DNA of 64,000 nucleotides, from NCBI RefSeq assembly GCF_005233845.1, contig NZ_SZQL01000003.1:248001-312000 (forward strand), written 5' to 3'. Of the stretch, positions 1 to 64,000 are shown in pieces. Each line of letters opens with the position of its first letter. Positions within the stretch are counted from its first letter, which is position 1. Source of the DNA: Ilyomonas limi. Lineage in GTDB: Bacteria; Bacteroidota; Bacteroidia; Chitinophagales; Chitinophagaceae. The translations under genes were made by a program, and so were the position numbers. The notes under the pieces were generated by a model that was given only the letters and a program-made list of their open reading frames with translations, searched no databases and had not been told where the DNA came from.

Positions 1-109
1 TTGTTATAAAACCGGGGATAAAAAAGGTGTTTTTTTAGATAAAATCATATACTCCTGCGCTGCAATTGAAATTTAATGGCTGGTGCCGGAATAGGGAGAA
101 AGTAGATTA

Positions 110-745
110 CTACGAGCAAAGTAACAATACGGCTATCATGAAAGCAGCACCGACGCCAAACGAAGCCAGATAAACCCACCCGGTACGCGAGCTTGCCAGC
201 ATTGTACAAATGCTTTGCAACGCCGGGAAAGTGTTAATGGCAGTTGCAGTATCCTTTTTATCAGTGATATTGGTAATCCATGCTTTTGAAATACCGCCTG
301 TTGCAGCCGCATATACACCATACCTAAAAAATAACCCGAAAAAGAAGTACATATTAGTATTTATGAAAAAGCCTGCATATACACAAACAAACAAAAAAAG
401 CCCAGTAATAAAATAGTTCTTAATCCCACTTTATCGGCTATAATGCCGGCGGGAAAAGCGAACAGTGCATATATGAAATTGTAAAAAATATAAACACCCC
501 TAATTATTGTATTCTTATCCAGACTGTTTTATTTTAAGCAATAAAAAAAGCAAATACTGCAGCTAGCCCCCGAATAACAGCAATATAAAAAAGGGTTTGT
601 ATTGTCTCCGAAAAAAATACAAATACGCAATGCCAATGAAGTTCCGATAACAGCGCCGACAGTATCCATGAACGATGAAAGCCAATAGCTGTATTCATTA
701 ATGGGATTAATTTTTTACGCGGCAATGAAATTTTGCCTCCAGCAC
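110..745 (-). pseudogene. Decayed MFS transporter (multiple frameshifts and deletions)
   Basis: Reading the minus strand, pieces of one major facilitator protein appear in order but in different frames. First comes a TM4-6-like part with GFHRS, then MDTVGAVIGTSLAL after a one-base shift near 669, then FYIAVIRGLAAVFAFF (family usually IPGLLAV) ending in a stop near 535. The next block has KQSG, then DKNTIIRGVYIFYNFIYALF and FPAGIIADKVGL (about 415-510). After another shift near 380 come VYAGFFINTN and YGVYAAATGGISKAW to the end near 110. The N-terminal helices and the central cytoplasmic loop (roughly 55 residues) are missing. A TACTTTTG sequence (767-774, minus) matches a Bacteroidota -7 element and may be the old promoter, but no -33 TTG accompanies it. 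This is a clear remnant with no intact product. The family match is from remembered motif patterns, not from a search. Confidence 0.8.
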
Positions 746-851
746 TTATCGTTTGTTTTATTTACACAAAAGTATCAGAAGCTTTTCCTACCTTCTATTG
801 ATGTTAAATGCTTTAACCTCCAACAACTTTCTTATCTTCACTTCCAAGCCT

Positions 852-1715
852 ATGCTGCACCGCTCCACCATACAATTGCTGCGTCTGCCGTTTTCATTTT
901 TTCTCATGCCGGTGTACTGGTTTGCACTGAGCATGGTGCCGGAGGTAAATCTGTTTAAAGCAATACTTATTTTTATTTTACTGCACTTGTTTTTATATCC
1001 CTCCAGCAATGGCTACAATAGTTATATGGATCGTGATGAGAGCAGCATTGGTGGCATTGAACATCCAATGCAACCAACAAAACAATTGTTCTATACCACT
1101 GTTGTATTAGATATTGCAGCAGCATTGTTGTCATTTATTATCAGCGTTCCGTTTGCAATTGCTTTTATTATTTATATCATTTGTTCGCGATTGTATAGCT
1201 ACCGAAAAATAAGACTGAAGCGCTTTGCTGTAGGGGGTTATCTTACGGTCATTATCAACCAGGGTGCACTTACTTTTTGGATGGTGTACAACGGCGCTAA
1301 TACCAATACAACCACACCTTTTCCGTGGATTGCCTGCCTGGCAGCAGCATTTTTAATTGGCGGTTTTTATCCCATCACACAGGTATATCAGCACGAAGCT
1401 GATGCCAAAGATGGCGTGCAAACCATCAGTATGTTGCTGGGTATCAGGGGTACTTTTGTTTTTTGCGCAACTATGTATGTAATTGCTTTTGGCTTATTGT
1501 TTGTCCATTTTCAGTACACACTGCAGTTGGTACGTTTTGCTTTGCTGCAAATCTTTTTCATACCTGTATTAATTTATTTTTTTTATTGGGTAACGCAAGT
1601 ATGGAAGCATAAGGCGGCTGCCGATTTTAAACATACGATGCAAATGAATTGGCTCGCTGCAGGCTGTACCAATCTGGCCTTTATCACCTTATTTATATTA
1701 AACTATATTGGCTAA
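852..1715 (+). CDS. UbiA-family prenyltransferase
   Basis: Integral membrane prenyltransferase of the UbiA superfamily, about 287 residues with 8-9 hydrophobic segments. The first Asp-rich site reads NGYNSYMDRDESS (N53 to D62) and the second HEADAKDGVQTIS; both are where the family binds Mg-diphosphate of an isoprenyl donor. An upstream in-frame start at 753 would add 33 residues that do not look like the family, so the ATG at 852 (MLHRSTIQLL) is preferred. It is the first gene of a four-gene operon and overlaps the next by 8 bp. The spelling differs from menA/ubiA of respiratory quinone synthesis, and the polyketide context suggests prenylation of an aromatic polyketide product; that is inference. 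The acceptor and the prenyl chain length cannot be read from the sequence. Confidence 0.8.
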   Translation: MLHRSTIQLLRLPFSFFLMPVYWFALSMVPEVNLFKAILIFILLHLFLYPSSNGYNSYMDRDESSIGGIEHPMQPTKQLFYTTVVLDIAAALLSFIISVPFAIAFIIYIICSRLYSYRKIRLKRFAVGGYLTVIINQGALTFWMVYNGANTNTTTPFPWIACLAAAFLIGGFYPITQVYQHEADAKDGVQTISMLLGIRGTFVFCATMYVIAFGLLFVHFQYTLQLVRFALLQIFFIPVLIYFFYWVTQVWKHKAAADFKHTMQMNWLAAGCTNLAFITLFILNYIG

Positions 1716-2799
1716 TATTATTTCCATAGCAACCACAGTACCCGAATACTGCCACCGGCAAAAAGATATCCTGCAGTTTATGCAACAGGCTTACAACCTC
1801 AATGCAACAGACAGGCGCAAGCTGGCTTTTATGTATCACTATAGCGGCATCGAAAACCGTTATTCGGTGCTGAAAGATTTTAGCCAGCCGCCACAACAAT
1901 GGCAGTTTATTAATATAGAAAGTAATGAATACACTCCATTGGATAAACGTATGGAGTTGTATAAGCAACATGCGTTGCCTTTATCTTCAAAAGCAGCACA
2001 GCGCTGTTTAAAAAACATAAAAGAAGCGATAACCATTACACATTTAATTACCGTAAGCTGCACCGGTATGAGTGCACCGGGGCTTGATTTGGAACTCGTA
2101 GAAGCCTTGCAATTATCGCCTAATGTATTTCGCACCTCCGTTAATTTTATGGGTTGTTATGCGGGTGTACACGCCCTCAAGCTGGGTAAAATGATATGTG
2201 ATACCGATGCAAAAGCCTATGTATTAATTGTTGCTACAGAGTTATGTACATTGCATTTTCAACAGGAATATACGCCAGACAATGCCGCCAGCAGTTTGCT
2301 TTTCGCCGATGGCAGCGCAGCGCTGCTAATGAGTAATGATGAAAGTATAAAACCTGTTGCTACTGTCACCAACTTTCATTCAGCTATTGCTTTTAAGGGT
2401 ATTAAAGATATGGCATGGGAAATAAGCAGTAAAGGTTTTTTGATGACGCTAAGCGGCTATGTTCCACAACTGATAGAGGAAGATATTACGGCATTGGTGG
2501 AGGAAGCTTTGCAGCAAAGTCGCCTTACTAAAAAAGATATTGCTCATTGGTGCATACACCCCGGCGGCAGAAAAATTATTGATACTATTCAAAAGCAATT
2601 GGGCTTGAATGAGGCAAATACGCAACCGGCGCGCGAAGTGCTTCGGCAGTATGGCAACATGTCCTCGGCAACTATCTTTTTTGTGCTGGATAAAATTTGC
2701 CGGCAGGCAAAACAACAATCCGGAAAGTCTTCCCACGCTTTGGGCGTTGCTTTTGGTCCGGGACTGACTATGGAAACATTTACTGCTGTGATTGCATAA
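1708..2799 (+). CDS. Type III polyketide synthase (chalcone/stilbene synthase family)
   Basis: Homodimeric ketosynthase that condenses a CoA-linked starter with malonyl-CoA units into pyrones or resorcinols. The full catalytic triad is visible: Cys150 in NFMGCYAGVHAL, His284 in CIHPGGRKII and Asn317 in YGNMSSATIFFVL. The glycine-rich C-terminus GVAFGPGLTMET is also present. Length 363 residues is normal for bacterial members. The start is taken as TTG at 1708 because the family begins with a strand like ANIISIATTVPEY and no ATG precedes it; the codon overlaps the end of the UbiA gene, suggesting translational coupling. With the following methyltransferase and FAD enzyme this resembles the srsABC logic (alkylresorcinol synthase, methylase, hydroxylase) known from Streptomyces. 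The starter unit is unknown. Confidence 0.93.
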   Translation: MANIISIATTVPEYCHRQKDILQFMQQAYNLNATDRRKLAFMYHYSGIENRYSVLKDFSQPPQQWQFINIESNEYTPLDKRMELYKQHALPLSSKAAQRCLKNIKEAITITHLITVSCTGMSAPGLDLELVEALQLSPNVFRTSVNFMGCYAGVHALKLGKMICDTDAKAYVLIVATELCTLHFQQEYTPDNAASSLLFADGSAALLMSNDESIKPVATVTNFHSAIAFKGIKDMAWEISSKGFLMTLSGYVPQLIEEDITALVEEALQQSRLTKKDIAHWCIHPGGRKIIDTIQKQLGLNEANTQPAREVLRQYGNMSSATIFFVLDKICRQAKQQSGKSSHALGVAFGPGLTMETFTAVIA

Positions 2800-3494
2800 T
2801 GAATTTAAAACACCGCTCATATCAAAAAGAATTGCTGGATAGCGATGCTATTCCATTTGCCGATATTGAACAAAACATGCGCGAACTGGATGTGATTAAT
2901 GCTTTACTCGGCGGCCATCGCATTACAGTTAAGGGCTTTAATCTGCTGCGCAACGGGCAGCAGCAATTGCATGTATGCGAGATAGGTTGTGGTGGCGGCG
3001 ATAATCTCCAGGCTATTTATAAATGGTGTAAAAAATTAAACATACAGGTTGCTTTTACCGGCATTGACATAAAAGAAGAATGCATTGCTTATGCAAAAAA
3101 GAACAAGACTTTACCACTTTGTACGGAGTGGATTTGCAGCGATTATCGCCATGTAACTTTTGATGCCAAACCAGACATTATTTTCTCCAGTTTATTCTGT
3201 CATCATTTTACTAATGAAGAACTGGTGCAGCAATTACAATGGATGCAACATCAATCTGCAATTGGTTTTTTTATAAATGATTTGCAACGGCATCCGTTAG
3301 CGTACTATTCTATCAAATGGCTTACACAATTATTTTCGAAATCCTATTTAGTAAAGAACGATGCACCACTGAGCGTAGCACGTGGCTTTATTAAAAAAGA
3401 ATGGAAAAAAGTGTTTGTGCAAGCTCATGTTCCATCCTACCAAATTCAATGGCAATGGGCATTCCGCTATTTGATTACTTACCGGCATGAATGA
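2799..3494 (+). CDS. SAM-dependent methyltransferase of the PKS operon
   Basis: Class I methyltransferase, 231 residues from the ATG at 2799, which shares its A with the TAA of the polyketide synthase gene (TAATG). The SAM-binding motif I is LHVCEIGCGGGDNL around residues 63-76, followed by an acidic strand-2 motif FTGIDIKEEC. An N-terminal helix region (KHRSYQKELLDSD) resembles bacterial methyltransferases found next to type III PKS genes. It probably O- or C-methylates the polyketide aromatic product; this is inferred from operon position. A longer reading from 2697 would only translate the end of the preceding gene in another frame. Confidence 0.85.
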   Translation: MNLKHRSYQKELLDSDAIPFADIEQNMRELDVINALLGGHRITVKGFNLLRNGQQQLHVCEIGCGGGDNLQAIYKWCKKLNIQVAFTGIDIKEECIAYAKKNKTLPLCTEWICSDYRHVTFDAKPDIIFSSLFCHHFTNEELVQQLQWMQHQSAIGFFINDLQRHPLAYYSIKWLTQLFSKSYLVKNDAPLSVARGFIKKEWKKVFVQAHVPSYQIQWQWAFRYLITYRHE

Positions 3495-4626
3495 TACAAC
3501 CTTATACGACGTAGTCATTATCGGTGGTGGTCTTGCCGGCTTATCGCTTGCCATTCAGTGCGCCGGTGCGGGCTATGCAACCATTTTGTTTGAGAAAGAG
3601 GAATATCCTTTTCATAAAGTATGCGGCGAGTACATCAGCAACGAAAGTGTGCCTTTTTTACAACGTTTGGGCGTGCCGTTGCAGCAGTATCATTTGCCCC
3701 AAATCAATACACTGCATTTAACCGATGTAATAGGCAATCTGTATCCATTCCCATTAGATTTGGGAGGCTTTGGCATAAGCCGTTTCACACTGGATAACCT
3801 GCTGTACCAAACCGCTTTGAAGAAAGGGGCAGTAGTAAAAACCGGCACAAAAGTGCAGGATGTACAATTCGCTAATGACCGCTTTACTGCTCTTACATCA
3901 GCAGGCAATTTTACTGCGCGTATTGCGTGCGGCGCTTATGGCAAGCGCAGCAATCTGGATGTAAAATGGAAACGCGCTTTTACGCTGCAAAAAAGTAACC
4001 AGCTCAATAACTATATTGGTATTAAATATCATATTCAACATCCGCACCCAAATAGTGTAATTGCATTGCACAACTTTAAAAACGGTTATTGCGGCATATC
4101 AAAAATTGAAGAAGATAAATGCTGCCTTTGCTATTTAACCACGGCTGCCAATCTTAAAAAACACAACAGCAGCATTGCACAAATGGAAGGAGAATTGCTG
4201 TCGCAAAATCCGCAACTAAAAGCCATTTTTTCAGGAGCTGCTTTTTTATACCAGCAGCCATTGGCTATTTCGCAAATTTCTTTTGAACCAAAAACGCAGG
4301 TAGAAAATGGAATCCTCATGCTCGGCGATACTGCCGGACTGATTGCACCACTTTGCGGCAACGGTATGAGTATGGCAATGCACGCATCTTTACTGGCATT
4401 CCTCAATATTGATTTATTCCTGCAAAAAAAGGTCAATCGTCCGCAAATGGAGATGCAATATGCCAAAGAATGGAAAGCACGTTTTTCCAAAAGATTGTTA
4501 GCGGGTAGGCTTATTCAGCAGGTATTTGGGGGTAATACTACTACGGCGCTGTTTTTAAAAACAATGGATGCTTTGCCAAGGCTGGCAAACGCAATAATCA
4601 AATTAACGCATGGGAGGACTTTTTGA
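3487..4626 (+). CDS. FAD-dependent oxidoreductase (geranylgeranyl reductase/monooxygenase-like)
   Basis: Flavoprotein of 379 residues. The N-terminal Rossmann dinucleotide fold is YDVVIIGGGLAGLSLAIQ, followed by an acidic residue in LFEKEEYPFHKVCGEY. The FAD ribityl-binding GD motif is GILMLGDTAGLIAPLCGNGM near residues 276-295. This arrangement is typical of the PHBH/geranylgeranyl-reductase fold. It overlaps the methyltransferase gene by 8 bp and closes the operon. By analogy with SrsC it could hydroxylate a resorcinol to a hydroquinone/quinone; alternatively it could reduce a prenyl chain, since the UbiA gene opens the operon. Both roles are inferences. No terminator hairpin with a T tract is obvious after it. 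Confidence 0.85.
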   Translation: MNDTTLYDVVIIGGGLAGLSLAIQCAGAGYATILFEKEEYPFHKVCGEYISNESVPFLQRLGVPLQQYHLPQINTLHLTDVIGNLYPFPLDLGGFGISRFTLDNLLYQTALKKGAVVKTGTKVQDVQFANDRFTALTSAGNFTARIACGAYGKRSNLDVKWKRAFTLQKSNQLNNYIGIKYHIQHPHPNSVIALHNFKNGYCGISKIEEDKCCLCYLTTAANLKKHNSSIAQMEGELLSQNPQLKAIFSGAAFLYQQPLAISQISFEPKTQVENGILMLGDTAGLIAPLCGNGMSMAMHASLLAFLNIDLFLQKKVNRPQMEMQYAKEWKARFSKRLLAGRLIQQVFGGNTTTALFLKTMDALPRLANAIIKLTHGRTF

Positions 4627-4836
4627 ATAACAGACCAGAGGCATTTTCTACTACTTTTCCTCCCCAGCCTTAAACTTTAAACATTTTCCCTATAATACTT
4701 TTTTGTATAGGAATGCCGTTTGTACAAATAAAAATCTTTACATAATTTTTTGTGAAGCCATCTTTAAATTCTCTGGCGAAACAGCAATTTTGTAATGGTA
4801 TTTTGTACCATATATCTTTTACATCCTTTTTAGCAC

Positions 4837-6933
4837 ATGCGGGTTTATAATCAATCGAGGAACAGGATTATTCAAATAATATTTGTAGCTGTTTTTCTTA
4901 TCATTACGCTTCAATTGCTGCATTTGCAGCTTTTTTCATCCGAATACCGGCTGCAGGCAGAGAACAACGCCATTTATCGCAAAGTAGTCTATCCCGATCG
5001 CGGTATTATTTACGACCGCAAGCGGCGGGCAATACTCGAAAACACGGTGATGTACGATTTGGTAGTAACGCCTTCCGAAATAAAGGGAACTGATACTGCA
5101 ACGCTGTGTGACATTCTTGGGATTGATACTGCTGAATTTAAAAAAAGGATTTTGACCTGCATCTATAAGAACTCGCGCTACAAACCCAGCGTGTTCGAGC
5201 CACTGCTGTCCAACGAAAAATATGCACGGCTAAACGAAGACATGTATAAGTTTAATGGCTTTGTATTGCAGGATAGGCCAGTACGCAGCTATCCTTACCA
5301 TGCAGCAGCGCAGGTGCTGGGGTATATTGGTGAAATAGACAGCAACTTTTTGCGCAGGCATGCAGGCGAAGGTTATGAAATGGGCGACTATGCGGGACGC
5401 GCTGGTCTGGAACTGACTTACGAAAAAATCTTGATGGGACAGCGTGGCGTAAAACGTTTTATGCGCGATAACCACGCCCGCCTTGTGGGCTCTTACGAAA
5501 ATGGCATTTTTGACACGGCTGCCATTGCCGGACGCAACCTGTACACCAGCATGGATATTGAAGTACAGCGACTGGCAGAAAGGTTATTAACTAATAAAAT
5601 CGGCAGCGTAGTAGCACTCAATCCAAAGACAGGCAGCATCATTGCAATGGCTTCGGGCCCCACTTACGACCCCAACGAGCTGACCGGTGCACAGCGGCGA
5701 AAAAACTTCAGCCGCATGTTCCTCGATACAGCAAAGCCTTTGTACAACCGTGCCATCAAAGGGCAATATCCACCGGGCTCCACCTTCAAACCACTGGGTG
5801 GTTTAATAGCGCTTGACGAAGGTATTATTACGCCTGCTTACGGTTATCCCTGTCCCGGCGCTTACTATGGTTGCAGCCATGCTGTAAGATGTACCCACGC
5901 CGGCGGCGGGCATGCTGCCAATCTGCGCATAGCATTGGCACACTCCTGTAACTCTTATTTTGTACAAGTATATCGCATGGCAGTAGATAACCCGGTATAC
6001 GGCAGCCCGCAGAAAGGCTATGCCAAGTGGAAGGAATATATGAACAGCTTTGGCTATGGCAGGCGCCTCGGCGTTGACCTGCCAAGTGAAGACGGCGGCT
6101 ATATACCCGATACTAACCGGTACACCAGAGATTATGGAAACGACCGTTGGGGCAGTTGCTTTAATGAAACATTGGGTATTGGTCAGGATAGAATGTTGGC
6201 AACGCCATTGCAAATGGCCAACCTGATGGCTATTATTGCTAATGGTGGCTATTATTACACGCCGCATTTTGTGGATAGTGTAGAGAATGAAACGATTGCC
6301 GATACAGCTTTCTTTAATAAATACCGCCTCAGGCACACTACTACGCACATCAGTCAGGAGTCGTATGCTGCCATTCAGGGCGGCATGCACGATGTAACGC
6401 TGATGGGTACGGCAACCTATATTAAAGTACCGGGTATCAACTATGCTGCAAAAACCGGTACCGCACAAAACCCGCATGGTAAAGACCACTCCATTTTTGT
6501 GGCGTATGCGCCTGTTGAAAATCCACAAATTGCAATAGCGGTAGTAGTAGAAAATGCCGGCTATGGTGCTACGTGGGCAGGTCCTATTGCTTCGCTGATG
6601 ATGGAAAAATACCTGAATGACACACTGGCTGCCGGCAGGCAAAGAGAAGTGGACCGCGTAGCTAATGCTAACCTGCTACCCGATGCCATCAGGCGCTGGT
6701 ATCAGGTAAAAGATTCGCTGCGCGCAGCCAAGGCAGCTAAGTTGCAAACAGATACCATTCCATCCATTAAACTGGACAATGGCCTGGAAAACCGCAAGAT
6801 AACTTTTGACCCCGAGGCTGAGCCCAACCGTAAAGACAGTGGCGATGCACCGCCTCCGGCTGTCCAAAAGACTTCTCCGGCTGCCATACCTAATAATGAT
6901 AACAATAAAAGAAAGCCCAATAACAGACAATAA
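4837..6933 (+). CDS. mrdA: Penicillin-binding protein 2 (elongasome transpeptidase)
   Basis: Class B PBP that cross-links peptidoglycan during side-wall growth. There is a short cytoplasmic stretch, one membrane anchor (about residues 10-28), a dimerisation domain with PDRGIIYDRKRRAILEN, and then the transpeptidase domain. Catalytic motifs are complete: Ser315-x-x-Lys318 in PPGSTFKPLGG, Ser370-Cys-Asn372 in AHSCNSYF, and Lys539-Thr-Gly in AAKTGTAQNPHG. The C-terminal 80 residues are polar and rich in Pro, Lys and Asn, probably disordered. It lies 210 bp after the polyketide operon and overlaps rodA by TAATG. The often-linked mreB, mreC and mreD genes are not next to it. Confidence 0.95.
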   Translation: MRVYNQSRNRIIQIIFVAVFLIITLQLLHLQLFSSEYRLQAENNAIYRKVVYPDRGIIYDRKRRAILENTVMYDLVVTPSEIKGTDTATLCDILGIDTAEFKKRILTCIYKNSRYKPSVFEPLLSNEKYARLNEDMYKFNGFVLQDRPVRSYPYHAAAQVLGYIGEIDSNFLRRHAGEGYEMGDYAGRAGLELTYEKILMGQRGVKRFMRDNHARLVGSYENGIFDTAAIAGRNLYTSMDIEVQRLAERLLTNKIGSVVALNPKTGSIIAMASGPTYDPNELTGAQRRKNFSRMFLDTAKPLYNRAIKGQYPPGSTFKPLGGLIALDEGIITPAYGYPCPGAYYGCSHAVRCTHAGGGHAANLRIALAHSCNSYFVQVYRMAVDNPVYGSPQKGYAKWKEYMNSFGYGRRLGVDLPSEDGGYIPDTNRYTRDYGNDRWGSCFNETLGIGQDRMLATPLQMANLMAIIANGGYYYTPHFVDSVENETIADTAFFNKYRLRHTTTHISQESYAAIQGGMHDVTLMGTATYIKVPGINYAAKTGTAQNPHGKDHSIFVAYAPVENPQIAIAVVVENAGYGATWAGPIASLMMEKYLNDTLAAGRQREVDRVANANLLPDAIRRWYQVKDSLRAAKAAKLQTDTIPSIKLDNGLENRKITFDPEAEPNRKDSGDAPPPAVQKTSPAAIPNNDNNKRKPNNRQ

Positions 6934-8279
6934 TGAGCACTTATCAAAACAGGTCTATCAGCAAAGGCATAGATTGGGTAACGGTGTGGCTGTATGCGTT
7001 TATACTCGCCGTAGGCATTATGTGTATCTTCATGGTAGAGTATAATAGCGATCAGCCCTGGCTGTCTTCTTTTCTTACCGGACAAACCAACTACAGTAAG
7101 CAGCTACTTTTTGCAGGTATATGCGTAGTAGTGGCCACTTTTATTTTATTGAGCGACAGTAAACTATATACGGCTTTTGCCAACTTGCTGTATGCATTTG
7201 GCATACTACTGATGCTGGCCACTTTTGTAATAGGTAAAAGCATTAACGGCTCTAAAAGCTGGATACCATTGGGCGGCGGTTTCAACCTGCAGCCTGCCGA
7301 ACTGTGCAAAATATTTGCTGCACTGGCGCTTGCCAAGTATATGTCGCGGCAAGACATAGATTTTACTAAAATCTCATCCCAGATAGTGGCTGGCGCTATT
7401 GCCATGCTGCCGGCTGTGTTGTCGGTAGCACAAAACGAAACCGGGCTGGCGCTGGTGTATGCTGCTTTTTTTATTGTAATGTACCGCGAGGGATTGCCCG
7501 GCTGGATATTGGTAGTAGGCTTTTCGTTTGGCGCTTTGGTGGTGGCTACGCTGGTACTGCAGCCGCTCACGCTCTTCATTGCGCTTACTTTATTTGCCGG
7601 TGCAGTGGTTTATTTCAATATTAAAAAAATAAAACGCAGGCTTAGCTATTTGTTTTTTATCATTTTTGTTTGGCTCACCTGCGTAGGCATATCGGTATTT
7701 GCAGTGCCTTATATTTTTAATAATGTATTTCAGTGCTACCAAAGCCAGCGTATCTACAGCATGGTAGGCAAAGATTACGACTGCAGCCAGAATAAAGCTG
7801 CCCAAACCGCCGAAAGCGAAAACAGAGTTGTAATAAAGCCGGACGATTATAATGTGCGCCAGAGCAAAATTGCTATTGGCTCGGGCGGCTTATTTGGGCG
7901 CGGCTTCCTAAAGGGCACGCAAACGCGCGGCAAGTATGTGCCGGAGCAGCATACCGATTTTATTTTTACTTCGTTGGGTGAAGCGTTTGGCTTTGTCGGC
8001 TGCTTTGTTTTTTTGCTGATTTACTTCTTCTTGTTGCTGCGTATTGTAAACATGGCTGAGCGACAACGAAGTACCTTTAGCCGGGTATATGCATACAGCG
8101 TAGCCAGTATTTTGTTTTTGCATATTGCGGTTAATGTGTGTATGACTATCGGGCTTTTCCCTATTGTGGGTATTCCGTTGCCGCTGATGAGTTATGGTGG
8201 CTCCTCGCTGCTTACTTTTACTATTTTAATATTTATTTTGATAAGATTGGATGCCGATAGGAATATGGTGCTGCGGTGA
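6933..8279 (+). CDS. rodA: Rod shape-determining protein RodA (SEDS glycosyltransferase)
   Basis: Polytopic SEDS-family peptidoglycan glycosyltransferase that works with PBP2. About ten membrane segments are visible. Family signatures are NGSKSWIPLGGGFNLQPAE (the usual SWI..G....QPSE motif) and, near the C-terminus, VGIPLPLMSYGGSSLL. Between them is a long periplasmic loop (about residues 265-310) containing KDYDCSQNKAAQ and ending in GSGGLFGRGFLKGTQT; an enlarged loop here is common in Bacteroidota RodA proteins. Length 448 residues. It overlaps mrdA by one base and is followed 50 bp later by a hairpin terminator. Confidence 0.95.
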   Translation: MSTYQNRSISKGIDWVTVWLYAFILAVGIMCIFMVEYNSDQPWLSSFLTGQTNYSKQLLFAGICVVVATFILLSDSKLYTAFANLLYAFGILLMLATFVIGKSINGSKSWIPLGGGFNLQPAELCKIFAALALAKYMSRQDIDFTKISSQIVAGAIAMLPAVLSVAQNETGLALVYAAFFIVMYREGLPGWILVVGFSFGALVVATLVLQPLTLFIALTLFAGAVVYFNIKKIKRRLSYLFFIIFVWLTCVGISVFAVPYIFNNVFQCYQSQRIYSMVGKDYDCSQNKAAQTAESENRVVIKPDDYNVRQSKIAIGSGGLFGRGFLKGTQTRGKYVPEQHTDFIFTSLGEAFGFVGCFVFLLIYFFLLLRIVNMAERQRSTFSRVYAYSVASILFLHIAVNVCMTIGLFPIVGIPLPLMSYGGSSLLTFTILIFILIRLDADRNMVLR

Positions 8280-8297
8280 TTTTTTGAATAGCTTTTA

Positions 8298-8326
8298 AAC
8301 GTTAAGTGCGAAGGTTCACAAAGGAT
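8298..8326 (+). repeat. Dispersed repeat copy 1 (GTTAAG...AAGGTTCA...AAAG)
   Basis: The sequence GTTAAGTGCGAAGGTTCACA followed by AAGGAT closely matches GTTAAGGCGCAAAGGTTCAT followed by AAAGAAT at about 14940, both in intergenic positions. Similar GTTAAGGCGCAAAGG-type tracts are common in Bacteroidota intergenic DNA (general knowledge). It lies just before the rodA terminator. Confidence 0.5.
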
Positions 8327-8328
8327 AA

Positions 8329-8370
8329 AAAGGTTCGGGGTTCTTTATAGATTCCGAACCTTTGCTTTTA
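8329..8370 (+). terminator. Rho-independent-like terminator after rodA
   Basis: A perfect 10-bp stem AAAGGTTCGG (8329-8338) and CCGAACCTTT (8354-8363) encloses a 15-nt loop and is followed by GCTTTTATAA. It sits 50 bp after the rodA stop and fits termination of the mrdA-rodA operon. The stem is strong, but the T tract is short and interrupted. Confidence 0.7.
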
Positions 8371-8403
8371 TAAGATTCGATTTATTAATCGTTCTTCACC
8401 CTT

Positions 8404-8504
8404 GTCATGCTGAGGCATGAAGCATCTGAGATTAATAGAAAAATCACTCTCAAAATATACCTACATTTATGGCAAAGCACAGATACTTCCCTCGCCAGCA
8501 TGGC
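8404..8504. repeat. REP-like imperfect inverted repeat pair
   Basis: GTCATGCTGAGGCATGAAGC then ATCT (8404-8427) pairs imperfectly (17 of 24 positions by eye) with the complement of AGATACTTCCCTCGCCAGCA then TGGC (8481-8504), separated by 53 nt. The left arm shares its layout (GTCAT...GAG...GAAGCA.TCT) with the REP element at 29030. With the neighbouring hairpin and terminator it accounts for most of the gene-free stretch 8280-8612. Confidence 0.5.
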
Positions 8505-8547
8505 AAACTCTAACGTATGGATTTACCTATAACAAAATTTTCCTGCC

Positions 8548-8572
8548 TTTGCCGGAGGAGAACTCCGGCAAA
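8548..8572. other. Perfect 10-bp hairpin near esterase 3' end
   Basis: TTTGCCGGAG (8548-8557), loop GAGAA, then CTCCGGCAAA (8563-8572). It lies 40 bp beyond the stop of the minus-strand esterase-like gene and could end its transcript, but no T run follows on either strand, so classical intrinsic termination is uncertain. It may instead stabilise an mRNA 3' end. Confidence 0.5.
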
Positions 8573-8612
8573 AAACTGTTAGCAAAGAACATTGACAATA
8601 ATAGCAATCATA

Positions 8613-9251
8613 TTACTGCTTTTCATGCTGCACCACAAAATCCAATGCTTGTTTAATAGCATCTTTTGGCGGCGCATTTATTTCTAAACTATTGGCTGTA
8701 GGGCTGTTCGGGCAAGGGTTTGCTTTATCTCCTCCATTGATGCTGGCAATAGCTGCATATTTATTCGCAATAAAACAATTTAATAGCTTAGCCATATCGC
8801 CGCCATTACCAACACCTATAACATATAATTGCTTTGGGTCGCACTTATATTGCTGTATAAAAAAATCTACCATAATAGAGATAAAACCTGCATCGTTAAT
8901 GCTGTCGGTAGCAGGAAGAGGCGCGCCTGTTTTGCTGTTCCAGTGCCCTGCAACTGCATCGGGATAGAGTACTACGCAATCACCCGAATCGGCTTTTGCA
9001 TGAATGATATCTCCTAAACTTTTGATAGTATTTTGGGCATTGCTGTTTGCATCGTGCAGTATCACTATTAAAGGGTAAGAATCCTTTTTACCCCAATTCA
9101 AAGGCATGTAATAGGTGATGAGACGCGGGGTATCATCAATATTAAAATCGGAGGTATAAATGCCTTGCGGCTGTATGGCCTCGTACTGGCAAAACGCATG
9201 GGATATACTAAAAGAAAGCAGCAGCACCACAATAAATTTCATCAGCTTCAT
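8613..9251 (-). CDS. Secreted esterase/PHB-depolymerase-fold protein lacking the nucleophile Ser
   Basis: Small alpha/beta-hydrolase protein (212 residues from ATG 9251; ATG 9242 and GTG 9266 are alternatives). The N-terminus is a signal peptide (KFIVVLLLSFSISHAFC). The fold matches the LpqC/feruloyl-esterase/PHB-depolymerase family: strand PLIVILHDANSNAQ, block GHWNS...NDAGFIS, and elbow YVIGVGNGGDMAKLL. In active relatives the elbow reads G-x-S-N-G-G; here the Ser position is Gly (codon GGT), and the segment that would carry the catalytic His is short or absent. It is therefore probably not a normal Ser hydrolase; a binding role or a decaying enzyme is more likely. It lies downstream of cysJ on the same strand, separated by 96 bp containing a large hairpin. 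Confidence 0.75.
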   Translation of the reverse strand: MKLMKFIVVLLLSFSISHAFCQYEAIQPQGIYTSDFNIDDTPRLITYYMPLNWGKKDSYPLIVILHDANSNAQNTIKSLGDIIHAKADSGDCVVLYPDAVAGHWNSKTGAPLPATDSINDAGFISIMVDFFIQQYKCDPKQLYVIGVGNGGDMAKLLNCFIANKYAAIASINGGDKANPCPNSPTANSLEINAPPKDAIKQALDFVVQHEKQ

Positions 9252-9284
9252 AAGATTAATTATCACTGATAAAGATACTGCAAG

Positions 9285-9330
9285 TACGCAGCTTTCTGTT
9301 TACTTTATTGTAAACAAAATTAGCTGCGTA
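9285..9330. other. Long two-tier hairpin between cysJ and esterase-like gene
   Basis: Outer stem TACGCAGCT (9285-9293) with AGCTGCGTA (9322-9330), 9 bp. Inner stem GTTTAC (9298-9303) with GTAAAC (9310-9315), 6 bp. On the plus strand the right outer arm also overlaps GCGTAATACGC, which is directly followed by TTTTTT, so two alternative hairpins share one arm. For the minus-strand cysJ transcript it lies 18-63 bp after the stop. Confidence 0.6.
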
Positions 9331-9347
9331 ATACGCTTTTTTATAGA

Positions 9348-11042
9348 TTAATATACATCTTTCAAATACCTGCCTTCTTCTTTTAACTGCTCCAAAAACT
9401 GTATAGCATCTGCAGTTGTTTTGTTGCCAAATTGTTCAACTATCTGCAATAATGTATTTTCAACATCTACACTCATTGGCTCTTTGGCTCCGCACACAAA
9501 AACGGATGCGCCGCTGGTAAGCCATTGGTACAGCTCGTTGCCGTGTTGCAGCATTTTATGCTGCACATATACTTTCTCTTTTTGATCTCTTGAAAACGCA
9601 ACATTTAGCTTGGTTAATACGCCGGTTTCCAGCCAGTTTTGTAATTCTGTTTGATAAAGAAAGTCGGTAACAAAATGCTGGTCGCCAAAGAACAGCCAGT
9701 TACGCCCGGAAGCGCCTGTAGCATCTCTGTGTGCAAGGAATGAACGGAAAGGCGCAATGCCGGTGCCCGGCCCAATCATGATAATGTCTTTATCATCTTC
9801 GGGTAAGCGGAACTGTGCGTTTTTATGAATATAAAACTCAAATGCCGTTTCTTCGGGTAAGCCGGTAAGATAGCCAGAACATAAGCCGCATTTTTGCTCA
9901 TCATTTACTGCAAAATGGTCTTTTGCAACAGTAAGATGTATTTCGCCACTGTGTGCTTCGGGCGAGGAGGAAATAGAATATAGGCGTGGTGTAATGGGCT
10001 CTAAGATGTCAACTAACTGCTGAAACTGATTTGTATCTTTTAATGGATAAATCCTAAGCAAATCCAGCAAACCCATTTTGGTAGCCGGAATATCCTGGCT
10101 TACAAGGCTGGCATATTTTGCAACCACTCTTTCAGGTAAATAAATAATATTCAGCTTTTTCTTTAATAATTCCGGAGCTGTAAACTGCTCGTCTTTGTAA
10201 GTAAAAGTGCTGCTATCATCAAGCTGCAGTAATTGAATAATGTAGTCAACCACTGATTGAGGATTTTCGGGGATAACACCCAAAGCATCGCCCGGTACAT
10301 ATTCAATCTCATCCCCGGCAATCTCCATATGATGCGTTTGCTTGTTGGAACCTCTGTCATTAAGATTGATATTAGTTAAGATTGTTCCATTATAAATCTT
10401 TTTGCCGCTTGATTTTTTTGCAACAACAGGAGCAGCTTGTATGCTGATAGTGTCCTCCGTATTATTCAATTGCTGCAATACGTGCTGAAACCAATCGTTA
10501 GCCTCACTCTCATAATCCACATCGCACTTTTGCAAAGGAACTATGCGCTCACCGCCCAGCTTGCTTAATTGCAGGTCAACATCTTCGCCTGCTTTACAAA
10601 ACAGCGGGTAAGAAGTATCACCCAGCGCCAATACACCATACTTCAGTTTATCCAGCCTGAAGCCGTTGTTGTGTATATGATCGTAAAACTTTTTTGCAGC
10701 AGCAGGTGGCTCACCTTCGCCTTGTGTGCTTATGATAGAAAGCAGGTATTCTTCTTTAGGTAAATCATTGAGACGATATTGATCGAGGCTAACCAGTTTT
10801 GCATTAATACCACTTTTTTTGGCCTTCGCTGCAAATTCAGAAGCCAGCTTTTTGGAATTACCTGTTTCGGTGCCGTAAGTAATAGTAAGCTTATTAACAA
10901 CAGGCTTTGCAGGTGCAACTGCTTTCGTTTGATTGGTGGTTGAATATTTCCCGGCTATATAACCGCTCAACCAAAAAAGTTCTTCTTTAGTAAACGTTGA
11001 AACTATTTCTTCAACCAATTTCAATTTAGGTGATGCTAACAT
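9348..11042 (-). CDS. cysJ: Sulfite reductase flavoprotein subunit (CysJ-type diflavin reductase)
   Basis: NADPH-dependent diflavin reductase of 564 residues that feeds electrons to a sulfite reductase hemoprotein. Order of parts: a short N-terminal helix region (KLVEEIVSTFTKEELFWLSG), a flavodoxin domain (ITYGTETGNSKKLASEF, STQGEGEPP, ALGDTSYPLFC), a FAD-binding domain with RLYSISSSPEAHSGEIHLTV and CGLCSGYL, and an NADPH domain with MIGPGTGIAPFRSFL and FVCGAKEPMS ending in GRYLKDVY. All hallmark residues are present. cobA lies 21 bp upstream on the same strand, which makes sense because the partner hemoprotein needs siroheme. The hemoprotein gene cysI is not in the window. Confidence 0.92.
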   Translation of the reverse strand: MLASPKLKLVEEIVSTFTKEELFWLSGYIAGKYSTTNQTKAVAPAKPVVNKLTITYGTETGNSKKLASEFAAKAKKSGINAKLVSLDQYRLNDLPKEEYLLSIISTQGEGEPPAAAKKFYDHIHNNGFRLDKLKYGVLALGDTSYPLFCKAGEDVDLQLSKLGGERIVPLQKCDVDYESEANDWFQHVLQQLNNTEDTISIQAAPVVAKKSSGKKIYNGTILTNINLNDRGSNKQTHHMEIAGDEIEYVPGDALGVIPENPQSVVDYIIQLLQLDDSSTFTYKDEQFTAPELLKKKLNIIYLPERVVAKYASLVSQDIPATKMGLLDLLRIYPLKDTNQFQQLVDILEPITPRLYSISSSPEAHSGEIHLTVAKDHFAVNDEQKCGLCSGYLTGLPEETAFEFYIHKNAQFRLPEDDKDIIMIGPGTGIAPFRSFLAHRDATGASGRNWLFFGDQHFVTDFLYQTELQNWLETGVLTKLNVAFSRDQKEKVYVQHKMLQHGNELYQWLTSGASVFVCGAKEPMSVDVENTLLQIVEQFGNKTTADAIQFLEQLKEEGRYLKDVY

Positions 11043-11063
11043 AATGCTTGTTTATACTGTTAA

Positions 11064-11897
11064 TTATGCCCGTTCTGCTTTAGGGTAGGTCGCTGCTTTA
11101 TCTTCAACCGGAGCAAAGTATTCCTGCGTTGTCTCTTTATTCTGTAACCAATAGAATTGCTGATGCAGTTGAACTACTTTGCCTATAATCAGCAGCGAAG
11201 GAGATTTGAATACTTTGCTGCCCTGCTTTGCCGCAAACTCATACAAGTTGCTCGTATATATTGTTTGCAAAGGCGTGGTTGCCTGTTCCACTACTGCTAT
11301 CCATTTATCTTCGGCTATGCCATTTGCCGTAAGTTTTGCAACCACATGATCGGCAGTTTCTGCCGACATATAAAAAACCAAAGTATCCGATGTTGCTGCA
11401 AGTTCCTGCCAATATGCATCAGAAATAACCTCAGTTTTATAGCAGGTAAGAAAACGAACGGCAGTAGCATAATTTCTTGCAGTTAAAGGAATGCCGCTAT
11501 ATGCCGCTGCACCCGAGGCAGCAGTAATGCCGGGCACAACTTCGTAAGGAATATTATGCTTAACCAGCGTTTGAAGTTCATCTAAAATATTGGAGAAGAT
11601 AGATACATCGCCACCTTTTAATCTTACTACCAGTTTACCCTGCAACGCATAATCTACCATTAATTCATTAATGGTCGTCTGTGGTGTAGATGCGCCGCGC
11701 CTGCATTGTTTGCCAACGTACAAAACCTCCGCCTGCGGGTTTACATACTCCTCCATAATCACATCGCTTACAAGCCGGTCTGTTAGTACAACATCTGCTT
11801 TTTGTAAGTAGCGTGCAGCTTTAACCGTAAGCAGTTCCGGATCGCCGGGACCGGCGCCTGCTATAATTACTTTGCCTTTTTGAAAATTGTGTTTCAT
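11064..11897 (-). CDS. cobA: Uroporphyrinogen-III C-methyltransferase (siroheme branch)
   Basis: SUMT enzyme that methylates uroporphyrinogen III to precorrin-2, the entry to siroheme. Family motifs are KVIIAGAGPGDPELLTVKA near the N-terminus, VVLTDRLVSD, VVRLKGGDVSIFSN, VPGITAASGAAAYSGIPLT and SLLIIGKVV. The GGD motif continues VSIFS instead of the enterobacterial PFIFG. There are about 30 extra residues at the C-terminus (APVEDKAATYP). The ATG at 11897 is chosen because the earlier in-frame start (11942) falls inside a dyad that looks like an operator. It sits directly upstream of cysJ (21 bp) and downstream of a LysR gene, consistent with a sulfite-reduction operon. Confidence 0.88.
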   Translation of the reverse strand: MKHNFQKGKVIIAGAGPGDPELLTVKAARYLQKADVVLTDRLVSDVIMEEYVNPQAEVLYVGKQCRRGASTPQTTINELMVDYALQGKLVVRLKGGDVSIFSNILDELQTLVKHNIPYEVVPGITAASGAAAYSGIPLTARNYATAVRFLTCYKTEVISDAYWQELAATSDTLVFYMSAETADHVVAKLTANGIAEDKWIAVVEQATTPLQTIYTSNLYEFAAKQGSKVFKSPSLLIIGKVVQLHQQFYWLQNKETTQEYFAPVEDKAATYPKAERA

Positions 11898-11929
11898 GCT
11901 GCGCATGTGATTTCTTCCATAATAGAAGA

Positions 11930-11950
11930 TTTCACATTGCAAAAGTGAAA
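11930..11950 (-). promoter_or_regulatory. Candidate LysR-type operator upstream of cobA-cysJ
   Basis: A 21-bp dyad TTTCAC-N9-GTGAAA lies 33 bp before the chosen cobA start, in the gap after the lysR gene. It contains the T-N11-A spacing typical of LysR-type binding sites. On the minus strand it overlaps CACTTTTG, one mismatch from a Bacteroidota -7 TAnnTTTG element, so a bound regulator would touch the promoter. Confidence 0.5.
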
Positions 11951-11991
11951 CAGAAGTATGGGGAAAGGAAATTGATAAAAGTAATGGGTCA

Positions 11992-12885
11992 TTACTTTAA
12001 GTTATACTGCTTGGCAAAAGTGATAAACAAATGAGCTAACTGTTCGGATGTACCCTGCCTTTCAATAAAGTAAAAAAAGCGTTCAATTGTTAACCCATCC
12101 ACATCAATAATACGGAAAACATGGTTAGACAATTCGGTAAAAACCGAATGAACAGAAAGAAATGCCATACAGTTGGAACTTCGGAGATAGGTTTTAATAG
12201 CTTCTGTAGAACCTAATTCCATTTCAATATTAAGCTGAGAAAAATGGAGTCCGACACCTTTTAGCGCATAGGCAATCACATCTAATGTACCCGAACCGGC
12301 TTCTCTTATAAGCAGTGGAATGCGTTTTAACTCATGGAGAGTAATATGTGATTTTTTTGCTAACGGATGATGAATATTGCTCACCAGTACAATTTCATCC
12401 TTTACATACTCCGTATATTTTATACCTACATTTTTCGATTTACCTTCAATTAAACCAAGGTCAATATCGTTGTTCAGCAGTGCATGTTCTATTTGTTCCG
12501 TATTACCATTCAGCAACTTTACTTTTACATCTTTATATTTCTTATGAAACTCCGCCAGTGCAGCAGGTATAATGTATTGACTAATAGTAGTGCTTGCACC
12601 AAGATGTAATACCCCTTTGTGTGTATCGGAGAAGCTGTTTAAATCAAACTCCATCTTCCGGTAGATGGTTAACAATTGCTCGGTGTATTGCAGCATTACC
12701 TGCCCTTGCTGTGTTAGTTTAATCTGGTTTCCCTGCCGCTCAAACAACTGCACTTTAAAGTATTGTTCCAGTTCCTGTATATGTTTGGTAACTGCCGGTT
12801 GTGTAATAAACAAATCGGCAGCCGCTTTAGTAAAGCTTAAGCGCTTTGCAACTGTATAAAAAACTTTTAGTCTGAAGTCAAACAT
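11992..12885 (-). CDS. LysR-family transcriptional regulator (sulfur/siroheme neighbourhood)
   Basis: Typical LTTR of 297 residues. The N-terminal winged helix-turn-helix spans residues 1-60 (LKVFYTVAKRLSFTKAAADL, then FITQPAVTKHIQELEQYF), followed by a linker helix and a periplasmic-binding-protein-like effector domain (LGASTTISQYIIPAALAEFH at about 93-112, and LLIREAGSGTLDVIAYAL). It resembles CysB/CysL-type regulators, which in other bacteria control sulfite reductase genes. Its position, directly before cobA-cysJ on the same strand with a dyad in the gap, supports that role here by inference. Only 27 bp separate it from the upstream SDR gene, so the two may be co-transcribed. Confidence 0.88.
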   Translation of the reverse strand: MFDFRLKVFYTVAKRLSFTKAAADLFITQPAVTKHIQELEQYFKVQLFERQGNQIKLTQQGQVMLQYTEQLLTIYRKMEFDLNSFSDTHKGVLHLGASTTISQYIIPAALAEFHKKYKDVKVKLLNGNTEQIEHALLNNDIDLGLIEGKSKNVGIKYTEYVKDEIVLVSNIHHPLAKKSHITLHELKRIPLLIREAGSGTLDVIAYALKGVGLHFSQLNIEMELGSTEAIKTYLRSSNCMAFLSVHSVFTELSNHVFRIIDVDGLTIERFFYFIERQGTSEQLAHLFITFAKQYNLK

Positions 12886-12912
12886 AAACTTGCTTAATGC
12901 GCTTCTATTTAC

Positions 12913-13587
12913 TTAAGACCCGTTATATACCTTAATAACCGGTTGCCTGATGGCATCAGCAGCTTCGGTACAATAGAAGTAAATAATATCTGCAATCCTT
13001 TCCGGCTTTACCCATGCATCAAAGTTGGCATTGGGCATTGCTTTTCTGTTGGCTGGCGTATCTATGATAGATGGAACAATAAGGCTGGTAACCACGTCTT
13101 TTCCATTCGCCTCTTCATTTAGCATTGTTGCCAGCTTTTGTAGCAAAGACTTGGAAAGGGCATACCCCATCACATCCTTAGCGCCATTATCTTCTACTCC
13201 CGGGCGTGCGCCGGTAAGAAAAATGCGCCCGCTACCGCGCTGCAGCATGTGCCTGAATGCGGGTTTAGCTGCATGATATGCCGTTTCAAAATTAAGCTGG
13301 TATTGAAAGGTAAGATCACTGCTTTTAGTAGTATGAATATTACCCATGGCAAAGCCGCCTGCAGTAGCTATGAGCACATCTATAGCACCATATTTTTCAA
13401 CAATACTATCTACCAATGCTTCGGTATCTGCTTCATCATTAAGGTCAACATACATTGCCTCAAAAGGAGTATTTATTGGTGCTTTTTTATTTACAGTGCC
13501 AATTACGCGATAACCTTCTGCTAAAAATTTATTGACTACTGCTGTGCCGAGATTACCAGTGGCGCCTGTTACTAATACTGTTTTCAT
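12913..13587 (-). CDS. Short-chain dehydrogenase/reductase
   Basis: Classical-size SDR of 224 residues. The nucleotide-binding motif is VLVTGATGNLGTAVVNKF at the N-terminus, the strand-4 motif is IATAGGFAMG, and the YxxxK pair is in MGYALSKSLLQKL. The strand that normally supplies the catalytic Ser reads FLTGARPGVE, with Thr/Gly rather than the common SS, resembling small dihydropteridine-reductase-like SDRs. The substrate cannot be told. It precedes the lysR gene by 27 bp on the same strand. Confidence 0.85.
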   Translation of the reverse strand: MKTVLVTGATGNLGTAVVNKFLAEGYRVIGTVNKKAPINTPFEAMYVDLNDEADTEALVDSIVEKYGAIDVLIATAGGFAMGNIHTTKSSDLTFQYQLNFETAYHAAKPAFRHMLQRGSGRIFLTGARPGVEDNGAKDVMGYALSKSLLQKLATMLNEEANGKDVVTSLIVPSIIDTPANRKAMPNANFDAWVKPERIADIIYFYCTEAADAIRQPVIKVYNGS

Positions 13588-13780
13588 GGGTGTATAAAGT
13601 TATAATAATTATATGCGGCAAGTTAGGGAAGTATTGGAATGAATAAGCTTGTAATAATAGCAGACAGGATTAAAAGAAGAGACTTATAGATAAAGTTAAA
13701 AAGCTAAGGCTTTACTAAGAACCCTTTTTACATAGTTCCCAATAAAGCCCTCTATACATTCCTTTGTCCTTTATCAATGC

Positions 13781-14905
13781 TTATTTCAGCACTTCCGCCA
13801 GTTTTGCTTCCAGTTCTGGCCCGCGCAAACTGCTGGCTATAATAGTTCCCTGCGGATCAATCAATACATTAAACGGAATACCATCAAACTGGTAGGTTTC
13901 TACCGCCGGGCTTGCCCATTGTTTCAGGTCGCTCATCTGGTGCCATACTAATCCATCTTTTTTTATCGCCTCTAACCATGCTTGTTTATCATCGTCCAGC
14001 GATACGCCAAGAATTGTAAAGTTTTTGTCTTTATATTGGTTATATGCGGCTACTACATTAGGATTTTCCTGCCGGCAAGGCCCGCACCAGCTTGCCCAAA
14101 AATCCACCAGCAGATACTTGCCTTTAAAATCACTGATGCTTACCGGCTTACCGGTTACATCCTGCATGGTAAGATTGGGTGCCGGTTTGCCAACGAGCGG
14201 GTAAGCTTTAGGCTTAGCATCTTCTATAGCCGTTTGCAATCTTGCCTTCAGGGTAGCTAATCCACTGCTTTCCTTAAACCGGTTAGAAGCATCGCTGGCC
14301 AGCTTGTACAAATCGTCAAAAGACATTGTTTGCATATTGGCAGCCTGGCCCAATGCAAACTGCACCAAAGCCGGACTGTTCGCTTCAGCAACCGTTTTTT
14401 TAATATAATCATTCAGTTGTTTTACCTGTCCCTGCACATTGCTTACAGCCATTTGCTTTGCACTATCCGGTGCCTGCTGTGCCTGCTGGTAGGCAGCTCC
14501 TATAGAGGAATCTTTTTGTATAAAAGTGGTAATAAATTTATACAGATTGGTACTGGCATCAGAGCCATTTATCTCGGGATGACGCGCATTGAGCGAATCA
14601 ACATTCACCGTAATATCGTCATTATCGTTGATGAATAAAGCCTGTAACCCGCTGGGAACGCTTACAAAATACAGGCCCTCTTCTTTGCCAATAGTTTTTA
14701 ATTTGTACGAGCCATCAGCACCAAGCGTAGCAGAATCTACAATCTGCACCTCGCTGCCGTCGGACGGTAAGTGGCTTAAATAGACAGGTTGCTTTTGTAC
14801 ATGCAAAATCTTACCGTTTACAGTAAATTCGCCATTGCCATTGTGTTGCTTGCAGGCCATCAGGCTAATGCCTGCAATGGCCGCTATAAGTATGTTCTTC
14901 GTCAT
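13781..14905 (-). CDS. TlpA-like thioredoxin-fold lipoprotein with N-terminal DUF4369-like domain
   Basis: Envelope thiol-disulfide oxidoreductase of 374 residues, common in Bacteroidota. The N-terminus is a lipoprotein signal with lipobox SLMAC at residues 14-18. Residues about 25-120 form a beta domain like DUF4369 (FTVNGKILHVQKQPVYL, DGSYKLKTIGKEEGLYFV). A helical linker follows, and then a TlpA/AhpC-like domain from about 235 (LVGKPAPNLTMQDVTGKPVS) with redox motif FWASWCGPCRQENP and the cis-Pro loop FDGIPFNVLIDPQG. It probably reduces periplasmic disulfides or supports cytochrome maturation; the exact partner is unknown. It is transcribed alone, with a repeat region upstream. Confidence 0.87.
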   Translation of the reverse strand: MTKNILIAAIAGISLMACKQHNGNGEFTVNGKILHVQKQPVYLSHLPSDGSEVQIVDSATLGADGSYKLKTIGKEEGLYFVSVPSGLQALFINDNDDITVNVDSLNARHPEINGSDASTNLYKFITTFIQKDSSIGAAYQQAQQAPDSAKQMAVSNVQGQVKQLNDYIKKTVAEANSPALVQFALGQAANMQTMSFDDLYKLASDASNRFKESSGLATLKARLQTAIEDAKPKAYPLVGKPAPNLTMQDVTGKPVSISDFKGKYLLVDFWASWCGPCRQENPNVVAAYNQYKDKNFTILGVSLDDDKQAWLEAIKKDGLVWHQMSDLKQWASPAVETYQFDGIPFNVLIDPQGTIIASSLRGPELEAKLAEVLK

Positions 14906-14937
14906 TATTGCAAAGTGATTGTGTTGTTTAATTTTTT

Positions 14938-15025
14938 AACCGTTAAGGCGCAAAGGTTCATAAAGAATAGTAAAGCATATGAATAACCTTTGTGTGACCT
15001 TTTTCTTCGTGCCTTTATGCTTCTA
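14938..15025. repeat. Dispersed repeat copy 2 with inverted partner
   Basis: GTTAAGGCGCAAAGGTTCAT AAAG at the left matches the copy at 8298. The right half (ACCTTTGTGTGACC, TTCGTGCCTTTATGC) is an imperfect inverted copy of the same motif, so the whole region can fold. It fills the gap between the tlpA-like start and the gatB stop, both on the minus strand. Confidence 0.55.
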
Positions 15026-15035
15026 AATTTAAATG

Positions 15036-16481
15036 CTAAGCGTTTAATTTTTGCTGGAGTAAATCGGTTACTGCTTTTGGGTCTGCCTTGCCTTTGCTCC
15101 TTTTTTTTACCTCTCCAACAAACAAACCAATTAAGCCTTTTTTGCCCCTTTTATATTCGGTTACTTTATCGGGCATGTTCTTTATTACTTCATCTATCCA
15201 ATTTTCAATCTCGCTGCTGTTGCTCGTTTGCAATAGGTTCATCTCAGTAGCTACCTCCAGTGGTGTTAGCTCTTCATTGCCAATCAACACGGGTAATATA
15301 CGTTGCGAAGCCACCGAAAAGTTTACCTTGCCATCTTCCACCATTTGTATAAGTGCAACTAATTGTAATGGCGAAAGCTGCAATTGGTCAAATGTAATCT
15401 TTGCATCATTCACATGCTGGCGCAGCGGGCCATTTATCCAGTTGGCAGCCGCCTTGTAATGGGTAGTGTGTTTTATTACTTTGTTGTAATAATCACTTAT
15501 TTCTTTTTCGGTACACAACTGCGCTGCATCGTATTCGCTTAAGCCTGCCACTTTGTATTTTTCCTGCAACTCGTAAGGCAATGCAGGCTGTGCTTCCTGT
15601 ATATTTTGTATAAACGATTCCGAAAGATGAAATGGCGATAAATCCGGCTCGGGGAAATAGCGGTAATCGTTCGCTTCTTCTTTATCGCGAATGGCAAACG
15701 TAGTATCGGTGGAAGCATCGAAACTGCGTGTTTGCTGTATAATGCGTTCGCCTTTTTCCAGCAGATTAATCATGCGCGTAATCTCGTATTCAATTGCCCT
15801 TTTCACATTACGGATGGAGTTAAGGTTTTTTACCTCCACCTTGGTACCCAGCTTTGTTTCACCTTTCAGCCGCACCGAAACATTAGCATCGCAGCGCAAG
15901 CTACCTTCTTCCATATTACCGTCGCAAATGCCCAGCCAGCGCACGAGGCGGCGCACTTCGGTCACATACTGGTATGCTTCATCGGCAGTGTGGAGGTCGG
16001 GCTCGGTTACAATTTCTATTAGCGGTGTACCGGCACGGTTATAATCCACGCAGGTATAGTCTTCCTCAATATCATGAATACTTTTGCCCGCATCTTCTTC
16101 AAGATGAATACGGTTGAGCTGAATATCGCGGTTGCCAGTTTCCGTTTTAATCATCACATATCCGCCTTTACAAATAGGCGTGGTGTGCTGCGATACCTGG
16201 TAACCTTTGGGCAAATCGGGATAAAAATAGTTTTTGCGGGCGAAGTAGTTGTAGCGCTCTATCTCACAGTGGCAGGCAAGTCCCATTTTAATGGCATATT
16301 CCACCGCTTTTTTGTTGGTCATGGGCAAAGTACCGGGATGGCCAAGCGTAATGGCGCTTACATGCGTATTGGGCGCTGCGCCAAATGCGGTGCTATCGCC
16401 GCAAAATAACTTGCTGGCAGTAGCTAACTGCGCATGTACTTCCAGCCCGATGACGGCTTCATATTTATCGGCAAAACTCAT
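15036..16481 (-). CDS. gatB: Aspartyl/glutamyl-tRNA amidotransferase subunit B
   Basis: GatB of the GatCAB complex, which converts Glu-tRNA(Gln) and/or Asp-tRNA(Asn) to the amidated forms. 481 residues from the ATG at 16481; the earlier in-frame start at 16526 adds 15 non-conserved residues. Motifs are YEAVIGLEVHAQLAT, KLFCGDST, LGHPGTLPMTNKKAVEYAIK, FYPDLPKGYQVSQ, HLEEDAGKSIHD, DYNRAGTPLIEIVTEPD and RCDANVSVR. The C-terminal helical YqeY-like tail is complete (GEVKKRSKGKADPKAVTDLL). gatA and gatC are not adjacent, which is common in this phylum. Confidence 0.96.
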   Translation of the reverse strand: MSFADKYEAVIGLEVHAQLATASKLFCGDSTAFGAAPNTHVSAITLGHPGTLPMTNKKAVEYAIKMGLACHCEIERYNYFARKNYFYPDLPKGYQVSQHTTPICKGGYVMIKTETGNRDIQLNRIHLEEDAGKSIHDIEEDYTCVDYNRAGTPLIEIVTEPDLHTADEAYQYVTEVRRLVRWLGICDGNMEEGSLRCDANVSVRLKGETKLGTKVEVKNLNSIRNVKRAIEYEITRMINLLEKGERIIQQTRSFDASTDTTFAIRDKEEANDYRYFPEPDLSPFHLSESFIQNIQEAQPALPYELQEKYKVAGLSEYDAAQLCTEKEISDYYNKVIKHTTHYKAAANWINGPLRQHVNDAKITFDQLQLSPLQLVALIQMVEDGKVNFSVASQRILPVLIGNEELTPLEVATEMNLLQTSNSSEIENWIDEVIKNMPDKVTEYKRGKKGLIGLFVGEVKKRSKGKADPKAVTDLLQQKLNA

Positions 16482-16585
16482 GGTATTCCTTGTGATAAAA
16501 GGCTGTAAAGGTATTAATTGAAGCATAAATAAACATTGGTATTGTTTTGTATTAAGTAATCAATCAGTTAAAAAACAGCTTATTT

Positions 16586-17014
16586 ATGTGGTTAATCTTC
16601 GCCATTCTCGATGCGCTCATGGCTGCCGTTTCGGTTATACTTACCAAGGCCGGTGTAAAAAATGTAAATCCGGTGCTTGCTTTTGCTCTGCAATCTGTAC
16701 TTATTCTTATCGTTTCCTGGAGCCCGGTTTTATACAAGGGCAATCAGAATGAAGTAGGCAAAATAGACAAACAAGCCTGGCTGTTTCTTGCCGGTGCCGG
16801 TGTGGCTACCGCATTGTCTTCGCTGTTTAAATTCCGCGCTTTAAAGGAGGGAAACGCGGGCGCGGTTACTTCTATAGACCGCGGCGCGCTGGTATTTGTA
16901 GTTATTTTTGCCACGCTGTTTTTAAAAGAAAAACTAACCTGGCAATTAGTAGCAGGCAGTATTTTAATCATTGGCGGCGCGGTATTGATTGCGACGGCGC
17001 AGCAGGAAAAGTAG
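16586..17014 (+). CDS. EamA-family half-size transporter
   Basis: Small drug/metabolite-type membrane protein of 142 residues with about five hydrophobic segments and a single EamA repeat. Typical features are LDALMAAVSVILTKAGVKNV at the start, FKFRALKEGNAGAVTSIDRG in the middle and TLFLKEKLTWQLVAGSILII near the end. Full DMT proteins have two such repeats (about 300 residues), so this one would act as a dimer. It is a stand-alone gene between gatB (divergent) and the patatin gene (convergent). Confidence 0.85.
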   Translation: MWLIFAILDALMAAVSVILTKAGVKNVNPVLAFALQSVLILIVSWSPVLYKGNQNEVGKIDKQAWLFLAGAGVATALSSLFKFRALKEGNAGAVTSIDRGALVFVVIFATLFLKEKLTWQLVAGSILIIGGAVLIATAQQEK

Positions 17015-17026
17015 CTTTTACATGAT

Positions 17027-17066
17027 GATTTTTCTATTTTTTGCTGATGAAATTGATAGAAAAATC
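17027..17066. terminator. Hairpin between convergent genes
   Basis: An 11-bp perfect stem GATTTTTCTAT (17027-17037) with ATAGAAAAATC (17056-17066) and an 18-nt loop. It lies between the stops of the EamA gene and the patatin gene and may serve both strands. Because the T-rich part is within the stem it is only a moderate terminator candidate. Confidence 0.45.
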
Positions 17067-17103
17067 CGCTGTGGTTTACTCCGGAGCCTCTGTAGTTTCA
17101 AAA

Positions 17104-19332
17104 CTATTTATTTTCCATTAATCTTTTTATTTCATTAAATGTATCGGTGTTGATGCTGCTGTTGAGCGAAGCAGCAATATCTTTTTTTTCCGAGGCGGTG
17201 AGGTGAAAGCTAAGGGAGGCGCTGGCATCTTTTTTTGAAGGAATATATTGAAAGCTGAACCGGTAAAAATGCTGACCCATGCTCTCCGACAAATAATCCA
17301 ACTGCCCAAGCTGGTAGTACGTTTGTATTCTGAACCAATTGGATTGCATCAGCATCAGCGGCTTGGTTATAAAACCCGACAGGCTGTTGTTTTCAAACGG
17401 GCGGTCCCAATCGCCCGATTGCCGGTCGCGTATCTGCAATACAATTACCTTGCTGGTGTTTTGCTCCAGCCAATCCTTGAAAACGCTCACAAAACGAAAG
17501 CTGGTCTCCTGCCCAAAATTATCGCGCAAACCTGCATCCAGTACATCTATCACCGGGTCGCTGGGCAGCCACACGCTTGGCAGTACATACGGAAAAGTAG
17601 CATTCATGCGCAATGCCGATAAAACACCCAAATTAAGCGGATTTCTATCTTTAAAAAAAGAAACAAAATCCACCCCATCTATCTCTTTGGCCGATACCTT
17701 CGTAGTATCAAAATATGCCTGCATCAGAAAGCGCAACGGGCGCGTGCTTACAATCATTTTGCGGCCATCGCGGCTGATGGTGCTGTTGAAAATAATGGTG
17801 GGTATCTGCGCCTGCATTTCAGCATCGCGGTAGTCGGCAAGCCGCTTGTTCAACACGCCTTTGGTATTGTGGTTGAACTTTTGCTCAAAGGCATAGGCAC
17901 GGTCTTTTACATACTCATATCCATACGCATTGAATGTGGCAGCCGGACCCATAATATCTCTTGTAATGAACGAAGAGAACAGCGGATTCAACAAATCGCG
18001 CGAGATATTCTCGGCATATTGATGGTTCTGAAGATTGATGTTGCTACCTTTTACTTTTTCAAAATACAAACCGCGAAAATAAGTAGCGCCCAACATGCCG
18101 CCCGAAGCGCCGCTGATGAGCATGGTATGCTGCATTAAAGTGCCGTGCGTAACGCTATCGAGGCGTTGTAATACATTCATGGTAAAAGCAGCACTCCGAT
18201 TACCGCCACCACTTACATCAATGAGAAACATTACCGGCTTATCCTCTTTTTGCCGCGCTTTCCAGGCATTCAATGTTTGTAAAAAAGCCTGTTTATCCGC
18301 TTCCATATTGGCAGGTGAAGCCATAGCTTCTATAGCTTCTTTGGTATAAGCAGGTGCAGGCAGGTTTTTATTGTAATTAATGCCATACGCCCGGTTGCGG
18401 AGGTCTATAACACCGCTATCGTTAAGTGCATTGATGATAAGATATAAAAGAATAATAACCGGTATGCTCCAGGACTTTAAAAAGAGCGAAAATGCGCCTG
18501 CTACGCCAATAAGGATAGCAAAAAATATAGTAATGCTTGCAGCAGCGGGTATCTGAAAAATAGTACTGTCTGATAAATAACCAACGCTTACCAGGAATAT
18601 AAAGGCCAGCAACACTGCCAGTACCGCTGCAAGGTGGTGCTGTTTGAAGATGGTATTTAAAAACTCTTCACTGTAATGGCGCACATCACGCGGCTTACGC
18701 AATCCAAGGCTGGCACTGAAGAACCACAGCACGCGTATCTCACCTCTGTAAAGCGGCAATGGATTTTGGAGAATAGCGGTAGAATACTGCTCGTTGGCTT
18801 TGGTAATGGTAGCCCTTAAGCGCCGGTAAATATTTTTATCAGCACCAAAAAAATAACCAAATGCAATGAAAATGGCTATAATAAAACCTGCCAAAAAACT
18901 GCTCATCAATACAACGATTCTGCCTGCAGGTATCAGTTCTTCGTAGGCATCATACTTAATGGCTTTTATAAAATAAAAAATAAGAAAGGCGAGCGGTATT
19001 ACGGCATTGTTGATACAGAATTTTAAAAAAGGCTGTGCCGTAGTAGCCAGAAAGCGGATATGTTTGGTGTGCAAAATAAAGGTGGTAATATTCCAGCTCA
19101 TAACAAAAATGCCAATAGCAAAGCCGGTAAGTGTCATACTCGAAGTATTAACGCTGCCCCAATATTCCGGTGCCAGGTACAACGTATCGGCGCCATAAGG
19201 TTGCAAAAAATTGCCATCTACCGTAGCAAACAATACATACCAGAATATGAGCAATACCTGGTAGCGCCTGAAGTGCAGCAGGAACAATTGTACAGGTAAA
19301 GAAAAATAAAATCCGGTAATATATCTTTTCAT
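17104..19332 (-). CDS. Membrane-anchored patatin-like phospholipase
   Basis: Protein of 742 residues with two halves. Residues 1-310 contain about eight hydrophobic segments in two groups separated by a soluble stretch (about 165-230). Residues 365-740 form a patatin-like lipase domain: oxyanion-hole motif DVSGGGNRSAAF (about 372-383), nucleophile elbow SGASGGMLG with Ser410, and the catalytic Asp in VLDAGLRDNFG. The Asp motif reads DAG rather than the commonest DGG/DGA. It probably acts as a lipid acyl hydrolase at the inner membrane; the substrate is unknown. It follows the holin-like gene on the same strand by 67 bp. Patatins joined to a multi-pass membrane half are uncommon. Confidence 0.82.
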   Translation of the reverse strand: MKRYITGFYFSLPVQLFLLHFRRYQVLLIFWYVLFATVDGNFLQPYGADTLYLAPEYWGSVNTSSMTLTGFAIGIFVMSWNITTFILHTKHIRFLATTAQPFLKFCINNAVIPLAFLIFYFIKAIKYDAYEELIPAGRIVVLMSSFLAGFIIAIFIAFGYFFGADKNIYRRLRATITKANEQYSTAILQNPLPLYRGEIRVLWFFSASLGLRKPRDVRHYSEEFLNTIFKQHHLAAVLAVLLAFIFLVSVGYLSDSTIFQIPAAASITIFFAILIGVAGAFSLFLKSWSIPVIILLYLIINALNDSGVIDLRNRAYGINYNKNLPAPAYTKEAIEAMASPANMEADKQAFLQTLNAWKARQKEDKPVMFLIDVSGGGNRSAAFTMNVLQRLDSVTHGTLMQHTMLISGASGGMLGATYFRGLYFEKVKGSNINLQNHQYAENISRDLLNPLFSSFITRDIMGPAATFNAYGYEYVKDRAYAFEQKFNHNTKGVLNKRLADYRDAEMQAQIPTIIFNSTISRDGRKMIVSTRPLRFLMQAYFDTTKVSAKEIDGVDFVSFFKDRNPLNLGVLSALRMNATFPYVLPSVWLPSDPVIDVLDAGLRDNFGQETSFRFVSVFKDWLEQNTSKVIVLQIRDRQSGDWDRPFENNSLSGFITKPLMLMQSNWFRIQTYYQLGQLDYLSESMGQHFYRFSFQYIPSKKDASASLSFHLTASEKKDIAASLNSSINTDTFNEIKRLMENK

Positions 19333-19399
19333 ACGCAGTTTAAGGTATCAGCTTTCAGCACAAAAATCTGCAGTTTTTTGCTCTGTCATCCAACAACTG

Positions 19400-19762
19400 T
19401 CATCTTCTTCGCTCCCTGGTCTTATCTCCTATAAGCACTTCAATAATATACGTAACAATAGATAATAAGATACTAAACCAAAAAGCTGCCCACCAGTTTT
19501 CAACGGTAAAGCCTGGCCCTACCAAAAAAGCCGTCCATTTGATGATAATGGTATTAATCACCAACAAAAACAAGCCAAATGTAAATACAGTAACCGGGAT
19601 GGTTAATATAATTAAAATTGGTTTTATAAACGTATTTAATAATGCCAGCACCAGGGCAATAATAATAGCAGTAATACCGCTGTGGATTGTAACGCCCGGC
19701 AGCAAATAAGAGGCAATTAATGCTGCCATGGCGGTTACTAATATTTTACCTATAAAACGCAT
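19400..19762 (-). CDS. Phage-holin-4-superfamily (YvlD-like) membrane protein
   Basis: Small protein of 120 residues with four hydrophobic segments. The family signature ALLNTFIKPILIILTIPVTV is followed by FTFGLFLLVINTIIIKWTAF. Despite the family name, chromosomal members such as YvlD are not phage genes and no phage gene is nearby. The role is unknown, possibly linked to envelope stress. Only 5 bp separate it from the upstream M16 gene, so the two are almost surely co-transcribed. Confidence 0.85.
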   Translation of the reverse strand: MRFIGKILVTAMAALIASYLLPGVTIHSGITAIIIALVLALLNTFIKPILIILTIPVTVFTFGLFLLVINTIIIKWTAFLVGPGFTVENWWAAFWFSILLSIVTYIIEVLIGDKTRERRR

Positions 19763-19767
19763 GTATT

Positions 19768-21048
19768 TTATATTACAGTCAACTCATAAAATTTTTCGGG
19801 CTGCAGGTATTTATTGGCTAATGCCTGCAGTTCCTGCGCAGTGATGGTTTTTATCACCTCCAAACTCTTATAAAAATAGTCTCGCTCCAATCCATGTAAA
19901 ATATAATTTTTCCAGCGGTTGATGATCTGAAAAGGTCCATCAATATCGCCAAGCAGGGTGCCTATCATGTAGTTGCGCACGAGGTACAGTTCTTCTTCGC
20001 CAATAGGCTCATTACGCAGGCGCTCCATTTCGTGATACACTTCTTTAATGGTGGCTTTGGTTACGTCTCTTCCCGCTTCGGTGCTTACTACCCAGGCGCT
20101 TGTTTGTATATGGTTTTCTATATGGCTGTGAATGCCATAAGTATAGCCTTTATCCTCGCGGATATTGCTCATGAGGCGCGAGCCGAAATATCCCCCAAAA
20201 ATGCTGTTGAGTACCTGCGCTTTGGGATAATCGGCATGATGACGGTTAGGGAAAGGCGTAGCGAGCCTGATGGCACTTTGTACGCCCTGTTCATCGTTGA
20301 TGATGCGCGCCACTTTTTCGGCAGCAGGATGTGGCGGATGGTTGAAATGAGGCAATGATTCTTTATTAAAAGGCAATGTACCAAAGCTTTTGTTAAGCTG
20401 TGGTATTATATCATCGGGCAGCTTGCCGGCTACAAAAAGGAGGCATCTGCCATTAGTATAATAACGCCTAAAAAAATCCAGCAATTGTTCCTGCTCCAGT
20501 TCATCATACGCCAAGGTAGAAGTATAGCGCCCGTACGGATGATTAAAGCCATAGAGATATTCATCTATTAGCCGGTTGGCTACAAAATCGCATTTCTTCA
20601 AATTGACTTGCAGTCGCTGCTTTTGGTTTTGCTTATAAATATCTAATTCTTCTTCGGGAAAAATACTTTCGGTAAGCAACTCGCCAATTACCGGCAGCAG
20701 TTCGTTTACGTGCTTGCTAAGACAATGCAGGCTGAGTGTAGCTGTTTCACTGTTGCAGCGCCGGTTGAGGTATGCGCCATAAAATTCAAAATGTTCATTA
20801 ATGTCAAAAGCACTACGTTGTCTCGTACCATTTTTCAATAAAAAATTGGTCGTAGCGGCTACTAGATTTTGCTGCTCATACCAGTTACCGGCAAAGAAAA
20901 CAAGCTCTATCAGCAGTACATCCTGCGCGCCGGCATTTACAGCATATACCGGCGTGCCATTATCCAACGTATAGTAATCGTAAGGCTTTAGCTGCAAATC
21001 AAACGCAACGGGGTCTTGTATAGGAGGCGCTACCTTTCTGTTAATCAT
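19768..21048 (-). CDS. M16 peptidase-family protein without the zinc-binding motif
   Basis: Insulinase/processing-peptidase fold protein of 426 residues from ATG 21048 (a TTG at 21057 is the alternative). The inverse zinc motif HxxEH expected in the first domain is replaced by NFLLKN in TTNFLLKNGTRQRSAFDIN, so no metal can be held there. The second-domain hallmark GGYFGSRLMSNIREDKGYTY is intact. In Bacteroidota such non-catalytic M16 proteins normally pair with an active M16 subunit encoded next door; none is seen here. Location cannot be fixed, as no signal peptide is visible. It is the likely first gene of an operon with the holin-like gene. Confidence 0.85.
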   Translation of the reverse strand: MINRKVAPPIQDPVAFDLQLKPYDYYTLDNGTPVYAVNAGAQDVLLIELVFFAGNWYEQQNLVAATTNFLLKNGTRQRSAFDINEHFEFYGAYLNRRCNSETATLSLHCLSKHVNELLPVIGELLTESIFPEEELDIYKQNQKQRLQVNLKKCDFVANRLIDEYLYGFNHPYGRYTSTLAYDELEQEQLLDFFRRYYTNGRCLLFVAGKLPDDIIPQLNKSFGTLPFNKESLPHFNHPPHPAAEKVARIINDEQGVQSAIRLATPFPNRHHADYPKAQVLNSIFGGYFGSRLMSNIREDKGYTYGIHSHIENHIQTSAWVVSTEAGRDVTKATIKEVYHEMERLRNEPIGEEELYLVRNYMIGTLLGDIDGPFQIINRWKNYILHGLERDYFYKSLEVIKTITAQELQALANKYLQPEKFYELTVI

Positions 21049-21204
21049 CTTCAACAATAAAATAAAAAATTAGTAATGAGAACAAAAGTAATTGTTAGCG
21101 GGGAGAAGTAACGAAGCAAGTTGGCAGGGCAAAATGATAATTGGATGCTAATAATTTATAAGATTATCAATCAACGTTTTTCAACTGTCATCTCATCAAT
21201 TCAT

Positions 21205-21945
21205 TTATGCCCGCCTACCATTTTCAAACAACAACCAAAAACGTTTGCGTGGCACAATTTTGTAATTGGTAGTAATGTAAGTACGGATGTGATTCATTGC
21301 TTCGTCTATATCATCGGTGAGCAATACGAGATTCATATCTGCCGGTGAAATGGTGCCCCTTTTTGCCATATCCTGTATGGCTTCCATCAGTTCTTTATAA
21401 TACTCTTTTCCATATAATACAATAGGAAACTGCGTAATGGTTTTGGTTTGCACCAATGTAAGTGTCTCAAAAAATTCATCCATCGTACCAAAGCCACCGG
21501 GCAGAATGATGAAAGCATAAGAATATTTGATGAGTAGTGTTTTACGGACAAAAAAATAGTCAAACGTAATAGACTTATGCAGGTAAGGATTTTCTTTTTG
21601 CTCGTGCGGCAGCACAATATTGCAACCAATAGAAGTACCGCCATTCTCAAAAGCGCCGCGGTTAGCAGCTTCCATAATACCGGGACCACCGCCCGTCATC
21701 GTACTAAATCCAAGCTGCGCAATACGTTTCCCAAACTCACGGGCGGCTTTGTAATAAGGATCATTTTCTTTGAACCGCGCCGAGCCAAATACGGTGATAC
21801 AGGGATTTTCGAAATGCAGTTTGCGGATGCCGATAAAGAACTGCCACATTACTTTTAAGAGAAAAACAAACTCATAACCACGGCTGTGCGGGCCATCAAG
21901 ATACACATGTTCTTTTGCAGGAATAATACGTTCTGATTCTTTCAT
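21205..21945 (-). CDS. LOG-family protein (TIGR00730-type, cytokinin riboside monophosphate phosphoribohydrolase-like)
   Basis: Rossmann-like nucleotide hydrolase of 246 residues. The two family signatures are present: STMTGGGPGIMEAANRGAF and IILPGGFGTMDEFFETLTL. LOG proteins release a base from nucleoside 5'-monophosphates; PpnN-like members act on purine nucleotides. An extended N-terminus (KEHVYLDGPHSRGYEFVF) is seen in the longer Bacteroidota subgroup. The ATG at 21945 is selected because the earlier ATG (21972) lies inside the -7 promoter element and could not be on the mRNA. Confidence 0.88.
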   Translation of the reverse strand: MKESERIIPAKEHVYLDGPHSRGYEFVFLLKVMWQFFIGIRKLHFENPCITVFGSARFKENDPYYKAAREFGKRIAQLGFSTMTGGGPGIMEAANRGAFENGGTSIGCNIVLPHEQKENPYLHKSITFDYFFVRKTLLIKYSYAFIILPGGFGTMDEFFETLTLVQTKTITQFPIVLYGKEYYKELMEAIQDMAKRGTISPADMNLVLLTDDIDEAMNHIRTYITTNYKIVPRKRFWLLFENGRRA

Positions 21946-21969
21946 ATAACACCCATCAATTATCTTATG

Positions 21970-21998
21970 CAAACTTAATAGTAGATAAAGGAAGCCAA
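21970..21998 (-). promoter_or_regulatory. Bacteroidota-type promoter of the LOG gene
   Basis: On the minus strand, TTG (21998-21996), an 18-nt spacer and TAAGTTTG (21977-21970) form an exact match to the TTG-N18/19-TAnnTTTG promoter of Bacteroidota sigma-A. It places the transcript start near 21963 and decides the LOG start codon at 21945. Confidence 0.7.
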
Positions 21999-22006
21999 TA
22001 CAACTA

Positions 22007-22040
22007 TTTGTTATAACTATAGCCGTCTGCTATACTTTTA
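22007..22040 (+). promoter_or_regulatory. Candidate promoter of the M14 peptidase gene
   Basis: TTTG (22007-22010), a 22-nt spacer and TACTTTTA (22033-22040; one mismatch to TAnnTTTG), 16 bp before the ATG at 22057. It is divergent from the LOG promoter and only 8 bp from it, so the two genes share a compact control region. Confidence 0.5.
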
Positions 22041-22056
22041 CAAAAACTACTTCCGG

Positions 22057-23784
22057 ATGCGCTATTCTTTTATACTGTTTTTTGTTGTTTCTTTTCTTTC
22101 GTCACAGGCACAACACACCACTACTTTGTTCGAACAATCCGGCGGCACACAAACACCCATTTATTTTCAAATTATAAATTGGTGGCAAAAGCTGGATGCG
22201 GCTTCCTCTATTGTAAGCATGCAAGCGATGGATACAACCGATTCCGGTTTTCCGCTGCACTTAATTTTGGTGAGTGACGATAAAGATTTCAACATCGCAT
22301 CTGTTAAAGCAAAAAACAAAAGCATGCTGTTTATTAACAATGGTATTCACCCCGGCGAACCGGATGGCATAGATGCCAGCATGCTGCTCGTAAGAGATAT
22401 GGTAGAAGGCAAATACAAACTACCAAATAACGTGGTGTTAGCCATCATTCCGGTGTATAATATTGGTGGCTGTTTAAACCGGAGCAAAAACTACCGGGTT
22501 GACCAAAACGGACCGGCAGCATTCGGCTTTCGCGGCAATGCAGAGAATTTAGATTTGAACAGAGACTTCATTAAATGCGATTCTAAAAACGCGCTGGCTT
22601 TTACCCATATTTTCCATTTGCTCGATCCCGATATTCAGATAGATAATCATGTAAGCAATGGTGCCGATTATCAACATATTATTACGCTGCTTTCTTCGCA
22701 GCGTAACAAGTTAGGTGGCATTTTAGGTGAATATTTGAATAAAACGATGGAGCCTGCAATTTACAATATGATGAAAGCAAAAGGTTATGATCTGGTGCCA
22801 TATGTCAATCATTTTGGCGATAACACACCCGATGTTGGCTGGGCGGAATTTTGGGACAGCCCGCGCTACAGCAGCGGTTATGCAGCACTTTGGAACACCT
22901 TTGCTTTCATGCCCGAAACGCACATGCTAAAGCCTTACAAACAACGTGTAGAAGCGATCCTTGCCCTGATGAAAAGCTTTATAGAATTTACGGCAGCTAA
23001 CAGTGCAGCCATTACGCAACTAAGGCAGGAAGCAAAGCAAAAGATGATTATACAAACACAGTTTCCCTTGCATTGGAAAGTGGATAGCACGCAGCCATCA
23101 CAGATTGTTTTTAAAGGTTACGAAGCCGACAAAAGAAGGAGTAGCGTTTCAGGCTTACAGGTATTATATTACGATAGAAATAAGCCCTTTACCAAAGCAA
23201 TTCCATTTTACAACGAGTATAAAGCCGATGTTTTTATTGATAAACCTAAAGCCTACATTATACCGCAAGGCTGGTGGAAAGTGATAGACAGGTTGAAAGC
23301 AAATAAAGTAATAATGACACCGCTTGCACACGATACGACCATTAACGTAGAATGGTATAAAATAGAAGATTATAAAGCAGCACCGCGCCCGTTTGAGGGG
23401 CACCATTTTAATACGAATGTTATTACTTCAACACACACCGATACTATTCATTTCCGTAAAGGCGATTATTATATTCCATTGAACCAAACCGCCAATCGTT
23501 TTTTGGTTGAAACACTTGAACCAACTGCTGATGACAGCTATTTTACCTGGAACTTTTTCGATGCGATATTGGGGCAAAAAGAATATTTTTCAGATTACGT
23601 GTTTGAAGAAACGGCCGCTAACTTTTTGCAATCGCATCCTGCTATAAAAGCAGCTTTGGAAGAAAAGAAAAAAATGGATACTGCATTTGCCAATAATGCA
23701 GAAGCACAATTAGATTTTATATTCCGCCATTCGCCATATATGGAGCCGGATTATTTGCGTTACCCCGTGTTTAGGGCGAAGTAA
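22057..23784 (+). CDS. Secreted M14-family zinc carboxypeptidase
   Basis: Exported metallopeptidase of 575 residues. The signal peptide is residues 1-18 (RYSFILFFVVSFLSSQAQ). The zinc site has HxxE in INNGIHPGEPDGIDAS (about residue 93) and the third ligand His in QIDNHVSNGADYQH; NLDLNRDF carries the substrate-binding Asn-Arg. The last 250 residues form an extra C-terminal domain (GWWKVIDRLKANKVIMTPL) typical of large Bacteroidota M14 proteins. No T9SS sorting tail is seen, so a periplasmic location is likely. Its stop overlaps the end of the convergent HEPN gene by 14 bp. Confidence 0.88.
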   Translation: MRYSFILFFVVSFLSSQAQHTTTLFEQSGGTQTPIYFQIINWWQKLDAASSIVSMQAMDTTDSGFPLHLILVSDDKDFNIASVKAKNKSMLFINNGIHPGEPDGIDASMLLVRDMVEGKYKLPNNVVLAIIPVYNIGGCLNRSKNYRVDQNGPAAFGFRGNAENLDLNRDFIKCDSKNALAFTHIFHLLDPDIQIDNHVSNGADYQHIITLLSSQRNKLGGILGEYLNKTMEPAIYNMMKAKGYDLVPYVNHFGDNTPDVGWAEFWDSPRYSSGYAALWNTFAFMPETHMLKPYKQRVEAILALMKSFIEFTAANSAAITQLRQEAKQKMIIQTQFPLHWKVDSTQPSQIVFKGYEADKRRSSVSGLQVLYYDRNKPFTKAIPFYNEYKADVFIDKPKAYIIPQGWWKVIDRLKANKVIMTPLAHDTTINVEWYKIEDYKAAPRPFEGHHFNTNVITSTHTDTIHFRKGDYYIPLNQTANRFLVETLEPTADDSYFTWNFFDAILGQKEYFSDYVFEETAANFLQSHPAIKAALEEKKKMDTAFANNAEAQLDFIFRHSPYMEPDYLRYPVFRAK

Positions 23785-24161
23785 GGAGGGAAGTGATGTA
23801 GTTAATGTACTCTTTGGCCGAAAGTAACAATTGGTCTGCTTCTTCTCTTGTCATTGCCATAAAATCACCATAATCACTTTCTTGACTTTCTTGCATCAGA
23901 GTCTTATAGGAGTCTGCTTTTGCTTTATCAAACCCACCTTCCAACACAAAATCCTTATGCAATTCTGTTAAGGCGCCTTTATGTGTTTTAGGTGTTATAT
24001 CTTTAGTAAGCAGCAATGCTAATGTTGTATGAAAGCAGACATAATACATACGGCTAACTGCCCCCATTATAAAATCTGTTTTGTAGCAAAATTTCTGCTT
24101 CTGCAAGTGCCGATTTCGCTTGTTGAAATTTTAACTGTATAGCAGCGTCTTTTCTACTCAT
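23771..24161 (-). pseudogene. HEPN-domain toxin gene with a +1 shift in a G5 tract
   Basis: The frame opening at the ATG at 24161 gives MSRKDAAIQLKFQQAKSALA, then EAEILLQNRFYNG, and hits a stop right after a run of five G (plus-strand C5 at 24061-24065). With four G the frame continues as GAVSRMYYVCFHTTLALLL and KTHKGALTELHKDFVLEGGF to the stop at 23771, giving a normal HEPN protein of about 129 residues. The Rx6H motif of HEPN ribonucleases is present (RMYYVCFH). The start overlaps the upstream nucleotidyltransferase stop as ATGA, the usual layout of MNT/HEPN toxin-antitoxin pairs. The shift may be a real inactivating mutation, slippage-based switching, or a sequencing error. Confidence 0.8.
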
Positions 24162-24472
24162 AATGCAACAAGGTCATTTTTTGTTGAAAGCCATAAGGAG
24201 TACCAGCCTGGATGTTCTTCCCATTCATTTGTATTAACAACAGTATCAATCCAGAAGAAGTTATCTAAACCAAAAGAGCAAACAGCCTCATGAATCTCCT
24301 CCTTCAGCTCATGCGTTACCTCCTGCTCCGTCAACACTAAAATATCCCAATCACTTTCCTCATGCCAATCGCCGCGGGCACGGCTACCAAACAGCATTAC
24401 TTTGGCATTGGGTACTATGCTCAATACTTTTTCTTTAATGGTTGCCAATATTTCTTCTTTCGTCATTGCCAT
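24158..24472 (-). CDS. MNT-type nucleotidyltransferase (antitoxin of HEPN/MNT pair)
   Basis: Minimal nucleotidyltransferase of 104 residues. The Pol-beta signature is complete: KVMLFGSRARGDWHEESDWD ILV, giving GSxARG and the two metal Asp residues. In HEPN/MNT modules this protein neutralises the HEPN toxin, in studied cases by AMPylating it. It may start at 24472 or at a second ATG (24466). Its stop overlaps the HEPN start by four bases (ATGA). It is divergent from xth, with a gap of 83 bp. If the HEPN gene is truly broken, the antitoxin gene remains alone and intact. Confidence 0.9.
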   Translation of the reverse strand: MAMTKEEILATIKEKVLSIVPNAKVMLFGSRARGDWHEESDWDILVLTEQEVTHELKEEIHEAVCSFGLDNFFWIDTVVNTNEWEEHPGWYSLWLSTKNDLVAL

Positions 24473-24555
24473 ACCTCAAATTTCGGAATTTTAAAACAAA
24501 TCAATTTTCCGCATTGTCGTTTATTTTATTTTCGTCCGCTCAAAAATGGTTATTC

Positions 24556-25323
24556 ATGCGTATTATTTCTTATAATGTCAATGGCATTCGTGCGGCTATC
24601 AACAAAGGCTTTATTGAGTGGCTGGCTACGCACCCTGCAGAGGTTATTTGCCTGCAGGAAATAAAAGCCTGTAAAGACGATGTGGATTGCTCCAAAATAG
24701 AAGAATTAGGCTACGAGACCTTCTGGTATCCGGCACAAAAAAAAGGCTATAGCGGCGTGGCTGTTTTTACCAAAATAAAACCCGACCATATCGAATACGG
24801 CAGCCAGATTGAGCAAAGCGATTATGAAGGCAGGGTTATACGCGCCGACTTTGGAAATATCAGTGTATTCAGTACGTATTTTCCTGCCGGTACCAGTGGC
24901 GACGAACGGCAGCAATACAAATATCAATGGCTGAATGAATTTCATCAATATTTGGAATGTTTACGCCAAACAAAACACCAACTGGTGATTTGCGGCGACT
25001 ACAATATTGCACATACAGAAATAGACATTCACGACCCAAAAGGCAATAAAAAGAACTCCGGCTTTTTGCCCGAAGAAAGAGCCTGGCTCACCAACTTTTT
25101 CGGTAGTGGCTACATAGATACCTTCCGGCATATTCATCCCGATAAATTGCATCATTACACCTGGTGGAGTCAGCGTTTTCCTTCGGTAAGAGTACAAAAC
25201 AAGGGCTGGCGTATAGATTACATTAGCGTTACAGATAACCTGAAAGAAAGCATAAAAGACGCGCAGATTTTACCACATGTCAAGCACAGCGATCATTGCC
25301 CGATATATGTGGAGATAGTATAA
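24556..25323 (+). CDS. xth: Exodeoxyribonuclease III
   Basis: AP endonuclease/3'-exonuclease of base excision repair, 255 residues from ATG 24556 (an upstream in-frame start would read through A/T-rich noncoding DNA). Catalytic residues of the EEP fold are visible: Asn in ISYNVNGIRAA, Glu in VICLQEIKA, Tyr/Arg in EGRVIRADF, the Asp-x-Asn pair in CGDYNIAH, Trp-Arg-Ile-Asp in GWRIDYISV, and the final Asp-His in KHSDHCPIYVEI. Stand-alone gene. Confidence 0.95.
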   Translation: MRIISYNVNGIRAAINKGFIEWLATHPAEVICLQEIKACKDDVDCSKIEELGYETFWYPAQKKGYSGVAVFTKIKPDHIEYGSQIEQSDYEGRVIRADFGNISVFSTYFPAGTSGDERQQYKYQWLNEFHQYLECLRQTKHQLVICGDYNIAHTEIDIHDPKGNKKNSGFLPEERAWLTNFFGSGYIDTFRHIHPDKLHHYTWWSQRFPSVRVQNKGWRIDYISVTDNLKESIKDAQILPHVKHSDHCPIYVEIV

Positions 25324-25430
25324 AGCAAGCATAGGGAAATATGCGTTATTAATTGTATGTTTATCAGGAAATTCAGGCAAGCGATAGCTGTTGGTAAACG
25401 CTATTCTTTTTGCACCAAAACATATAACGC

Positions 25431-27857
25431 ATGATGATCCTTGTTGTATTGCTGCTGGTTATTATACTAATTATACTGCTGTCTTTTAAAAGCAGTACAA
25501 GCCGTAAACTGCAACAATTAGAGCAGGAACTAATACACTTACGAAAAGAGATTGCCCTACCTCCTGCCGCTACTGTTGCCGAAGAAAAAAAGCAAGTACC
25601 ACCTATTATTCAGCCGGAACCAGAAGAAGAATGGGCTTCCGGCTTTAAGGTCGTAACCGATCCATCCCTAACTTCCAAAAAAGAAGACTGGCTGCCTAAA
25701 GAAGAACCCGAACATACGTCCGCACCAGAGGTTGTTTACACCCGGCAAGAGCCACTGCCAGTAAAAGAAGAGCAGTTTGTAGTATCATCAAAAGCAACAG
25801 GCAATATTGCGCCACCTAAGCCACCCAAGCCTACTTTCTTTGAGCGCAACCCGGATTTGGAAAAGTTTATTGGCGAAAACTTAGTTAGTAAAATTGGTAT
25901 TGCCATACTGGTGCTGGCTATTGGCTATTTTGTAAAGTTTGCCATAGACAACAACTGGGTTGGCGCTGTAGGAAGAGTGAGCATTGGCATTGTATGCGGC
26001 GGTATATTGATAGGTGTGGCACATCGGCTGCGTAAAAATTATCATGCTTTTAGCTCGGTACTGGCTGGTGGTGGATTGGCTGTATTGTATTTTACCATCA
26101 CACTGGCATACCAGCAGTTTCATTTGTTTTCTCAAACGGTAGCATTCATCATACTGCTGGTAATTACGGCATTTGCAGTATTGCTGGCATTACTGTACAA
26201 CCGGCAGGAGCTGGCAGTTATTGCTTTAGTGGGTGGCTTTGCATCACCTTTCTTGGTAAGCAATGGCAGCGGCAATTATGTTACTTTATTTATTTATCTG
26301 CTTATACTCAATACCGGCTTACTCATTATTGCTTACAATAAAACGTGGCGTATATTAAATGTAACTGCCTTTCTTTTTACCGTTATTCTTTTTAGCTCCT
26401 GGCTGGCATCTTTACCCGATACAACAAACAAAAGTGTATATGCCAATGGGTTGTTGTTTGCAGCTATTTTTTACCTGTTATTTTTTGCCATCAATATTGC
26501 CAACAATATCAAAGAACGAAAGCAGTTTCTGGCTTTTGACTTTGGTATTTTATTGTTGAATACCTGTTTATTTTTTAGTGCCGGATTGTATTGTTTAAAC
26601 AAGATGAACGCCACTGCTTACAATGGTTTATTCAGTGCAGTAATGGCGGTGTTTAACCTTGCTGCAACGTACTTTTTATTTAAGAAAAACAATCTTGATA
26701 AAAATATTTTATACCTGCTTATTGGCATCACGCTCACGTTCATTTCACTTACGGCACCATTGCAATTGCATGGACATTTTATTACTTTATTCTGGGCATC
26801 AGAAGCAGTGCTGCTTTGCTGGCTGTACATCAAGTCCAACATATCTATTGTACGGTATGCTTCGCTTATTGTTTATACTGCTATGCTCATCAGCCTGCTG
26901 ATGGATTGGGTAAATGTGTATGTTTCTTTTTATCCGGTATCCGATAATTCCTCTTTACTTCCTGTTATAATCAATAGAGGGTTTATTACGGCTGTATATA
27001 CTGCGGCTGCTTCTTACCTGTTTTTCTTTTTGTTGCATAAAACCAACATCGAAAAGTACGGCGATTTTGTACCGGCAAATACGTTTCGTTTTATTGCTAT
27101 TGCGTTGCTTTTTATAGGCGGAATCATTGAAACAAACTACCAGTTCAGCCATCGTTTTCCTTTTACCAACATTGCCTTATTGTATATACAGCTATATATT
27201 TTTTCCTTTGTTTTATTACTGTTTTTAATAACTAAGCGGTTTACCCGCTTTACCTGGAGCAATCGCTTTCGGGTGGCGGTATTAGCTGCCTGTATTATGC
27301 TGTATTTTACACAACTATCTGCTACCGTGCAAATACAAAATGTATTATTCTTAAAAGAGAACAGTGCATACAGCTACCTCTTTGCCGGGCATTGGATAAG
27401 TGCATTGCTGCTGGCGATCATCATATATCGATTAACTAATGTTACGCGGCAAAACAAAGAAAAAAATATAGCTGCATGGCTCTTGTGCGGCACTGTAGTG
27501 GCTTATCTAAGTGCAGAAGTGTATCTGCTAATGAACAATCTGTTATTTGCACATACCAATGCTGCAGAGATAGATCGGGTGTTTGTAAAAGTAGTGCTGC
27601 CCGTATTGTGGGGCTTATGCTCCTTTGGCTTTATGTGGCTGGGTATGAAGCATCAGTATAAAACTTTGCGCATTATATCGCTTTCGCTATTCTCCATCAC
27701 TTTACTCAAATTGTTTATTTACGACATTAGTAATATACCTATAGCTGGCAAAATAGCTGCTTTCTTTTGCTTAGGTGTATTGCTGCTTATTATTTCCTTT
27801 ATGTACCAGCGATTGAAAAAAATTATTATTGAAGATGAAAAGAAGCAAGGTGCATAA
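25431..27857 (+). CDS. DUF2339 polytopic membrane protein
   Basis: Very hydrophobic protein of 808 residues. An N-terminal helix (residues 1-18) is followed by a coiled-coil-like stretch (RKLQQLEQELIHLRKEI), then a Pro/Glu-rich soluble linker to about 140. The family entry motif is ERNPDLEKFIGENLVSKIGI, after which about twenty membrane helices run to the end. The function of DUF2339 is unknown. It overlaps the next gene (DUF3999-like) by 23 bp; these two families are often neighbours in other bacteria, which points to a joint membrane function. Confidence 0.88.
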   Translation: MMILVVLLLVIILIILLSFKSSTSRKLQQLEQELIHLRKEIALPPAATVAEEKKQVPPIIQPEPEEEWASGFKVVTDPSLTSKKEDWLPKEEPEHTSAPEVVYTRQEPLPVKEEQFVVSSKATGNIAPPKPPKPTFFERNPDLEKFIGENLVSKIGIAILVLAIGYFVKFAIDNNWVGAVGRVSIGIVCGGILIGVAHRLRKNYHAFSSVLAGGGLAVLYFTITLAYQQFHLFSQTVAFIILLVITAFAVLLALLYNRQELAVIALVGGFASPFLVSNGSGNYVTLFIYLLILNTGLLIIAYNKTWRILNVTAFLFTVILFSSWLASLPDTTNKSVYANGLLFAAIFYLLFFAINIANNIKERKQFLAFDFGILLLNTCLFFSAGLYCLNKMNATAYNGLFSAVMAVFNLAATYFLFKKNNLDKNILYLLIGITLTFISLTAPLQLHGHFITLFWASEAVLLCWLYIKSNISIVRYASLIVYTAMLISLLMDWVNVYVSFYPVSDNSSLLPVIINRGFITAVYTAAASYLFFFLLHKTNIEKYGDFVPANTFRFIAIALLFIGGIIETNYQFSHRFPFTNIALLYIQLYIFSFVLLLFLITKRFTRFTWSNRFRVAVLAACIMLYFTQLSATVQIQNVLFLKENSAYSYLFAGHWISALLLAIIIYRLTNVTRQNKEKNIAAWLLCGTVVAYLSAEVYLLMNNLLFAHTNAAEIDRVFVKVVLPVLWGLCSFGFMWLGMKHQYKTLRIISLSLFSITLLKLFIYDISNIPIAGKIAAFFCLGVLLLIISFMYQRLKKIIIEDEKKQGA

Positions 27858-28719
27858 ATACAGCTTTGTATTAATGGCAATGTTAAGCATGTTTTGCTTT
27901 TATGCAACAGCTCAAAGTTTTCGCTATAAAGCAACGCTTGATAGTGTGCAGCAAAGCAGCTTCTATACCATTCCTTTATCACCGGCTGTTGTAGCGGAGT
28001 GTCAGCCGCAGTTTGGAGACATACGGATAAAAGACGATGCAGGTAAAGAGATTTCCTATATTTTAAAGCAGCAAACCACTGCTAATAACAGTTTTGACGC
28101 TCTTCCACAGCCTGCCATCATGCAGCACGACAGCAGTGATAAAAAAAGTTATATACAACTGCTGTTTGGTAAATATTACCAGATTAATAAGCTCCGGTTT
28201 TCGCTAAGCGGAGCAAAGTTTTTCAACCGCTCGTTTACTTTGTATGATGGCTCTGATAATGCACTGCTGGCGTCAGGCAATGTAACCTCCCGCGATAGCA
28301 GTATCACCATCAACATGCATGTAAAAACAAATACATTGTTGCTGGTGATTAACAATCTCGATAATACACCACTCCGGATAAATAAATTAGCTGTTTACCA
28401 GTTGCCTGTTGCTGTGATTGCTTATCTGGATGCCGGAAAAAAGTACAGCTTGTTTTTCGGCGATTCTTCTTTAAACACGCCGGCTTACGACCTGCAGTAT
28501 TTTAGCGATAGCATTCGTGCTGGCACTCGTGTATTAGCCATAAAAAGTATTGAAAAAATTACTGTGCCTGCCGGTACAAAAACCAATGTTGATAATCACA
28601 TACATACCTGGCTGCTTTGGAGCATCATTATTGCAGTGTTGCTAATGCTCATTTACTTTTCTTTTGCATTGATAAAAGATATTAACCAAAAAAACACTAA
28701 TACCGATGCTCATTTATAA
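27835..28719 (+). CDS. DUF3999-like exported protein, partner of DUF2339
   Basis: Protein of 294 residues from ATG 27835, with a signal peptide (SFVLMAMLSMFCFYATAQ), a beta-rich periplasmic region, and one C-terminal membrane helix (WLLWSIIIAVLLMLIYFSFA) followed by a short cytoplasmic tail. The start of the mature part (FRYKATLDSVQQSSFYTIPL) and FGDIRIKDDAGKEISYIL match the DUF3999 pattern, though the protein is shorter than proteobacterial members. It probably forms a complex with the preceding DUF2339 protein (inference from overlap and known pairing). Confidence 0.75.
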   Translation: MKRSKVHKYSFVLMAMLSMFCFYATAQSFRYKATLDSVQQSSFYTIPLSPAVVAECQPQFGDIRIKDDAGKEISYILKQQTTANNSFDALPQPAIMQHDSSDKKSYIQLLFGKYYQINKLRFSLSGAKFFNRSFTLYDGSDNALLASGNVTSRDSSITINMHVKTNTLLLVINNLDNTPLRINKLAVYQLPVAVIAYLDAGKKYSLFFGDSSLNTPAYDLQYFSDSIRAGTRVLAIKSIEKITVPAGTKTNVDNHIHTWLLWSIIIAVLLMLIYFSFALIKDINQKNTNTDAHL

Positions 28720-29011
28720 CATCACGATGCAGGCTGAGTGGCAGATACACGATGCATGGCTGCTTTGGATGTACGAAACTTATTTACCATATGCTATGGA
28801 GAGCGGATGCTTTGAAAAATATCAACTGGTACAGCTGTTGGAAACAGATGATTCGGAAGGACCTACTTATGCACTGCAGTTGTATGCGCAAAGTAAAGCC
28901 GATTACAACCGCTACCTGGAATTGTACCTGCCGCAAATAGAGCATCAAAGCCTTGAAAAGTGGGAGGGCAGCCTGGTATCATTTGCCACACTGATGCAGG
29001 TGGTAGAGTAA
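28706..29011 (+). CDS. DUF4286 family small protein
   Basis: Cytoplasmic protein of 101 residues starting MLIYNITMQAEWQIHDAWLL, which matches the start of DUF4286 proteins, with YALQLYAQSKADYNRYLELY and FATLMQVVE at the end. It is an alpha/beta ferredoxin-like small family of unknown role in Bacteroidota. It overlaps the DUF3999-like gene by 14 bp and is probably the last gene of that operon. Confidence 0.85.
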   Translation: MLIYNITMQAEWQIHDAWLLWMYETYLPYAMESGCFEKYQLVQLLETDDSEGPTYALQLYAQSKADYNRYLELYLPQIEHQSLEKWEGSLVSFATLMQVVE

Positions 29012-29029
29012 ATTTTTAAGATTTATGTC

Positions 29030-29178
29030 CGTCATTGCGAGCGAAGCGAAGCAATCTCTGGGTTATAGTAAAATCATAATGACCCTGTAATGATGAATAC
29101 TAACTTTATTATAAACATCCAATTTAACTATCGATAGTGATTCTAAACTACCCACCGGTTGCTTCGCTCGCAATGACG
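29030..29178. repeat. REP-like element with inverted arms
   Basis: Left arm CGTCATTGCGAGCGAAGCGA then AGCAATCT (29030-29057); right arm TTGCTTCGCTCGCAATGACG (29159-29178) is its reverse complement except for one missing GCTTC unit. The arms are 101 nt apart. The CGTCATTGCGAGCGAAGC family is widespread in bacteria as an intergenic palindrome (general knowledge). It sits between two convergent genes. Confidence 0.8.
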
Positions 29179-29199
29179 ATGGTTGCTTCAACCGGCAAA

Positions 29200-29232
29200 T
29201 ATATAAGCACACCTTTCAGGTGCGCTTATATA
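29200..29232 (-). terminator. Terminator hairpin of the L,D-transpeptidase gene
   Basis: TATATAAGC (29200-29208) pairs with GCTTATATA (29224-29232); after one mismatch CACCT pairs with AGGTG around a TTC loop. On the minus strand the stem is followed by TTTGCC. It lies 31 bp beyond the stop codon at 29263. Confidence 0.6.
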
Positions 29233-29262
29233 AAGACTTGTTATTGTAAATACGTTTACCGC

Positions 29263-30060
29263 TTACTGCTGAGGAGCCACTGTTATTTCCTGCAAGGGAA
29301 GCTCCGGCATTGTTAAAGACGGCCATTCAAAACGGGCATTCAATATAGAGGAGCTATGTGCATAAACAGGATCGCTGGTATTGATGAAAAAGCAACTTCC
29401 ACCTTTTATTTTATCAATAATCTGGTTACAATCTGTGCGCGAAACAGCGGGGCAGCCCCAACTGCGTCCCATCATAGCGCCATTGGCAGCACGCTCTGCA
29501 CTCACATAATCGCTGCCGTGCATTACCACAGCGCGGTCGCGCACATTACCGTTAAAATTTCTCTCCATTCCGTCAAAACGCATGCTGTAGCCATTATGCC
29601 CAACATAAGTTTCGGCAGTTACTAAAAAGCCCTCTGAGCTTTTATTGGAGCTATTTACATTGGAAAAGGAGGTGGCCATGGTGCCGCCGGAATTATGTCC
29701 GTGTGCAACATAAGTGTTAAATAACAGCTTGCCGGCTGCGAGATCTATTACATACAGGCGTTTTTGGCTGCTGCTTTGCGTATAATCACAAATAGTAAGT
29801 ATGTTTTCTTTAGTCAGTTTGTTTTTGCTCAGCAGGTATTGATAGCCTTGATAGGCTTTAAAAAAGGCTTCGCGGCCAAGACCAGCCTCGTCAAGATGAA
29901 TGTTGGTGTACAACGAATCTACCAGGCTGTGGGCAGCAGATGCTGTACTACCGGACAATAAAGAAGGAAAATGTTTTCCATCATTAGGTCCTGTTTCTGT
30001 AGTAGATTTTGTGGTAAAGGAACAAAGGAAAATGGAACACAATAAAACAAATCTCCGCAT
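29263..30060 (-). CDS. Secreted murein L,D-transpeptidase catalytic-domain protein (YkuD_2 type)
   Basis: Exported protein of 265 residues with a signal peptide (RRFVLLCSIFLCSFTTKS). The catalytic block is VVMHGSDYVS followed by MMGRSWGCPAVSRTDC, in which the Cys of SWGCPAV is the nucleophile and the upstream His is the partner. The arrangement matches the YkuD_2 (PF13645) subgroup rather than classic YkuD. Middle motifs are LYVIDLAAGKLLFNTYVAHG and TMATSFSNVNSSNKSSEGFL. It could remodel peptidoglycan cross-links or attach proteins. A -7 promoter element and a hairpin occupy its 5' leader. Confidence 0.87.
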   Translation of the reverse strand: MRRFVLLCSIFLCSFTTKSTTETGPNDGKHFPSLLSGSTASAAHSLVDSLYTNIHLDEAGLGREAFFKAYQGYQYLLSKNKLTKENILTICDYTQSSSQKRLYVIDLAAGKLLFNTYVAHGHNSGGTMATSFSNVNSSNKSSEGFLVTAETYVGHNGYSMRFDGMERNFNGNVRDRAVVMHGSDYVSAERAANGAMMGRSWGCPAVSRTDCNQIIDKIKGGSCFFINTSDPVYAHSSSILNARFEWPSLTMPELPLQEITVAPQQ

Positions 30061-30088
30061 TATGTTTTCTTATTTAGTTGATATTAGA

Positions 30089-30131
30089 AAAATGGTTGTT
30101 TAGACATATTAATGCTCAAAACAACCATTTT
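30089..30131 (-). promoter_or_regulatory. 5'-leader hairpin (possible attenuator) of the L,D-transpeptidase gene
   Basis: A 13-bp perfect stem, AAAATGGTTGTTT (30089-30101) with AAACAACCATTTT (30119-30131), and a 17-nt loop. On the minus-strand transcript it begins within about 10 nt of the predicted start and ends in CATTTTTC, resembling an intrinsic terminator placed 28 bp before the ATG. Confidence 0.55.
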
Positions 30132-30143
30132 ATTGTGAGACTG

Positions 30144-30151
30144 CAAAGGTA
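30144..30151 (-). promoter_or_regulatory. Bacteroidota -7 element (TACCTTTG)
   Basis: On the minus strand TACCTTTG, followed by CA, is an exact TAnnTTTG match and the commonest spelling in this phylum. The -33 TTG is not clear; only a T-rich tract lies at the expected distance. It would start transcription near 30137, upstream of the leader hairpin. Confidence 0.55.
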
Positions 30152-30189
30152 CAACGATTAAATAAGGATGAAAAGAGGCTGAAATGATA

Positions 30190-31212
30190 TTAACGTTTGG
30201 TTTGCTTACTACCAAATTCATTAACATAAATACGCACCAGGAGTACAAAAAGGGAGATAAGAATAGGCCCAAAAATAAGCCCGATAAAACCAAATAAATT
30301 AATGCCGAGCACTACGCCAAAAATGGTAATCAGCGGGTGTACGTCGCCCAGCTTTTTCTGCAGTGCAAACCTGAATACATTATCGGTAAGCCCCACTACT
30401 GCCAGCCCATAAATAAGCACGGCAATGCCTTTCCACGCAGGGCCTTGCGCCAGCAATAATATGCTCAGCGGCACGTAAGCTGCTGCTGCACCAATAATAG
30501 GCAGCATAGAGCCAAATACCGTAAGCACAAACCAAAACAAGGCGTCAGGAACGCCAAAAATCAGGTATCCTGTCAATGCTACGAAGCCTTGCGCAAAGGC
30601 AATGAGCGGCACACCTATGGCATTGTTGAAAGTGAGCTCCTGCAGGTCTTTACCCAGCCATATCACATTTTCATCCTTAAGCGGTATGTACTTGATAAGG
30701 GCTGCTTCCATTTCTTTGCATTGCGTAAGCATAAAATAAAGCATAAAATACATTAGCAGCACAGAAGTAAGTGTATTAAAAGTAGCGCCTAATATATTGG
30801 GCAGCATCGTAGTAATCATATTACCTGCCTTATCAATGTTATTGACCGATAATATTTCCAATCCGTATCTTGCTTTCATCGTATCAGAAAAATGCTGTAT
30901 TACAGCTAATACCTGATTGGAGTGCTTAACAACGTCCGTAATTTTATGCCCTACCAGCGTAGTAAAAACCCACAATGGAACCAGCACCACAAGGACAGAT
31001 ACAACAATAAGAATAGTGGCAGACAAGCTTTTTTTCATCTTGCGTTTATATACCATATTCATCATGCTCCTGCGCATAATGACGTAAAAGGTAACTGCCC
31101 CTAAAAAGGCCGGAATAAAAGCCGAAAGTTTAAAAAGTATTAAAACGCCTAAAGCAACAAGCAGCAGATAAAATGAAATTTGTTTAAGACGGAGAGGCGG
31201 CACCGGATCCAT
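30190..31212 (-). CDS. AI-2E family transporter (PerM/YdiK-like)
   Basis: Membrane protein of 340 residues with about eight helices. The family pattern is visible: paired N-terminal helices (FYLLLVALGVLILFKLSAFI), a soluble region (about 95-150), then FTLTSVLLMYFMLYFM-like helices, FGSMLPIIGAAAAYVPLSIL, DNVFRFALQKKLGDVHPLIT and GLIFGPILISLFVLLV. Members transport or exchange diverse substrates, including Na+/H+ exchange in some cases; an autoinducer role here is not supported. It is encoded downstream of the histidine kinase on the same strand, 160 bp away. Confidence 0.88.
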   Translation of the reverse strand: MDPVPPLRLKQISFYLLLVALGVLILFKLSAFIPAFLGAVTFYVIMRRSMMNMVYKRKMKKSLSATILIVVSVLVVLVPLWVFTTLVGHKITDVVKHSNQVLAVIQHFSDTMKARYGLEILSVNNIDKAGNMITTMLPNILGATFNTLTSVLLMYFMLYFMLTQCKEMEAALIKYIPLKDENVIWLGKDLQELTFNNAIGVPLIAFAQGFVALTGYLIFGVPDALFWFVLTVFGSMLPIIGAAAAYVPLSILLLAQGPAWKGIAVLIYGLAVVGLTDNVFRFALQKKLGDVHPLITIFGVVLGINLFGFIGLIFGPILISLFVLLVRIYVNEFGSKQTKR

Positions 31213-31372
31213 AGCTTAATAAAATTTGCTAAAAGTAAATTTTTAATAATGAAGCAGTTAAGCTATGTTCAAAAAAGATGCCTAAGAAAAGGGAAAAGAA
31301 ACAAGAGACAATAGGCAATTAGATTTAAAGTTTAAAATGGATGCCCTTATGTAGACTGCCGTCATCTATCTT

Positions 31373-32158
31373 TTACCTGTTTTCTTGTTGTACAGGCAAG
31401 GTAATGAGCACCTGTGTGCCCCGGTTGGGTAGCCTGTTCCAGGCAATGGTGCCGCCCAGCAGTTTGGTGCGGTGTTGCATATTGAGAATACCCACGCCGG
31501 TTAAAGGTTTGCCGTCCTGATTAATGCCAATGCCGTCGTCTTCTACAGTTACTATAATGCGTTCATCAGTAGATGAAGTCTGGATGGCAATATCGCGCGC
31601 GTGTGCATGTTTGATGCTGTTTTGCAATGCTTCCTGCACAATGCGAAAGAGCATCACCTGCGCCTCTGGCTGTAGGGGCAAATAAGTAGCAGACGTAGTG
31701 TATTGTATATGGATAGTACCTGCCGTATTAATGCGCTCTGTTTCAGCTTTCAGGTTATCTACAATGTTAAACTGGTGCAGCCATTCCTTATTGAGGGATT
31801 TTGATAAAGCGCGTAAATCCTGGATGGCTTTGTTCAAAGTGGCTTCGGCAGTTTTGAACGTATCGGGGGTATTGTTTAAATTCATTCCGGTAACATCGAG
31901 CAGCATCTTGGTACTGCTGAGTAGCTGCCCAATATTGTCGTGCAGTTCTTCGCTTATCTGGTGAAGCGTGGATTCGTGGGTTTCGAGCTGGGATTGTAGG
32001 AGGGCTTCGTTGTATTGGCTTTGTAATTCTAACTTTTCCTGTATATAATGGTTGTACCTATTTCTATATTGAACAATAATCATAATAAAAAACAATAGCA
32101 GCAAAACCGCAAGTAAAGATGCAAAGAAAACTATTTTGATAATTTCTGCTGCTGCCAT
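31373..32158 (-). CDS. Sensor histidine kinase (HisKA_3/NarL-type partner class)
   Basis: Kinase of 261 residues with one membrane helix at the N-terminus (residues 7-30), no periplasmic sensor domain, a coiled-coil stretch, then the dimerisation and phosphoacceptor helix QISEELHDNIGQLLSSTKML with His73. The HATPase domain has RIVQEALQNSIKHAHA (N box), VEDDGIGIN (G1) and GVGILNMQHRTKLLGG (G2). HisKA_3 kinases normally signal to a LuxR/NarL-type regulator, but none is encoded in the window. It overlaps the upstream seven-helix membrane protein by 28 bp, which probably acts as its sensor module. Confidence 0.9.
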   Translation of the reverse strand: MAAAEIIKIVFFASLLAVLLLLFFIMIIVQYRNRYNHYIQEKLELQSQYNEALLQSQLETHESTLHQISEELHDNIGQLLSSTKMLLDVTGMNLNNTPDTFKTAEATLNKAIQDLRALSKSLNKEWLHQFNIVDNLKAETERINTAGTIHIQYTTSATYLPLQPEAQVMLFRIVQEALQNSIKHAHARDIAIQTSSTDERIIVTVEDDGIGINQDGKPLTGVGILNMQHRTKLLGGTIAWNRLPNRGTQVLITLPVQQENR

Positions 32159-32796
32159 GCTATTATAAAAGAAATGCTTAACAGTAAATACATTAATAAA
32201 TTAGAGACATTCATAATGATAGAAAAGAAATATCTAAAATCCTTTTCTACTGGAGTTCTAATATAAGCAAAGTATTTATGAAGCACAAATATGATCCCTA
32301 AAGGAATGGTATATAATAAGTAACTACTCGCAACGTAAAAAAACATTTGTCTTAAAGGATGCACAACTTCCAAGCTGCTCAAAAGCTGTATCATATAAAG
32401 AAGAGCAGCAACTGCAACTAAAATGCATCCGAATATTAATGTATAATCAACTAACACATAAATCGAATTTATATAAACTTCAATCAACCAGCTACATAAA
32501 AACAGTACCATTAAGCCATTTATAAATTTTCTTTTCGTTACAGATAGAAGTGCCTTATAGCAGCTAAAAAGATAAAATAAAAAAAACACCAAAATTGCAA
32601 AATTATTAAGCACATGATTAGAAGAATAATGCCAGTCTTGTATAAGTAATGTAGAAAGAGTCTCATTAACAATTACCAGAAAACAATATAATGTAAAAAC
32701 ACGGAAATACTTATCTACGTTTTTTGTAAATAACAATAAACTACATAAAAAAGCAATACACTCTGCAATAAAGTATGGCGTAAGTAAAGGCTGCAT
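32131..32796 (-). CDS. Seven-helix membrane protein, likely sensor partner of the kinase
   Basis: Hydrophobic protein of 221 residues with about seven membrane segments spaced by short loops (for example FIAECIAFLCSLLLFT, LNNFAILVFFLFYLFSCYKA, YTLIFGCILVAVAALLYMIQ). No enzymatic motif is seen. The gene overlaps the kinase gene by 28 bp and follows a lipoprotein gene by 17 bp. Similar uncharacterised proteins precede short HisKA_3 kinases in Bacteroidota. The sensor role is inference from this layout. Confidence 0.75.
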   Translation of the reverse strand: MQPLLTPYFIAECIAFLCSLLLFTKNVDKYFRVFTLYCFLVIVNETLSTLLIQDWHYSSNHVLNNFAILVFFLFYLFSCYKALLSVTKRKFINGLMVLFLCSWLIEVYINSIYVLVDYTLIFGCILVAVAALLYMIQLLSSLEVVHPLRQMFFYVASSYLLYTIPLGIIFVLHKYFAYIRTPVEKDFRYFFSIIMNVSNLLMYLLLSISFIIAWQQQKLSK

Positions 32797-32813
32797 TTAG
32801 AATTGACTTATAA

Positions 32814-33419
32814 TCATGGATAAATATGACCAACATCATAAGCACGTGTATTTGCTATAGTCACTGGTATACTTGGCTTAAGCAAATGAATGACTTCGTT
32901 ATCTAAAGTAGTAACTCTACCTTCTTGTGTACCACTTTTTTCAAACTTTGTAGCCACGGCTATAATTGTAGCCCTATTCTTTCTATAGCTTGTTTCATTT
33001 TGCGGATATAAACCAATCATGAATGCAACGCCCCGCTTATCAACCGGTATATTATTTAAATCGGAATCTATCAGATGAAATAACGCTCTTAATTCGCTTA
33101 TGGTAAAACACACGGCATAAGGTATCTGTTTATCCGTTGTACTATTACTACAATAAATTTTACGAAAGTTTATTACTAGGTTTTTCACTTCTACGGGATC
33201 AACAGGTTGTCCTAAAATCTTTTCAAACTCTCTTTTTTGATCATCCGTTGACACTGTATTTTTTGTTCCAAAAGTGAAATTAGTATCTACATCAGTTTGC
33301 TTTCCAGCTATGGAATCAGAATTAGAATTTTTACAAGCGGTTAAGCTGAAAAGCAAACCTGTAAGTGCTCCTATACCAAAGCCTAAAAGTGACATTATAC
33401 TGTACTTTTGCAATTTCAT
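32814..33419 (-). CDS. Lipoprotein of unknown function, first gene of the kinase operon
   Basis: Protein of 201 residues with an N-terminal hydrophobic segment and lipobox SLTAC at residues 25-29 (LLFSLTACKNSNSDS). The remainder is soluble and mixed alpha/beta, with KREFEKILGQPVDPVEVKNL, RALFHLIDSDLNNIPVDKRG and a C-terminus ending AYDVGHIYP. I recognise no family. It is 17 bp from the seven-helix protein, so lipoprotein, membrane protein and kinase probably form one signalling unit. Confidence 0.75.
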   Translation of the reverse strand: MKLQKYSIMSLLGFGIGALTGLLFSLTACKNSNSDSIAGKQTDVDTNFTFGTKNTVSTDDQKREFEKILGQPVDPVEVKNLVINFRKIYCSNSTTDKQIPYAVCFTISELRALFHLIDSDLNNIPVDKRGVAFMIGLYPQNETSYRKNRATIIAVATKFEKSGTQEGRVTTLDNEVIHLLKPSIPVTIANTRAYDVGHIYP

Positions 33420-33650
33420 AGTTGTTTGTTTTTAAAGGTTAAATATTTAATTCCTCCTACAATTTTCCCAAATTATTTCATTCCACCAAACCGCTTTTTC
33501 CACACAAACACACGTGAAAAACACCCTTTTTAAATCCGATATTCTCACATTGTACACAAGTTACAGCCTGGCTACTTTTGAGTTGTTGTTACGCAGATTA
33601 TTGCTTCATATACAATTCAAAGAATGGGAAGCCCTAACCCTTTCTCCAAA

Positions 33651-33706
33651 GGCTGAACCGGCGCTTAAATAAACGCCGGCCTTCAGCCGGTAAGATCTCG
33701 ATCTTA
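33651..33706 (+). other. Two consecutive inverted repeats upstream of the DUF5723 gene
   Basis: GGCTGAACCGGCG (33651-33663) pairs imperfectly with CGCCGG...TCAGCC (33674-33688), and TAAGATCTCGATCTTA (33691-33706) is a second perfect hairpin with a CTCG loop. They lie 33-88 bp before the ATG in the gene-free stretch 33420-33738. I see no clear -33/-7 promoter in that stretch. Confidence 0.5.
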
Positions 33707-33738
33707 AACATTATTCATCACGCTAAACCCATATTACT

Positions 33739-35130
33739 ATGAAACCAATGCTATCACTCGCTGCTTTGTTACTTATTATTACCATCGTACAGGCACAATC
33801 ATTTATTGGCTGCCGCTCTGGCAATTACGCCGGCGTTAATGGCGTGTTTTTCAATCCTGCGTATGCCGCAAACAGCCGCTACCATTGGGATTTTAATCTA
33901 GTGCAATTAAATGCTTCGGTGTACAACGATGCTGCTTCGTACAAGCTTAGTTCCCTTACCAAAAACTTCAACGGCGATGAAGTGCTGAATAAGTTGTATG
34001 GCAGCAGCAACGCCAACGCACTGGTAAATGTGGATATATTAGGGCCGTCGCTTTTATTTAGCATCAACAGCAAAACAGCATTTGCATTTACCACACGCTA
34101 CCGGGTGTTTGGCAACCTGCGCAGCATAGATGGCACTTTGCTGCAATCCATCAAAGGCGATGATGCACCTGCTTCGCTCAACATTACCAACAACAACATG
34201 CAGGTAGCTGCTACCGGCTGGATGGAAGCAGGTGTCACCTGGGCAAATGTGTTGTATAAAAGTGACAACCATTTCTTCAAAGGTGGCATCAGCCTTAAAT
34301 ACCTGGGTGGCATTTCCAATGCATCTATTAGTGCGCACAACCTCAATGCCATCCTTAGTCAGGATATTACTAAAGACAGCTATTTTGCTGGTAATGCTTC
34401 GGGAGATATTAACCTCCGTTTTGCGGGTGCTTCTCCAGGCAATCTATCGGTTAACGATTTGACGAAATTTAATGGTACAGGTGCAGGCATCGACATTGGA
34501 TTATCTTACGAATATCGCCCCAATAGCGAACGTTATAAACTGGCTGATGGCAGCTGCAAACGCAGCGAAAATAGGTATAAAATAAGAGCTTCGGTGGCAT
34601 TGCTCGATGCGGGTAGCATTCATTTTAAAAGCGACCCCAAACGCAGCGGAAGCTATACCGCCGGCATTACTGGTTCCGACCAATTCAATCTGGATGCTTT
34701 AAATACAGATATTGATAATATTAAAGCAGCTTTTGATGCCAACCCGGCACTCTTTATACCCACGAATGCAAACAACAGCAGCAGGTACAAAGTAAGCCTT
34801 CCTACTACGCTGATGACGGAAGTAGATTATCATTTCAACAAAGGTTTTTATATTAATCTTGCCACTCATTTATCGCTTGCCAACAGCAACGATGTATATA
34901 AGATGAATACTTCAAACAGTGTAATACTTACGCCCCGCATAGAAACGCCGTTTGCAGGACTGTATGTGCCTGTGCAGGTGAATAATATGACCGGCTTTGA
35001 TGCCGGTGTAGGTTTGCGCATAGGCAAACTGGTCGTTGGCTCGTCCAATCTATTAACTGCCCTGGGCGACAGTAAAATGGTGAATGCTTACGTAGGTATG
35101 CGGTTGTTGGGTAGCAGGATCAAAAACTAA
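33739..35130 (+). CDS. DUF5723 outer-membrane beta-barrel-like protein
   Basis: Exported protein of 463 residues with a signal peptide (PMLSLAALLLIITIVQAQ). The mature part begins FIGCRSGNYAGVNGVFFNPA, a start typical of DUF5723 and PorP/porin-like Bacteroidota proteins, and consists of alternating amphipathic strands with many Asn and aromatic residues. It ends VNAYVGMRLLGSRIKN, a barrel-like closing strand. Function is unknown; an outer-membrane location is inferred. Monocistronic, with a strong terminator after it. Confidence 0.82.
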   Translation: MKPMLSLAALLLIITIVQAQSFIGCRSGNYAGVNGVFFNPAYAANSRYHWDFNLVQLNASVYNDAASYKLSSLTKNFNGDEVLNKLYGSSNANALVNVDILGPSLLFSINSKTAFAFTTRYRVFGNLRSIDGTLLQSIKGDDAPASLNITNNNMQVAATGWMEAGVTWANVLYKSDNHFFKGGISLKYLGGISNASISAHNLNAILSQDITKDSYFAGNASGDINLRFAGASPGNLSVNDLTKFNGTGAGIDIGLSYEYRPNSERYKLADGSCKRSENRYKIRASVALLDAGSIHFKSDPKRSGSYTAGITGSDQFNLDALNTDIDNIKAAFDANPALFIPTNANNSSRYKVSLPTTLMTEVDYHFNKGFYINLATHLSLANSNDVYKMNTSNSVILTPRIETPFAGLYVPVQVNNMTGFDAGVGLRIGKLVVGSSNLLTALGDSKMVNAYVGMRLLGSRIKN

Positions 35131-35168
35131 TACCCAAAAGCAATTATACATTATTTGTTTGGCAAAAT

Positions 35169-35213
35169 AAAAAGCAGTTATGAAATGTGCTTCGTAACTG
35201 CTTTTTATTTTTG
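35169..35213 (+). terminator. Strong intrinsic terminator after the DUF5723 gene
   Basis: Perfect 12-bp stem AAAAAGCAGTTA (35169-35180) and TAACTGCTTTTT (35195-35206) with a 14-nt loop, followed by ATTTTT. It lies 38 bp past the stop codon. Confidence 0.88.
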
Positions 35214-35595
35214 AAGCTTTTTGAGCTTACATATACAGTAATTGATTTAGCCCCTTCTTTGTTCAGAATAGAAATGAAAATGCCAATCTGGCAAATTTTA
35301 TTATAATATTTATCTCCGATTAGTATTTGGTTCTCTATTTGGGATTTTAATGTTTTTTTAATATCATTTAGTATCTGTTATTATATTGTTATGTACTTTT
35401 ATAGTACCGAGATACAGTTTCCAACCTACTGAAAACTCGCGCACAAATAGCTGGCACCTAAACTTTCAGGTATAAAGGAACCCTAAAGCACAAACAAGGA
35501 ATTAAAGACAAGAAGAATTAATTTATCTGCCACCCCTATTGAGAAATAATCAAGTCAACAGTCGTTGAATAAATGCAATATTCAAAATCAAGTCA
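35214..35595 (+). other. A/T-rich leader region of the polysaccharide locus
   Basis: A gene-free stretch of about 380 bp between the terminator and wza. It is very A/T-rich and must carry the promoter of the large plus-strand locus, but I could not find a TTG-N19-TAnnTTTG match good enough to name. No open frame or strong hairpin is visible. Confidence 0.4.
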
Positions 35596-36393
35596 ATGGA
35601 AAAAAGAGGTCTTTTTTTCTCAGGTATTGTATTGCCATGTGTGTTCGTATTTTTATTTACTTCTTGTGTCAACACAAAAAAGGCAGTTTATTTTAATAAT
35701 ATAGCAGATACAGTGCTGCCGGCATTAGTGGATGGCCTGGAGCCGGTGATTCAGAAAGGTGATTTATTGAGTATATCGGTAAGCAGCTTAAGTCCAGAAG
35801 TAACAACTATATTTAACGCAGCTAATACACCAGCCAGTTCCAGCGATCTCTCCAGTAGTACCCTGTCACAAGCAGTTGGCTATCTTATAAGCCAGGATGG
35901 AAATATTGATTTTCCAATGTTGGGCACTCTTAGTGTTGCAGGCCTTTCTAAAGAAGCGCTTAAAGATTTAATAACACATAAATTAGAAGAAAAGAAATTA
36001 TTGTTCAACCCGGTTGTAACTATACGGTATTTAAACTTTCATGTTACGGTATTAGGAGAAGTAAGTAAGCCGGGTGTTATTACTATACCAAATGAGCAGG
36101 TAACCTTGTTAGAAGCTATTGGCATGGCTGGCGACCTGACTATATATGGAAAGCGCGATAATGTACTGTTGTTGCGAAAAGAAAACGGACAAAAAATAGT
36201 ACAGCGGCTAAACCTGAATTCAGAAAGTTTGCTTAGCTCACCTTATTATTATTTAAAATCGAATGACGTAGTATATGTAGAGCCCAATAAAAATAAAGTG
36301 ACAAGTGTAAGTCAAAGCAGGCAATTGCTGCCTATTATATTAAGTGGACTGTCATTTTTAACCATTATAGCTGATCGCATTATTGTAAACTAA
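35596..36393 (+). CDS. wza: Polysaccharide export lipoprotein (Wza/OPX family)
   Basis: Outer-membrane polysaccharide export protein of 265 residues. The signal and lipobox are LFTSC at residues 20-24. The PES domain starts around GLEPVIQKGDLLSISVSSLS and continues to YLISQDGNIDFPMLGTLSVA; an SLBB domain follows (VLGEVSKPGVITIPNEQVTL, AIGMAGDLTIYGKRDN). A C-terminal hydrophobic segment (LLPIILSGLSFLTIIADRII) replaces the long amphipathic helix of enterobacterial Wza, as in other Bacteroidota. It begins the polysaccharide locus, with wzc 125 bp downstream. Confidence 0.92.
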   Translation: MEKRGLFFSGIVLPCVFVFLFTSCVNTKKAVYFNNIADTVLPALVDGLEPVIQKGDLLSISVSSLSPEVTTIFNAANTPASSSDLSSSTLSQAVGYLISQDGNIDFPMLGTLSVAGLSKEALKDLITHKLEEKKLLFNPVVTIRYLNFHVTVLGEVSKPGVITIPNEQVTLLEAIGMAGDLTIYGKRDNVLLLRKENGQKIVQRLNLNSESLLSSPYYYLKSNDVVYVEPNKNKVTSVSQSRQLLPIILSGLSFLTIIADRIIVN

Positions 36394-36518
36394 CCCATAA
36401 AAAGTATAAAGAATTATACAACCTGAGGAAAAGCTCTTAAAATATAGAGGTACTAAGATAATAAGCTAAGTGCACCTGTGTACCCATTTTAAATCGAATA
36501 AAATTAAATAAACTGTCA

Positions 36519-38855
36519 ATGCAGCCTAATATATTAGAGTCCGAACAACCGCAGGATAACCTGCTTCGGCCCCTATTATTAAAATACCTTTCTTATTGGC
36601 CTTTGTTCTTAGTATTACTTATACTTTGCGGGGCAGGTGCATTGTTATACTTGCAGTTTAAGGTACCGGTTTATGAGCTGAAAGCAACGATTATCATTAA
36701 AGATGAACAGAAAGGTATGGACGACTCCAAAATGATTGAATCGCTTGATGTGTTCAGCTCTAAAAAACTGGTGGAAAATGAAATTGAAGTCATTAAATCG
36801 CAAACATTAGCGCAGGAAGTGGTAAGAAAACTGCACCTGTATGCACCTGTCAGTGAAAAAGGAAGATTTACAGATCGTTCTGCCTATATCGCTTCCCCTG
36901 TTCAAATAGTGGCAAAATACCCGGACTCGATCGAAGCAGTTAATAAAGTAAACTTTACTTATAATGCCGGCAAGCAACAGGTGGTTATTAACCATACTGC
37001 TTACCCGCTGCTACAGTGGGTCAACAGCCCTTATGGTGTATTGAAGTTTATGCCCAATCCAAACTACGGGCACCAGCCATCGCGCACTGCTAACACCTTA
37101 TATTTTTCGCTTGTGCCAGTTGAGTATGTGGCGGATGATTTGGTGGCGACCCTGGAGGTTTCAGCCTCAAACAAGCTTTCTACAGTAGTGAATATAAGTT
37201 TTAAAGACGAGCTGCCGCAGCGGGGAAAAGCTATTGTAAATGAACTGATTGCGGCTTATAACCGCGCAGCTGTCGTAGAGAAGAATATACTGGCTGCCAA
37301 TACACTTGCTTTTGTACAAAACCGCTTGCAGTACGTAGTGCAAGAGCTTGATTCTGTAGAAACAAATTTGCAGCATTTTAAGACACAAAATAAGATAGTG
37401 GACATAGATGCGCAGGGAAAGCAATTTTTACAAAATGTTGGAGAAAATGATCAAAAGATTGGCGACCTCAACATGCAGTTGGCAGTATTAGACCAGGTTG
37501 AAAATTACGTTTTGGGCAAAGGTGGTAAAGGCAGTATCGTCCCTTCTACTTTTGGTATTACCGACCCTGTATTATCCAACTTGCTGGAGAAACTATACAA
37601 TACAGAACTGGAGTATGAAAAAGTAAAAAAAATTGCTCCGGAAAATAATCCAATACTGGTTTCAATAACCGACCAGATAAGCAAAATAAAGCCGGGCATA
37701 TTAGACAACATAAAAAGCCAGCGCAAGGGCTTAATAGCTGGTAAACGAGATCTGGAAACTACTAATGGCAAATACACTTCTATGTTGAGTAGCATACCGT
37801 CAAAAGAACGGAAATTACTTGAGATCAGCCGGCAGCAGTCAATTAAAAACAATATTTATACTTTTTTACTGCAAAAACGGGAAGAAGCAGCTATTTCCTA
37901 CGCTTCTGCAGTAGCTAACAGCCGGCTCGTGGATAGTGCCATCGCTTCTAAATACCCGGTAAGCCCAAATAAGCTGACTATTTACCTTATTGCACTTGTT
38001 GTAGCTGTAGGATCTGGAGCTACGTATATAGAAGTGAAAGGCTTTCTTAATACCAATATTTCTTCCAGAAATGAGATTGAAAAATATACATCTGTTCCTA
38101 TTGTAGGAGAGTTGGTAAAAAGCGATTTTAAAACGCCTGTTGTGGTAAGTGAGGATGCCAGTAGCCTTATTGCCGAAGAGTTCCGGCAATTACGTACTGC
38201 ACTAGGCTATTTGGGCATTAACGCTCGTAAAAAGCGATTGCTGATTACATCATCAATATCTGCAGAAGGAAAAAGTTTTGTGGCAGTGAATTTAGCTATG
38301 AGCCTTGCATTAGCGAATAAGAAAGTAGCATTAGTAGATATAGATTTACGCCGGCCAGCATTGGCCAGTATGCTTAATATGGCAGAAACAGAGGGTATCA
38401 GTCAATACTTAAAAGGAGAAAAGGAAATAGAAGCCATTATTAAGCGAACTGAATATAGCCCTAATCTATTTCTTATACCGTCTGGTCCTGCTACCAACAA
38501 CCCGTCAGAATTGTTGTTAAATGGTAAAATAGAGGACTTATTTACTTACCTGGCAGGCGCATTTGAATATATTATTATAGATACTTCGCCGATGAATCCG
38601 GTAACGGATGCAAGCATTCTATCCCCCTTGTGCGATGCTACTTTATATATCATACGCCAGAGTATTACACCAAGAATGTTTGTGCAGAAATTAGATAAGT
38701 ATAGCCGGGTAAAAAATTTAAAAAATATAGCCATCGTTCTGAACGGTGTAAATACTAAGGGATTCAACAGATATAATAATGGTTATAGCTATGGTTATAG
38801 CTATGTAGAAAACAAAAAAAATATAATTATTAAAGGATTAGGTAAAATAGTCTGA
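36519..38855 (+). CDS. wzc: Polysaccharide co-polymerase and BY-kinase (Wzc)
   Basis: Inner-membrane protein of 778 residues that controls chain length and export. Parts in order: first membrane helix (WPLFLVLLILCGAGALLYLQ), Wzz domain, long coiled-coil periplasmic region (VVEKNILAANTLAFVQNRLQ and following), GNVR-like region before the second helix (LTIYLIALVVAVGSGATYI, about 487-505), then the cytoplasmic tyrosine-kinase domain. Walker A SSISAEGKSFVAVNLA is near residue 583, Walker A' ALVDIDLRRP near 605 and Walker B YIIIDTSP near 688. The tail has a Tyr cluster (RYNNGYSYGYSYVENKK) for autophosphorylation. The cognate phosphatase (Wzb) is not found in the window. Confidence 0.93.
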   Translation: MQPNILESEQPQDNLLRPLLLKYLSYWPLFLVLLILCGAGALLYLQFKVPVYELKATIIIKDEQKGMDDSKMIESLDVFSSKKLVENEIEVIKSQTLAQEVVRKLHLYAPVSEKGRFTDRSAYIASPVQIVAKYPDSIEAVNKVNFTYNAGKQQVVINHTAYPLLQWVNSPYGVLKFMPNPNYGHQPSRTANTLYFSLVPVEYVADDLVATLEVSASNKLSTVVNISFKDELPQRGKAIVNELIAAYNRAAVVEKNILAANTLAFVQNRLQYVVQELDSVETNLQHFKTQNKIVDIDAQGKQFLQNVGENDQKIGDLNMQLAVLDQVENYVLGKGGKGSIVPSTFGITDPVLSNLLEKLYNTELEYEKVKKIAPENNPILVSITDQISKIKPGILDNIKSQRKGLIAGKRDLETTNGKYTSMLSSIPSKERKLLEISRQQSIKNNIYTFLLQKREEAAISYASAVANSRLVDSAIASKYPVSPNKLTIYLIALVVAVGSGATYIEVKGFLNTNISSRNEIEKYTSVPIVGELVKSDFKTPVVVSEDASSLIAEEFRQLRTALGYLGINARKKRLLITSSISAEGKSFVAVNLAMSLALANKKVALVDIDLRRPALASMLNMAETEGISQYLKGEKEIEAIIKRTEYSPNLFLIPSGPATNNPSELLLNGKIEDLFTYLAGAFEYIIIDTSPMNPVTDASILSPLCDATLYIIRQSITPRMFVQKLDKYSRVKNLKNIAIVLNGVNTKGFNRYNNGYSYGYSYVENKKNIIIKGLGKIV

Positions 38856-39039
38856 AACCATATAGACTTGTTTAGTTAATAAAAGAGAAATTAACCTTTG
38901 CTTGTTTTAGATTGATAGTTTATTAAAATGCTTGTAGAAGTTGTAAAGGCCAGTTATATATAGTACAAGCATTTTGCTACAACTGAAATCAGTTGTTATC
39001 ATTTGTTTTTTATTGTTTAAAAATTACTCGGTACACAAA

Positions 39040-39070
39040 GCTCCCTGTGACTGGATTGGGCGGAGCCTGT
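39040..39070 (+). promoter_or_regulatory. ops-like element and small hairpin before upxY
   Basis: GGCGGAGCCTGT (39059-39070) resembles the E. coli ops pause element GGCGGTAGCGTG with one base missing and one changed; GCTCC (39040-39044) and GGAGC (39062-39066) can pair. It lies 25 bp before the upxY ATG. NusG paralogues of the RfaH type load at ops, but a Bacteroidota equivalent with this sequence is not established. Confidence 0.3.
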
Positions 39071-39095
39071 CAAAAATAAAAACGATTAAATCCTT

Positions 39096-39629
39096 ATGAA
39101 TAAAGAAATAAAATGGTATGCAGTTTACACACGGCCGAAATGGGAAAAGAAAGTAGCACATTTATTGGCAAAGAAAGGCATAGAAGAATACTGCCCATTA
39201 AATAAAGTATGCCGGCAATGGAGTGACCGCAAAAAAATGGTACAGGAACCCCTATTTACTTCCTATGTATTCATAAGAGTAACAGAAGCAGATCACCTGA
39301 AAGTAAAACAAACGGAAGGGGTGTTGAATCTGGTGCATTGGCTTGGCAAACCTGCGGTTATTAAAGAGGAAGAAATAGAAGTTATTAAACATTTCCTGAA
39401 TGATTACCAAAATGTGCAACTGGAAAAAGCGGAAGTGAATATAAATGATAGAGTAAGAATTATAGATGGACCATTATTATCTATAGAAGGAAAAGTAATT
39501 GCAGTAATGAACCACTCTGTTAAAGTAGTACTTCCTTCGCTAGGATATACTATGACGGCAAAGGTGCAAAAATCACATATTGAGAAAGTGCCTGCAGATG
39601 AGAAAACTAAAGTGATTGTTACAATTTGA
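39096..39629 (+). CDS. UpxY/NusG-family transcription antiterminator
   Basis: NusG paralogue of 177 residues with an N-terminal NGN domain (KWYAVYTRPKWEKKVAHLLA, then EPLFTSYVFIRVTEADHLKV and GVLNLVHWLGKPAVI) and a C-terminal KOW domain (VNINDRVRIIDGPLLSIEGK). UpxY proteins of Bacteroides travel with RNA polymerase and allow transcription through long capsule operons. Unlike the usual first position, the gene here is third, after wza and wzc, with large gaps on both sides (240 and 264 bp), suggesting its own promoter and action on the biosynthetic genes downstream. Confidence 0.9.
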   Translation: MNKEIKWYAVYTRPKWEKKVAHLLAKKGIEEYCPLNKVCRQWSDRKKMVQEPLFTSYVFIRVTEADHLKVKQTEGVLNLVHWLGKPAVIKEEEIEVIKHFLNDYQNVQLEKAEVNINDRVRIIDGPLLSIEGKVIAVMNHSVKVVLPSLGYTMTAKVQKSHIEKVPADEKTKVIVTI

Positions 39630-39663
39630 ACATCCTAATAGCAAGCTATAGTACCTAACTTAT

Positions 39664-39681
39664 TGCATTATATATAATGCA
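39664..39681. other. 18-bp perfect palindrome downstream of upxY
   Basis: TGCATTATATATAATGCA reads the same on both strands. It lies 35 bp after the upxY stop in the 264-bp gap before the sugar dehydrogenase gene and could be a protein-binding site or a weak hairpin; A/T-rich sequence makes chance possible. Confidence 0.35.
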
Positions 39682-39893
39682 CCTGTTATTCTGGAAATAG
39701 ATCTCTATACACCCTGTTTTGGCGGAATGATACTCTTTATATTACCAGTAATAACTTGCTAAACTGCGCAAGTAATAAGCTAAATGTATAACATATATGC
39801 AAAGTAATCTTAACGAAGAGTAGCCTACCATAATCAAAATTAACTGTGCTACTTACTCTAATAAACATTATCATATTTTAAAAACAAAATGTT

Positions 39894-41225
39894 ATGGTAA
39901 AAGACTATAAAATAGCCGTGATCGGGCTTGGATACGTTGGTTTACCCATCGCTATGGAGTTCGCAAAAAAGTATCGGGTAACAGGCTTTGATATTGATAA
40001 ACATAGAATAGAGGAGCTGAGAACTGGGTACGACAGGACTCAGGAAGCTGATCGGAAAGAGTTAAAAAAGATACTGGCAGCAGAAAATGTTCTGCTGCCA
40101 GTTGCGGAGGAGTCTATGGTATTAGAGGAAGAAGAGATAACCAGTAGCTTACAGTTTTCTTACGATCCAATAGATTTATTAGATGCAAATATTTATATTA
40201 TAACTGTACCAACACCCATTGATGCATTTAAAAAACCGGATCTTATCCCTTTGCTGAAAGCAAGTGAAACAGTAGGTAAAGCATTAAATGTGGGTGATAT
40301 TGTTATTTACGAATCTACTGTTTACCCGGGATGTACGGAAGAGGATTGTGTACCGATTTTAGAGGAGTTTAGCGGGCTGAAGTTTAATATGGAATTCTTT
40401 TGCGGCTATTCACCGGAACGCATCAATCCCGGCGATAAAATAAATACACTAACGAAAATAAAAAAAATCACTTCGGGCTCCACGCCTGAAACAGCCTCAA
40501 TCGTGGATGATTTGTATGCCAGCATTATTACTGCAGGAACATATAAAGCACCAAGCATAAAAGTAGCAGAAGCAGCCAAAGCCATTGAAAATGCACAACG
40601 AGATGTCAATATTTCCTTTGTAAATGAATTAGCATTGATATTTGATCTTATTGGTATAGATACACAGGAAGTAATTGAAGCAGCTTCAACTAAATGGAAC
40701 TTTTTAAAGTATAAACCCGGACTAGTAGGCGGTCATTGTATAGGTGTCGATCCTTATTATCTGGCACATAAAGCGGAATCATTGGGTTACCACCCTGAGG
40801 TGATTTTATCGGGCAGAAGAGTGAATGATAACATGGGACACTTTATAGTAAATAAAGTGATTAAATTAATGATTGCAAAAGAAAATAAAATAAAAAACGC
40901 CAGAGCCTTAGTACTGGGCATAACGTTCAAAGAAAACTGCCCCGATATACGCAATTCAAAGGTGATTGATATATACCACGAGTTGCATCAGTATGGCTTA
41001 TGCGTTGACATATACGATCCCTGGGCTGACCCTGAAAAGGTAAGGAGCGAGTATGGCGTTAGATCGTCAAGAGAACTTAATGGAACTTCTTATGATGTGG
41101 TTATTTTAGCAGTGTCTCATAAAGAATTTGAAACAATTGATTTACAACAACTATGTAAAAGCAACGGGGTAGTTTATGATGTGAAAGGTTTTTTTAGAAA
41201 GGATTTTGTTGATGCAAGGTTATAA
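39894..41225 (+). CDS. UDP-N-acetylhexosamine 6-dehydrogenase (TviB/WbpO family)
   Basis: NAD-dependent enzyme of 443 residues that oxidises C6 of UDP-GlcNAc or UDP-GalNAc to the uronic acid. Motifs are IAVIGLGYVGLPIAMEFAKK (NAD fold), TVPTPIDAFKKPDLIPL, YESTVYPGCTEEDCVPILEE, GYSPERINPGD and the catalytic Cys in GLVGGHCIGVDPYYLAH; the C-terminal domain has GITFKENCPDIRNSKVIDI. The wording follows Salmonella TviB (Vi antigen) and Pseudomonas WbpO more closely than UDP-glucose dehydrogenase. It therefore predicts N-acetyl-hexosaminuronic acid in the polysaccharide. No TviC/WbpP-type 4-epimerase is seen nearby. Confidence 0.9.
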   Translation: MVKDYKIAVIGLGYVGLPIAMEFAKKYRVTGFDIDKHRIEELRTGYDRTQEADRKELKKILAAENVLLPVAEESMVLEEEEITSSLQFSYDPIDLLDANIYIITVPTPIDAFKKPDLIPLLKASETVGKALNVGDIVIYESTVYPGCTEEDCVPILEEFSGLKFNMEFFCGYSPERINPGDKINTLTKIKKITSGSTPETASIVDDLYASIITAGTYKAPSIKVAEAAKAIENAQRDVNISFVNELALIFDLIGIDTQEVIEAASTKWNFLKYKPGLVGGHCIGVDPYYLAHKAESLGYHPEVILSGRRVNDNMGHFIVNKVIKLMIAKENKIKNARALVLGITFKENCPDIRNSKVIDIYHELHQYGLCVDIYDPWADPEKVRSEYGVRSSRELNGTSYDVVILAVSHKEFETIDLQQLCKSNGVVYDVKGFFRKDFVDARL

Positions 41226-41340
41226 AATGGATTGAACCTTTGACTGTGATGGATGTATATATTATTATTCTTTAAACCTGGTTAAAACACGTAGCAGGTA
41301 ATTGATATTGTTCTTTCAAACAGAAGCTTTGCTTAAGGAA

Positions 41341-42753
41341 ATGCAGATCCAAACCAATCAGGAATCTAAAGCTTTAAAATATAGTTTTACTGTATTACAA
41401 AAAGCCAATAAACTTTTAAATAAAGGACATGCCCGTAGCATAAAAGCAAAGAAGAATATTTTAATCTCATTTTTAGTTAAAGGAATTAGCATAGCTATAA
41501 GTTTTATACTGGTTCCGCTTACTATTAGCTATGTTAATGCATCGCAATACGGTATATGGCTCACCCTAAGTTCAATAATAGCCTGGGTTTCGTTTTTTGA
41601 CATTGGTTTTACACAAGGCTTGCGCAACAAATTTGGAGCTGCTAAAGCACATAGCAATATTTTGTTAGCGAGGATATATGTTAGTACAACCTATTGCTGC
41701 CTAGCACTTATTTTTAGTATACTATGGATCTTTTTAATAAGCATCAACCAAGTTATCAACTGGCATAGCTTATTAAACATTCCGGCAGCTATGGAAGGCG
41801 AGGTTTCCAGACTTGCCACGATTGTATTCTCTTATTTCTGCTTTCAATTTGTTTTCCGCATAATAAATACAATCCTTATTGCCGACCAAAAACCGGCAAT
41901 GGCATCATTCCTAGACATGTTGGGCCAGCTATTGTCGTTGGCAATTATTTTTGTGCTTACCAGGTTTGGCAATGGATCATTACTGCGACTTGGGTTAGCA
42001 GTTGGGATTGGACCTACCCTCATTTTAATTCTTTCAAACTTTTTTCTATTTAAAACAAAATATAAAAATTATAGGCCTTCTATTGCTCTTATTAGAAGAG
42101 AGTATGCTAAGGACATAATGACAATTGGTTTGAAATTCTTTTTAATAAACGTTGTGGCTATTGTTCAGTATGAGTCTTCCTTATTTTTAATTGCGCATTA
42201 TTTTGATACTGTACAAGTCACCGCATATAATATTGCATATAAATACTTTTCCAGCCTGCACATGGTTTTTACTATATTGATTTCTCCATTGTGGAGTGGC
42301 GTAACTAATGCTTATAATTGCGGCGATATAGTATGGGTAAAAAATGTTGTAAAGAAGTACCTCTTAATTCTTATTCCATTTATTCTGTTAGGAGCTGTAA
42401 TGCTGGTATTTGCCAATACAGTTTATGAATTATGGATAGGTAAAAATGTTGTAATTATAAAATCAAGTATTTCTTTGCTTTGTTACATATTTTTTGCAAC
42501 AGGCATGTTTGCCAGCATCTTTGTTTCGGTTCTTAACGGAATAGGAGCCCTGAAAGTACAGTTTATAACTGCAATTTTTACTTCAACCGCTTTTTTGCTT
42601 GTTTCATTAACACTTATAAAGCAATATCACACAGGAGTTGAGTCAATTTTAATTGCTTCTATTGTTGCCAACGTGTATGGTTATATTATAGCTCCACTGC
42701 AGTACTATAATATCTTTATTAGAAAATCAAAAGCCAGCATTTGGTATAAATAA
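41341..42753 (+). CDS. wzx: Flippase of the polysaccharide transporter family (Wzx)
   Basis: Membrane protein of 470 residues from the ATG at 41341, with about 12-14 helices. The beginning (NILISFLVKGISIAISFILV, SQYGIWLTLSSIIAWVSFFD, GLRNKFGAAKA) matches the oligosaccharide flippase pattern, where lipid-linked repeat units are moved across the inner membrane. A TTG start at 41302 is possible but adds a polar stretch without family similarity. It lies just before the fucosyltransferase, 9 bp apart. Confidence 0.9.
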   Translation: MQIQTNQESKALKYSFTVLQKANKLLNKGHARSIKAKKNILISFLVKGISIAISFILVPLTISYVNASQYGIWLTLSSIIAWVSFFDIGFTQGLRNKFGAAKAHSNILLARIYVSTTYCCLALIFSILWIFLISINQVINWHSLLNIPAAMEGEVSRLATIVFSYFCFQFVFRIINTILIADQKPAMASFLDMLGQLLSLAIIFVLTRFGNGSLLRLGLAVGIGPTLILILSNFFLFKTKYKNYRPSIALIRREYAKDIMTIGLKFFLINVVAIVQYESSLFLIAHYFDTVQVTAYNIAYKYFSSLHMVFTILISPLWSGVTNAYNCGDIVWVKNVVKKYLLILIPFILLGAVMLVFANTVYELWIGKNVVIIKSSISLLCYIFFATGMFASIFVSVLNGIGALKVQFITAIFTSTAFLLVSLTLIKQYHTGVESILIASIVANVYGYIIAPLQYYNIFIRKSKASIWYK

Positions 42754-42762
42754 ATATATTTA

Positions 42763-43650
42763 GTGAACAGAGTTTTAATTTATGGCGGTCTTGGAAATCA
42801 AATGTTCCAATATGCGCTTTATAAAGCCCTTAATGAAAGAGGAAAAAAAACGCGTATATCATTTTTAAATTTCCTATATAATTATCATCATAATGGCTTC
42901 GATCTTGGTAGGGCATTTCAACTTGAATTACCTTTTCCGTTAAACATCCTTAGATATGTTCTTCTAAATGCAGATTTCTTATACAGGAATAAATTAGCAG
43001 CATGGACATTTAGTAGGATTATACCCTTATATCAGAAATATAGATACACAACTTATATTGAGAAAAGGGAATTTGAATATGACGATAGTGTGTTTATGCA
43101 AGAGTCCAGTTTGTTCATTGGAATATGGCAAGTAGAATCTTACTTTAGAAATATTAAAAGCACACTTCAAAAAGAGTTTGCTTTTAGGGAACCAACAGAT
43201 GAAATAAGCAAAACTTATATCAAAGCAATAAAACATAGCAATTCAATCAGCATCCATATCAGAAGAGGAGATTTTTTAGCTGCTAAATGGAATAGTACTC
43301 ATGCTGTAATTAAGGATAAAACTTACTATGAAAATGCTTTAGCATACATTGAAAAGAATGTTGATAATCCTCATTATTTCATTTTTTCAGATGACCTTAA
43401 TTGGGTAAAAGAGAATTTGCAATTATGCAATTGCACCTATATTGATAAGTACCGCGGCAATCTTAGCTATATTGATATGTATCTGATGAGTCTGTGCAAG
43501 CACAATATAATTGCTAACAGTACATTTAGCTGGTGGGCTGCATGGCTGAATAATAACGAAGAGAAAATTGTGATAATGCCTGATCGATGGTTAAACGGTG
43601 GTTGCGCTTTAGGTATCTTTCCATCAAAATGGATTAAACTGAAGGTCTAG
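42763..43650 (+). CDS. Alpha-1,2-fucosyltransferase-like glycosyltransferase (GT11)
   Basis: GT11 enzyme of 295 residues. Family motifs are complete: VLIYGGLGNQMFQYALYKAL at the start, SISIHIRRGDF (GDP-fucose-binding HxRRGD), FIFSDDLNWVKE and IIANSTFSWWAAWL. The start codon is GTG (42763). It should add fucose, or a related GDP-linked sugar, to the repeat unit. GDP-fucose synthesis genes (gmd, fcl) are not in the window. Confidence 0.9.
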   Translation: MNRVLIYGGLGNQMFQYALYKALNERGKKTRISFLNFLYNYHHNGFDLGRAFQLELPFPLNILRYVLLNADFLYRNKLAAWTFSRIIPLYQKYRYTTYIEKREFEYDDSVFMQESSLFIGIWQVESYFRNIKSTLQKEFAFREPTDEISKTYIKAIKHSNSISIHIRRGDFLAAKWNSTHAVIKDKTYYENALAYIEKNVDNPHYFIFSDDLNWVKENLQLCNCTYIDKYRGNLSYIDMYLMSLCKHNIIANSTFSWWAAWLNNNEEKIVIMPDRWLNGGCALGIFPSKWIKLKV

Positions 43651-43782
43651 CTTTATCTTATTTGTTTATTCAATTTCTTCTAAAGTATTTTTAAATTATT
43701 GTACTACAAAACTAACTTTTGCTATTCTGAAAATAGGCTTGTTAATAAATAAGGAAATTCAAATAAAGTTCAACCTACTGCC

Positions 43783-44553
43783 ATGATAAAAGAATACATT
43801 TCTAAAGTAATAGGCAATAAAAATACAAAAGCCATTATTACTCTAAAAAACAGACTATTTCCACGTAATGAGCCACAATATAAAATCCAATTTTATTCTC
43901 AGTTTTTTTCAAAAAACAACCTTGTGTTTGATGTGGGGGCAAATATGGGTAACCGAGTAAAACTTTTTTTACAAATTGGTGCAAAAGTAGTTGCAGTTGA
44001 ACCGCAAAAATCTTGCATAAGGCAATTACAAGATGAATTCGGTAAAAGAATAATCATAGTTAAGAAAGGTTGTGGGGCTAAAGAAGAAGTAAAGGATTTT
44101 TATATAAGCGAAACGGATGTGTTATCCTCTTTTTCTGAAGATTTTATAAAAAAAACAAAAGATGGGAGGTTTTCTTGTCATAAATGGGAACAAAAAGACA
44201 GCATTGAACTAACTACACTTGATATTTTAATTAGCCAATATGGTATGCCAGAATTTATCAAGATTGATGTGGAAGGGTATGAACCAGAAGTATTAAAAGG
44301 ACTTACTAAAAAAGTACCTTATATTTCGTTTGAATATATAGTACCAGAACTAAAGGAAAATCTTATTAAATGCATTGAGTTGATTAACGATATGAATCCA
44401 AATGCTTTTTATAACTATTCAATGGGCGAGTCATTTGTTCTGTCGGGCGAGTGGGTTAATAAAGAAAACTTCCTTCAAATAATTAGTGCCACAGATTTTG
44501 ATTCCAAGACAGACTTTGGTGATGTTTATGTAAGGAATTTAGAAAACTTTTAA
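43783..44553 (+). CDS. FkbM-family methyltransferase
   Basis: SAM-dependent methyltransferase of 256 residues. The SAM site NLVFDVGANMGNRVKLFLQ, VVAVEPQKSC and the FkbM signature PEFIKIDVEGYEPEVLKGL are visible. In polysaccharide loci such enzymes O-methylate sugars; the position cannot be read. It stands 132 bp after the fucosyltransferase and 60 bp before a GT4 gene. Confidence 0.9.
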   Translation: MIKEYISKVIGNKNTKAIITLKNRLFPRNEPQYKIQFYSQFFSKNNLVFDVGANMGNRVKLFLQIGAKVVAVEPQKSCIRQLQDEFGKRIIIVKKGCGAKEEVKDFYISETDVLSSFSEDFIKKTKDGRFSCHKWEQKDSIELTTLDILISQYGMPEFIKIDVEGYEPEVLKGLTKKVPYISFEYIVPELKENLIKCIELINDMNPNAFYNYSMGESFVLSGEWVNKENFLQIISATDFDSKTDFGDVYVRNLENF

Positions 44554-44613
44554 ATAACAAAAAGAATAGTACAAGAAGAAGTTTCAAACATGCCGTATAA
44601 TGAATGAAGTAAT

Positions 44614-45858
44614 ATGATCAAAGTTGTCCATATCCAATATTCAACCAACTCGGCTGGTAGTGCTGCATTCAGGCTTCATAAAGAATTGCTGAAAGCAGGT
44701 ATTGATTCAAGCATTGTATCATTAATAGCAGATATACCGGGCTATCATAAAATAAAGTACTTGGGTAGATTACCCAAGCTGACTGCGAGGGTAAACAATA
44801 AGTTGCAATCTTATTTAATAAAAAATATTAAAGCACAATATGGTTTTTTCACTTATCCTATTGCAGGCACAAATGTTGCAAAACTTACAGAAGTAAGAGA
44901 TGCTGACATTATTTATGTACATTGGGCGTTAAATGGTTTTCTCAACTTTCGTAGTTTACATCAATTAGCAAGGCTACAAAAACCTATTGTGTTTTTTATG
45001 CATGATATGTGGACAATCACCGGAGGTTGTCACTATAGTTTTTCATGTGAAAAATATAAAACAGCTTGTCAACAATGTCAAATGTTTGAAGGCGTTAAAA
45101 TGATTGACTTATCAGCCAAACAGTTTAAAAGAAAATCAAGCCTTTATTCTAGCTACGATAATTTGTTTTTTATTTCTCCTAGCAAGTGGCTCTATAGCTG
45201 TTCCAAGGAAGCTATGCTTATAAAAAACAAGCCTCTTTTTCATATACCTAATATTCTTGACAATACGCTTTTTAAACCTATAAACAAGCAAGAAGCAAAA
45301 AAAGTATTTAACATAGGTAGTAATGAAGCGGTGGTAGCATTTGGTGCAGTATCCGTAAATAATCCGTATAAAGGCTGGGCATATTTGCAAAAGGCATTAG
45401 CTGTATTAAAGTTAAACAACGATATCAAAAAAGATATTTCAGTATTAATTTTTGGGAGTGGTTATAACCAGCAAATTGCTGATGCTATTCCCTTTAAAAC
45501 ATATTTTTTAGGTTTTCTGAAAGATGAATATTCACTTGCATTAGCATACAATGCTGCAGATGTATTTGTTGCCCCTTCGCTTGCTGATAATTTACCTACT
45601 ACTATACTCGAAAGCTTAAGTTGCGGAACTGCTGTTGTTGGTTTTGATGTGGGTGGAATACCCGATATGATCCGACATAAAAAAAACGGGTATTTAGCAA
45701 AATATAAAGACGCAGTAGATATTGCGAAGGGTATAACATACTGCATTAATGAGAATACGAAAGGCGATATATCGCCTGAATTTAAGACAGCATTAGTAAT
45801 TAAGAAACATTTAGAGTTATTTGACTACATACGTTCATCCGATCCTAAAAAGATATAA
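44614..45858 (+). CDS. GT4 glycosyltransferase (WcaC-like)
   Basis: GT-B fold glycosyltransferase of 414 residues. N-terminal half: VVHIQYSTNSAGSAAFRLHK, IIYVHWALNGFLNF and FFMHDMWTITGGCHYSFSCE with the following Cys cluster (CEKYKTACQQCQ), as in the colanic-acid WcaC type. C-terminal donor half: FGAVSVNNPYKGWAYL, VFVAPSLADNLPTTILESLS with the E-x7-E pattern, and GFDVGGIPDMIRHKKNGYLA. The sugar is not predictable. It overlaps the polymerase start by one base (TAATG). Confidence 0.9.
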   Translation: MIKVVHIQYSTNSAGSAAFRLHKELLKAGIDSSIVSLIADIPGYHKIKYLGRLPKLTARVNNKLQSYLIKNIKAQYGFFTYPIAGTNVAKLTEVRDADIIYVHWALNGFLNFRSLHQLARLQKPIVFFMHDMWTITGGCHYSFSCEKYKTACQQCQMFEGVKMIDLSAKQFKRKSSLYSSYDNLFFISPSKWLYSCSKEAMLIKNKPLFHIPNILDNTLFKPINKQEAKKVFNIGSNEAVVAFGAVSVNNPYKGWAYLQKALAVLKLNNDIKKDISVLIFGSGYNQQIADAIPFKTYFLGFLKDEYSLALAYNAADVFVAPSLADNLPTTILESLSCGTAVVGFDVGGIPDMIRHKKNGYLAKYKDAVDIAKGITYCINENTKGDISPEFKTALVIKKHLELFDYIRSSDPKKI

Positions 45859-47141
45859 TGGAACAAACGCTTGAAGTATTAAGTAGAAAGCAATTGTTTT
45901 TGAACAATAGAGAATGGAAAACAATTCAGCTCTTTTGGCTTGGGTTTATTCTTTATTCAATTTGCTTCTGCTATTTATCAAGTTTAGGAGCTAATCTCAT
46001 TTATGCCTATTTGCAGACTATTGGATTAGTTCTTCTTTTTTCCACTTCCTTTTATCTAGTCACTTTCAAAAGTGATAATAGATACCTAAATAACATTTTT
46101 ATTTTATACGCACTTTGGTCAATTTACATATTCTTACATGGGTTCTCTTTTGATAAGGATTTTTTGATAGGGATGCTCTATAACGCCTGGCTTGGTATAC
46201 TGCTATATTTTGTACCATTAGTAATCTTTTTCCCAATTAATATAAAGTTTATAAAGAGGATGTGTGATGTAATCATAGTAATGGGAGTTATTTGCTTAAT
46301 CTATTATAGCATTTATCTTAAATTATTGCTCGTGTCTGATCCAACTAATCTTATTAGTCAAGGGTTTATAGAACATTTTTCAAAAACACTTAGTATCCCT
46401 TGTGCATTTATTATTCTTACCTATCGTTACCATCCTAAAAAAAGAAATTTAATTGCCTTTTTTGTAATGATAGTAACGCTTTTGTTTGGCGCAATAAGAG
46501 CCCGAAGGGGATTGATATTTATGACAGGAGCACCTTTATTCATTTCTTACATATTATTTCTACTTAATAATAAAAGGAATTTTGTTATCATACTCCTATC
46601 AATAGTATTGTCATCTATTGCATTGTACTTTACTATTCATTTTTACAATGAGAACAAGAGTGGTATGTTCAGTTTAATTACGAGCAGATTAGACGAAGAC
46701 ACAAGAACGGGTGGCGAAGAATACTTTTATTTGGATATGAAAACACAGGATTGGATAATTGGTAAAGGCATAAACGGAAAATACTACGGGCCCAATATAG
46801 ATAACGATATTTATACAGACTATAGGAGTGTTATTGAAACCGATTATTTACAAATTATTTTAAAGGGAGGAATCATAAGACTTTGTATATTACTGTTAAT
46901 TGCAATTCCAGCTATGATACTTGGAATCTTTTCTTCTAAGAACACACTCTCAAAAGCATTAGGGTTATGGATCTTATTATGGATTTTAAATTTATACCCT
47001 TCTACAGTAACTGCTTTTACCTTAAATTATCTACTCGTTTGGATTGCTGTTGGAATTTGCTATAATAGAAAATTTAGGGAAATACCAGAAAACCAAATCA
47101 GATACCTTTTCAAGAAAGCATATAAAATTTCTTATAAATAG
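45858..47141 (+). CDS. wzy: O-antigen/EPS polymerase candidate (Wzy)
   Basis: Membrane protein of 427 residues with about 10-11 helices and one larger exposed loop (about residues 265-325) with SRLDEDTRTGGEEYFYLDMK and GKGINGKYYGPNIDNDIYTD. An Arg-rich short loop (ALFGAIRARRGLIFM-like, in TLLFGAIRARRGLIFMT) precedes it. Wzy proteins have little sequence conservation; the call rests on topology, the position in the locus, and the absence of another candidate. It shares a base with the preceding GT4 gene. Confidence 0.8.
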   Translation: MEQTLEVLSRKQLFLNNREWKTIQLFWLGFILYSICFCYLSSLGANLIYAYLQTIGLVLLFSTSFYLVTFKSDNRYLNNIFILYALWSIYIFLHGFSFDKDFLIGMLYNAWLGILLYFVPLVIFFPINIKFIKRMCDVIIVMGVICLIYYSIYLKLLLVSDPTNLISQGFIEHFSKTLSIPCAFIILTYRYHPKKRNLIAFFVMIVTLLFGAIRARRGLIFMTGAPLFISYILFLLNNKRNFVIILLSIVLSSIALYFTIHFYNENKSGMFSLITSRLDEDTRTGGEEYFYLDMKTQDWIIGKGINGKYYGPNIDNDIYTDYRSVIETDYLQIILKGGIIRLCILLLIAIPAMILGIFSSKNTLSKALGLWILLWILNLYPSTVTAFTLNYLLVWIAVGICYNRKFREIPENQIRYLFKKAYKISYK

Positions 47142-47158
47142 TAATAATTGTATGTATA

Positions 47159-48175
47159 ATGTTAGATAATCCGGCTATTTCGAGACATACGCATTCTATT
47201 AGAGTCAGAAGAAATGAACGCTTAGCAGTTATTGACAAAGCAACCGGCATAGCTATACTATTAGTAGTCTATGGGCATTTTATTTTTCCTGAAACATTAA
47301 GCATAGGCTGGTACTCTATATCCATGGAATTTATATATAAATTTCATATGGCACTTTTCATGTGTTTGTCTGGCTTTGTTGTTTTTTTATCAACATCAAA
47401 AAAGAGCTTTAAAACCCACGCAGATTACCTTCAGTTTCAAAGAAGAAAAATTATTAAGTTTTTACCGCCTTATTTATTTTTTTCATTTCTCTCTATTATG
47501 GTGGATATCTTCTACCACCATCAAACAATAGCTGAAGTAAGCAATTCTATATTTTTCGTTTTTTTTAGTCCTAATGACGGCTCTGCCCATTTTGTTTGGT
47601 ATCTTTATGTGTTAACCATATTTTATTTTATTACCCCATTTTTATTGAAATTAAACAAAAGCCAGCTATATCTACTTCTGACTCTAGCATTTGTTTTAAC
47701 TACTTTGACACCATCACATCTATTTAGTACTGATTTAGCTTGCAAGTTTTTTTTCTTTTTTTTAGCAGGAGGGTTGATTTATAAAGATTCAGAAAAGTTC
47801 TTCTACTTTATAAAAAGGAATGGAATATTAATCATCGTATCGACCGCTATTTTAATAATAATTGATCTGTCAAACAACTTGATTATACCATATCAATTAT
47901 TAAGTATAGCTACAATACTTTCTGTTTTTTACATTTCTTCTTTGAAATGGCCCAGGCTAATAACAAAAGCTTTTATTACTATTGGTATCAGTTCTTTTGC
48001 TATTTACTTGTTTAACACCACTATCCTTAATTTATATCTAATACTTTTTAAATTGCTGAGATTAAAAATTGACGGCTTATTTATATTATCGTGTACGATT
48101 TTAGCTGTTATAGTCTCGATACTCATACGCTCTACTTTTAATAAAATTGTGCCCACTAAAGTCTATACACTTTAA
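47159..48175 (+). CDS. Acyltransferase 3 family membrane protein
   Basis: Protein of 338 residues with about ten helices. The family start is RLAVIDKATGIAILLVVYGH, with the catalytic His of the YGHF motif, followed by FKFHMALFMCLSGFVVF-like sequence (YKFHMALFMCLSGFVVFLS) and RRKIIKFLPPYLFFSF. Members O-acetylate or succinylate exopolysaccharides at the membrane. It fits a decoration step of the repeat unit. Confidence 0.88.
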   Translation: MLDNPAISRHTHSIRVRRNERLAVIDKATGIAILLVVYGHFIFPETLSIGWYSISMEFIYKFHMALFMCLSGFVVFLSTSKKSFKTHADYLQFQRRKIIKFLPPYLFFSFLSIMVDIFYHHQTIAEVSNSIFFVFFSPNDGSAHFVWYLYVLTIFYFITPFLLKLNKSQLYLLLTLAFVLTTLTPSHLFSTDLACKFFFFFLAGGLIYKDSEKFFYFIKRNGILIIVSTAILIIIDLSNNLIIPYQLLSIATILSVFYISSLKWPRLITKAFITIGISSFAIYLFNTTILNLYLILFKLLRLKIDGLFILSCTILAVIVSILIRSTFNKIVPTKVYTL

Positions 48176-48222
48176 AGCCTTGCTGTTTTACTCCGCTATA
48201 TAAAAAATTTCTATATTAATTT

Positions 48223-49545
48223 ATGCCCTTACCCAAAGTTTTGATCATTAGCCAGCCCTTTAATAACGACACAGGTGGTGGAATCACATTATCCAACTTA
48301 TTTGCTGGTTGGGACCAGGATAAAGTTGCGGTTGTTTGCACAGGTCATTTATTGGAGTATAACATTGACACAAGTATTTGCAATACCTATTATCAATTAG
48401 GCTATAAAGAACAAAAATGGATATTTCCATTCAATCTGATAAGGCGTAAATACCCGTCAGGAATTTTAAAGCTAGATGATAGAAAAATACAGAACCTGAC
48501 CATTAATAAATCCAGGTTAAGGGTGAGCATAATTATGAAATTTTGGCTTCCGTTCTTAAAATGGACAGGACTATCTCACTTCGTTAAAACAACTTCTTTA
48601 TCAGTAAATTTTTGCAAATGGCTCGATGCATTTAAACCGGATATCATTTATGCCCAGGCAGAAGAACTAGACCGTGTTTCGTTTTGCCTCCTGCTACAGA
48701 ATTATTTAAAAAAACCCATGATTTTTCATATGATGGATGATTGGCCATCTATCATCAGCGATAAGGGTTTCTTTAAAAACTACTGGCAAAGAAAAATTGA
48801 TAAGCAATTTAGAAAACTTCTTAACCAGTCTAGCATACTGATGAGCATTTGCAATGAAATGAGCAATGAATATAAGAGCCGTTATAGTGCAGATTTTATC
48901 CCTTTTCACAATCCGGTGGATATTAGTTTTTGGAAACAATATCAAAAAAAGGACTATAACCTTTCAGATCCGCCATCCATTCTTTATGCTGGCAGAGTAG
49001 GACTTGGCATCGATACATCCTTGGAGTTAATTGCAAAAGCAGTAGAACAGGTAAATAAGGAATTGAATACATCGTTGAGATTTGTTTTGCAAACACAAGC
49101 GGGGGAAAAGCCTGCATGGATAAGTGATTATACTTCTTTGCAGCATCAATCTTTCGTTTCTTATAACGAGTTACCCAAGGTATTTTCAGAGGCTGATATA
49201 CTTGTATTACCTTATGACTTTTCTGAGGAATCCATTAAGTATATTAAGTATTCTATGCCTACAAAAGCTTCAGAGTACATGGTATGTGGAACACCTATAA
49301 TTGTATTCGCTCCGGGAGAAACTGCTATTTCAAGATATGCGCAAGAGTGTGGTTGGGCTAAAGTAATAAGAGACAATAATTGTGAGAAAATTGCTGAAGC
49401 AATCAAGCATTTAATTCAGGATAAGAGCGAGAGAATGCGGATTGCTAAAAACGCAATACATGTTGCCGAAAGAAACCATAATGCTTTGGAAATTAGAAAC
49501 GAGTTTAAAAAAACTATTTGTTCACTTTTCAATGATGGAAAATAA
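48223..49545 (+). CDS. GT4-like glycosyltransferase
   Basis: GT-B glycosyltransferase of 440 residues. N-terminal: VLIISQPFNNDTGGGITLSN with the glycine-rich acceptor-side loop, then FKPDIIYAQAEELDRVSFCL. C-terminal: SILYAGRVGLGIDTSLELIA, FSEADILVLPYDFSEESIKY, SMPTKASEYMVCGTPIIVFA and GETAISRYA. The donor motif departs from the textbook EX7E but the fold is clear. Specificity unknown. Confidence 0.87.
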   Translation: MPLPKVLIISQPFNNDTGGGITLSNLFAGWDQDKVAVVCTGHLLEYNIDTSICNTYYQLGYKEQKWIFPFNLIRRKYPSGILKLDDRKIQNLTINKSRLRVSIIMKFWLPFLKWTGLSHFVKTTSLSVNFCKWLDAFKPDIIYAQAEELDRVSFCLLLQNYLKKPMIFHMMDDWPSIISDKGFFKNYWQRKIDKQFRKLLNQSSILMSICNEMSNEYKSRYSADFIPFHNPVDISFWKQYQKKDYNLSDPPSILYAGRVGLGIDTSLELIAKAVEQVNKELNTSLRFVLQTQAGEKPAWISDYTSLQHQSFVSYNELPKVFSEADILVLPYDFSEESIKYIKYSMPTKASEYMVCGTPIIVFAPGETAISRYAQECGWAKVIRDNNCEKIAEAIKHLIQDKSERMRIAKNAIHVAERNHNALEIRNEFKKTICSLFNDGK

Positions 49546-49556
49546 AATAATCTTAA

Positions 49557-50468
49557 ATGCATTACATATCAATTTGTATTCCAACGTATAAAAGACCAAT
49601 TATACTAACTAAATTGTTGCTTAGTATAGCAAAATGCAATATTGATAAGGGTTTAATAAATAAGGTGGATATCATTGTTATTGATAATGATTTTGAAAAA
49701 ACGGCTAATGAGGTTGTATGTACATTAAGAGATAAATTCTGTAATTTGTACACATTGAATTATCACAATTACCCTGTTAAAGGTCTTGCAAATGTTAGAA
49801 ACAAATTAATAGAGGAGTCACTAAAGCTCGATCCTGACTTTTTGGTATTTATAGATGATGACGAATATGTGACAACAAATTGGCTGAACGAATTAGTAAT
49901 TACAATTGTAAGTAACAAAGCCGATGCAGCAAGAGGACCTGTTATTGCAGATATTACACAACCTGTTTCCAAAAATATGTCTTGGCTTTTTAAAAGAGAG
50001 CAATACGCTAATAATACTCAACTCACAATGTGGACGACAGGCAACTTAATCATCCGGTGTGCTTCTTTACGGAAATTCAATGTTTGGTTTGATAAGCGCT
50101 TTAATAACACGGGTTCAGAGGATTCTTATTTTGGCATGCAAATGACAAAAAAAGGGGCTACACTGTTTTGGGCTGCGCAGGCTATCACCTATGAAGTAAT
50201 TCCTGAAAAAAGAACAAAAGTTGAATGGTTTATTCGAAGGACATATAGAGGAGGAAATATGTTTATGTACATGTTGAAATTAGAAAAGAAATATTTGCAG
50301 GTCTTAAAAAAGACATTGACTAGTTTTTTCTACATTATTTTAGGCCTTACTGCTGCCCCATTAATGATAATGCCTGTTAAAATCAAATATTATGGAATTT
50401 TAAAGTTATCAGAGGGAATCGGAGGATTGGCTGGATTATTTAACTTAAGATATAAAGAATACAAATAA
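49557..50468 (+). CDS. GT2 family glycosyltransferase
   Basis: GT-A fold enzyme of 303 residues. It starts ISICIPTYKRPIILTKLLLS, with the metal-binding motif FLVFIDDDEYVTTNWLNELV (about residue 97) and a later GNLIIRCASL and GSEDSYFGMQMTKKGATLFW (the ED catalytic-base motif). A hydrophobic C-terminal stretch (TSFFYIILGLTAAPLMIMPV) may anchor it to the membrane. It begins 11 bp after the preceding GT4 gene. Confidence 0.9.
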   Translation: MHYISICIPTYKRPIILTKLLLSIAKCNIDKGLINKVDIIVIDNDFEKTANEVVCTLRDKFCNLYTLNYHNYPVKGLANVRNKLIEESLKLDPDFLVFIDDDEYVTTNWLNELVITIVSNKADAARGPVIADITQPVSKNMSWLFKREQYANNTQLTMWTTGNLIIRCASLRKFNVWFDKRFNNTGSEDSYFGMQMTKKGATLFWAAQAITYEVIPEKRTKVEWFIRRTYRGGNMFMYMLKLEKKYLQVLKKTLTSFFYIILGLTAAPLMIMPVKIKYYGILKLSEGIGGLAGLFNLRYKEYK

Positions 50469-50574
50469 CTTATTGTGGATAACTGGCATATTCCTGATTC
50501 TTGAAATTGATATATGTCTTATTTAAAAGAAGCAAATTCCCCTTCTCTATATCTTCCATACTTCATTAGATTAT

Positions 50575-51327
50575 ATGCAAAATTCTAAATTGATAATTAA
50601 CGCAGATGATTTTGGATGTAATAGTATTATAAATGCTGCTATAGTAAGTTGCTTTTGCAAAGGCATTATAAACAGTACAACAATAATGGTAAACATGGAT
50701 GGTTTTGAAGAAGCCGTGAAATTGGCTTACCATAACGGGTTTGCAAACAATATTGGACTTCATGTTAATTTAACAGAAGGACACCCTCTTACAGATTTAG
50801 CAGGAACAGGTCTAACAAACCAAAATGGGCAATTTATAATGCAAGCTGCATCAAACCCTCGTAACCTGCTTTCTCCCTTTACAAAAAGTAAGATTAAGTC
50901 CGAAATCAGAGAACAATATAATAAACTAATCGCAACAGGAATAATTCCAACACATATTGACTCTCATCAACACGTGCATACACTACCGGTACTAGCGCCA
51001 ATATTCATTGCATTTGCAAAAGAAAAAAATCAAAAGTTACGAATTGCTGCTATTAGAAGAAGAAAGAACTTTTTCGGAACTGCATATAATACGCTGTTGA
51101 ATAGATACATTAAGGGAATGGGAGTACACTTTACTGACAGATTCAATAATGTTAATTACTTTATGAAGTATCTACAGAAGAAGACAAACTTTATTCCTGC
51201 TTTTGAAGTAATGGTTCATCCTTCCTATAACAAGGACATGCTTATTGATTTTCTTGAAAATACAAACCTGGAAGAAAATCTACGCTGCATGCTAGAGCTT
51301 TATAAGGAGAAATATACAAGCAAGTAG
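50575..51327 (+). CDS. YdjC/ChbG-family carbohydrate deacetylase
   Basis: Metal-dependent deacetylase of 250 residues. The metal-binding NADDFG motif (LIINADDFGCNSIINAAI) is at residues 8-13 and the second site is in PTHIDSHQHVHTLPVL; GLHVNLTEGHPL is a further family motif. ChbG removes an acetyl group from chitooligosaccharides in E. coli. In this locus it may deacetylate an N-acetylated sugar or lipid-linked intermediate; no signal peptide is present, so it acts in the cytoplasm. Confidence 0.88.
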   Translation: MQNSKLIINADDFGCNSIINAAIVSCFCKGIINSTTIMVNMDGFEEAVKLAYHNGFANNIGLHVNLTEGHPLTDLAGTGLTNQNGQFIMQAASNPRNLLSPFTKSKIKSEIREQYNKLIATGIIPTHIDSHQHVHTLPVLAPIFIAFAKEKNQKLRIAAIRRRKNFFGTAYNTLLNRYIKGMGVHFTDRFNNVNYFMKYLQKKTNFIPAFEVMVHPSYNKDMLIDFLENTNLEENLRCMLELYKEKYTSK

Positions 51328-51418
51328 AGGATTTGTAGAGCACTCAAAATTACATAAAACACATACAGTCTGCCCATATATCAACACAGTAATTACATTA
51401 AGGTAAAAGAAAATTAAA

Positions 51419-52897
51419 ATGGAAAATATCTTTCTCTATAGAAGGCAGTTTATCCTGAGCTCTCAGCCAGAATTTTGTTTTGATGGTTGGAAGAATACCA
51501 AACTAGACAGCACCTTTTATTTGTCTGCCCATCCAGATTTAGAGGTTACACAAAGCTCTTTTAATGAAACTCAATTAACGTTGCTCGGGTTTTTTGTGGA
51601 CCCATTTGCTCCTATGAAATCAAATCAGGAGATTCTGAATGATATAGTTAAGGAGTCATCGAGTTTCAATGACGTAGTAAATAAAACGGAATCTTTAGGT
51701 GGAAGGTGGATCATTATATATTATGATCAGCTTTCGTTAAGAATTTTCCATGATGTTTGCGGGCAAAGACAGGTATATTTTTATCAGAATAAAGATATTA
51801 TCGTATGCGGTTCAGATCCAGCCATTATCCGTCATTTTATTGAATTAGAAAAGGATGAGTCTTTCGCAATGCAAGAATATATTATCAAGTCGGCCCTTAT
51901 TAAAGATGCCGAAAATGCCTGGATTGGTTCGGGTACGATATTTTGTGATGTCTTGCATTTGATGCCTAATCATTATTTGGATTTGAAAGGAATAAAGGCA
52001 ATACGGTATTGGCCGCATAAGCCGTTGGAAAAAATAGACCTGGATAGAGGGACAGATTTGGCTGCTGAAATATTAGTTGGCTCTTTAAATGCAATAAACA
52101 ATAGGAGCAAACTTGCTTTAGCAGTTACCTCTGGCTGGGATAGTAGATTACTTTTGGCTGCAAGCAAAAGCATTTCGAAAGATGTTACTTATTTTGTAAG
52201 TGTAAGTAATAATCAAAGTACCCAAATTCCGGATGCTCTTATACCCTCAAAACTTTTCAAGCAGCTAAACATACCTTTCTATGTACAGATATGTGATACT
52301 GAAATAGAACCAACATTTGAAAAGATACTCAAAACAAATGTGACACTGGCAAGACCTAATTTAGCAAAGGTTAGACATATATATAAATACCATTTAGATT
52401 TTAATGGTATGATTAACATAAATGGAAATATTACTGAAATTACGAGAACGTCCATTCGTCCACCATTTCCTGTAAAGGTTAATGGTACTACTTTCACAAA
52501 AATGAAATATATGAAGTATTATAAGGGTATTAGCTATGTTGTTTCTCAATTTGATGAGTGGATTCATGAAATTAGTAGCTTCTGCAGTGCTTATAATCTT
52601 AATATTTACGATATGCTCTATTGGGAGCAGAGAATGGGCAATTGGGGTGCACATTACCCAGCTGAATTAGATATTGCAATGGACCAGTTTAGCCCTTTTA
52701 ACAACAGACTACTGCTCACAATAATGTTATCAGTTGATGAAAAATATCGTAGGTACCCAAATTTTGTACTACATCATAAAATAATACAGAAGCTTTGGCC
52801 TGAAACACTTCAACAGCCTGTAGGTAAGGAAGATTATAAAATAAGAACAAGACATTTACTTAAACATGCAATGATGGTTTTATCAGGAGTTTATTAA
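51419..52897 (+). CDS. Asparagine-synthetase-like protein with degenerate glutaminase domain
   Basis: Protein of 492 residues related to AsnB. The N-terminal half keeps the shape of the class II glutaminase (ESLGGRWIIIYYDQLSLRIF, DVCGQRQVYFY) but starts MENIF, so the N-terminal catalytic Cys is missing. The C-terminal half has a PP-loop variant, VTSGWDSRLLLAAS, at residues 236-249 (SGWDS instead of SGGxDS). It can probably adenylate a carboxylate but must get nitrogen or another nucleophile elsewhere. Placed among polysaccharide genes, it may modify a uronic acid. It is flanked by gaps of 91 and 132 bp. Confidence 0.8.
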   Translation: MENIFLYRRQFILSSQPEFCFDGWKNTKLDSTFYLSAHPDLEVTQSSFNETQLTLLGFFVDPFAPMKSNQEILNDIVKESSSFNDVVNKTESLGGRWIIIYYDQLSLRIFHDVCGQRQVYFYQNKDIIVCGSDPAIIRHFIELEKDESFAMQEYIIKSALIKDAENAWIGSGTIFCDVLHLMPNHYLDLKGIKAIRYWPHKPLEKIDLDRGTDLAAEILVGSLNAINNRSKLALAVTSGWDSRLLLAASKSISKDVTYFVSVSNNQSTQIPDALIPSKLFKQLNIPFYVQICDTEIEPTFEKILKTNVTLARPNLAKVRHIYKYHLDFNGMININGNITEITRTSIRPPFPVKVNGTTFTKMKYMKYYKGISYVVSQFDEWIHEISSFCSAYNLNIYDMLYWEQRMGNWGAHYPAELDIAMDQFSPFNNRLLLTIMLSVDEKYRRYPNFVLHHKIIQKLWPETLQQPVGKEDYKIRTRHLLKHAMMVLSGVY

Positions 52898-53029
52898 ATG
52901 TTATGTTATTGCTTGTGTAGGTTCGCTTAAGTACTATAAGATACAAATTTATTTCGCTTCATTTTAAGCCTGAAGACATCCCTCACATACTATACTCTAA
53001 AACCCATTTCTCCTTAATTTCTAGATAAT

Positions 53030-54151
53030 ATGAAAAAGGTGTTATTTGTTTATAAATATCTACCTCAATATCGGATAGATTTTTTTCAGAATTTGAAAGA
53101 AGAGCTCCTAAACGACGATATTCAATTAGAATTGATTTATGGTAAATCTAAAAACGGTAATGAATTGAGAGGTGATGAAGTGGACTTGCCATGGGCTACT
53201 TATGTTCCCAACAGGTCCTTTAAAATAGGAAATTCGGAATTAGTTTGGCAACCCTGCTTTAGAAAGGTTAAAGGTGCAACTATGATAATTGTACAGCCTG
53301 AAATTAAACTACTTCTAAATTATTATTTAATGATTAGCAGGCATTTTCAAAAATATAAATTGGGCTTTTGGGGTCATGGAAGGAATATGCAGGGAGCCCC
53401 TAACAGCTTGCGAAACAAGTTTAATAATGTATTATTAAACAAATGTGATTGGTGGTTTGCATATACAACAGGCGTTAAAGGGTATCTTTTAAGTCATAAT
53501 TACACTGAGCGAAACATTACAGTAGTACAAAATGCCATTGATACGTTTAGCCTTTCTTATCATTATAATAAACTAACTGATTCAGAAGTAAATGCCCTTA
53601 AAGACCAACTCGGAATTAAAGGCGATAAAACCGGAATCTATTGTGGTGCAATGTATCGCGAGAAAAGGATTGACTTCATATTGGAGGCATGTTATAAAAT
53701 CAAAGGTGAAATTCCAGAATTCAATATGATATTCATTGGAGCCGGTGTTGAAGCCGATAAGGTGAAAAGAGCTTCGGAAGCCAATAAATGGATACATTAT
53801 ATAGGACCAAAATTTGGCTTAGACCGCGTTGTCTATTTTAAGGTTTCCACAATTCAGTTAATGCCTAGTGCCGTAGGATTGGGCATTTTAGATTCCTTTG
53901 CCCTTGAAACTCCGATTATTACAACTGATTCTCCCTTTCATGGGCCTGAAATTGACTATTTAGAAAATAATAAGAATGGAGTCATTACTAAAAACTCTTT
54001 GGAGAGTTATGTAGAAAGAATTCTAAATATTTTTAAAACAGATCAGTATAAAGATTTAACACAAGGCTGTAAATCTTCTGTTAGTTTATATACGGTGGAA
54101 GTAATGGTGAAAAATTTTAAAGATGGAATACTGTCCTGTTTAAATAATTGA
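53030..54151 (+). CDS. GT4-like glycosyltransferase
   Basis: GT-B enzyme of 373 residues. It starts KKVLFVYKYLPQYRIDFFQN, which is common among bacterial GT4 enzymes of capsule loci. A middle motif is LGFWGHGRNMQGAPNSLRNK. The donor domain has KTGIYCGAMYREKRIDFILE, FNMIFIGAGVEADKV, LGILDSFALETPIITTDSPF and an EIDYLENNKNGVIT end. Its sugar is unknown. Confidence 0.87.
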   Translation: MKKVLFVYKYLPQYRIDFFQNLKEELLNDDIQLELIYGKSKNGNELRGDEVDLPWATYVPNRSFKIGNSELVWQPCFRKVKGATMIIVQPEIKLLLNYYLMISRHFQKYKLGFWGHGRNMQGAPNSLRNKFNNVLLNKCDWWFAYTTGVKGYLLSHNYTERNITVVQNAIDTFSLSYHYNKLTDSEVNALKDQLGIKGDKTGIYCGAMYREKRIDFILEACYKIKGEIPEFNMIFIGAGVEADKVKRASEANKWIHYIGPKFGLDRVVYFKVSTIQLMPSAVGLGILDSFALETPIITTDSPFHGPEIDYLENNKNGVITKNSLESYVERILNIFKTDQYKDLTQGCKSSVSLYTVEVMVKNFKDGILSCLNN

Positions 54152-54291
54152 AAATATACTATTTCCATGCAAGCTCGCTATAGATTCACATCACGTAATT
54201 CTGACTAAAAGTAATGTAAATAATATGGTAAGTGTTTTTTCAAACGTAATAGATCGCTTATATAAGTAGAAAAAGTAAAAGAAGGTTTAAA

Positions 54292-55491
54292 ATGAAGTCT
54301 AGCTCTATATTACAGACACAAATAAAAAGTGAACAAATAATCAAACAGTTCTGTTTGAATACTGATTTGTCAACATATGATCCATATGATTTCTGGAAAA
54401 CGAGGTTGGGTGCTACTATCAAACATAGATTTTATGATGGTAGTCTAGTAATAAAAGGTATTGCAGGCATAGCTTCTTGTGCGGATATCTTTCTGAATAA
54501 TAGCCTTCGGATAGGATACAATAAACAAGAATATGCTATTGTTCGGGCGCTTGCAGCCATGATACTTGATAGATTATATCAAATTAGTGGCAAAGAAATA
54601 TTCTTGGAATATGCAGACCTACATATTAATTGGTTATTAAAGAATAATTTAAGGGGAGCGCATGGCATTGGGTGGGGATTGAATTTTACACATCCTGTTA
54701 CCAAAGCAGTAGTATATCCTAAAGCTACTCCATTTACTACAATTACTCCTTATGTACTGGAGGCATTAATTATGCATGAAAAGGTTACTAACCAAAGAGG
54801 TATTTATCAAGACGTCTGTAAGTCTATATACGATTTTTTTGATAAGGACATTCATGTACTAGCGCAAAATGAGGAATTTGAAGCAACGTCTTACGGCCCA
54901 TATAAAGATCGAAAAGTAGTAAATTCAGTCTCTTACACTATGTACGCCCTAATATTACTAGATGAGTATTTTGATTACTCTTTGAATACTCTAAAGAGAG
55001 TAACAAGGTTATTTAATTATATAAAAAATCAACAGCAGCCTGATGGTTCGTGGTTTTATTCTGAGGAGGGAGAGCCATTCATTGATTGTTTTCACTCTTG
55101 TATAGTTCTAAAAAATTTAATTAAATCAGAAAACTATAATCTCGACTTACCAGGTATAGAAAGTGTGATACATAAAGGCTATTCTTATCTCAAACTAAAT
55201 CTGTGGGATGAAAAAAAGGGTATGTATAAGCGATTTTCTGTTCAAAATAAACCAGGTTTAATCAAATTTGATTTGTATGATAACTCGGAAATGCTTCAGT
55301 GTGCTGTACGGGTGGGTGACATTGAAGAAGCTCAAAAAATAGCATCTTCAATTAATAAGAATTTTATTTACAAGGATAAAATATATTCCAGCATAGATGT
55401 TTTTAACAATAAGAGAAATCCCCAAATGCTCAGGTGGGCTGTTTTACCATATTTATATAGTTTAAATCTATTAGAAACTTATGAATTATAA
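54292..55491 (+). CDS. Unrecognised alpha/alpha-toroid-like cytoplasmic protein
   Basis: Protein of 399 residues without signal peptide or membrane segment. It is almost all helical in pattern, with repeated hairpins; INWLLKNNLRGAHGIGWGLN, FTTITPYVLEALIMHEKV, VNSVSYTMYALILLDEYF and YIKNQQQPDGSWFYSEEGEP are spaced as in six- or seven-hairpin toroids. QQPDGSWFY followed by FIDCFHSC recalls the QW repeats of terpene cyclases and the substrate loops of toroid glycosidases, epimerases and lyases. I cannot name the family. Its 3' end overlaps the next methyltransferase gene by 11 bp, so they are coupled. A sugar epimerase, lyase or processing role is possible but unproved. Confidence 0.6.
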   Translation: MKSSSILQTQIKSEQIIKQFCLNTDLSTYDPYDFWKTRLGATIKHRFYDGSLVIKGIAGIASCADIFLNNSLRIGYNKQEYAIVRALAAMILDRLYQISGKEIFLEYADLHINWLLKNNLRGAHGIGWGLNFTHPVTKAVVYPKATPFTTITPYVLEALIMHEKVTNQRGIYQDVCKSIYDFFDKDIHVLAQNEEFEATSYGPYKDRKVVNSVSYTMYALILLDEYFDYSLNTLKRVTRLFNYIKNQQQPDGSWFYSEEGEPFIDCFHSCIVLKNLIKSENYNLDLPGIESVIHKGYSYLKLNLWDEKKGMYKRFSVQNKPGLIKFDLYDNSEMLQCAVRVGDIEEAQKIASSINKNFIYKDKIYSSIDVFNNKRNPQMLRWAVLPYLYSLNLLETYEL

Positions 55492-56320
55492 AATTGACTC
55501 TCATTTTCTTGCAGAGATTACAAGGCATCATAGATTGCAAGGTTACACCTATGCAATTAAATCTTTAAGTTATGAAAGGTGTGCTGAATTGCCATATATT
55601 CTACAACAATTGCAGCATAGGTTCAAAGAAAAATTAAATTTCTTAGACATTGGCAGTGGAGAATCACCATTACCAACATATCTTTTAGTTCACACCAATT
55701 GGAATATCTATTGTGTTGACAAGTTTAACTGGGTCCAAAAGCAGAAAGATTTTGCCCGCAAATTTATGCCTGATATTGAAATTGAAAAACGGCTTCATAT
55801 AGTAGAAAAGGATTTTCTGATTGAAAAGTTTCAAGAGCGTTTTTATGATATAATTACTAATATTTCCGTAATCGAGCATTTCGAAGGCGTAACAGATAGT
55901 ACTGCCATGAAATTGTCTGCACAACTTCTAAAGCCGGGCGGTATTTATATACTTACTACTTTGATTAATGAAGGTTTCTATAAAGAATTTTATGTGAAAG
56001 GAAATGTTTACGGTGAGCAATCAAGAACGAATCAGAAAGTGTTCTGGCAAAGGCATTATGATGTAAACAGTGTGCAGGAACGATTGATAAAACCATCAGG
56101 CCTTAAGGAAGTTAATAGGATCTATTTTGGGGATTACAATTATCGCTTTTATGAAAAGCTTTTAAAATTGCCCAAGTTACTAAAACCGGTAAAAGTATTA
56201 TATAGCTGGGCGACCCCGTTTTTCGCTAAGAAATATCTTCATTATAGCGATTCTCCTATCTCTTATAGTGATATGAAGATGGATACTTCCAGTGGAATAA
56301 TTTTAACCTTTAGTAAGTAA
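55481..56320 (+). CDS. SAM-dependent methyltransferase
   Basis: Class I methyltransferase of 279 residues. The SAM motif I is LNFLDIGSGESPLPTYLL near residues 53-70, the acidic motif IYCVDKFNWV follows, and FYDIITNISVIEHFEGVTDS is the motif II/post-I region. A C-terminal extension (KLPKLLKPVKVLYSWATPFF) may contact the membrane or acceptor. It overlaps the toroid-like gene by 11 bp and ends 3 bp before asnB, so the three form a tight unit. Confidence 0.85.
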   Translation: MNYKIDSHFLAEITRHHRLQGYTYAIKSLSYERCAELPYILQQLQHRFKEKLNFLDIGSGESPLPTYLLVHTNWNIYCVDKFNWVQKQKDFARKFMPDIEIEKRLHIVEKDFLIEKFQERFYDIITNISVIEHFEGVTDSTAMKLSAQLLKPGGIYILTTLINEGFYKEFYVKGNVYGEQSRTNQKVFWQRHYDVNSVQERLIKPSGLKEVNRIYFGDYNYRFYEKLLKLPKLLKPVKVLYSWATPFFAKKYLHYSDSPISYSDMKMDTSSGIILTFSK

Positions 56321-56323
56321 AAT

Positions 56324-58192
56324 ATGTGTGGAATTCTGGGTGCTGTTAATGCCACAATTAACGCTACTGTTTTAGATCAAATCAAACATCGCGGACCCGA
56401 TGCTTCAGGCGCAAAATCTTTTGAAATAAATCAAAATTCAGTACATCTTTTGCATCGTAGGTTATCCATTGTGGATGTAAGTGAAGCGGGCAGCCAGCCT
56501 ATGTTTGCTGATGATAGGAAAGCTTGTATTACATTCAACGGTGAGATATATAACCATTTAGATTTAAAAGAAAAACTACCTAATATTACGTTTAATGGAC
56601 ATTCGGATACAGAAACAATTGTAAACTATTTTAGAACGTTTGGCATATACAACACCCTAAAAGATTTAAACGGCATTTTTGCATTTGCTTATCTTGATGT
56701 AGAAAACGAATTCCTTTATCTCGCAAGAGACCGTTTTGGTGTAAAGCCTTTATATTATTACTTTCACAACAATCAGCTTTTATTTTCTTCCGAAATCAGA
56801 CCGCTTAGAGCCTTCTTAAATCCAGCAATTGATAAAGGCTCATTAATGAGTAGCTTGCGAATGAGGTACACACCATCTCCATCCACCATATATACAAATA
56901 TTTATAAGGTTGAGCCAGGGCAGTTACTTGTATTCAATCTTAAAGGAAATCTTTCCTTAATCAAAAGCTATTTTGTTGCTACACCAAAGTCATTAGGCAC
57001 TAAAAAAGGCGATTATCGAAATCTGGTAAAGGAATATGGCAACTTGTTTGAGAAAGCGGTAGAAAGGCAATTAATGGCGGATGTAGAAGTAGGTATATTA
57101 TTGAGCGGCGGAGTGGATTCTGCATTAGTAGCTGCTATTGCAAAACAAAGGTCAAAAACAGGCATAAAAGCTTTTACTGTAGGTTTTGAGGGTGAGCATG
57201 ATAATATAGACGAAATTGAATATGCAAAACAAACGGCAGCAATAATAGGCTTAGAGCACTATACTAAAAAAATCAACTCTCTACGTTTCTTAGATTCTGT
57301 AGAAGCAATTGCTAAAATAGTAGAAGAGCCCATTGGCACCACTTCCATCATTCCAATGTATTTTCTTTCCGAGCTGGCAGCATCCAAAGTAAAAGTAGTT
57401 TTAAGCGGGCAGGGAGCTGACGAACCCTTGGGCGGTTATAATAAGTATAAGGGTTTGCCATTGCTGGAAAAGTCGCGCTTGTTTTTACCATTACTGCCAT
57501 TGACCAAAAGTGTTCGGTTTATTTATAACAGAAATGAAAGATTCAGGAGGCTAATCTCTTCTATGCAATACGCTGATGATGTTAGTTCATTGGTAGAGTT
57601 CAATGCTATTTCTTCTGTTAGTGAAGTAACTAATTTGATGACCGCTGCAAGCCGTAAAGTTTACAGAAACGCTTTATTAAGACAGCAAAATGCTTTCAAA
57701 CAAATATGGAAAGAAAGAACACCGGAACAAGCAAGCACCAGCAACTTGTTTCTATATTACGATTTACGCACTTCACTTGCTGATGATTTATTGATGTACA
57801 CCGATAAGATATCTATGCACTTTAGTCTTGAATGCAGAGTGCCTATTTTGGATAACGACTTAATTGATTTTATTGAATCATTAAAGAGCGGGTACAAATT
57901 CAATTCGAAAAGAGGGAAAATAATTCATAAGGATTTTGCAAAAGAATACTTGCCAACAACTATTACCGAGCGAAAAAAATTAAACTTTAAATCTCCAACG
58001 GAAGCCTGGTTCAGACAACAAAAAAACGATATTGAAAAAGTATTCACAAGTGATAAAGCGTTTAGTACCTTGTTTGATATGAATGCTGTAATGAAACTCT
58101 TATCCAACCATCAGAATGGCAGAAATCTGGAAAAACAAATCTTCCTTTTGTTAAGTATTTACTATATACTGAAACAAAATACTGAGTTGTAA
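56324..58192 (+). CDS. asnB: Asparagine synthetase B family (glutamine-hydrolysing) amidotransferase
   Basis: Full-length enzyme of 622 residues. Cys2 of MCGILGAVNA is the glutaminase nucleophile; other glutaminase motifs are KHRGPDASGA, LSIVDVSEAGSQPM and FNGEIYNH. The synthetase domain has a perfect PP-loop ILLSGGVDSALVAAIA (SGGVDS 261-266), VLSGQGADEPLGGYNKYK and HFSLECRVPILDNDLIDF. It could simply make asparagine, but its place inside the locus next to a HexNAc-uronate dehydrogenase suggests amidation of a sugar carboxylate, as proposed for WbpS in Pseudomonas O antigen. Confidence 0.9.
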   Translation: MCGILGAVNATINATVLDQIKHRGPDASGAKSFEINQNSVHLLHRRLSIVDVSEAGSQPMFADDRKACITFNGEIYNHLDLKEKLPNITFNGHSDTETIVNYFRTFGIYNTLKDLNGIFAFAYLDVENEFLYLARDRFGVKPLYYYFHNNQLLFSSEIRPLRAFLNPAIDKGSLMSSLRMRYTPSPSTIYTNIYKVEPGQLLVFNLKGNLSLIKSYFVATPKSLGTKKGDYRNLVKEYGNLFEKAVERQLMADVEVGILLSGGVDSALVAAIAKQRSKTGIKAFTVGFEGEHDNIDEIEYAKQTAAIIGLEHYTKKINSLRFLDSVEAIAKIVEEPIGTTSIIPMYFLSELAASKVKVVLSGQGADEPLGGYNKYKGLPLLEKSRLFLPLLPLTKSVRFIYNRNERFRRLISSMQYADDVSSLVEFNAISSVSEVTNLMTAASRKVYRNALLRQQNAFKQIWKERTPEQASTSNLFLYYDLRTSLADDLLMYTDKISMHFSLECRVPILDNDLIDFIESLKSGYKFNSKRGKIIHKDFAKEYLPTTITERKKLNFKSPTEAWFRQQKNDIEKVFTSDKAFSTLFDMNAVMKLLSNHQNGRNLEKQIFLLLSIYYILKQNTEL

Positions 58193-58443
58193 GTTGATGT
58201 ACACTGATGAAAACGTTTTATATGCTACCTTAATCACTTAATTATGCTAGTCATACATATCAATGCCTGCGCCGCCCGTTAATTCCCACACCTATCAGGC
58301 TTAAGATTTTGATAAAATAATTATTAATCAGGAAAATTTATTAAAAGTTATATAAGGCAATCGTCTTATTTATTGCAGTGCCATTCTCTGTCAATCTTCT
58401 CGTCACATCCATAAACCTAACATTTAGCAAATAATCATTTCAA

Positions 58444-59472
58444 ATGAGAATCTGGATAGATTTTATCAATTCTCCGCAAGTAAGTTTTTTTGAACCTTTA
58501 ATAAATGAACTTACTAAAAGCGGGCACGAGATTGTATTGACCTGCAGAGATTCTGCCAACACAGTTGACTTAATCAAACAAAGAAATTGGGAGCATACTA
58601 TTATAGGAACAGAGGTTAAAAAAACGACTGTTAAAAAGTTGCTCGCCTTCCCTTTAAGAATATATGCGCTGTTATCTTTTTTAAAAAATAAAAGAATTGA
58701 TGTAGCTATTTGTCAGAGCAGTTTTTATTTACCACTAACTGCCAGGTTGTTGGGAATCCCTTCTATTTATACCAATGATAACGAACATGCCCTGGGCAAT
58801 ATCCCTGCTTTTTTATTTGCTACAAAAATATTTATTCCGGAAAATCTCTCTCTGTCAAAAGTGGTAAAAATGGGCGCAAAGCGAAGTAAAGTTTGTAAAT
58901 ATCCTGGAATAAAGGAAGGCGTTTATTTATGGCCGAAAGGAGTAGATATACAAAGCAAAAGAGCTACGAAGGATTTCAGTAAGCATGCAATTTATGTACG
59001 TCCCGAGCCATCCACTGCGCAATATTATTCGGGAAAACATAATTTCTTAGATCAGTTGTTGCTTGAATTGAAAGAACATCACCCAATAACCATTTTAACA
59101 CGGGAGAAAGCGCAGTTAGCACATTATACACAATCCGCTTTTTCAGGTATAGAAGTTCCGGTAAAGCCCTTACCCTTTGAAGAGGTAGCTACCAACTGCG
59201 CTTTATTTATTGGAGCAGGCGGATCAATGACCAGAGAAATGGCATTAATAGGTGTTCCTACTGTTTCCGTTTATCAGGGCGAACTACTGGAAGTAGATAG
59301 GTTTCTTATTGCTGAAAAACTAATGATACACAAAAGTGAGTTGCAATACAAAGAAGTAGAAGCAATGATAGCTGCTAAAGCTTCCCAGGATGTAAATATG
59401 AGCCTCATTAATAAAGGAAAAGAAGCATATCAACTATTTAAACAAGCAATACTAAAATACAACAAACAATGA
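58444..59472 (+). CDS. DUF354 family GT-B-like protein
   Basis: Protein of 342 residues. The start MRIWIDFINSPQVSFFEPLI matches DUF354 (usually MRIWIDI.NPPHVHFF); further motifs are TARLLGIPSIYTNDNEHALG, KYPGIKEGVYLW, AIYVRPEPSTAQYYSG and FIGAGGSMTREMALIGVPTV, the last like the donor loop of UDP-GlcNAc 2-epimerases and MurG. Function is unestablished; a glycosyltransferase role is plausible. First of a four-gene unit, overlapping the next gene by ATGA. The 251-bp gap before it is the largest in this half of the locus. Confidence 0.85.
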   Translation: MRIWIDFINSPQVSFFEPLINELTKSGHEIVLTCRDSANTVDLIKQRNWEHTIIGTEVKKTTVKKLLAFPLRIYALLSFLKNKRIDVAICQSSFYLPLTARLLGIPSIYTNDNEHALGNIPAFLFATKIFIPENLSLSKVVKMGAKRSKVCKYPGIKEGVYLWPKGVDIQSKRATKDFSKHAIYVRPEPSTAQYYSGKHNFLDQLLLELKEHHPITILTREKAQLAHYTQSAFSGIEVPVKPLPFEEVATNCALFIGAGGSMTREMALIGVPTVSVYQGELLEVDRFLIAEKLMIHKSELQYKEVEAMIAAKASQDVNMSLINKGKEAYQLFKQAILKYNKQ

Positions 59473-60479
59473 TAAAAGTTGCATTGATTGGTGCTGGTAA
59501 AATGGGCATATCCCATTTATCAATTTTAGGCGCACATCATGATGTAGAAGTAGTGGGAGTTGCTGATACTTCAAAAATGGTGTTGGACGTGTTTAAAAAG
59601 TATTCCTCTTTTCAAGTCTATACAGACTATGAGGAAATGATTGAAAAAGCAAAGCCCGAAGCAGTATTTGTAGCGGTACCTACAAAGTATCATGCACCCA
59701 TTGTAAAAAATCTGCTGCTAAAAGGAAAACATGTTTTTGCTGAAAAGCCATTGTGTTTAAGTACGGAGGAGGGAAAGGACCTGGTAGAACTGGCTGCAAG
59801 AAAAGGTTTAATAAACCAGGTAGGGTACCACAATGAATTCATTGGCACCTTCCGCGAAGTAAAAAGGATTATTGATGGAGGCTACCTGGGAGATATTTTC
59901 CATTTTACAGGAGAAGCTTATGGCCCTGTAGTAGTACGTCCAAAGCAGAATAACTGGCGCTCCGACCCGGCCGAAGGTGGGGGTTGCCTATTGGATTATG
60001 CGTCTCATGTTGTTGATTTGATCAACTATATTTTAGGGCCCGTTACAAGAGTAAAAGGCACTATTTTAAAATCCTTCTACTCCAAGAATGTCGAGGATTC
60101 AGTATTTACGCTATTAGAGCTTTCTTCAAAAGTTTCAGGAGTACTGTCAGTAAACTGGAGCGACGATACCTATAGAAAAATGTCAACATCAATAACCATT
60201 ATTGGCAGCCAGGGAAAAATAATCTGTGATGCCAGCGAACTGAAGGTTCATTTTAAAACATCCGATTGCCCGGATAACTATACAAAGGGCTGGAATGTGA
60301 AGTACATAACAGACCTGACGCAGTCTGTAGATTTTTATTTAAGAGGCGAGGAGTACTCCGATCAGGTAGATTATTTTATAAAAGCTATACAAAAAAAAGT
60401 GCCTAATACTATCAACAATTTTGAAAGCGCCTGGAAAACGGATCAGGCAATCTCCCTTATTAAAAACAATATAAATTAA
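59469..60479 (+). CDS. Gfo/Idh/MocA family oxidoreductase
   Basis: NAD(P)-dependent sugar oxidoreductase of 336 residues. N-terminal Rossmann fold VALIGAGKMGISHLSILGAH, VADTSKMVLDVF and VAVPTKYHAPIV; the signature Lys is in HVFAEKPLCLSTEEG; the C-terminal domain has GGGCLLDYASHVVDLINYIL with the catalytic-region His. WlbA/WbpB members of this family oxidise C3 of UDP-GlcNAc uronic acid. This one stands between DUF354 and the AKR-like gene, with 4-bp overlap and a 6-bp gap. Its actual substrate is unknown. Confidence 0.88.
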   Translation: MIKVALIGAGKMGISHLSILGAHHDVEVVGVADTSKMVLDVFKKYSSFQVYTDYEEMIEKAKPEAVFVAVPTKYHAPIVKNLLLKGKHVFAEKPLCLSTEEGKDLVELAARKGLINQVGYHNEFIGTFREVKRIIDGGYLGDIFHFTGEAYGPVVVRPKQNNWRSDPAEGGGCLLDYASHVVDLINYILGPVTRVKGTILKSFYSKNVEDSVFTLLELSSKVSGVLSVNWSDDTYRKMSTSITIIGSQGKIICDASELKVHFKTSDCPDNYTKGWNVKYITDLTQSVDFYLRGEEYSDQVDYFIKAIQKKVPNTINNFESAWKTDQAISLIKNNIN

Positions 60480-60485
60480 TTAACC

Positions 60486-61367
60486 ATGGAAAGGATACTT
60501 TATGGTGATAACCAGTTTTTTGCTGTTAATCACGTATCTGAAGAAAAATCAAGAGCGCAATCTATAAAGTTCAAAAGCGATGATGCGATTATAAAGGCGT
60601 TGAACCATGCAATAGCTGCGGGCGTTAATACCTTTATGTGTACCACGCACGACCGTATAGCCAATATATGCGATATTATAAGGAAGAGGCCGGAAAAGTA
60701 TGAGGATTTTAAAATATATCCTTGTATGCCTTATGCTCATAAATATGCCAATGCAGTTACAGAATTAGGAATAGCAGGTACGCTAAGAGAGTATGTGCCG
60801 GGAAACATTCTGGGTTCTTTATTTAAAGGCGGAATGGCTTATCTGTCTAAAGATTATTTATCCATAATGGAACTGATGATAGATGCAGAAATGAAAATGT
60901 TTAAAGGCATACAAACACCGGTTATTTTTTTACAGAATGTAATAACCGATCTTTTATTGGGTTTGGGAATGGGCAACGTTCTTAAAGCTTTTCAGGAGTA
61001 TGTGGAAAGGAAGTATAATGCAGAGGCCGGCTTTATAACTATGAATATGCCTAAATTATTAAATGCGCTTGAACAAGTGGGCATTAAAAATCCGATTATC
61101 TGTACCTCTATTAATAAAGTGGGCTTCCGGATGTCTGGCAGTAAGGAAGCATATCAACATGTATTAGAAACAAAAAAGGTAAGGATAATTGCTATGCAGG
61201 TATTAGCAGCGGGCGCTATTCCACCTCAGGAAGCTATAGAATATGTATGCGGTCTTCCAAACATCGAGTCTATACTGTTTGGAGCATCTTCAAAAGATAA
61301 TATAAATGAAACAGTTGCCCTGATACATGAATACGATCAGAAATATCAATTAATGGAAGCTATATGA
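60486..61367 (+). CDS. Aldo/keto-reductase-like TIM-barrel protein without clear catalytic tetrad
   Basis: Protein of 293 residues. The last third (MQVLAAGAIPPQEAIEYVCG then LPNIESILFGASSKDNINET) follows the AKR pattern, and ALNHAIAAGVNTFMCTTHDR sits where AKRs have the FDTA.xYG strand. Here Asp and Tyr of the tetrad are not present in that strand. The opening MERILYGDNQFFAVNHVSEE is unlike standard AKRs. It may be a divergent reductase, epimerase or other barrel enzyme. It is sandwiched between Gfo/Idh (6 bp) and wecB (ATGA overlap), so it should act in the same pathway. Confidence 0.65.
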   Translation: MERILYGDNQFFAVNHVSEEKSRAQSIKFKSDDAIIKALNHAIAAGVNTFMCTTHDRIANICDIIRKRPEKYEDFKIYPCMPYAHKYANAVTELGIAGTLREYVPGNILGSLFKGGMAYLSKDYLSIMELMIDAEMKMFKGIQTPVIFLQNVITDLLLGLGMGNVLKAFQEYVERKYNAEAGFITMNMPKLLNALEQVGIKNPIICTSINKVGFRMSGSKEAYQHVLETKKVRIIAMQVLAAGAIPPQEAIEYVCGLPNIESILFGASSKDNINETVALIHEYDQKYQLMEAI

Positions 61368-62491
61368 AAATAACTATTGTAGCTGGTGCACGTCCAAATT
61401 TTATGAAAGTAGCACCTATTATAAAAGCAATCAAGCAGGCGCAGGAAAAAGGCAAAGACATTGAATACCGTCTGGTACATACAGGTCAGCACTACGACAA
61501 AAAAATGAGTGCCGACTTTTTTGAGCAATTATGCATACCAGAGCCTGATGTTAATTTGGGAGCGGGCGGAGGAAGTCAGGGGGAGCAAACTGCAGCAATT
61601 ATGATAAAGTTTGAAAAGGAACTGCAGGAAAATAAGCCGGATGTTGTATTGGTGGTGGGAGATGTTACTTCTACACTGGCTTGTACCATAACTGCTAAAA
61701 AATTATGTATTGATGTAGTACACGTAGAAGCGGGAATTCGTTCAGGCGATAGAACGATGCCGGAAGAAATAAACCGGATAGTTACCGATGCCATTTGTGA
61801 CCATTTTTTTACTACCAGTGAAATAGCAAATCAACACCTCCGTGAATCTGGCATACAGCGCAACAAAATTCATTTTGTTGGTAATACGATGATTGACACA
61901 TTATTTCAGAACCTTACCCGTATAAAACAGCCGGATATTTGGGCGCAATATCAACTAAGCAAAGGGCACTATTTTCTTATTACGCTGCACAGGCCTGCTA
62001 ATGTGGACGATGCAGGTAATCTCGAAAATTTGCTGGATGTTATATTGGAAAATACAAATGATTTACCCGTCATTTTTCCTGTACATCCACGCACAAAAAA
62101 AATATTAGATGTAATTCAGTACTCCAATCCAAAATTGATTCAGGTAGATCCGATGGGGTATCTTGAATTTATATATCTGGTAAAAAATGCAAAAGCAGTG
62201 ATTACCGACTCCGGGGGGATTACCGAAGAAACAACGGTTTTAAACATTCCCTGCCTTACGCTTAGAAATTCTACTGAACGGCCGGAAACAGTTACTATTG
62301 GAACTAATGAACTGGTTGGGACTGATCCGCTTAACCTGATACCTTATCTGAATCAACTTCAGCACGGCAAATGGAAAGATTCCGGTATTCCGCCGTTATG
62401 GAATGGAAAAACGGCTAACAGAATTGTAGCAAAGTTGTTTGAATTGTATGTTATAAAAGATTCAAAGAATAAGATAGCTAGCGAGAATTGA
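61364..62491 (+). CDS. wecB: UDP-N-acetylglucosamine 2-epimerase (non-hydrolysing, WecB type)
   Basis: Enzyme of 375 residues converting UDP-GlcNAc to UDP-ManNAc or acting on a related uronate. Motifs are IVAGARPNFMKVAPIIKAIK, HTGQHYDKKMSADFFE, VVGDVTSTLACTITAKKL, HVEAGIRSGDRTMPEEINR and ITDSGGITEETTVLNIPCLT with RPETVTIGTN. It overlaps the AKR-like gene by ATGA and closes the locus. WbpI-type relatives epimerise diacetamido uronic acids, so with the Gfo/Idh gene present its substrate could be modified. Confidence 0.93.
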   Translation: MKITIVAGARPNFMKVAPIIKAIKQAQEKGKDIEYRLVHTGQHYDKKMSADFFEQLCIPEPDVNLGAGGGSQGEQTAAIMIKFEKELQENKPDVVLVVGDVTSTLACTITAKKLCIDVVHVEAGIRSGDRTMPEEINRIVTDAICDHFFTTSEIANQHLRESGIQRNKIHFVGNTMIDTLFQNLTRIKQPDIWAQYQLSKGHYFLITLHRPANVDDAGNLENLLDVILENTNDLPVIFPVHPRTKKILDVIQYSNPKLIQVDPMGYLEFIYLVKNAKAVITDSGGITEETTVLNIPCLTLRNSTERPETVTIGTNELVGTDPLNLIPYLNQLQHGKWKDSGIPPLWNGKTANRIVAKLFELYVIKDSKNKIASEN

Positions 62492-62672
62492 ATGTGCGAA
62501 ATCCTGTTTTTCCAACACCATCTTTTATAACCAATAAACCAGGATGTAATTTCTCTTCTATATCTTCTATACTATCTTTTAAAGATTTAGAAATTGATAA
62601 TGGTCGTTTAAATTCTCTTAAATAAATTTCAGTTATTGCTTTATAAACTTTTGATTGCAGATGGTATTTCCA
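62478..62672 (-). other. 64-codon open stretch without start codon (possible gene fragment)
   Basis: On the minus strand an open frame reads VYKAITEIYLREFKRPLSIS, then KSLKDSIEDIEEKLHPGLLV and IKDGVGKTGFRTFNSR before a stop. It has no ATG, GTG or TTG near its beginning and spans the gap between wecB and the T9SS protein gene, overlapping the ends of both. The composition looks protein-like for such A/T-rich DNA, so it may be the 3' remnant of a lost gene. I recognise no family and chance is possible. Confidence 0.25.
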
Positions 62673-64000
62673 TCAACGAGCGTTATAATATAAGTGCCTT
62701 TTGCTAAGTTGGAAATATCGATGGGAATACTTTTATATGAAGAAGTAATAGGAATGACTTTGATTACACTCCCTTTAATATCATGAAGAGTCAATACAGC
62801 ATTTCTATAATCTTGAAAAAAATTGCTATATACCCATATCTTATTAGAAGCAGGATTAGGCGTTACACTTAACTTAACATTTTCAGAAGAAGGTAGTACT
62901 ATAGTCTTGCTATAAGTGTTTTTTTCATCTTTACTCACTACTCTTATTTGATAGTAGCTTTTGCCATCGGAAAAGGTGTTATCATTAAATGTATAAATAG
63001 AAGAAGTTAATGCTATACTATTAGCAGCTACCTGCCCAATTTTTTTAAATTGCACCCCATCAGAAGATTTAAGAATGTCAAAAGAGCTTGTATTAAAGGC
63101 ATTACTTGTCTCCCATTGCAAACTAACAGTAGTACCCTTTTTTTTACCTTCAAAGTTCAAAGATTGTATAGGTGATGTTTTAAGAGGAGTATTCTTTAGT
63201 AGGATAATTGACGAGTAAGGCTTAAGTATTAATTTACCTGAGTATGTTGTACTGTCTATTCCTAAGTAAGTCTCACTCAAAATAATACTTTTATCCTTAG
63301 TAGTAGCATTATATTCAAAACGGATAGAATCTTTTGGGTTGGTTATTGTCACACTAGCTTCATTCAATTCAATATTATCTAACCAGAAAGTACCATAGGA
63401 ATCATTTACCTGAAAAATAATGCTGGCATTATTTTCTGTTGCAGATGAAGAAAATAGAACTGTGTAATCCGATCTTTTTGTGGTTATTGAATCATATTTT
63501 ATAGCTGATAAATTAGCATAAGGAGAATTGCTCTGCCTTAGAAAAGCAGAAATTTCCCCTTTTGGCTTTATGCCTGTCACACTATATTTTAATATGTAAT
63601 CCTTACCTGAACTTATTTTTCCTACTGGCACAACAACACCCGTACTTCCGTTAGTTTGTTTTGTATAGCTTACTTTTAAAGCACCGCCATTAATTTTTCC
63701 TGAACCATCCCAGGAGGCAATACAACTACCTGACGAATTCCAGGAAGAAGAGCCATTTATATTGTTAGTAAAAGAACCATTATTAACCATGTTTAAGCCT
63801 ATAAGTTTCTTTAGAAAATAGGGGACTATAGCTTTAGGAGATTTTTTTGAATGGATATCTTTTTGATATGATGATTGCCACTTTGAAAGGTTATGCATTT
63901 CAACAGGCAATAATGAGCTTTGGCTGGTAGAAATAGTATAGTTATCGTCTAATGGCCGGGCGTAATAATTACTATCTGCAATTCCAAAAAGATTAATGTC
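62633..64000 (-). CDS. T9SS-sorted secreted protein, probably beta-helix/CBM-like (partial)
   Basis: The gene runs off the window: the frame is open for 30 more codons upstream of position 63910, so the true start lies beyond 64000. Visible parts: GIADSNYYARPLDDNY and WQSSYQKDIHSKKSPKAI, typical of the end of right-handed beta-helix repeat proteins; then a jelly-roll like CBM4/9 (NNGSFTNNINGSSSWN, FWLDNIEL); a fibronectin-III-like part (LQWETSNAFNTSSFDILKSS); and a type A C-terminal sorting domain (SVTPNPASNKIWVYSN ... GTYIITLVDGNTICNQKFIK). It should be exported by the type IX system and anchored at or released from the cell surface. It converges with the polysaccharide locus; a carbohydrate-binding or lyase role is a guess. 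Confidence 0.82.
   Translation of the reverse strand, partial: DINLFGIADSNYYARPLDDNYTISTSQSSLLPVEMHNLSKWQSSYQKDIHSKKSPKAIVPYFLKKLIGLNMVNNGSFTNNINGSSSWNSSGSCIASWDGSGKINGGALKVSYTKQTNGSTGVVVPVGKISSGKDYILKYSVTGIKPKGEISAFLRQSNSPYANLSAIKYDSITTKRSDYTVLFSSSATENNASIIFQVNDSYGTFWLDNIELNEASVTITNPKDSIRFEYNATTKDKSIILSETYLGIDSTTYSGKLILKPYSSIILLKNTPLKTSPIQSLNFEGKKKGTTVSLQWETSNAFNTSSFDILKSSDGVQFKKIGQVAANSIALTSSIYTFNDNTFSDGKSYYQIRVVSKDEKNTYSKTIVLPSSENVKLSVTPNPASNKIWVYSNFFQDYRNAVLTLHDIKGSVIKVIPITSSYKSIPIDISNLAKGTYIITLVDGNTICNQKFIKQ

Follow-up and report, generated by a model that had tools for sequence, protein, structure and literature searches.

An unusual UbiA-family protein encoded with a type III polyketide synthase in Ilyomonas limi and other Bacteroidota: a possible route to prenylated alkylresorcinol lipids

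Operon organization

The analysed DNA, hereafter the window, is a stretch of 64,000 nt from Ilyomonas limi (Bacteroidota). Near its start lie four genes on the forward strand, for a membrane protein, a type III polyketide synthase (PKS), a methyltransferase and a flavoenzyme.

852..1715, + strand: UbiA-family membrane prenyltransferase, first gene (Pfam UbiA; start possibly 801 or 753)
1708..2799, + strand: type III PKS, probable alkylresorcinol synthase (Pfam; PDB sequence relatives)
2799..3494, + strand: class I SAM-dependent methyltransferase (Pfam Methyltransf_25)
3487..4626, + strand: FAD-dependent oxidoreductase of the GGR/QhpG/halogenase-like superfamily (Pfam FAD families; NCBIfam TIGR02032 below cut-off)

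The original prediction described four overlapping genes, and the ORF coordinates directly give successive overlaps of 8, 1 and 8 bp. The PKS ORF has a TTG start. The UbiA frame is also open from 753 and 801, and the start at 852 is consistent with relatives, such as the ORF beginning MLHPSTIQLLRFPFS in Chitinophaga japonensis (locus L032). A chance arrangement is excluded, since C. japonensis has the four genes in identical order and the same 8-bp UbiA–PKS overlap occurs in L032, L033 and L034. Neighbourhood analysis, proposed earlier as a check on conservation of the set, finds all four genes clustered in 16 of 26 genomes with a strong UbiA match (at least 148 bits). Between 400 and 4900, sigma-70-like sites are at chance level (14 versus 13.5 expected) and terminator-like sites number 8 versus 4.7 expected; neither a promoter nor a terminator is claimed. 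A Bacteroidota-type promoter pattern has zero matches in the window.

The UbiA-family protein

Membership of the UbiA family is supported by Pfam PF01040 (57.7 bits, cut-off 34.2). Canonical UbiA enzymes carry the metal motifs N-D-x-x-D-x-x-x-D and D-x-x-x-D. The window protein reads N-S-Y-M-D-R-D-E-S and Q-x-x-x-D, with two acidic positions altered; the second motif was aligned by eye with the D-x-x-x-D of paralogs from the same genome.

1017..1037, + strand: first metal motif N56-S-Y-M-D60-R-D62; Ser, Gly or a different residue takes the place of the Asp normally found at the ninth position
1389..1403, + strand: second metal motif Q180-H-E-A-D184; Gln replaces the usual first Asp

N56, S57, D60, D62, Q180 and D184 are invariant in 27/27 close relatives and in the 4/4 inspected relatives from the more distant family f24, and Y115, R121 and K123 are likewise invariant in the 27. 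The change in the second motif does not exclude activity, because CtaB of the same genome also deviates there. With a pLDDT of 59.5 (low confidence), the AlphaFold model gives weak support to the fold; its first structural matches are solved UbiA homologs. Searches of PDB sequences gave zero matches at E 0.1, and those of plasmid records none at E 1e-5, with no named relative outside Bacteroidota among these records.

The original prediction had named menaquinone or heme synthesis as the assignment that would count against it. Such a role is rejected for the window protein, which falls far under the cut-off of every NCBIfam model that it matches and passes no MqnP, UbiA or CtaB model; the best match is PRK12884.1, a general prenyltransferase (37.3 bits, cut-off 269), and MqnP_SCO4491 reaches 16.3 bits (cut-off 420). 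Further UbiA-family proteins of the genome include one of the UbiA_other/MqnP-like kind and a CtaB, both above their NCBIfam cut-offs; since these plausibly cover both roles, neither is likely for the window UbiA. As judged from its sequence, the protein represents an unusual subfamily with altered metal motifs.

The type III polyketide synthase

The PKS passes both Pfam chalcone/stilbene synthase models, PF00195 (Chal_sti_synt_N, 98.9 bits) and PF02797 (Chal_sti_synt_C, 93.8 bits), against a cut-off of 27 each. Its closest PDB sequences are 4b0n, Steely1 and PKS18. The complete Cys-His-Asn triad noticed originally is observed directly in 62/62 proteins, i.e. the window PKS and those of 61 loci.

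2155..2157, + strand: catalytic Cys150, conserved 62/62
2557..2559, + strand: catalytic His284, conserved 62/62
2656..2658, + strand: catalytic Asn317, conserved 62/62
2416..2418, + strand: Trp237, at the position of CHS Gly256 and, inferentially, of ArsB Trp281

ArsB W281 is described in the available text of PMC6274091 as a determinant of aldol cyclization and resorcinol formation. W237 is present in 23/23 PKSs of the clade found in UbiA genomes, as are A123 and C180, which correspond to the acyl-tunnel residues A148 and C205 of PKS18. These three residues recur, irrespective of UbiA, in the majority of the PKS groups compared (C180 and W237 also in the ICMT-linked group), and thus neither single out the UbiA clade nor prove a resorcinol product. 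On its sequence, the enzyme is a probable alkylresorcinol synthase.

The methyltransferase and the FAD enzyme

The methyltransferase matches Methyltransf_25 (43 bits, cut-off 27), Methyltransf_31, Methyltransf_11 and others; no ICMT model was matched at E 0.1 in the Pfam search. The FAD enzyme matches DAO (37.4 bits, cut-off 27.9) and FAD_binding_3 (31 bits, cut-off 22). Its AlphaFold model was set aside (mean pLDDT 44.6).

Co-occurrence across Bacteroidota

An even draw from the phylum provided 395 genomes, 176 of them with a PKS. Co-occurrence is observed directly: strong UbiA matches occur in 26 genomes, with a PKS and the FAD enzyme in 26/26 and the methyltransferase in 24/26 (the exceptions being G190 and G371). 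UbiA adjoins the PKS in 20 of these genomes and is located elsewhere, still co-occurring, in six. Matches to the methyltransferase (E 1e-15) were found in 85 genomes and to the FAD enzyme (E 1e-25) in 82, and every one of these genomes has a PKS; 56 of the 82 lack a strong UbiA match. At the thresholds used, seven of the 14 sampled genomes of the window's own family have all four genes and seven have none. Because the genomes are related, co-occurrence p-values overstate independence.

Detailed comparison relied on 60 loci picked for spread, which represent 59 of the 176 genomes with a PKS. From the neighbourhood set of 62 stretches, the PKSs of L047, L062, L066 and L075 were dropped by the gene-picking rule; they were retained in the triad, tree and residue comparisons. 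In the PKS tree, 23 PKSs of UbiA genomes (22 of the 26 strong-UbiA genomes plus C. japonensis) form one clade with support 99/97, where the only outsider is a Psychrobacter plasmid copy. Strong UbiA is restricted to genomes of this one PKS clade. The weaker matches, 34 at 47–77 bits, all belong to family f24 and to PKS genomes; by hand count, UbiA occurs in 34 of 45 PKS genomes of this family, where the four inspected sequences carry the same signature, are unlinked and accompany a different PKS clade. The mirror-tree correlation between UbiA and PKS is r 0.82 (27 genomes; 0/2000 shuffles as high) and 0.57 for linked/unlinked genome pairs; it is not used as evidence, since shared species history gives the same signal. 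Functional linkage of UbiA with the PKS pathway, as first suggested from gene order, is well supported: the protein tracks one PKS clade, even where the genes lie apart.

The PKS was matched in 171 plasmid records and the FAD enzyme in 13. Seven of these records were examined, of which two lacked a PKS; the other five, from three phyla, carry PKS, methyltransferase and FAD genes without an adjacent UbiA on the plasmid sequences.

Comparison with known systems

The combination of PKS, methyltransferase and FAD enzyme is a known kind of operon, represented by the hierridin (hidABC) and planctomycete alkylresorcinol clusters; what the window adds is the unusual UbiA subfamily. As far as the available text of PMC10896814 describes it, the three-gene operon shares these enzyme types with the window and differs in gene order and in lacking UbiA; the planctomycete enzymes produced pentadecyl- and heptadecylresorcinols, and with the methyltransferase and FAD genes of G. 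maris these gained one methyl. A planctomycete plasmid locus (L115), used as proxy for this type, has the same three gene kinds and shares A123, C180 and W237 with the window PKS. Homology extends to the methyltransferase (24% identity, E 1e-13) and the FAD enzyme (23%, E 2e-15) in a BLAST of a small set.

The parallel with srsABC of Streptomyces griseus drawn in the original prediction stands for function, PKS, methyltransferase and monooxygenase there yielding a methylated, hydroxylated alkylresorcinol, but not for enzyme class: in the text available, SrsB is of the isoprenylcysteine-carboxyl type (PMC6669644) and methylates alkylresorcylic acid with decarboxylation (a work cited in PMC5916927), whereas the window methyltransferase is class I. 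None of the three srs genes encodes a UbiA. Membership of the srsABC type is rejected on methyltransferase class, and the hidABC/planctomycete trio is the closer precedent.

Related clusters with prenyltransferase genes exist. In the loseolamycin locus of Micromonospora endolithica, a UbiA gene lies three genes before losA on the fragment that was cloned; unlike in the window, a methyltransferase and an acyl-CoA dehydrogenase intervene and the available text names no FAD oxidoreductase (PMC7587189). One cyanobacterial hid-like cluster, that of Raphidiopsis, includes a prenyltransferase according to the portion available of PMC8086630. The Azotobacter vinelandii ars operon resembles the window in the Trp at the inferred cyclization-determining position of ArsB. 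It includes fatty acid synthase genes, as the accessible part of PMC3098273 reports; the window operon has none. Searches of openly licensed PMC papers, judged mainly from titles and the beginnings of abstracts, turned up no description of the four-gene set in Bacteroidota.

Proposed pathway and alternative explanations

Plant cannabinoids arise from a type III PKS and a membrane aromatic prenyltransferase. It is tempting to propose, with a probability of roughly one half, that the operon encodes a dedicated pathway to a membrane phenolic lipid, a prenylated, methylated and oxidized alkylresorcinol or quinone. The PKS would combine a long-chain fatty acyl starter, supplied by primary metabolism, with three malonyl-CoA and fold the tetraketide into a 5-alkylresorcinol. 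The methyltransferase would then methylate the ring at C or O, the FAD enzyme would oxidize it toward a hydroquinone or quinone, and the membrane UbiA would attach a polyprenyl group, giving a product with two lipid tails.

Tail number and the fate of the prenyl group are where other explanations diverge. The PKS could use a short starter or malonyl-CoA only, leaving the prenyl group as sole lipid tail of a quinone-like meroterpenoid. DpgA, a malonyl-CoA-only enzyme, is the best NCBIfam model for the PKS, but its 167 bits are far under the cut-off of 425. By extension, f5-type relatives would build a tail with their own fatty acid synthase-like genes instead; all six f5-type loci examined lack UbiA and have FabZ-, ketosynthase-, ACP- and PPTase-like genes (named by eye) beside the PKS, which fits alternative tail sources. 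The acyl-tunnel match of A123 and C180 to PKS18 in 23/23 PKSs argues against a small core, the f5 type having I and P at these positions (6/6), and this explanation is considered unlikely. Slightly less likely still is a hierridin-like product, methylated and oxidized without prenylation, with a UbiA that has lost prenyl transfer and, for example, binds or handles lipid. The two altered metal-motif positions would fit this explanation, as would the five plasmid loci and the 56 sampled Bacteroidota genomes with PKS and FAD genes that do without adjacent or strong UbiA, respectively. Loseolamycins too are described, in the text available, as alkylresorcinols without an isoprenoid despite the nearby UbiA gene, though only losA was activated (PMC7587189). 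Against it stand the strict invariance of the remaining motif residues (27/27 and 4/4) and the predicted fold, which at low confidence matches solved UbiA prenyltransferase homologs first.

The FAD enzyme might also act on the prenyl chain, saturating it in the style of geranylgeranyl reductases rather than oxidizing the ring. TIGR02032, the geranylgeranyl reductase family, is its best NCBIfam model, but at 94.9 bits stays below the cut-off of 158.8; 3oz2, a digeranylgeranylglycerophospholipid reductase, is among its 16 PDB sequence matches, yet the top ones are halogenases. Geranylgeranyl reductases have the motif Y-x-W-x-F-P, replaced here by Y-C-G-I-S-K, and the FAD gene also occurs in the 56 PKS genomes without strong UbiA. 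Prenyl saturation is thus improbable.

Implications

Beyond the prenylated alkylresorcinol or quinone proposed for I. limi, a more tentative view, held at somewhat under even odds, is that such compounds are widespread, undescribed membrane lipids of Bacteroidota. They would be made with cannabinoid-like logic by a new N-S-x-x-D/Q-x-x-x-D UbiA subfamily, of which family f24 would have the unlinked version. If true, a substrate class could be assigned to an uncharacterized UbiA subfamily found with type III PKSs in several Bacteroidota families, and bacteria would provide an enzyme pair for prenylated resorcinols. The predicted lipid could be detectable in standard lipid extracts, and the role of the altered UbiA metal motifs would become directly testable.

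The four-gene operon

Overlap of the four genes, as claimed in the original prediction, agrees with the ORF coordinates in the window, and each gene identity is backed by domain models.

UbiA ORF, + strand: stop ends at 1715
Type III PKS ORF, + strand: TTG start at 1708, inside the UbiA end
Methyltransferase ORF, + strand: ATG shares one base with the PKS stop at 2799
FAD gene ORF, + strand: start at 3487, ahead of the methyltransferase stop end at 3494

The PKS triad, likewise said to be complete, is in place (C150, H284 and N317) and kept in all 62 PKS proteins from the window and 61 compared loci. The sole named relative from the genome scan, Chitinophaga japonensis, has all four genes in the same order, with a PKS 65% identical. 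The - strand at 110-700 may hold a broken remnant of an MFS-type transporter, spread across frames (weak Pfam MFS_1 match, E 0.015, under cut-off).

Distribution in Bacteroidota

Among 395 sampled Bacteroidota genomes, 176 match the PKS (E 1e-20). All 82 genomes matching the FAD enzyme (E 1e-25) and all 85 matching the methyltransferase (E 1e-15) carry the PKS. Strong UbiA matches (at least 148 bits) occur in 26 genomes, all with PKS and FAD genes and 24 with the methyltransferase (exceptions, G190 and G371). The hypergeometric value for UbiA-PKS co-occurrence, 2.5e-10, ignores kinship of the genomes and is a rough guide only; better evidence is the contrast within the window's family, where 7 of the 14 genomes sampled carry the full set and the other 7 lack every one of the four genes at these thresholds. 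The four genes lie together in 16 of the 26 genomes, and UbiA adjoins the PKS in 20. FAD lies away from the remaining genes in three (G001, G011 and G016) and UbiA in four (G072, G158, G166 and G387); the genes are more scattered in G371, G146 and G190. In G146, the moved UbiA (L116:7083-7889) adjoins another methyltransferase, best modelled as a phthiotriol dimycocerosate methyltransferase (under cut-off), and the usual one sits elsewhere in the genome.

In a tree of 67 PKSs (62 from the window and loci, five from plasmids), one clade (99/97) unites 23 PKSs of strong-UbiA genomes, namely 22 of the 26, without G076, G111, G194 and G273, plus C. japonensis. The UbiA label needs 2 changes on this tree, versus 19.2 in shuffles. 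The single outsider comes from Psychrobacter urativorans plasmid 5 (L113), known from the plasmid alone; nesting of this gammaproteobacterial PKS in a UbiA-linked Bacteroidota clade suggests horizontal transfer.

Weak UbiA matches (47-77 bits) occur in 34 more genomes, all PKS-bearing and all of family f24. The four inspected (L128-L131) share the N-S-x-x-D and Q-x-x-x-D signature, are distant from the window UbiA and lie apart from the PKS; f24 PKSs form a separate clade. Thus, the single clade holds for strong matches only. At L129, the genes after UbiA encode a thioredoxin-like protein, a class III aminotransferase and an aldehyde dehydrogenase.

Enzyme features

By profile alignment, PKS residues A123 and C180 correspond to the Ala of APG in PKS18 and to the PKS18 Cys that reads Phe in entry 1tee, presumably A148 and the site of mutant C205F. 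PMC6274091 describes PKS18 C205 and the acyl tunnel, and ascribes the choice between alkylresorcinol and alkylpyrone to ArsB Trp281 versus ArsC Gly284. We tentatively map the ArsB position onto the window PKS via CHS Gly256/Phe265. W237 and M246 occur in 23/23 UbiA-clade PKSs and in the planctomycete plasmid locus L115. These residues favour a putative acyl-type alkylresorcinol synthase, yet are no marker of the UbiA clade, because A123, C180, W237 and M246 recur across most other PKS groups examined.

The genome has six UbiA-family matches, one under the Pfam cut-off; those above it are the window UbiA and four others, namely UbiA_other/MqnP-like, CtaB, GGGP-synthase-like (under the cut-offs of its own models) and EboC. 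The window UbiA stays under the cut-off of every NCBIfam model that it matches. The residues of its two motifs, N56-S-x-x-D60-x-D62 and Q180-x-x-x-D184, and also Y115, R121 and K123, are unchanged in 27/27 close relatives (26 strong-UbiA genomes and C. japonensis) and in the 4/4 inspected f24 relatives. This points to a protein under constraint and does not thereby give the reaction catalysed. First matches of its predicted structure (two-sequence, shallow; pLDDT 59.5) are solved UbiA homologs.

The FAD enzyme is best matched by GGR- and QhpG-like models, with no NCBIfam cut-off reached among the 25 matches listed, and by halogenases in the PDB. Class A hydroxylases have a D-G element, in place of which A-Y-G or similar is found; the GGR motif is absent from the sequence. 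That this enzyme oxidises the ring is therefore suggested by gene company and not by motifs.

Related loci

PKS, methyltransferase and FAD genes stand together on five plasmids: L111 and L112 from two Alphaproteobacteria, L113 from Psychrobacter, L114 from Deinococcus radiodurans and L115 from a planctomycete. In all but L114, both the methyltransferase and the FAD protein have a detectable relationship to their window counterparts; in L114 this is true of the methyltransferase, but the relationship of the FAD protein is not convincing. The FAD family also extends beyond the PKS pathway, since Hymenobacter and Bernardetia plasmids with a close FAD relative show no PKS nearby. On Hymenobacter swuensis plasmid pHsw1 (L109:4117-9131), this relative (45% identity) lies next to a gene annotated as isonitrile synthase and one for a TauD-like dioxygenase, and the features shown include no PKS.

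Six f5-type loci (L083, L084, L086, L090, L091 and L092) from families f3, f5 and f10, at a guess flavobacteria and kin, have the order FAD-methyltransferase-PKS, followed by genes named by eye as FabZ-like dehydratase, ketosynthase, ACP and PPTase-like; all six lack UbiA. Their PKSs have I at 123, P at 180 and F at 237. These type III PKSs look to have their own FAS-like set and a differing active site. In five further loci, the PKS is accompanied by a short membrane protein that looks, by eye, like an ICMT methyltransferase.

Predicted product

According to PMC10896814, planctomycete enzymes of this PKS-methyltransferase-FAD operon kind make long-chain alkylresorcinols, and addition of the G. 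maris methyltransferase and FAD genes yields one methyl, probably carbon-linked. The four-gene set is a UbiA-bearing variant of this known operon kind, and strong UbiA relatives in Bacteroidota accompany one PKS clade. The prenylated product originally proposed, now predicted to be a prenylated alkylresorcinol/quinone lipid, is unproven and is the best supported reading.
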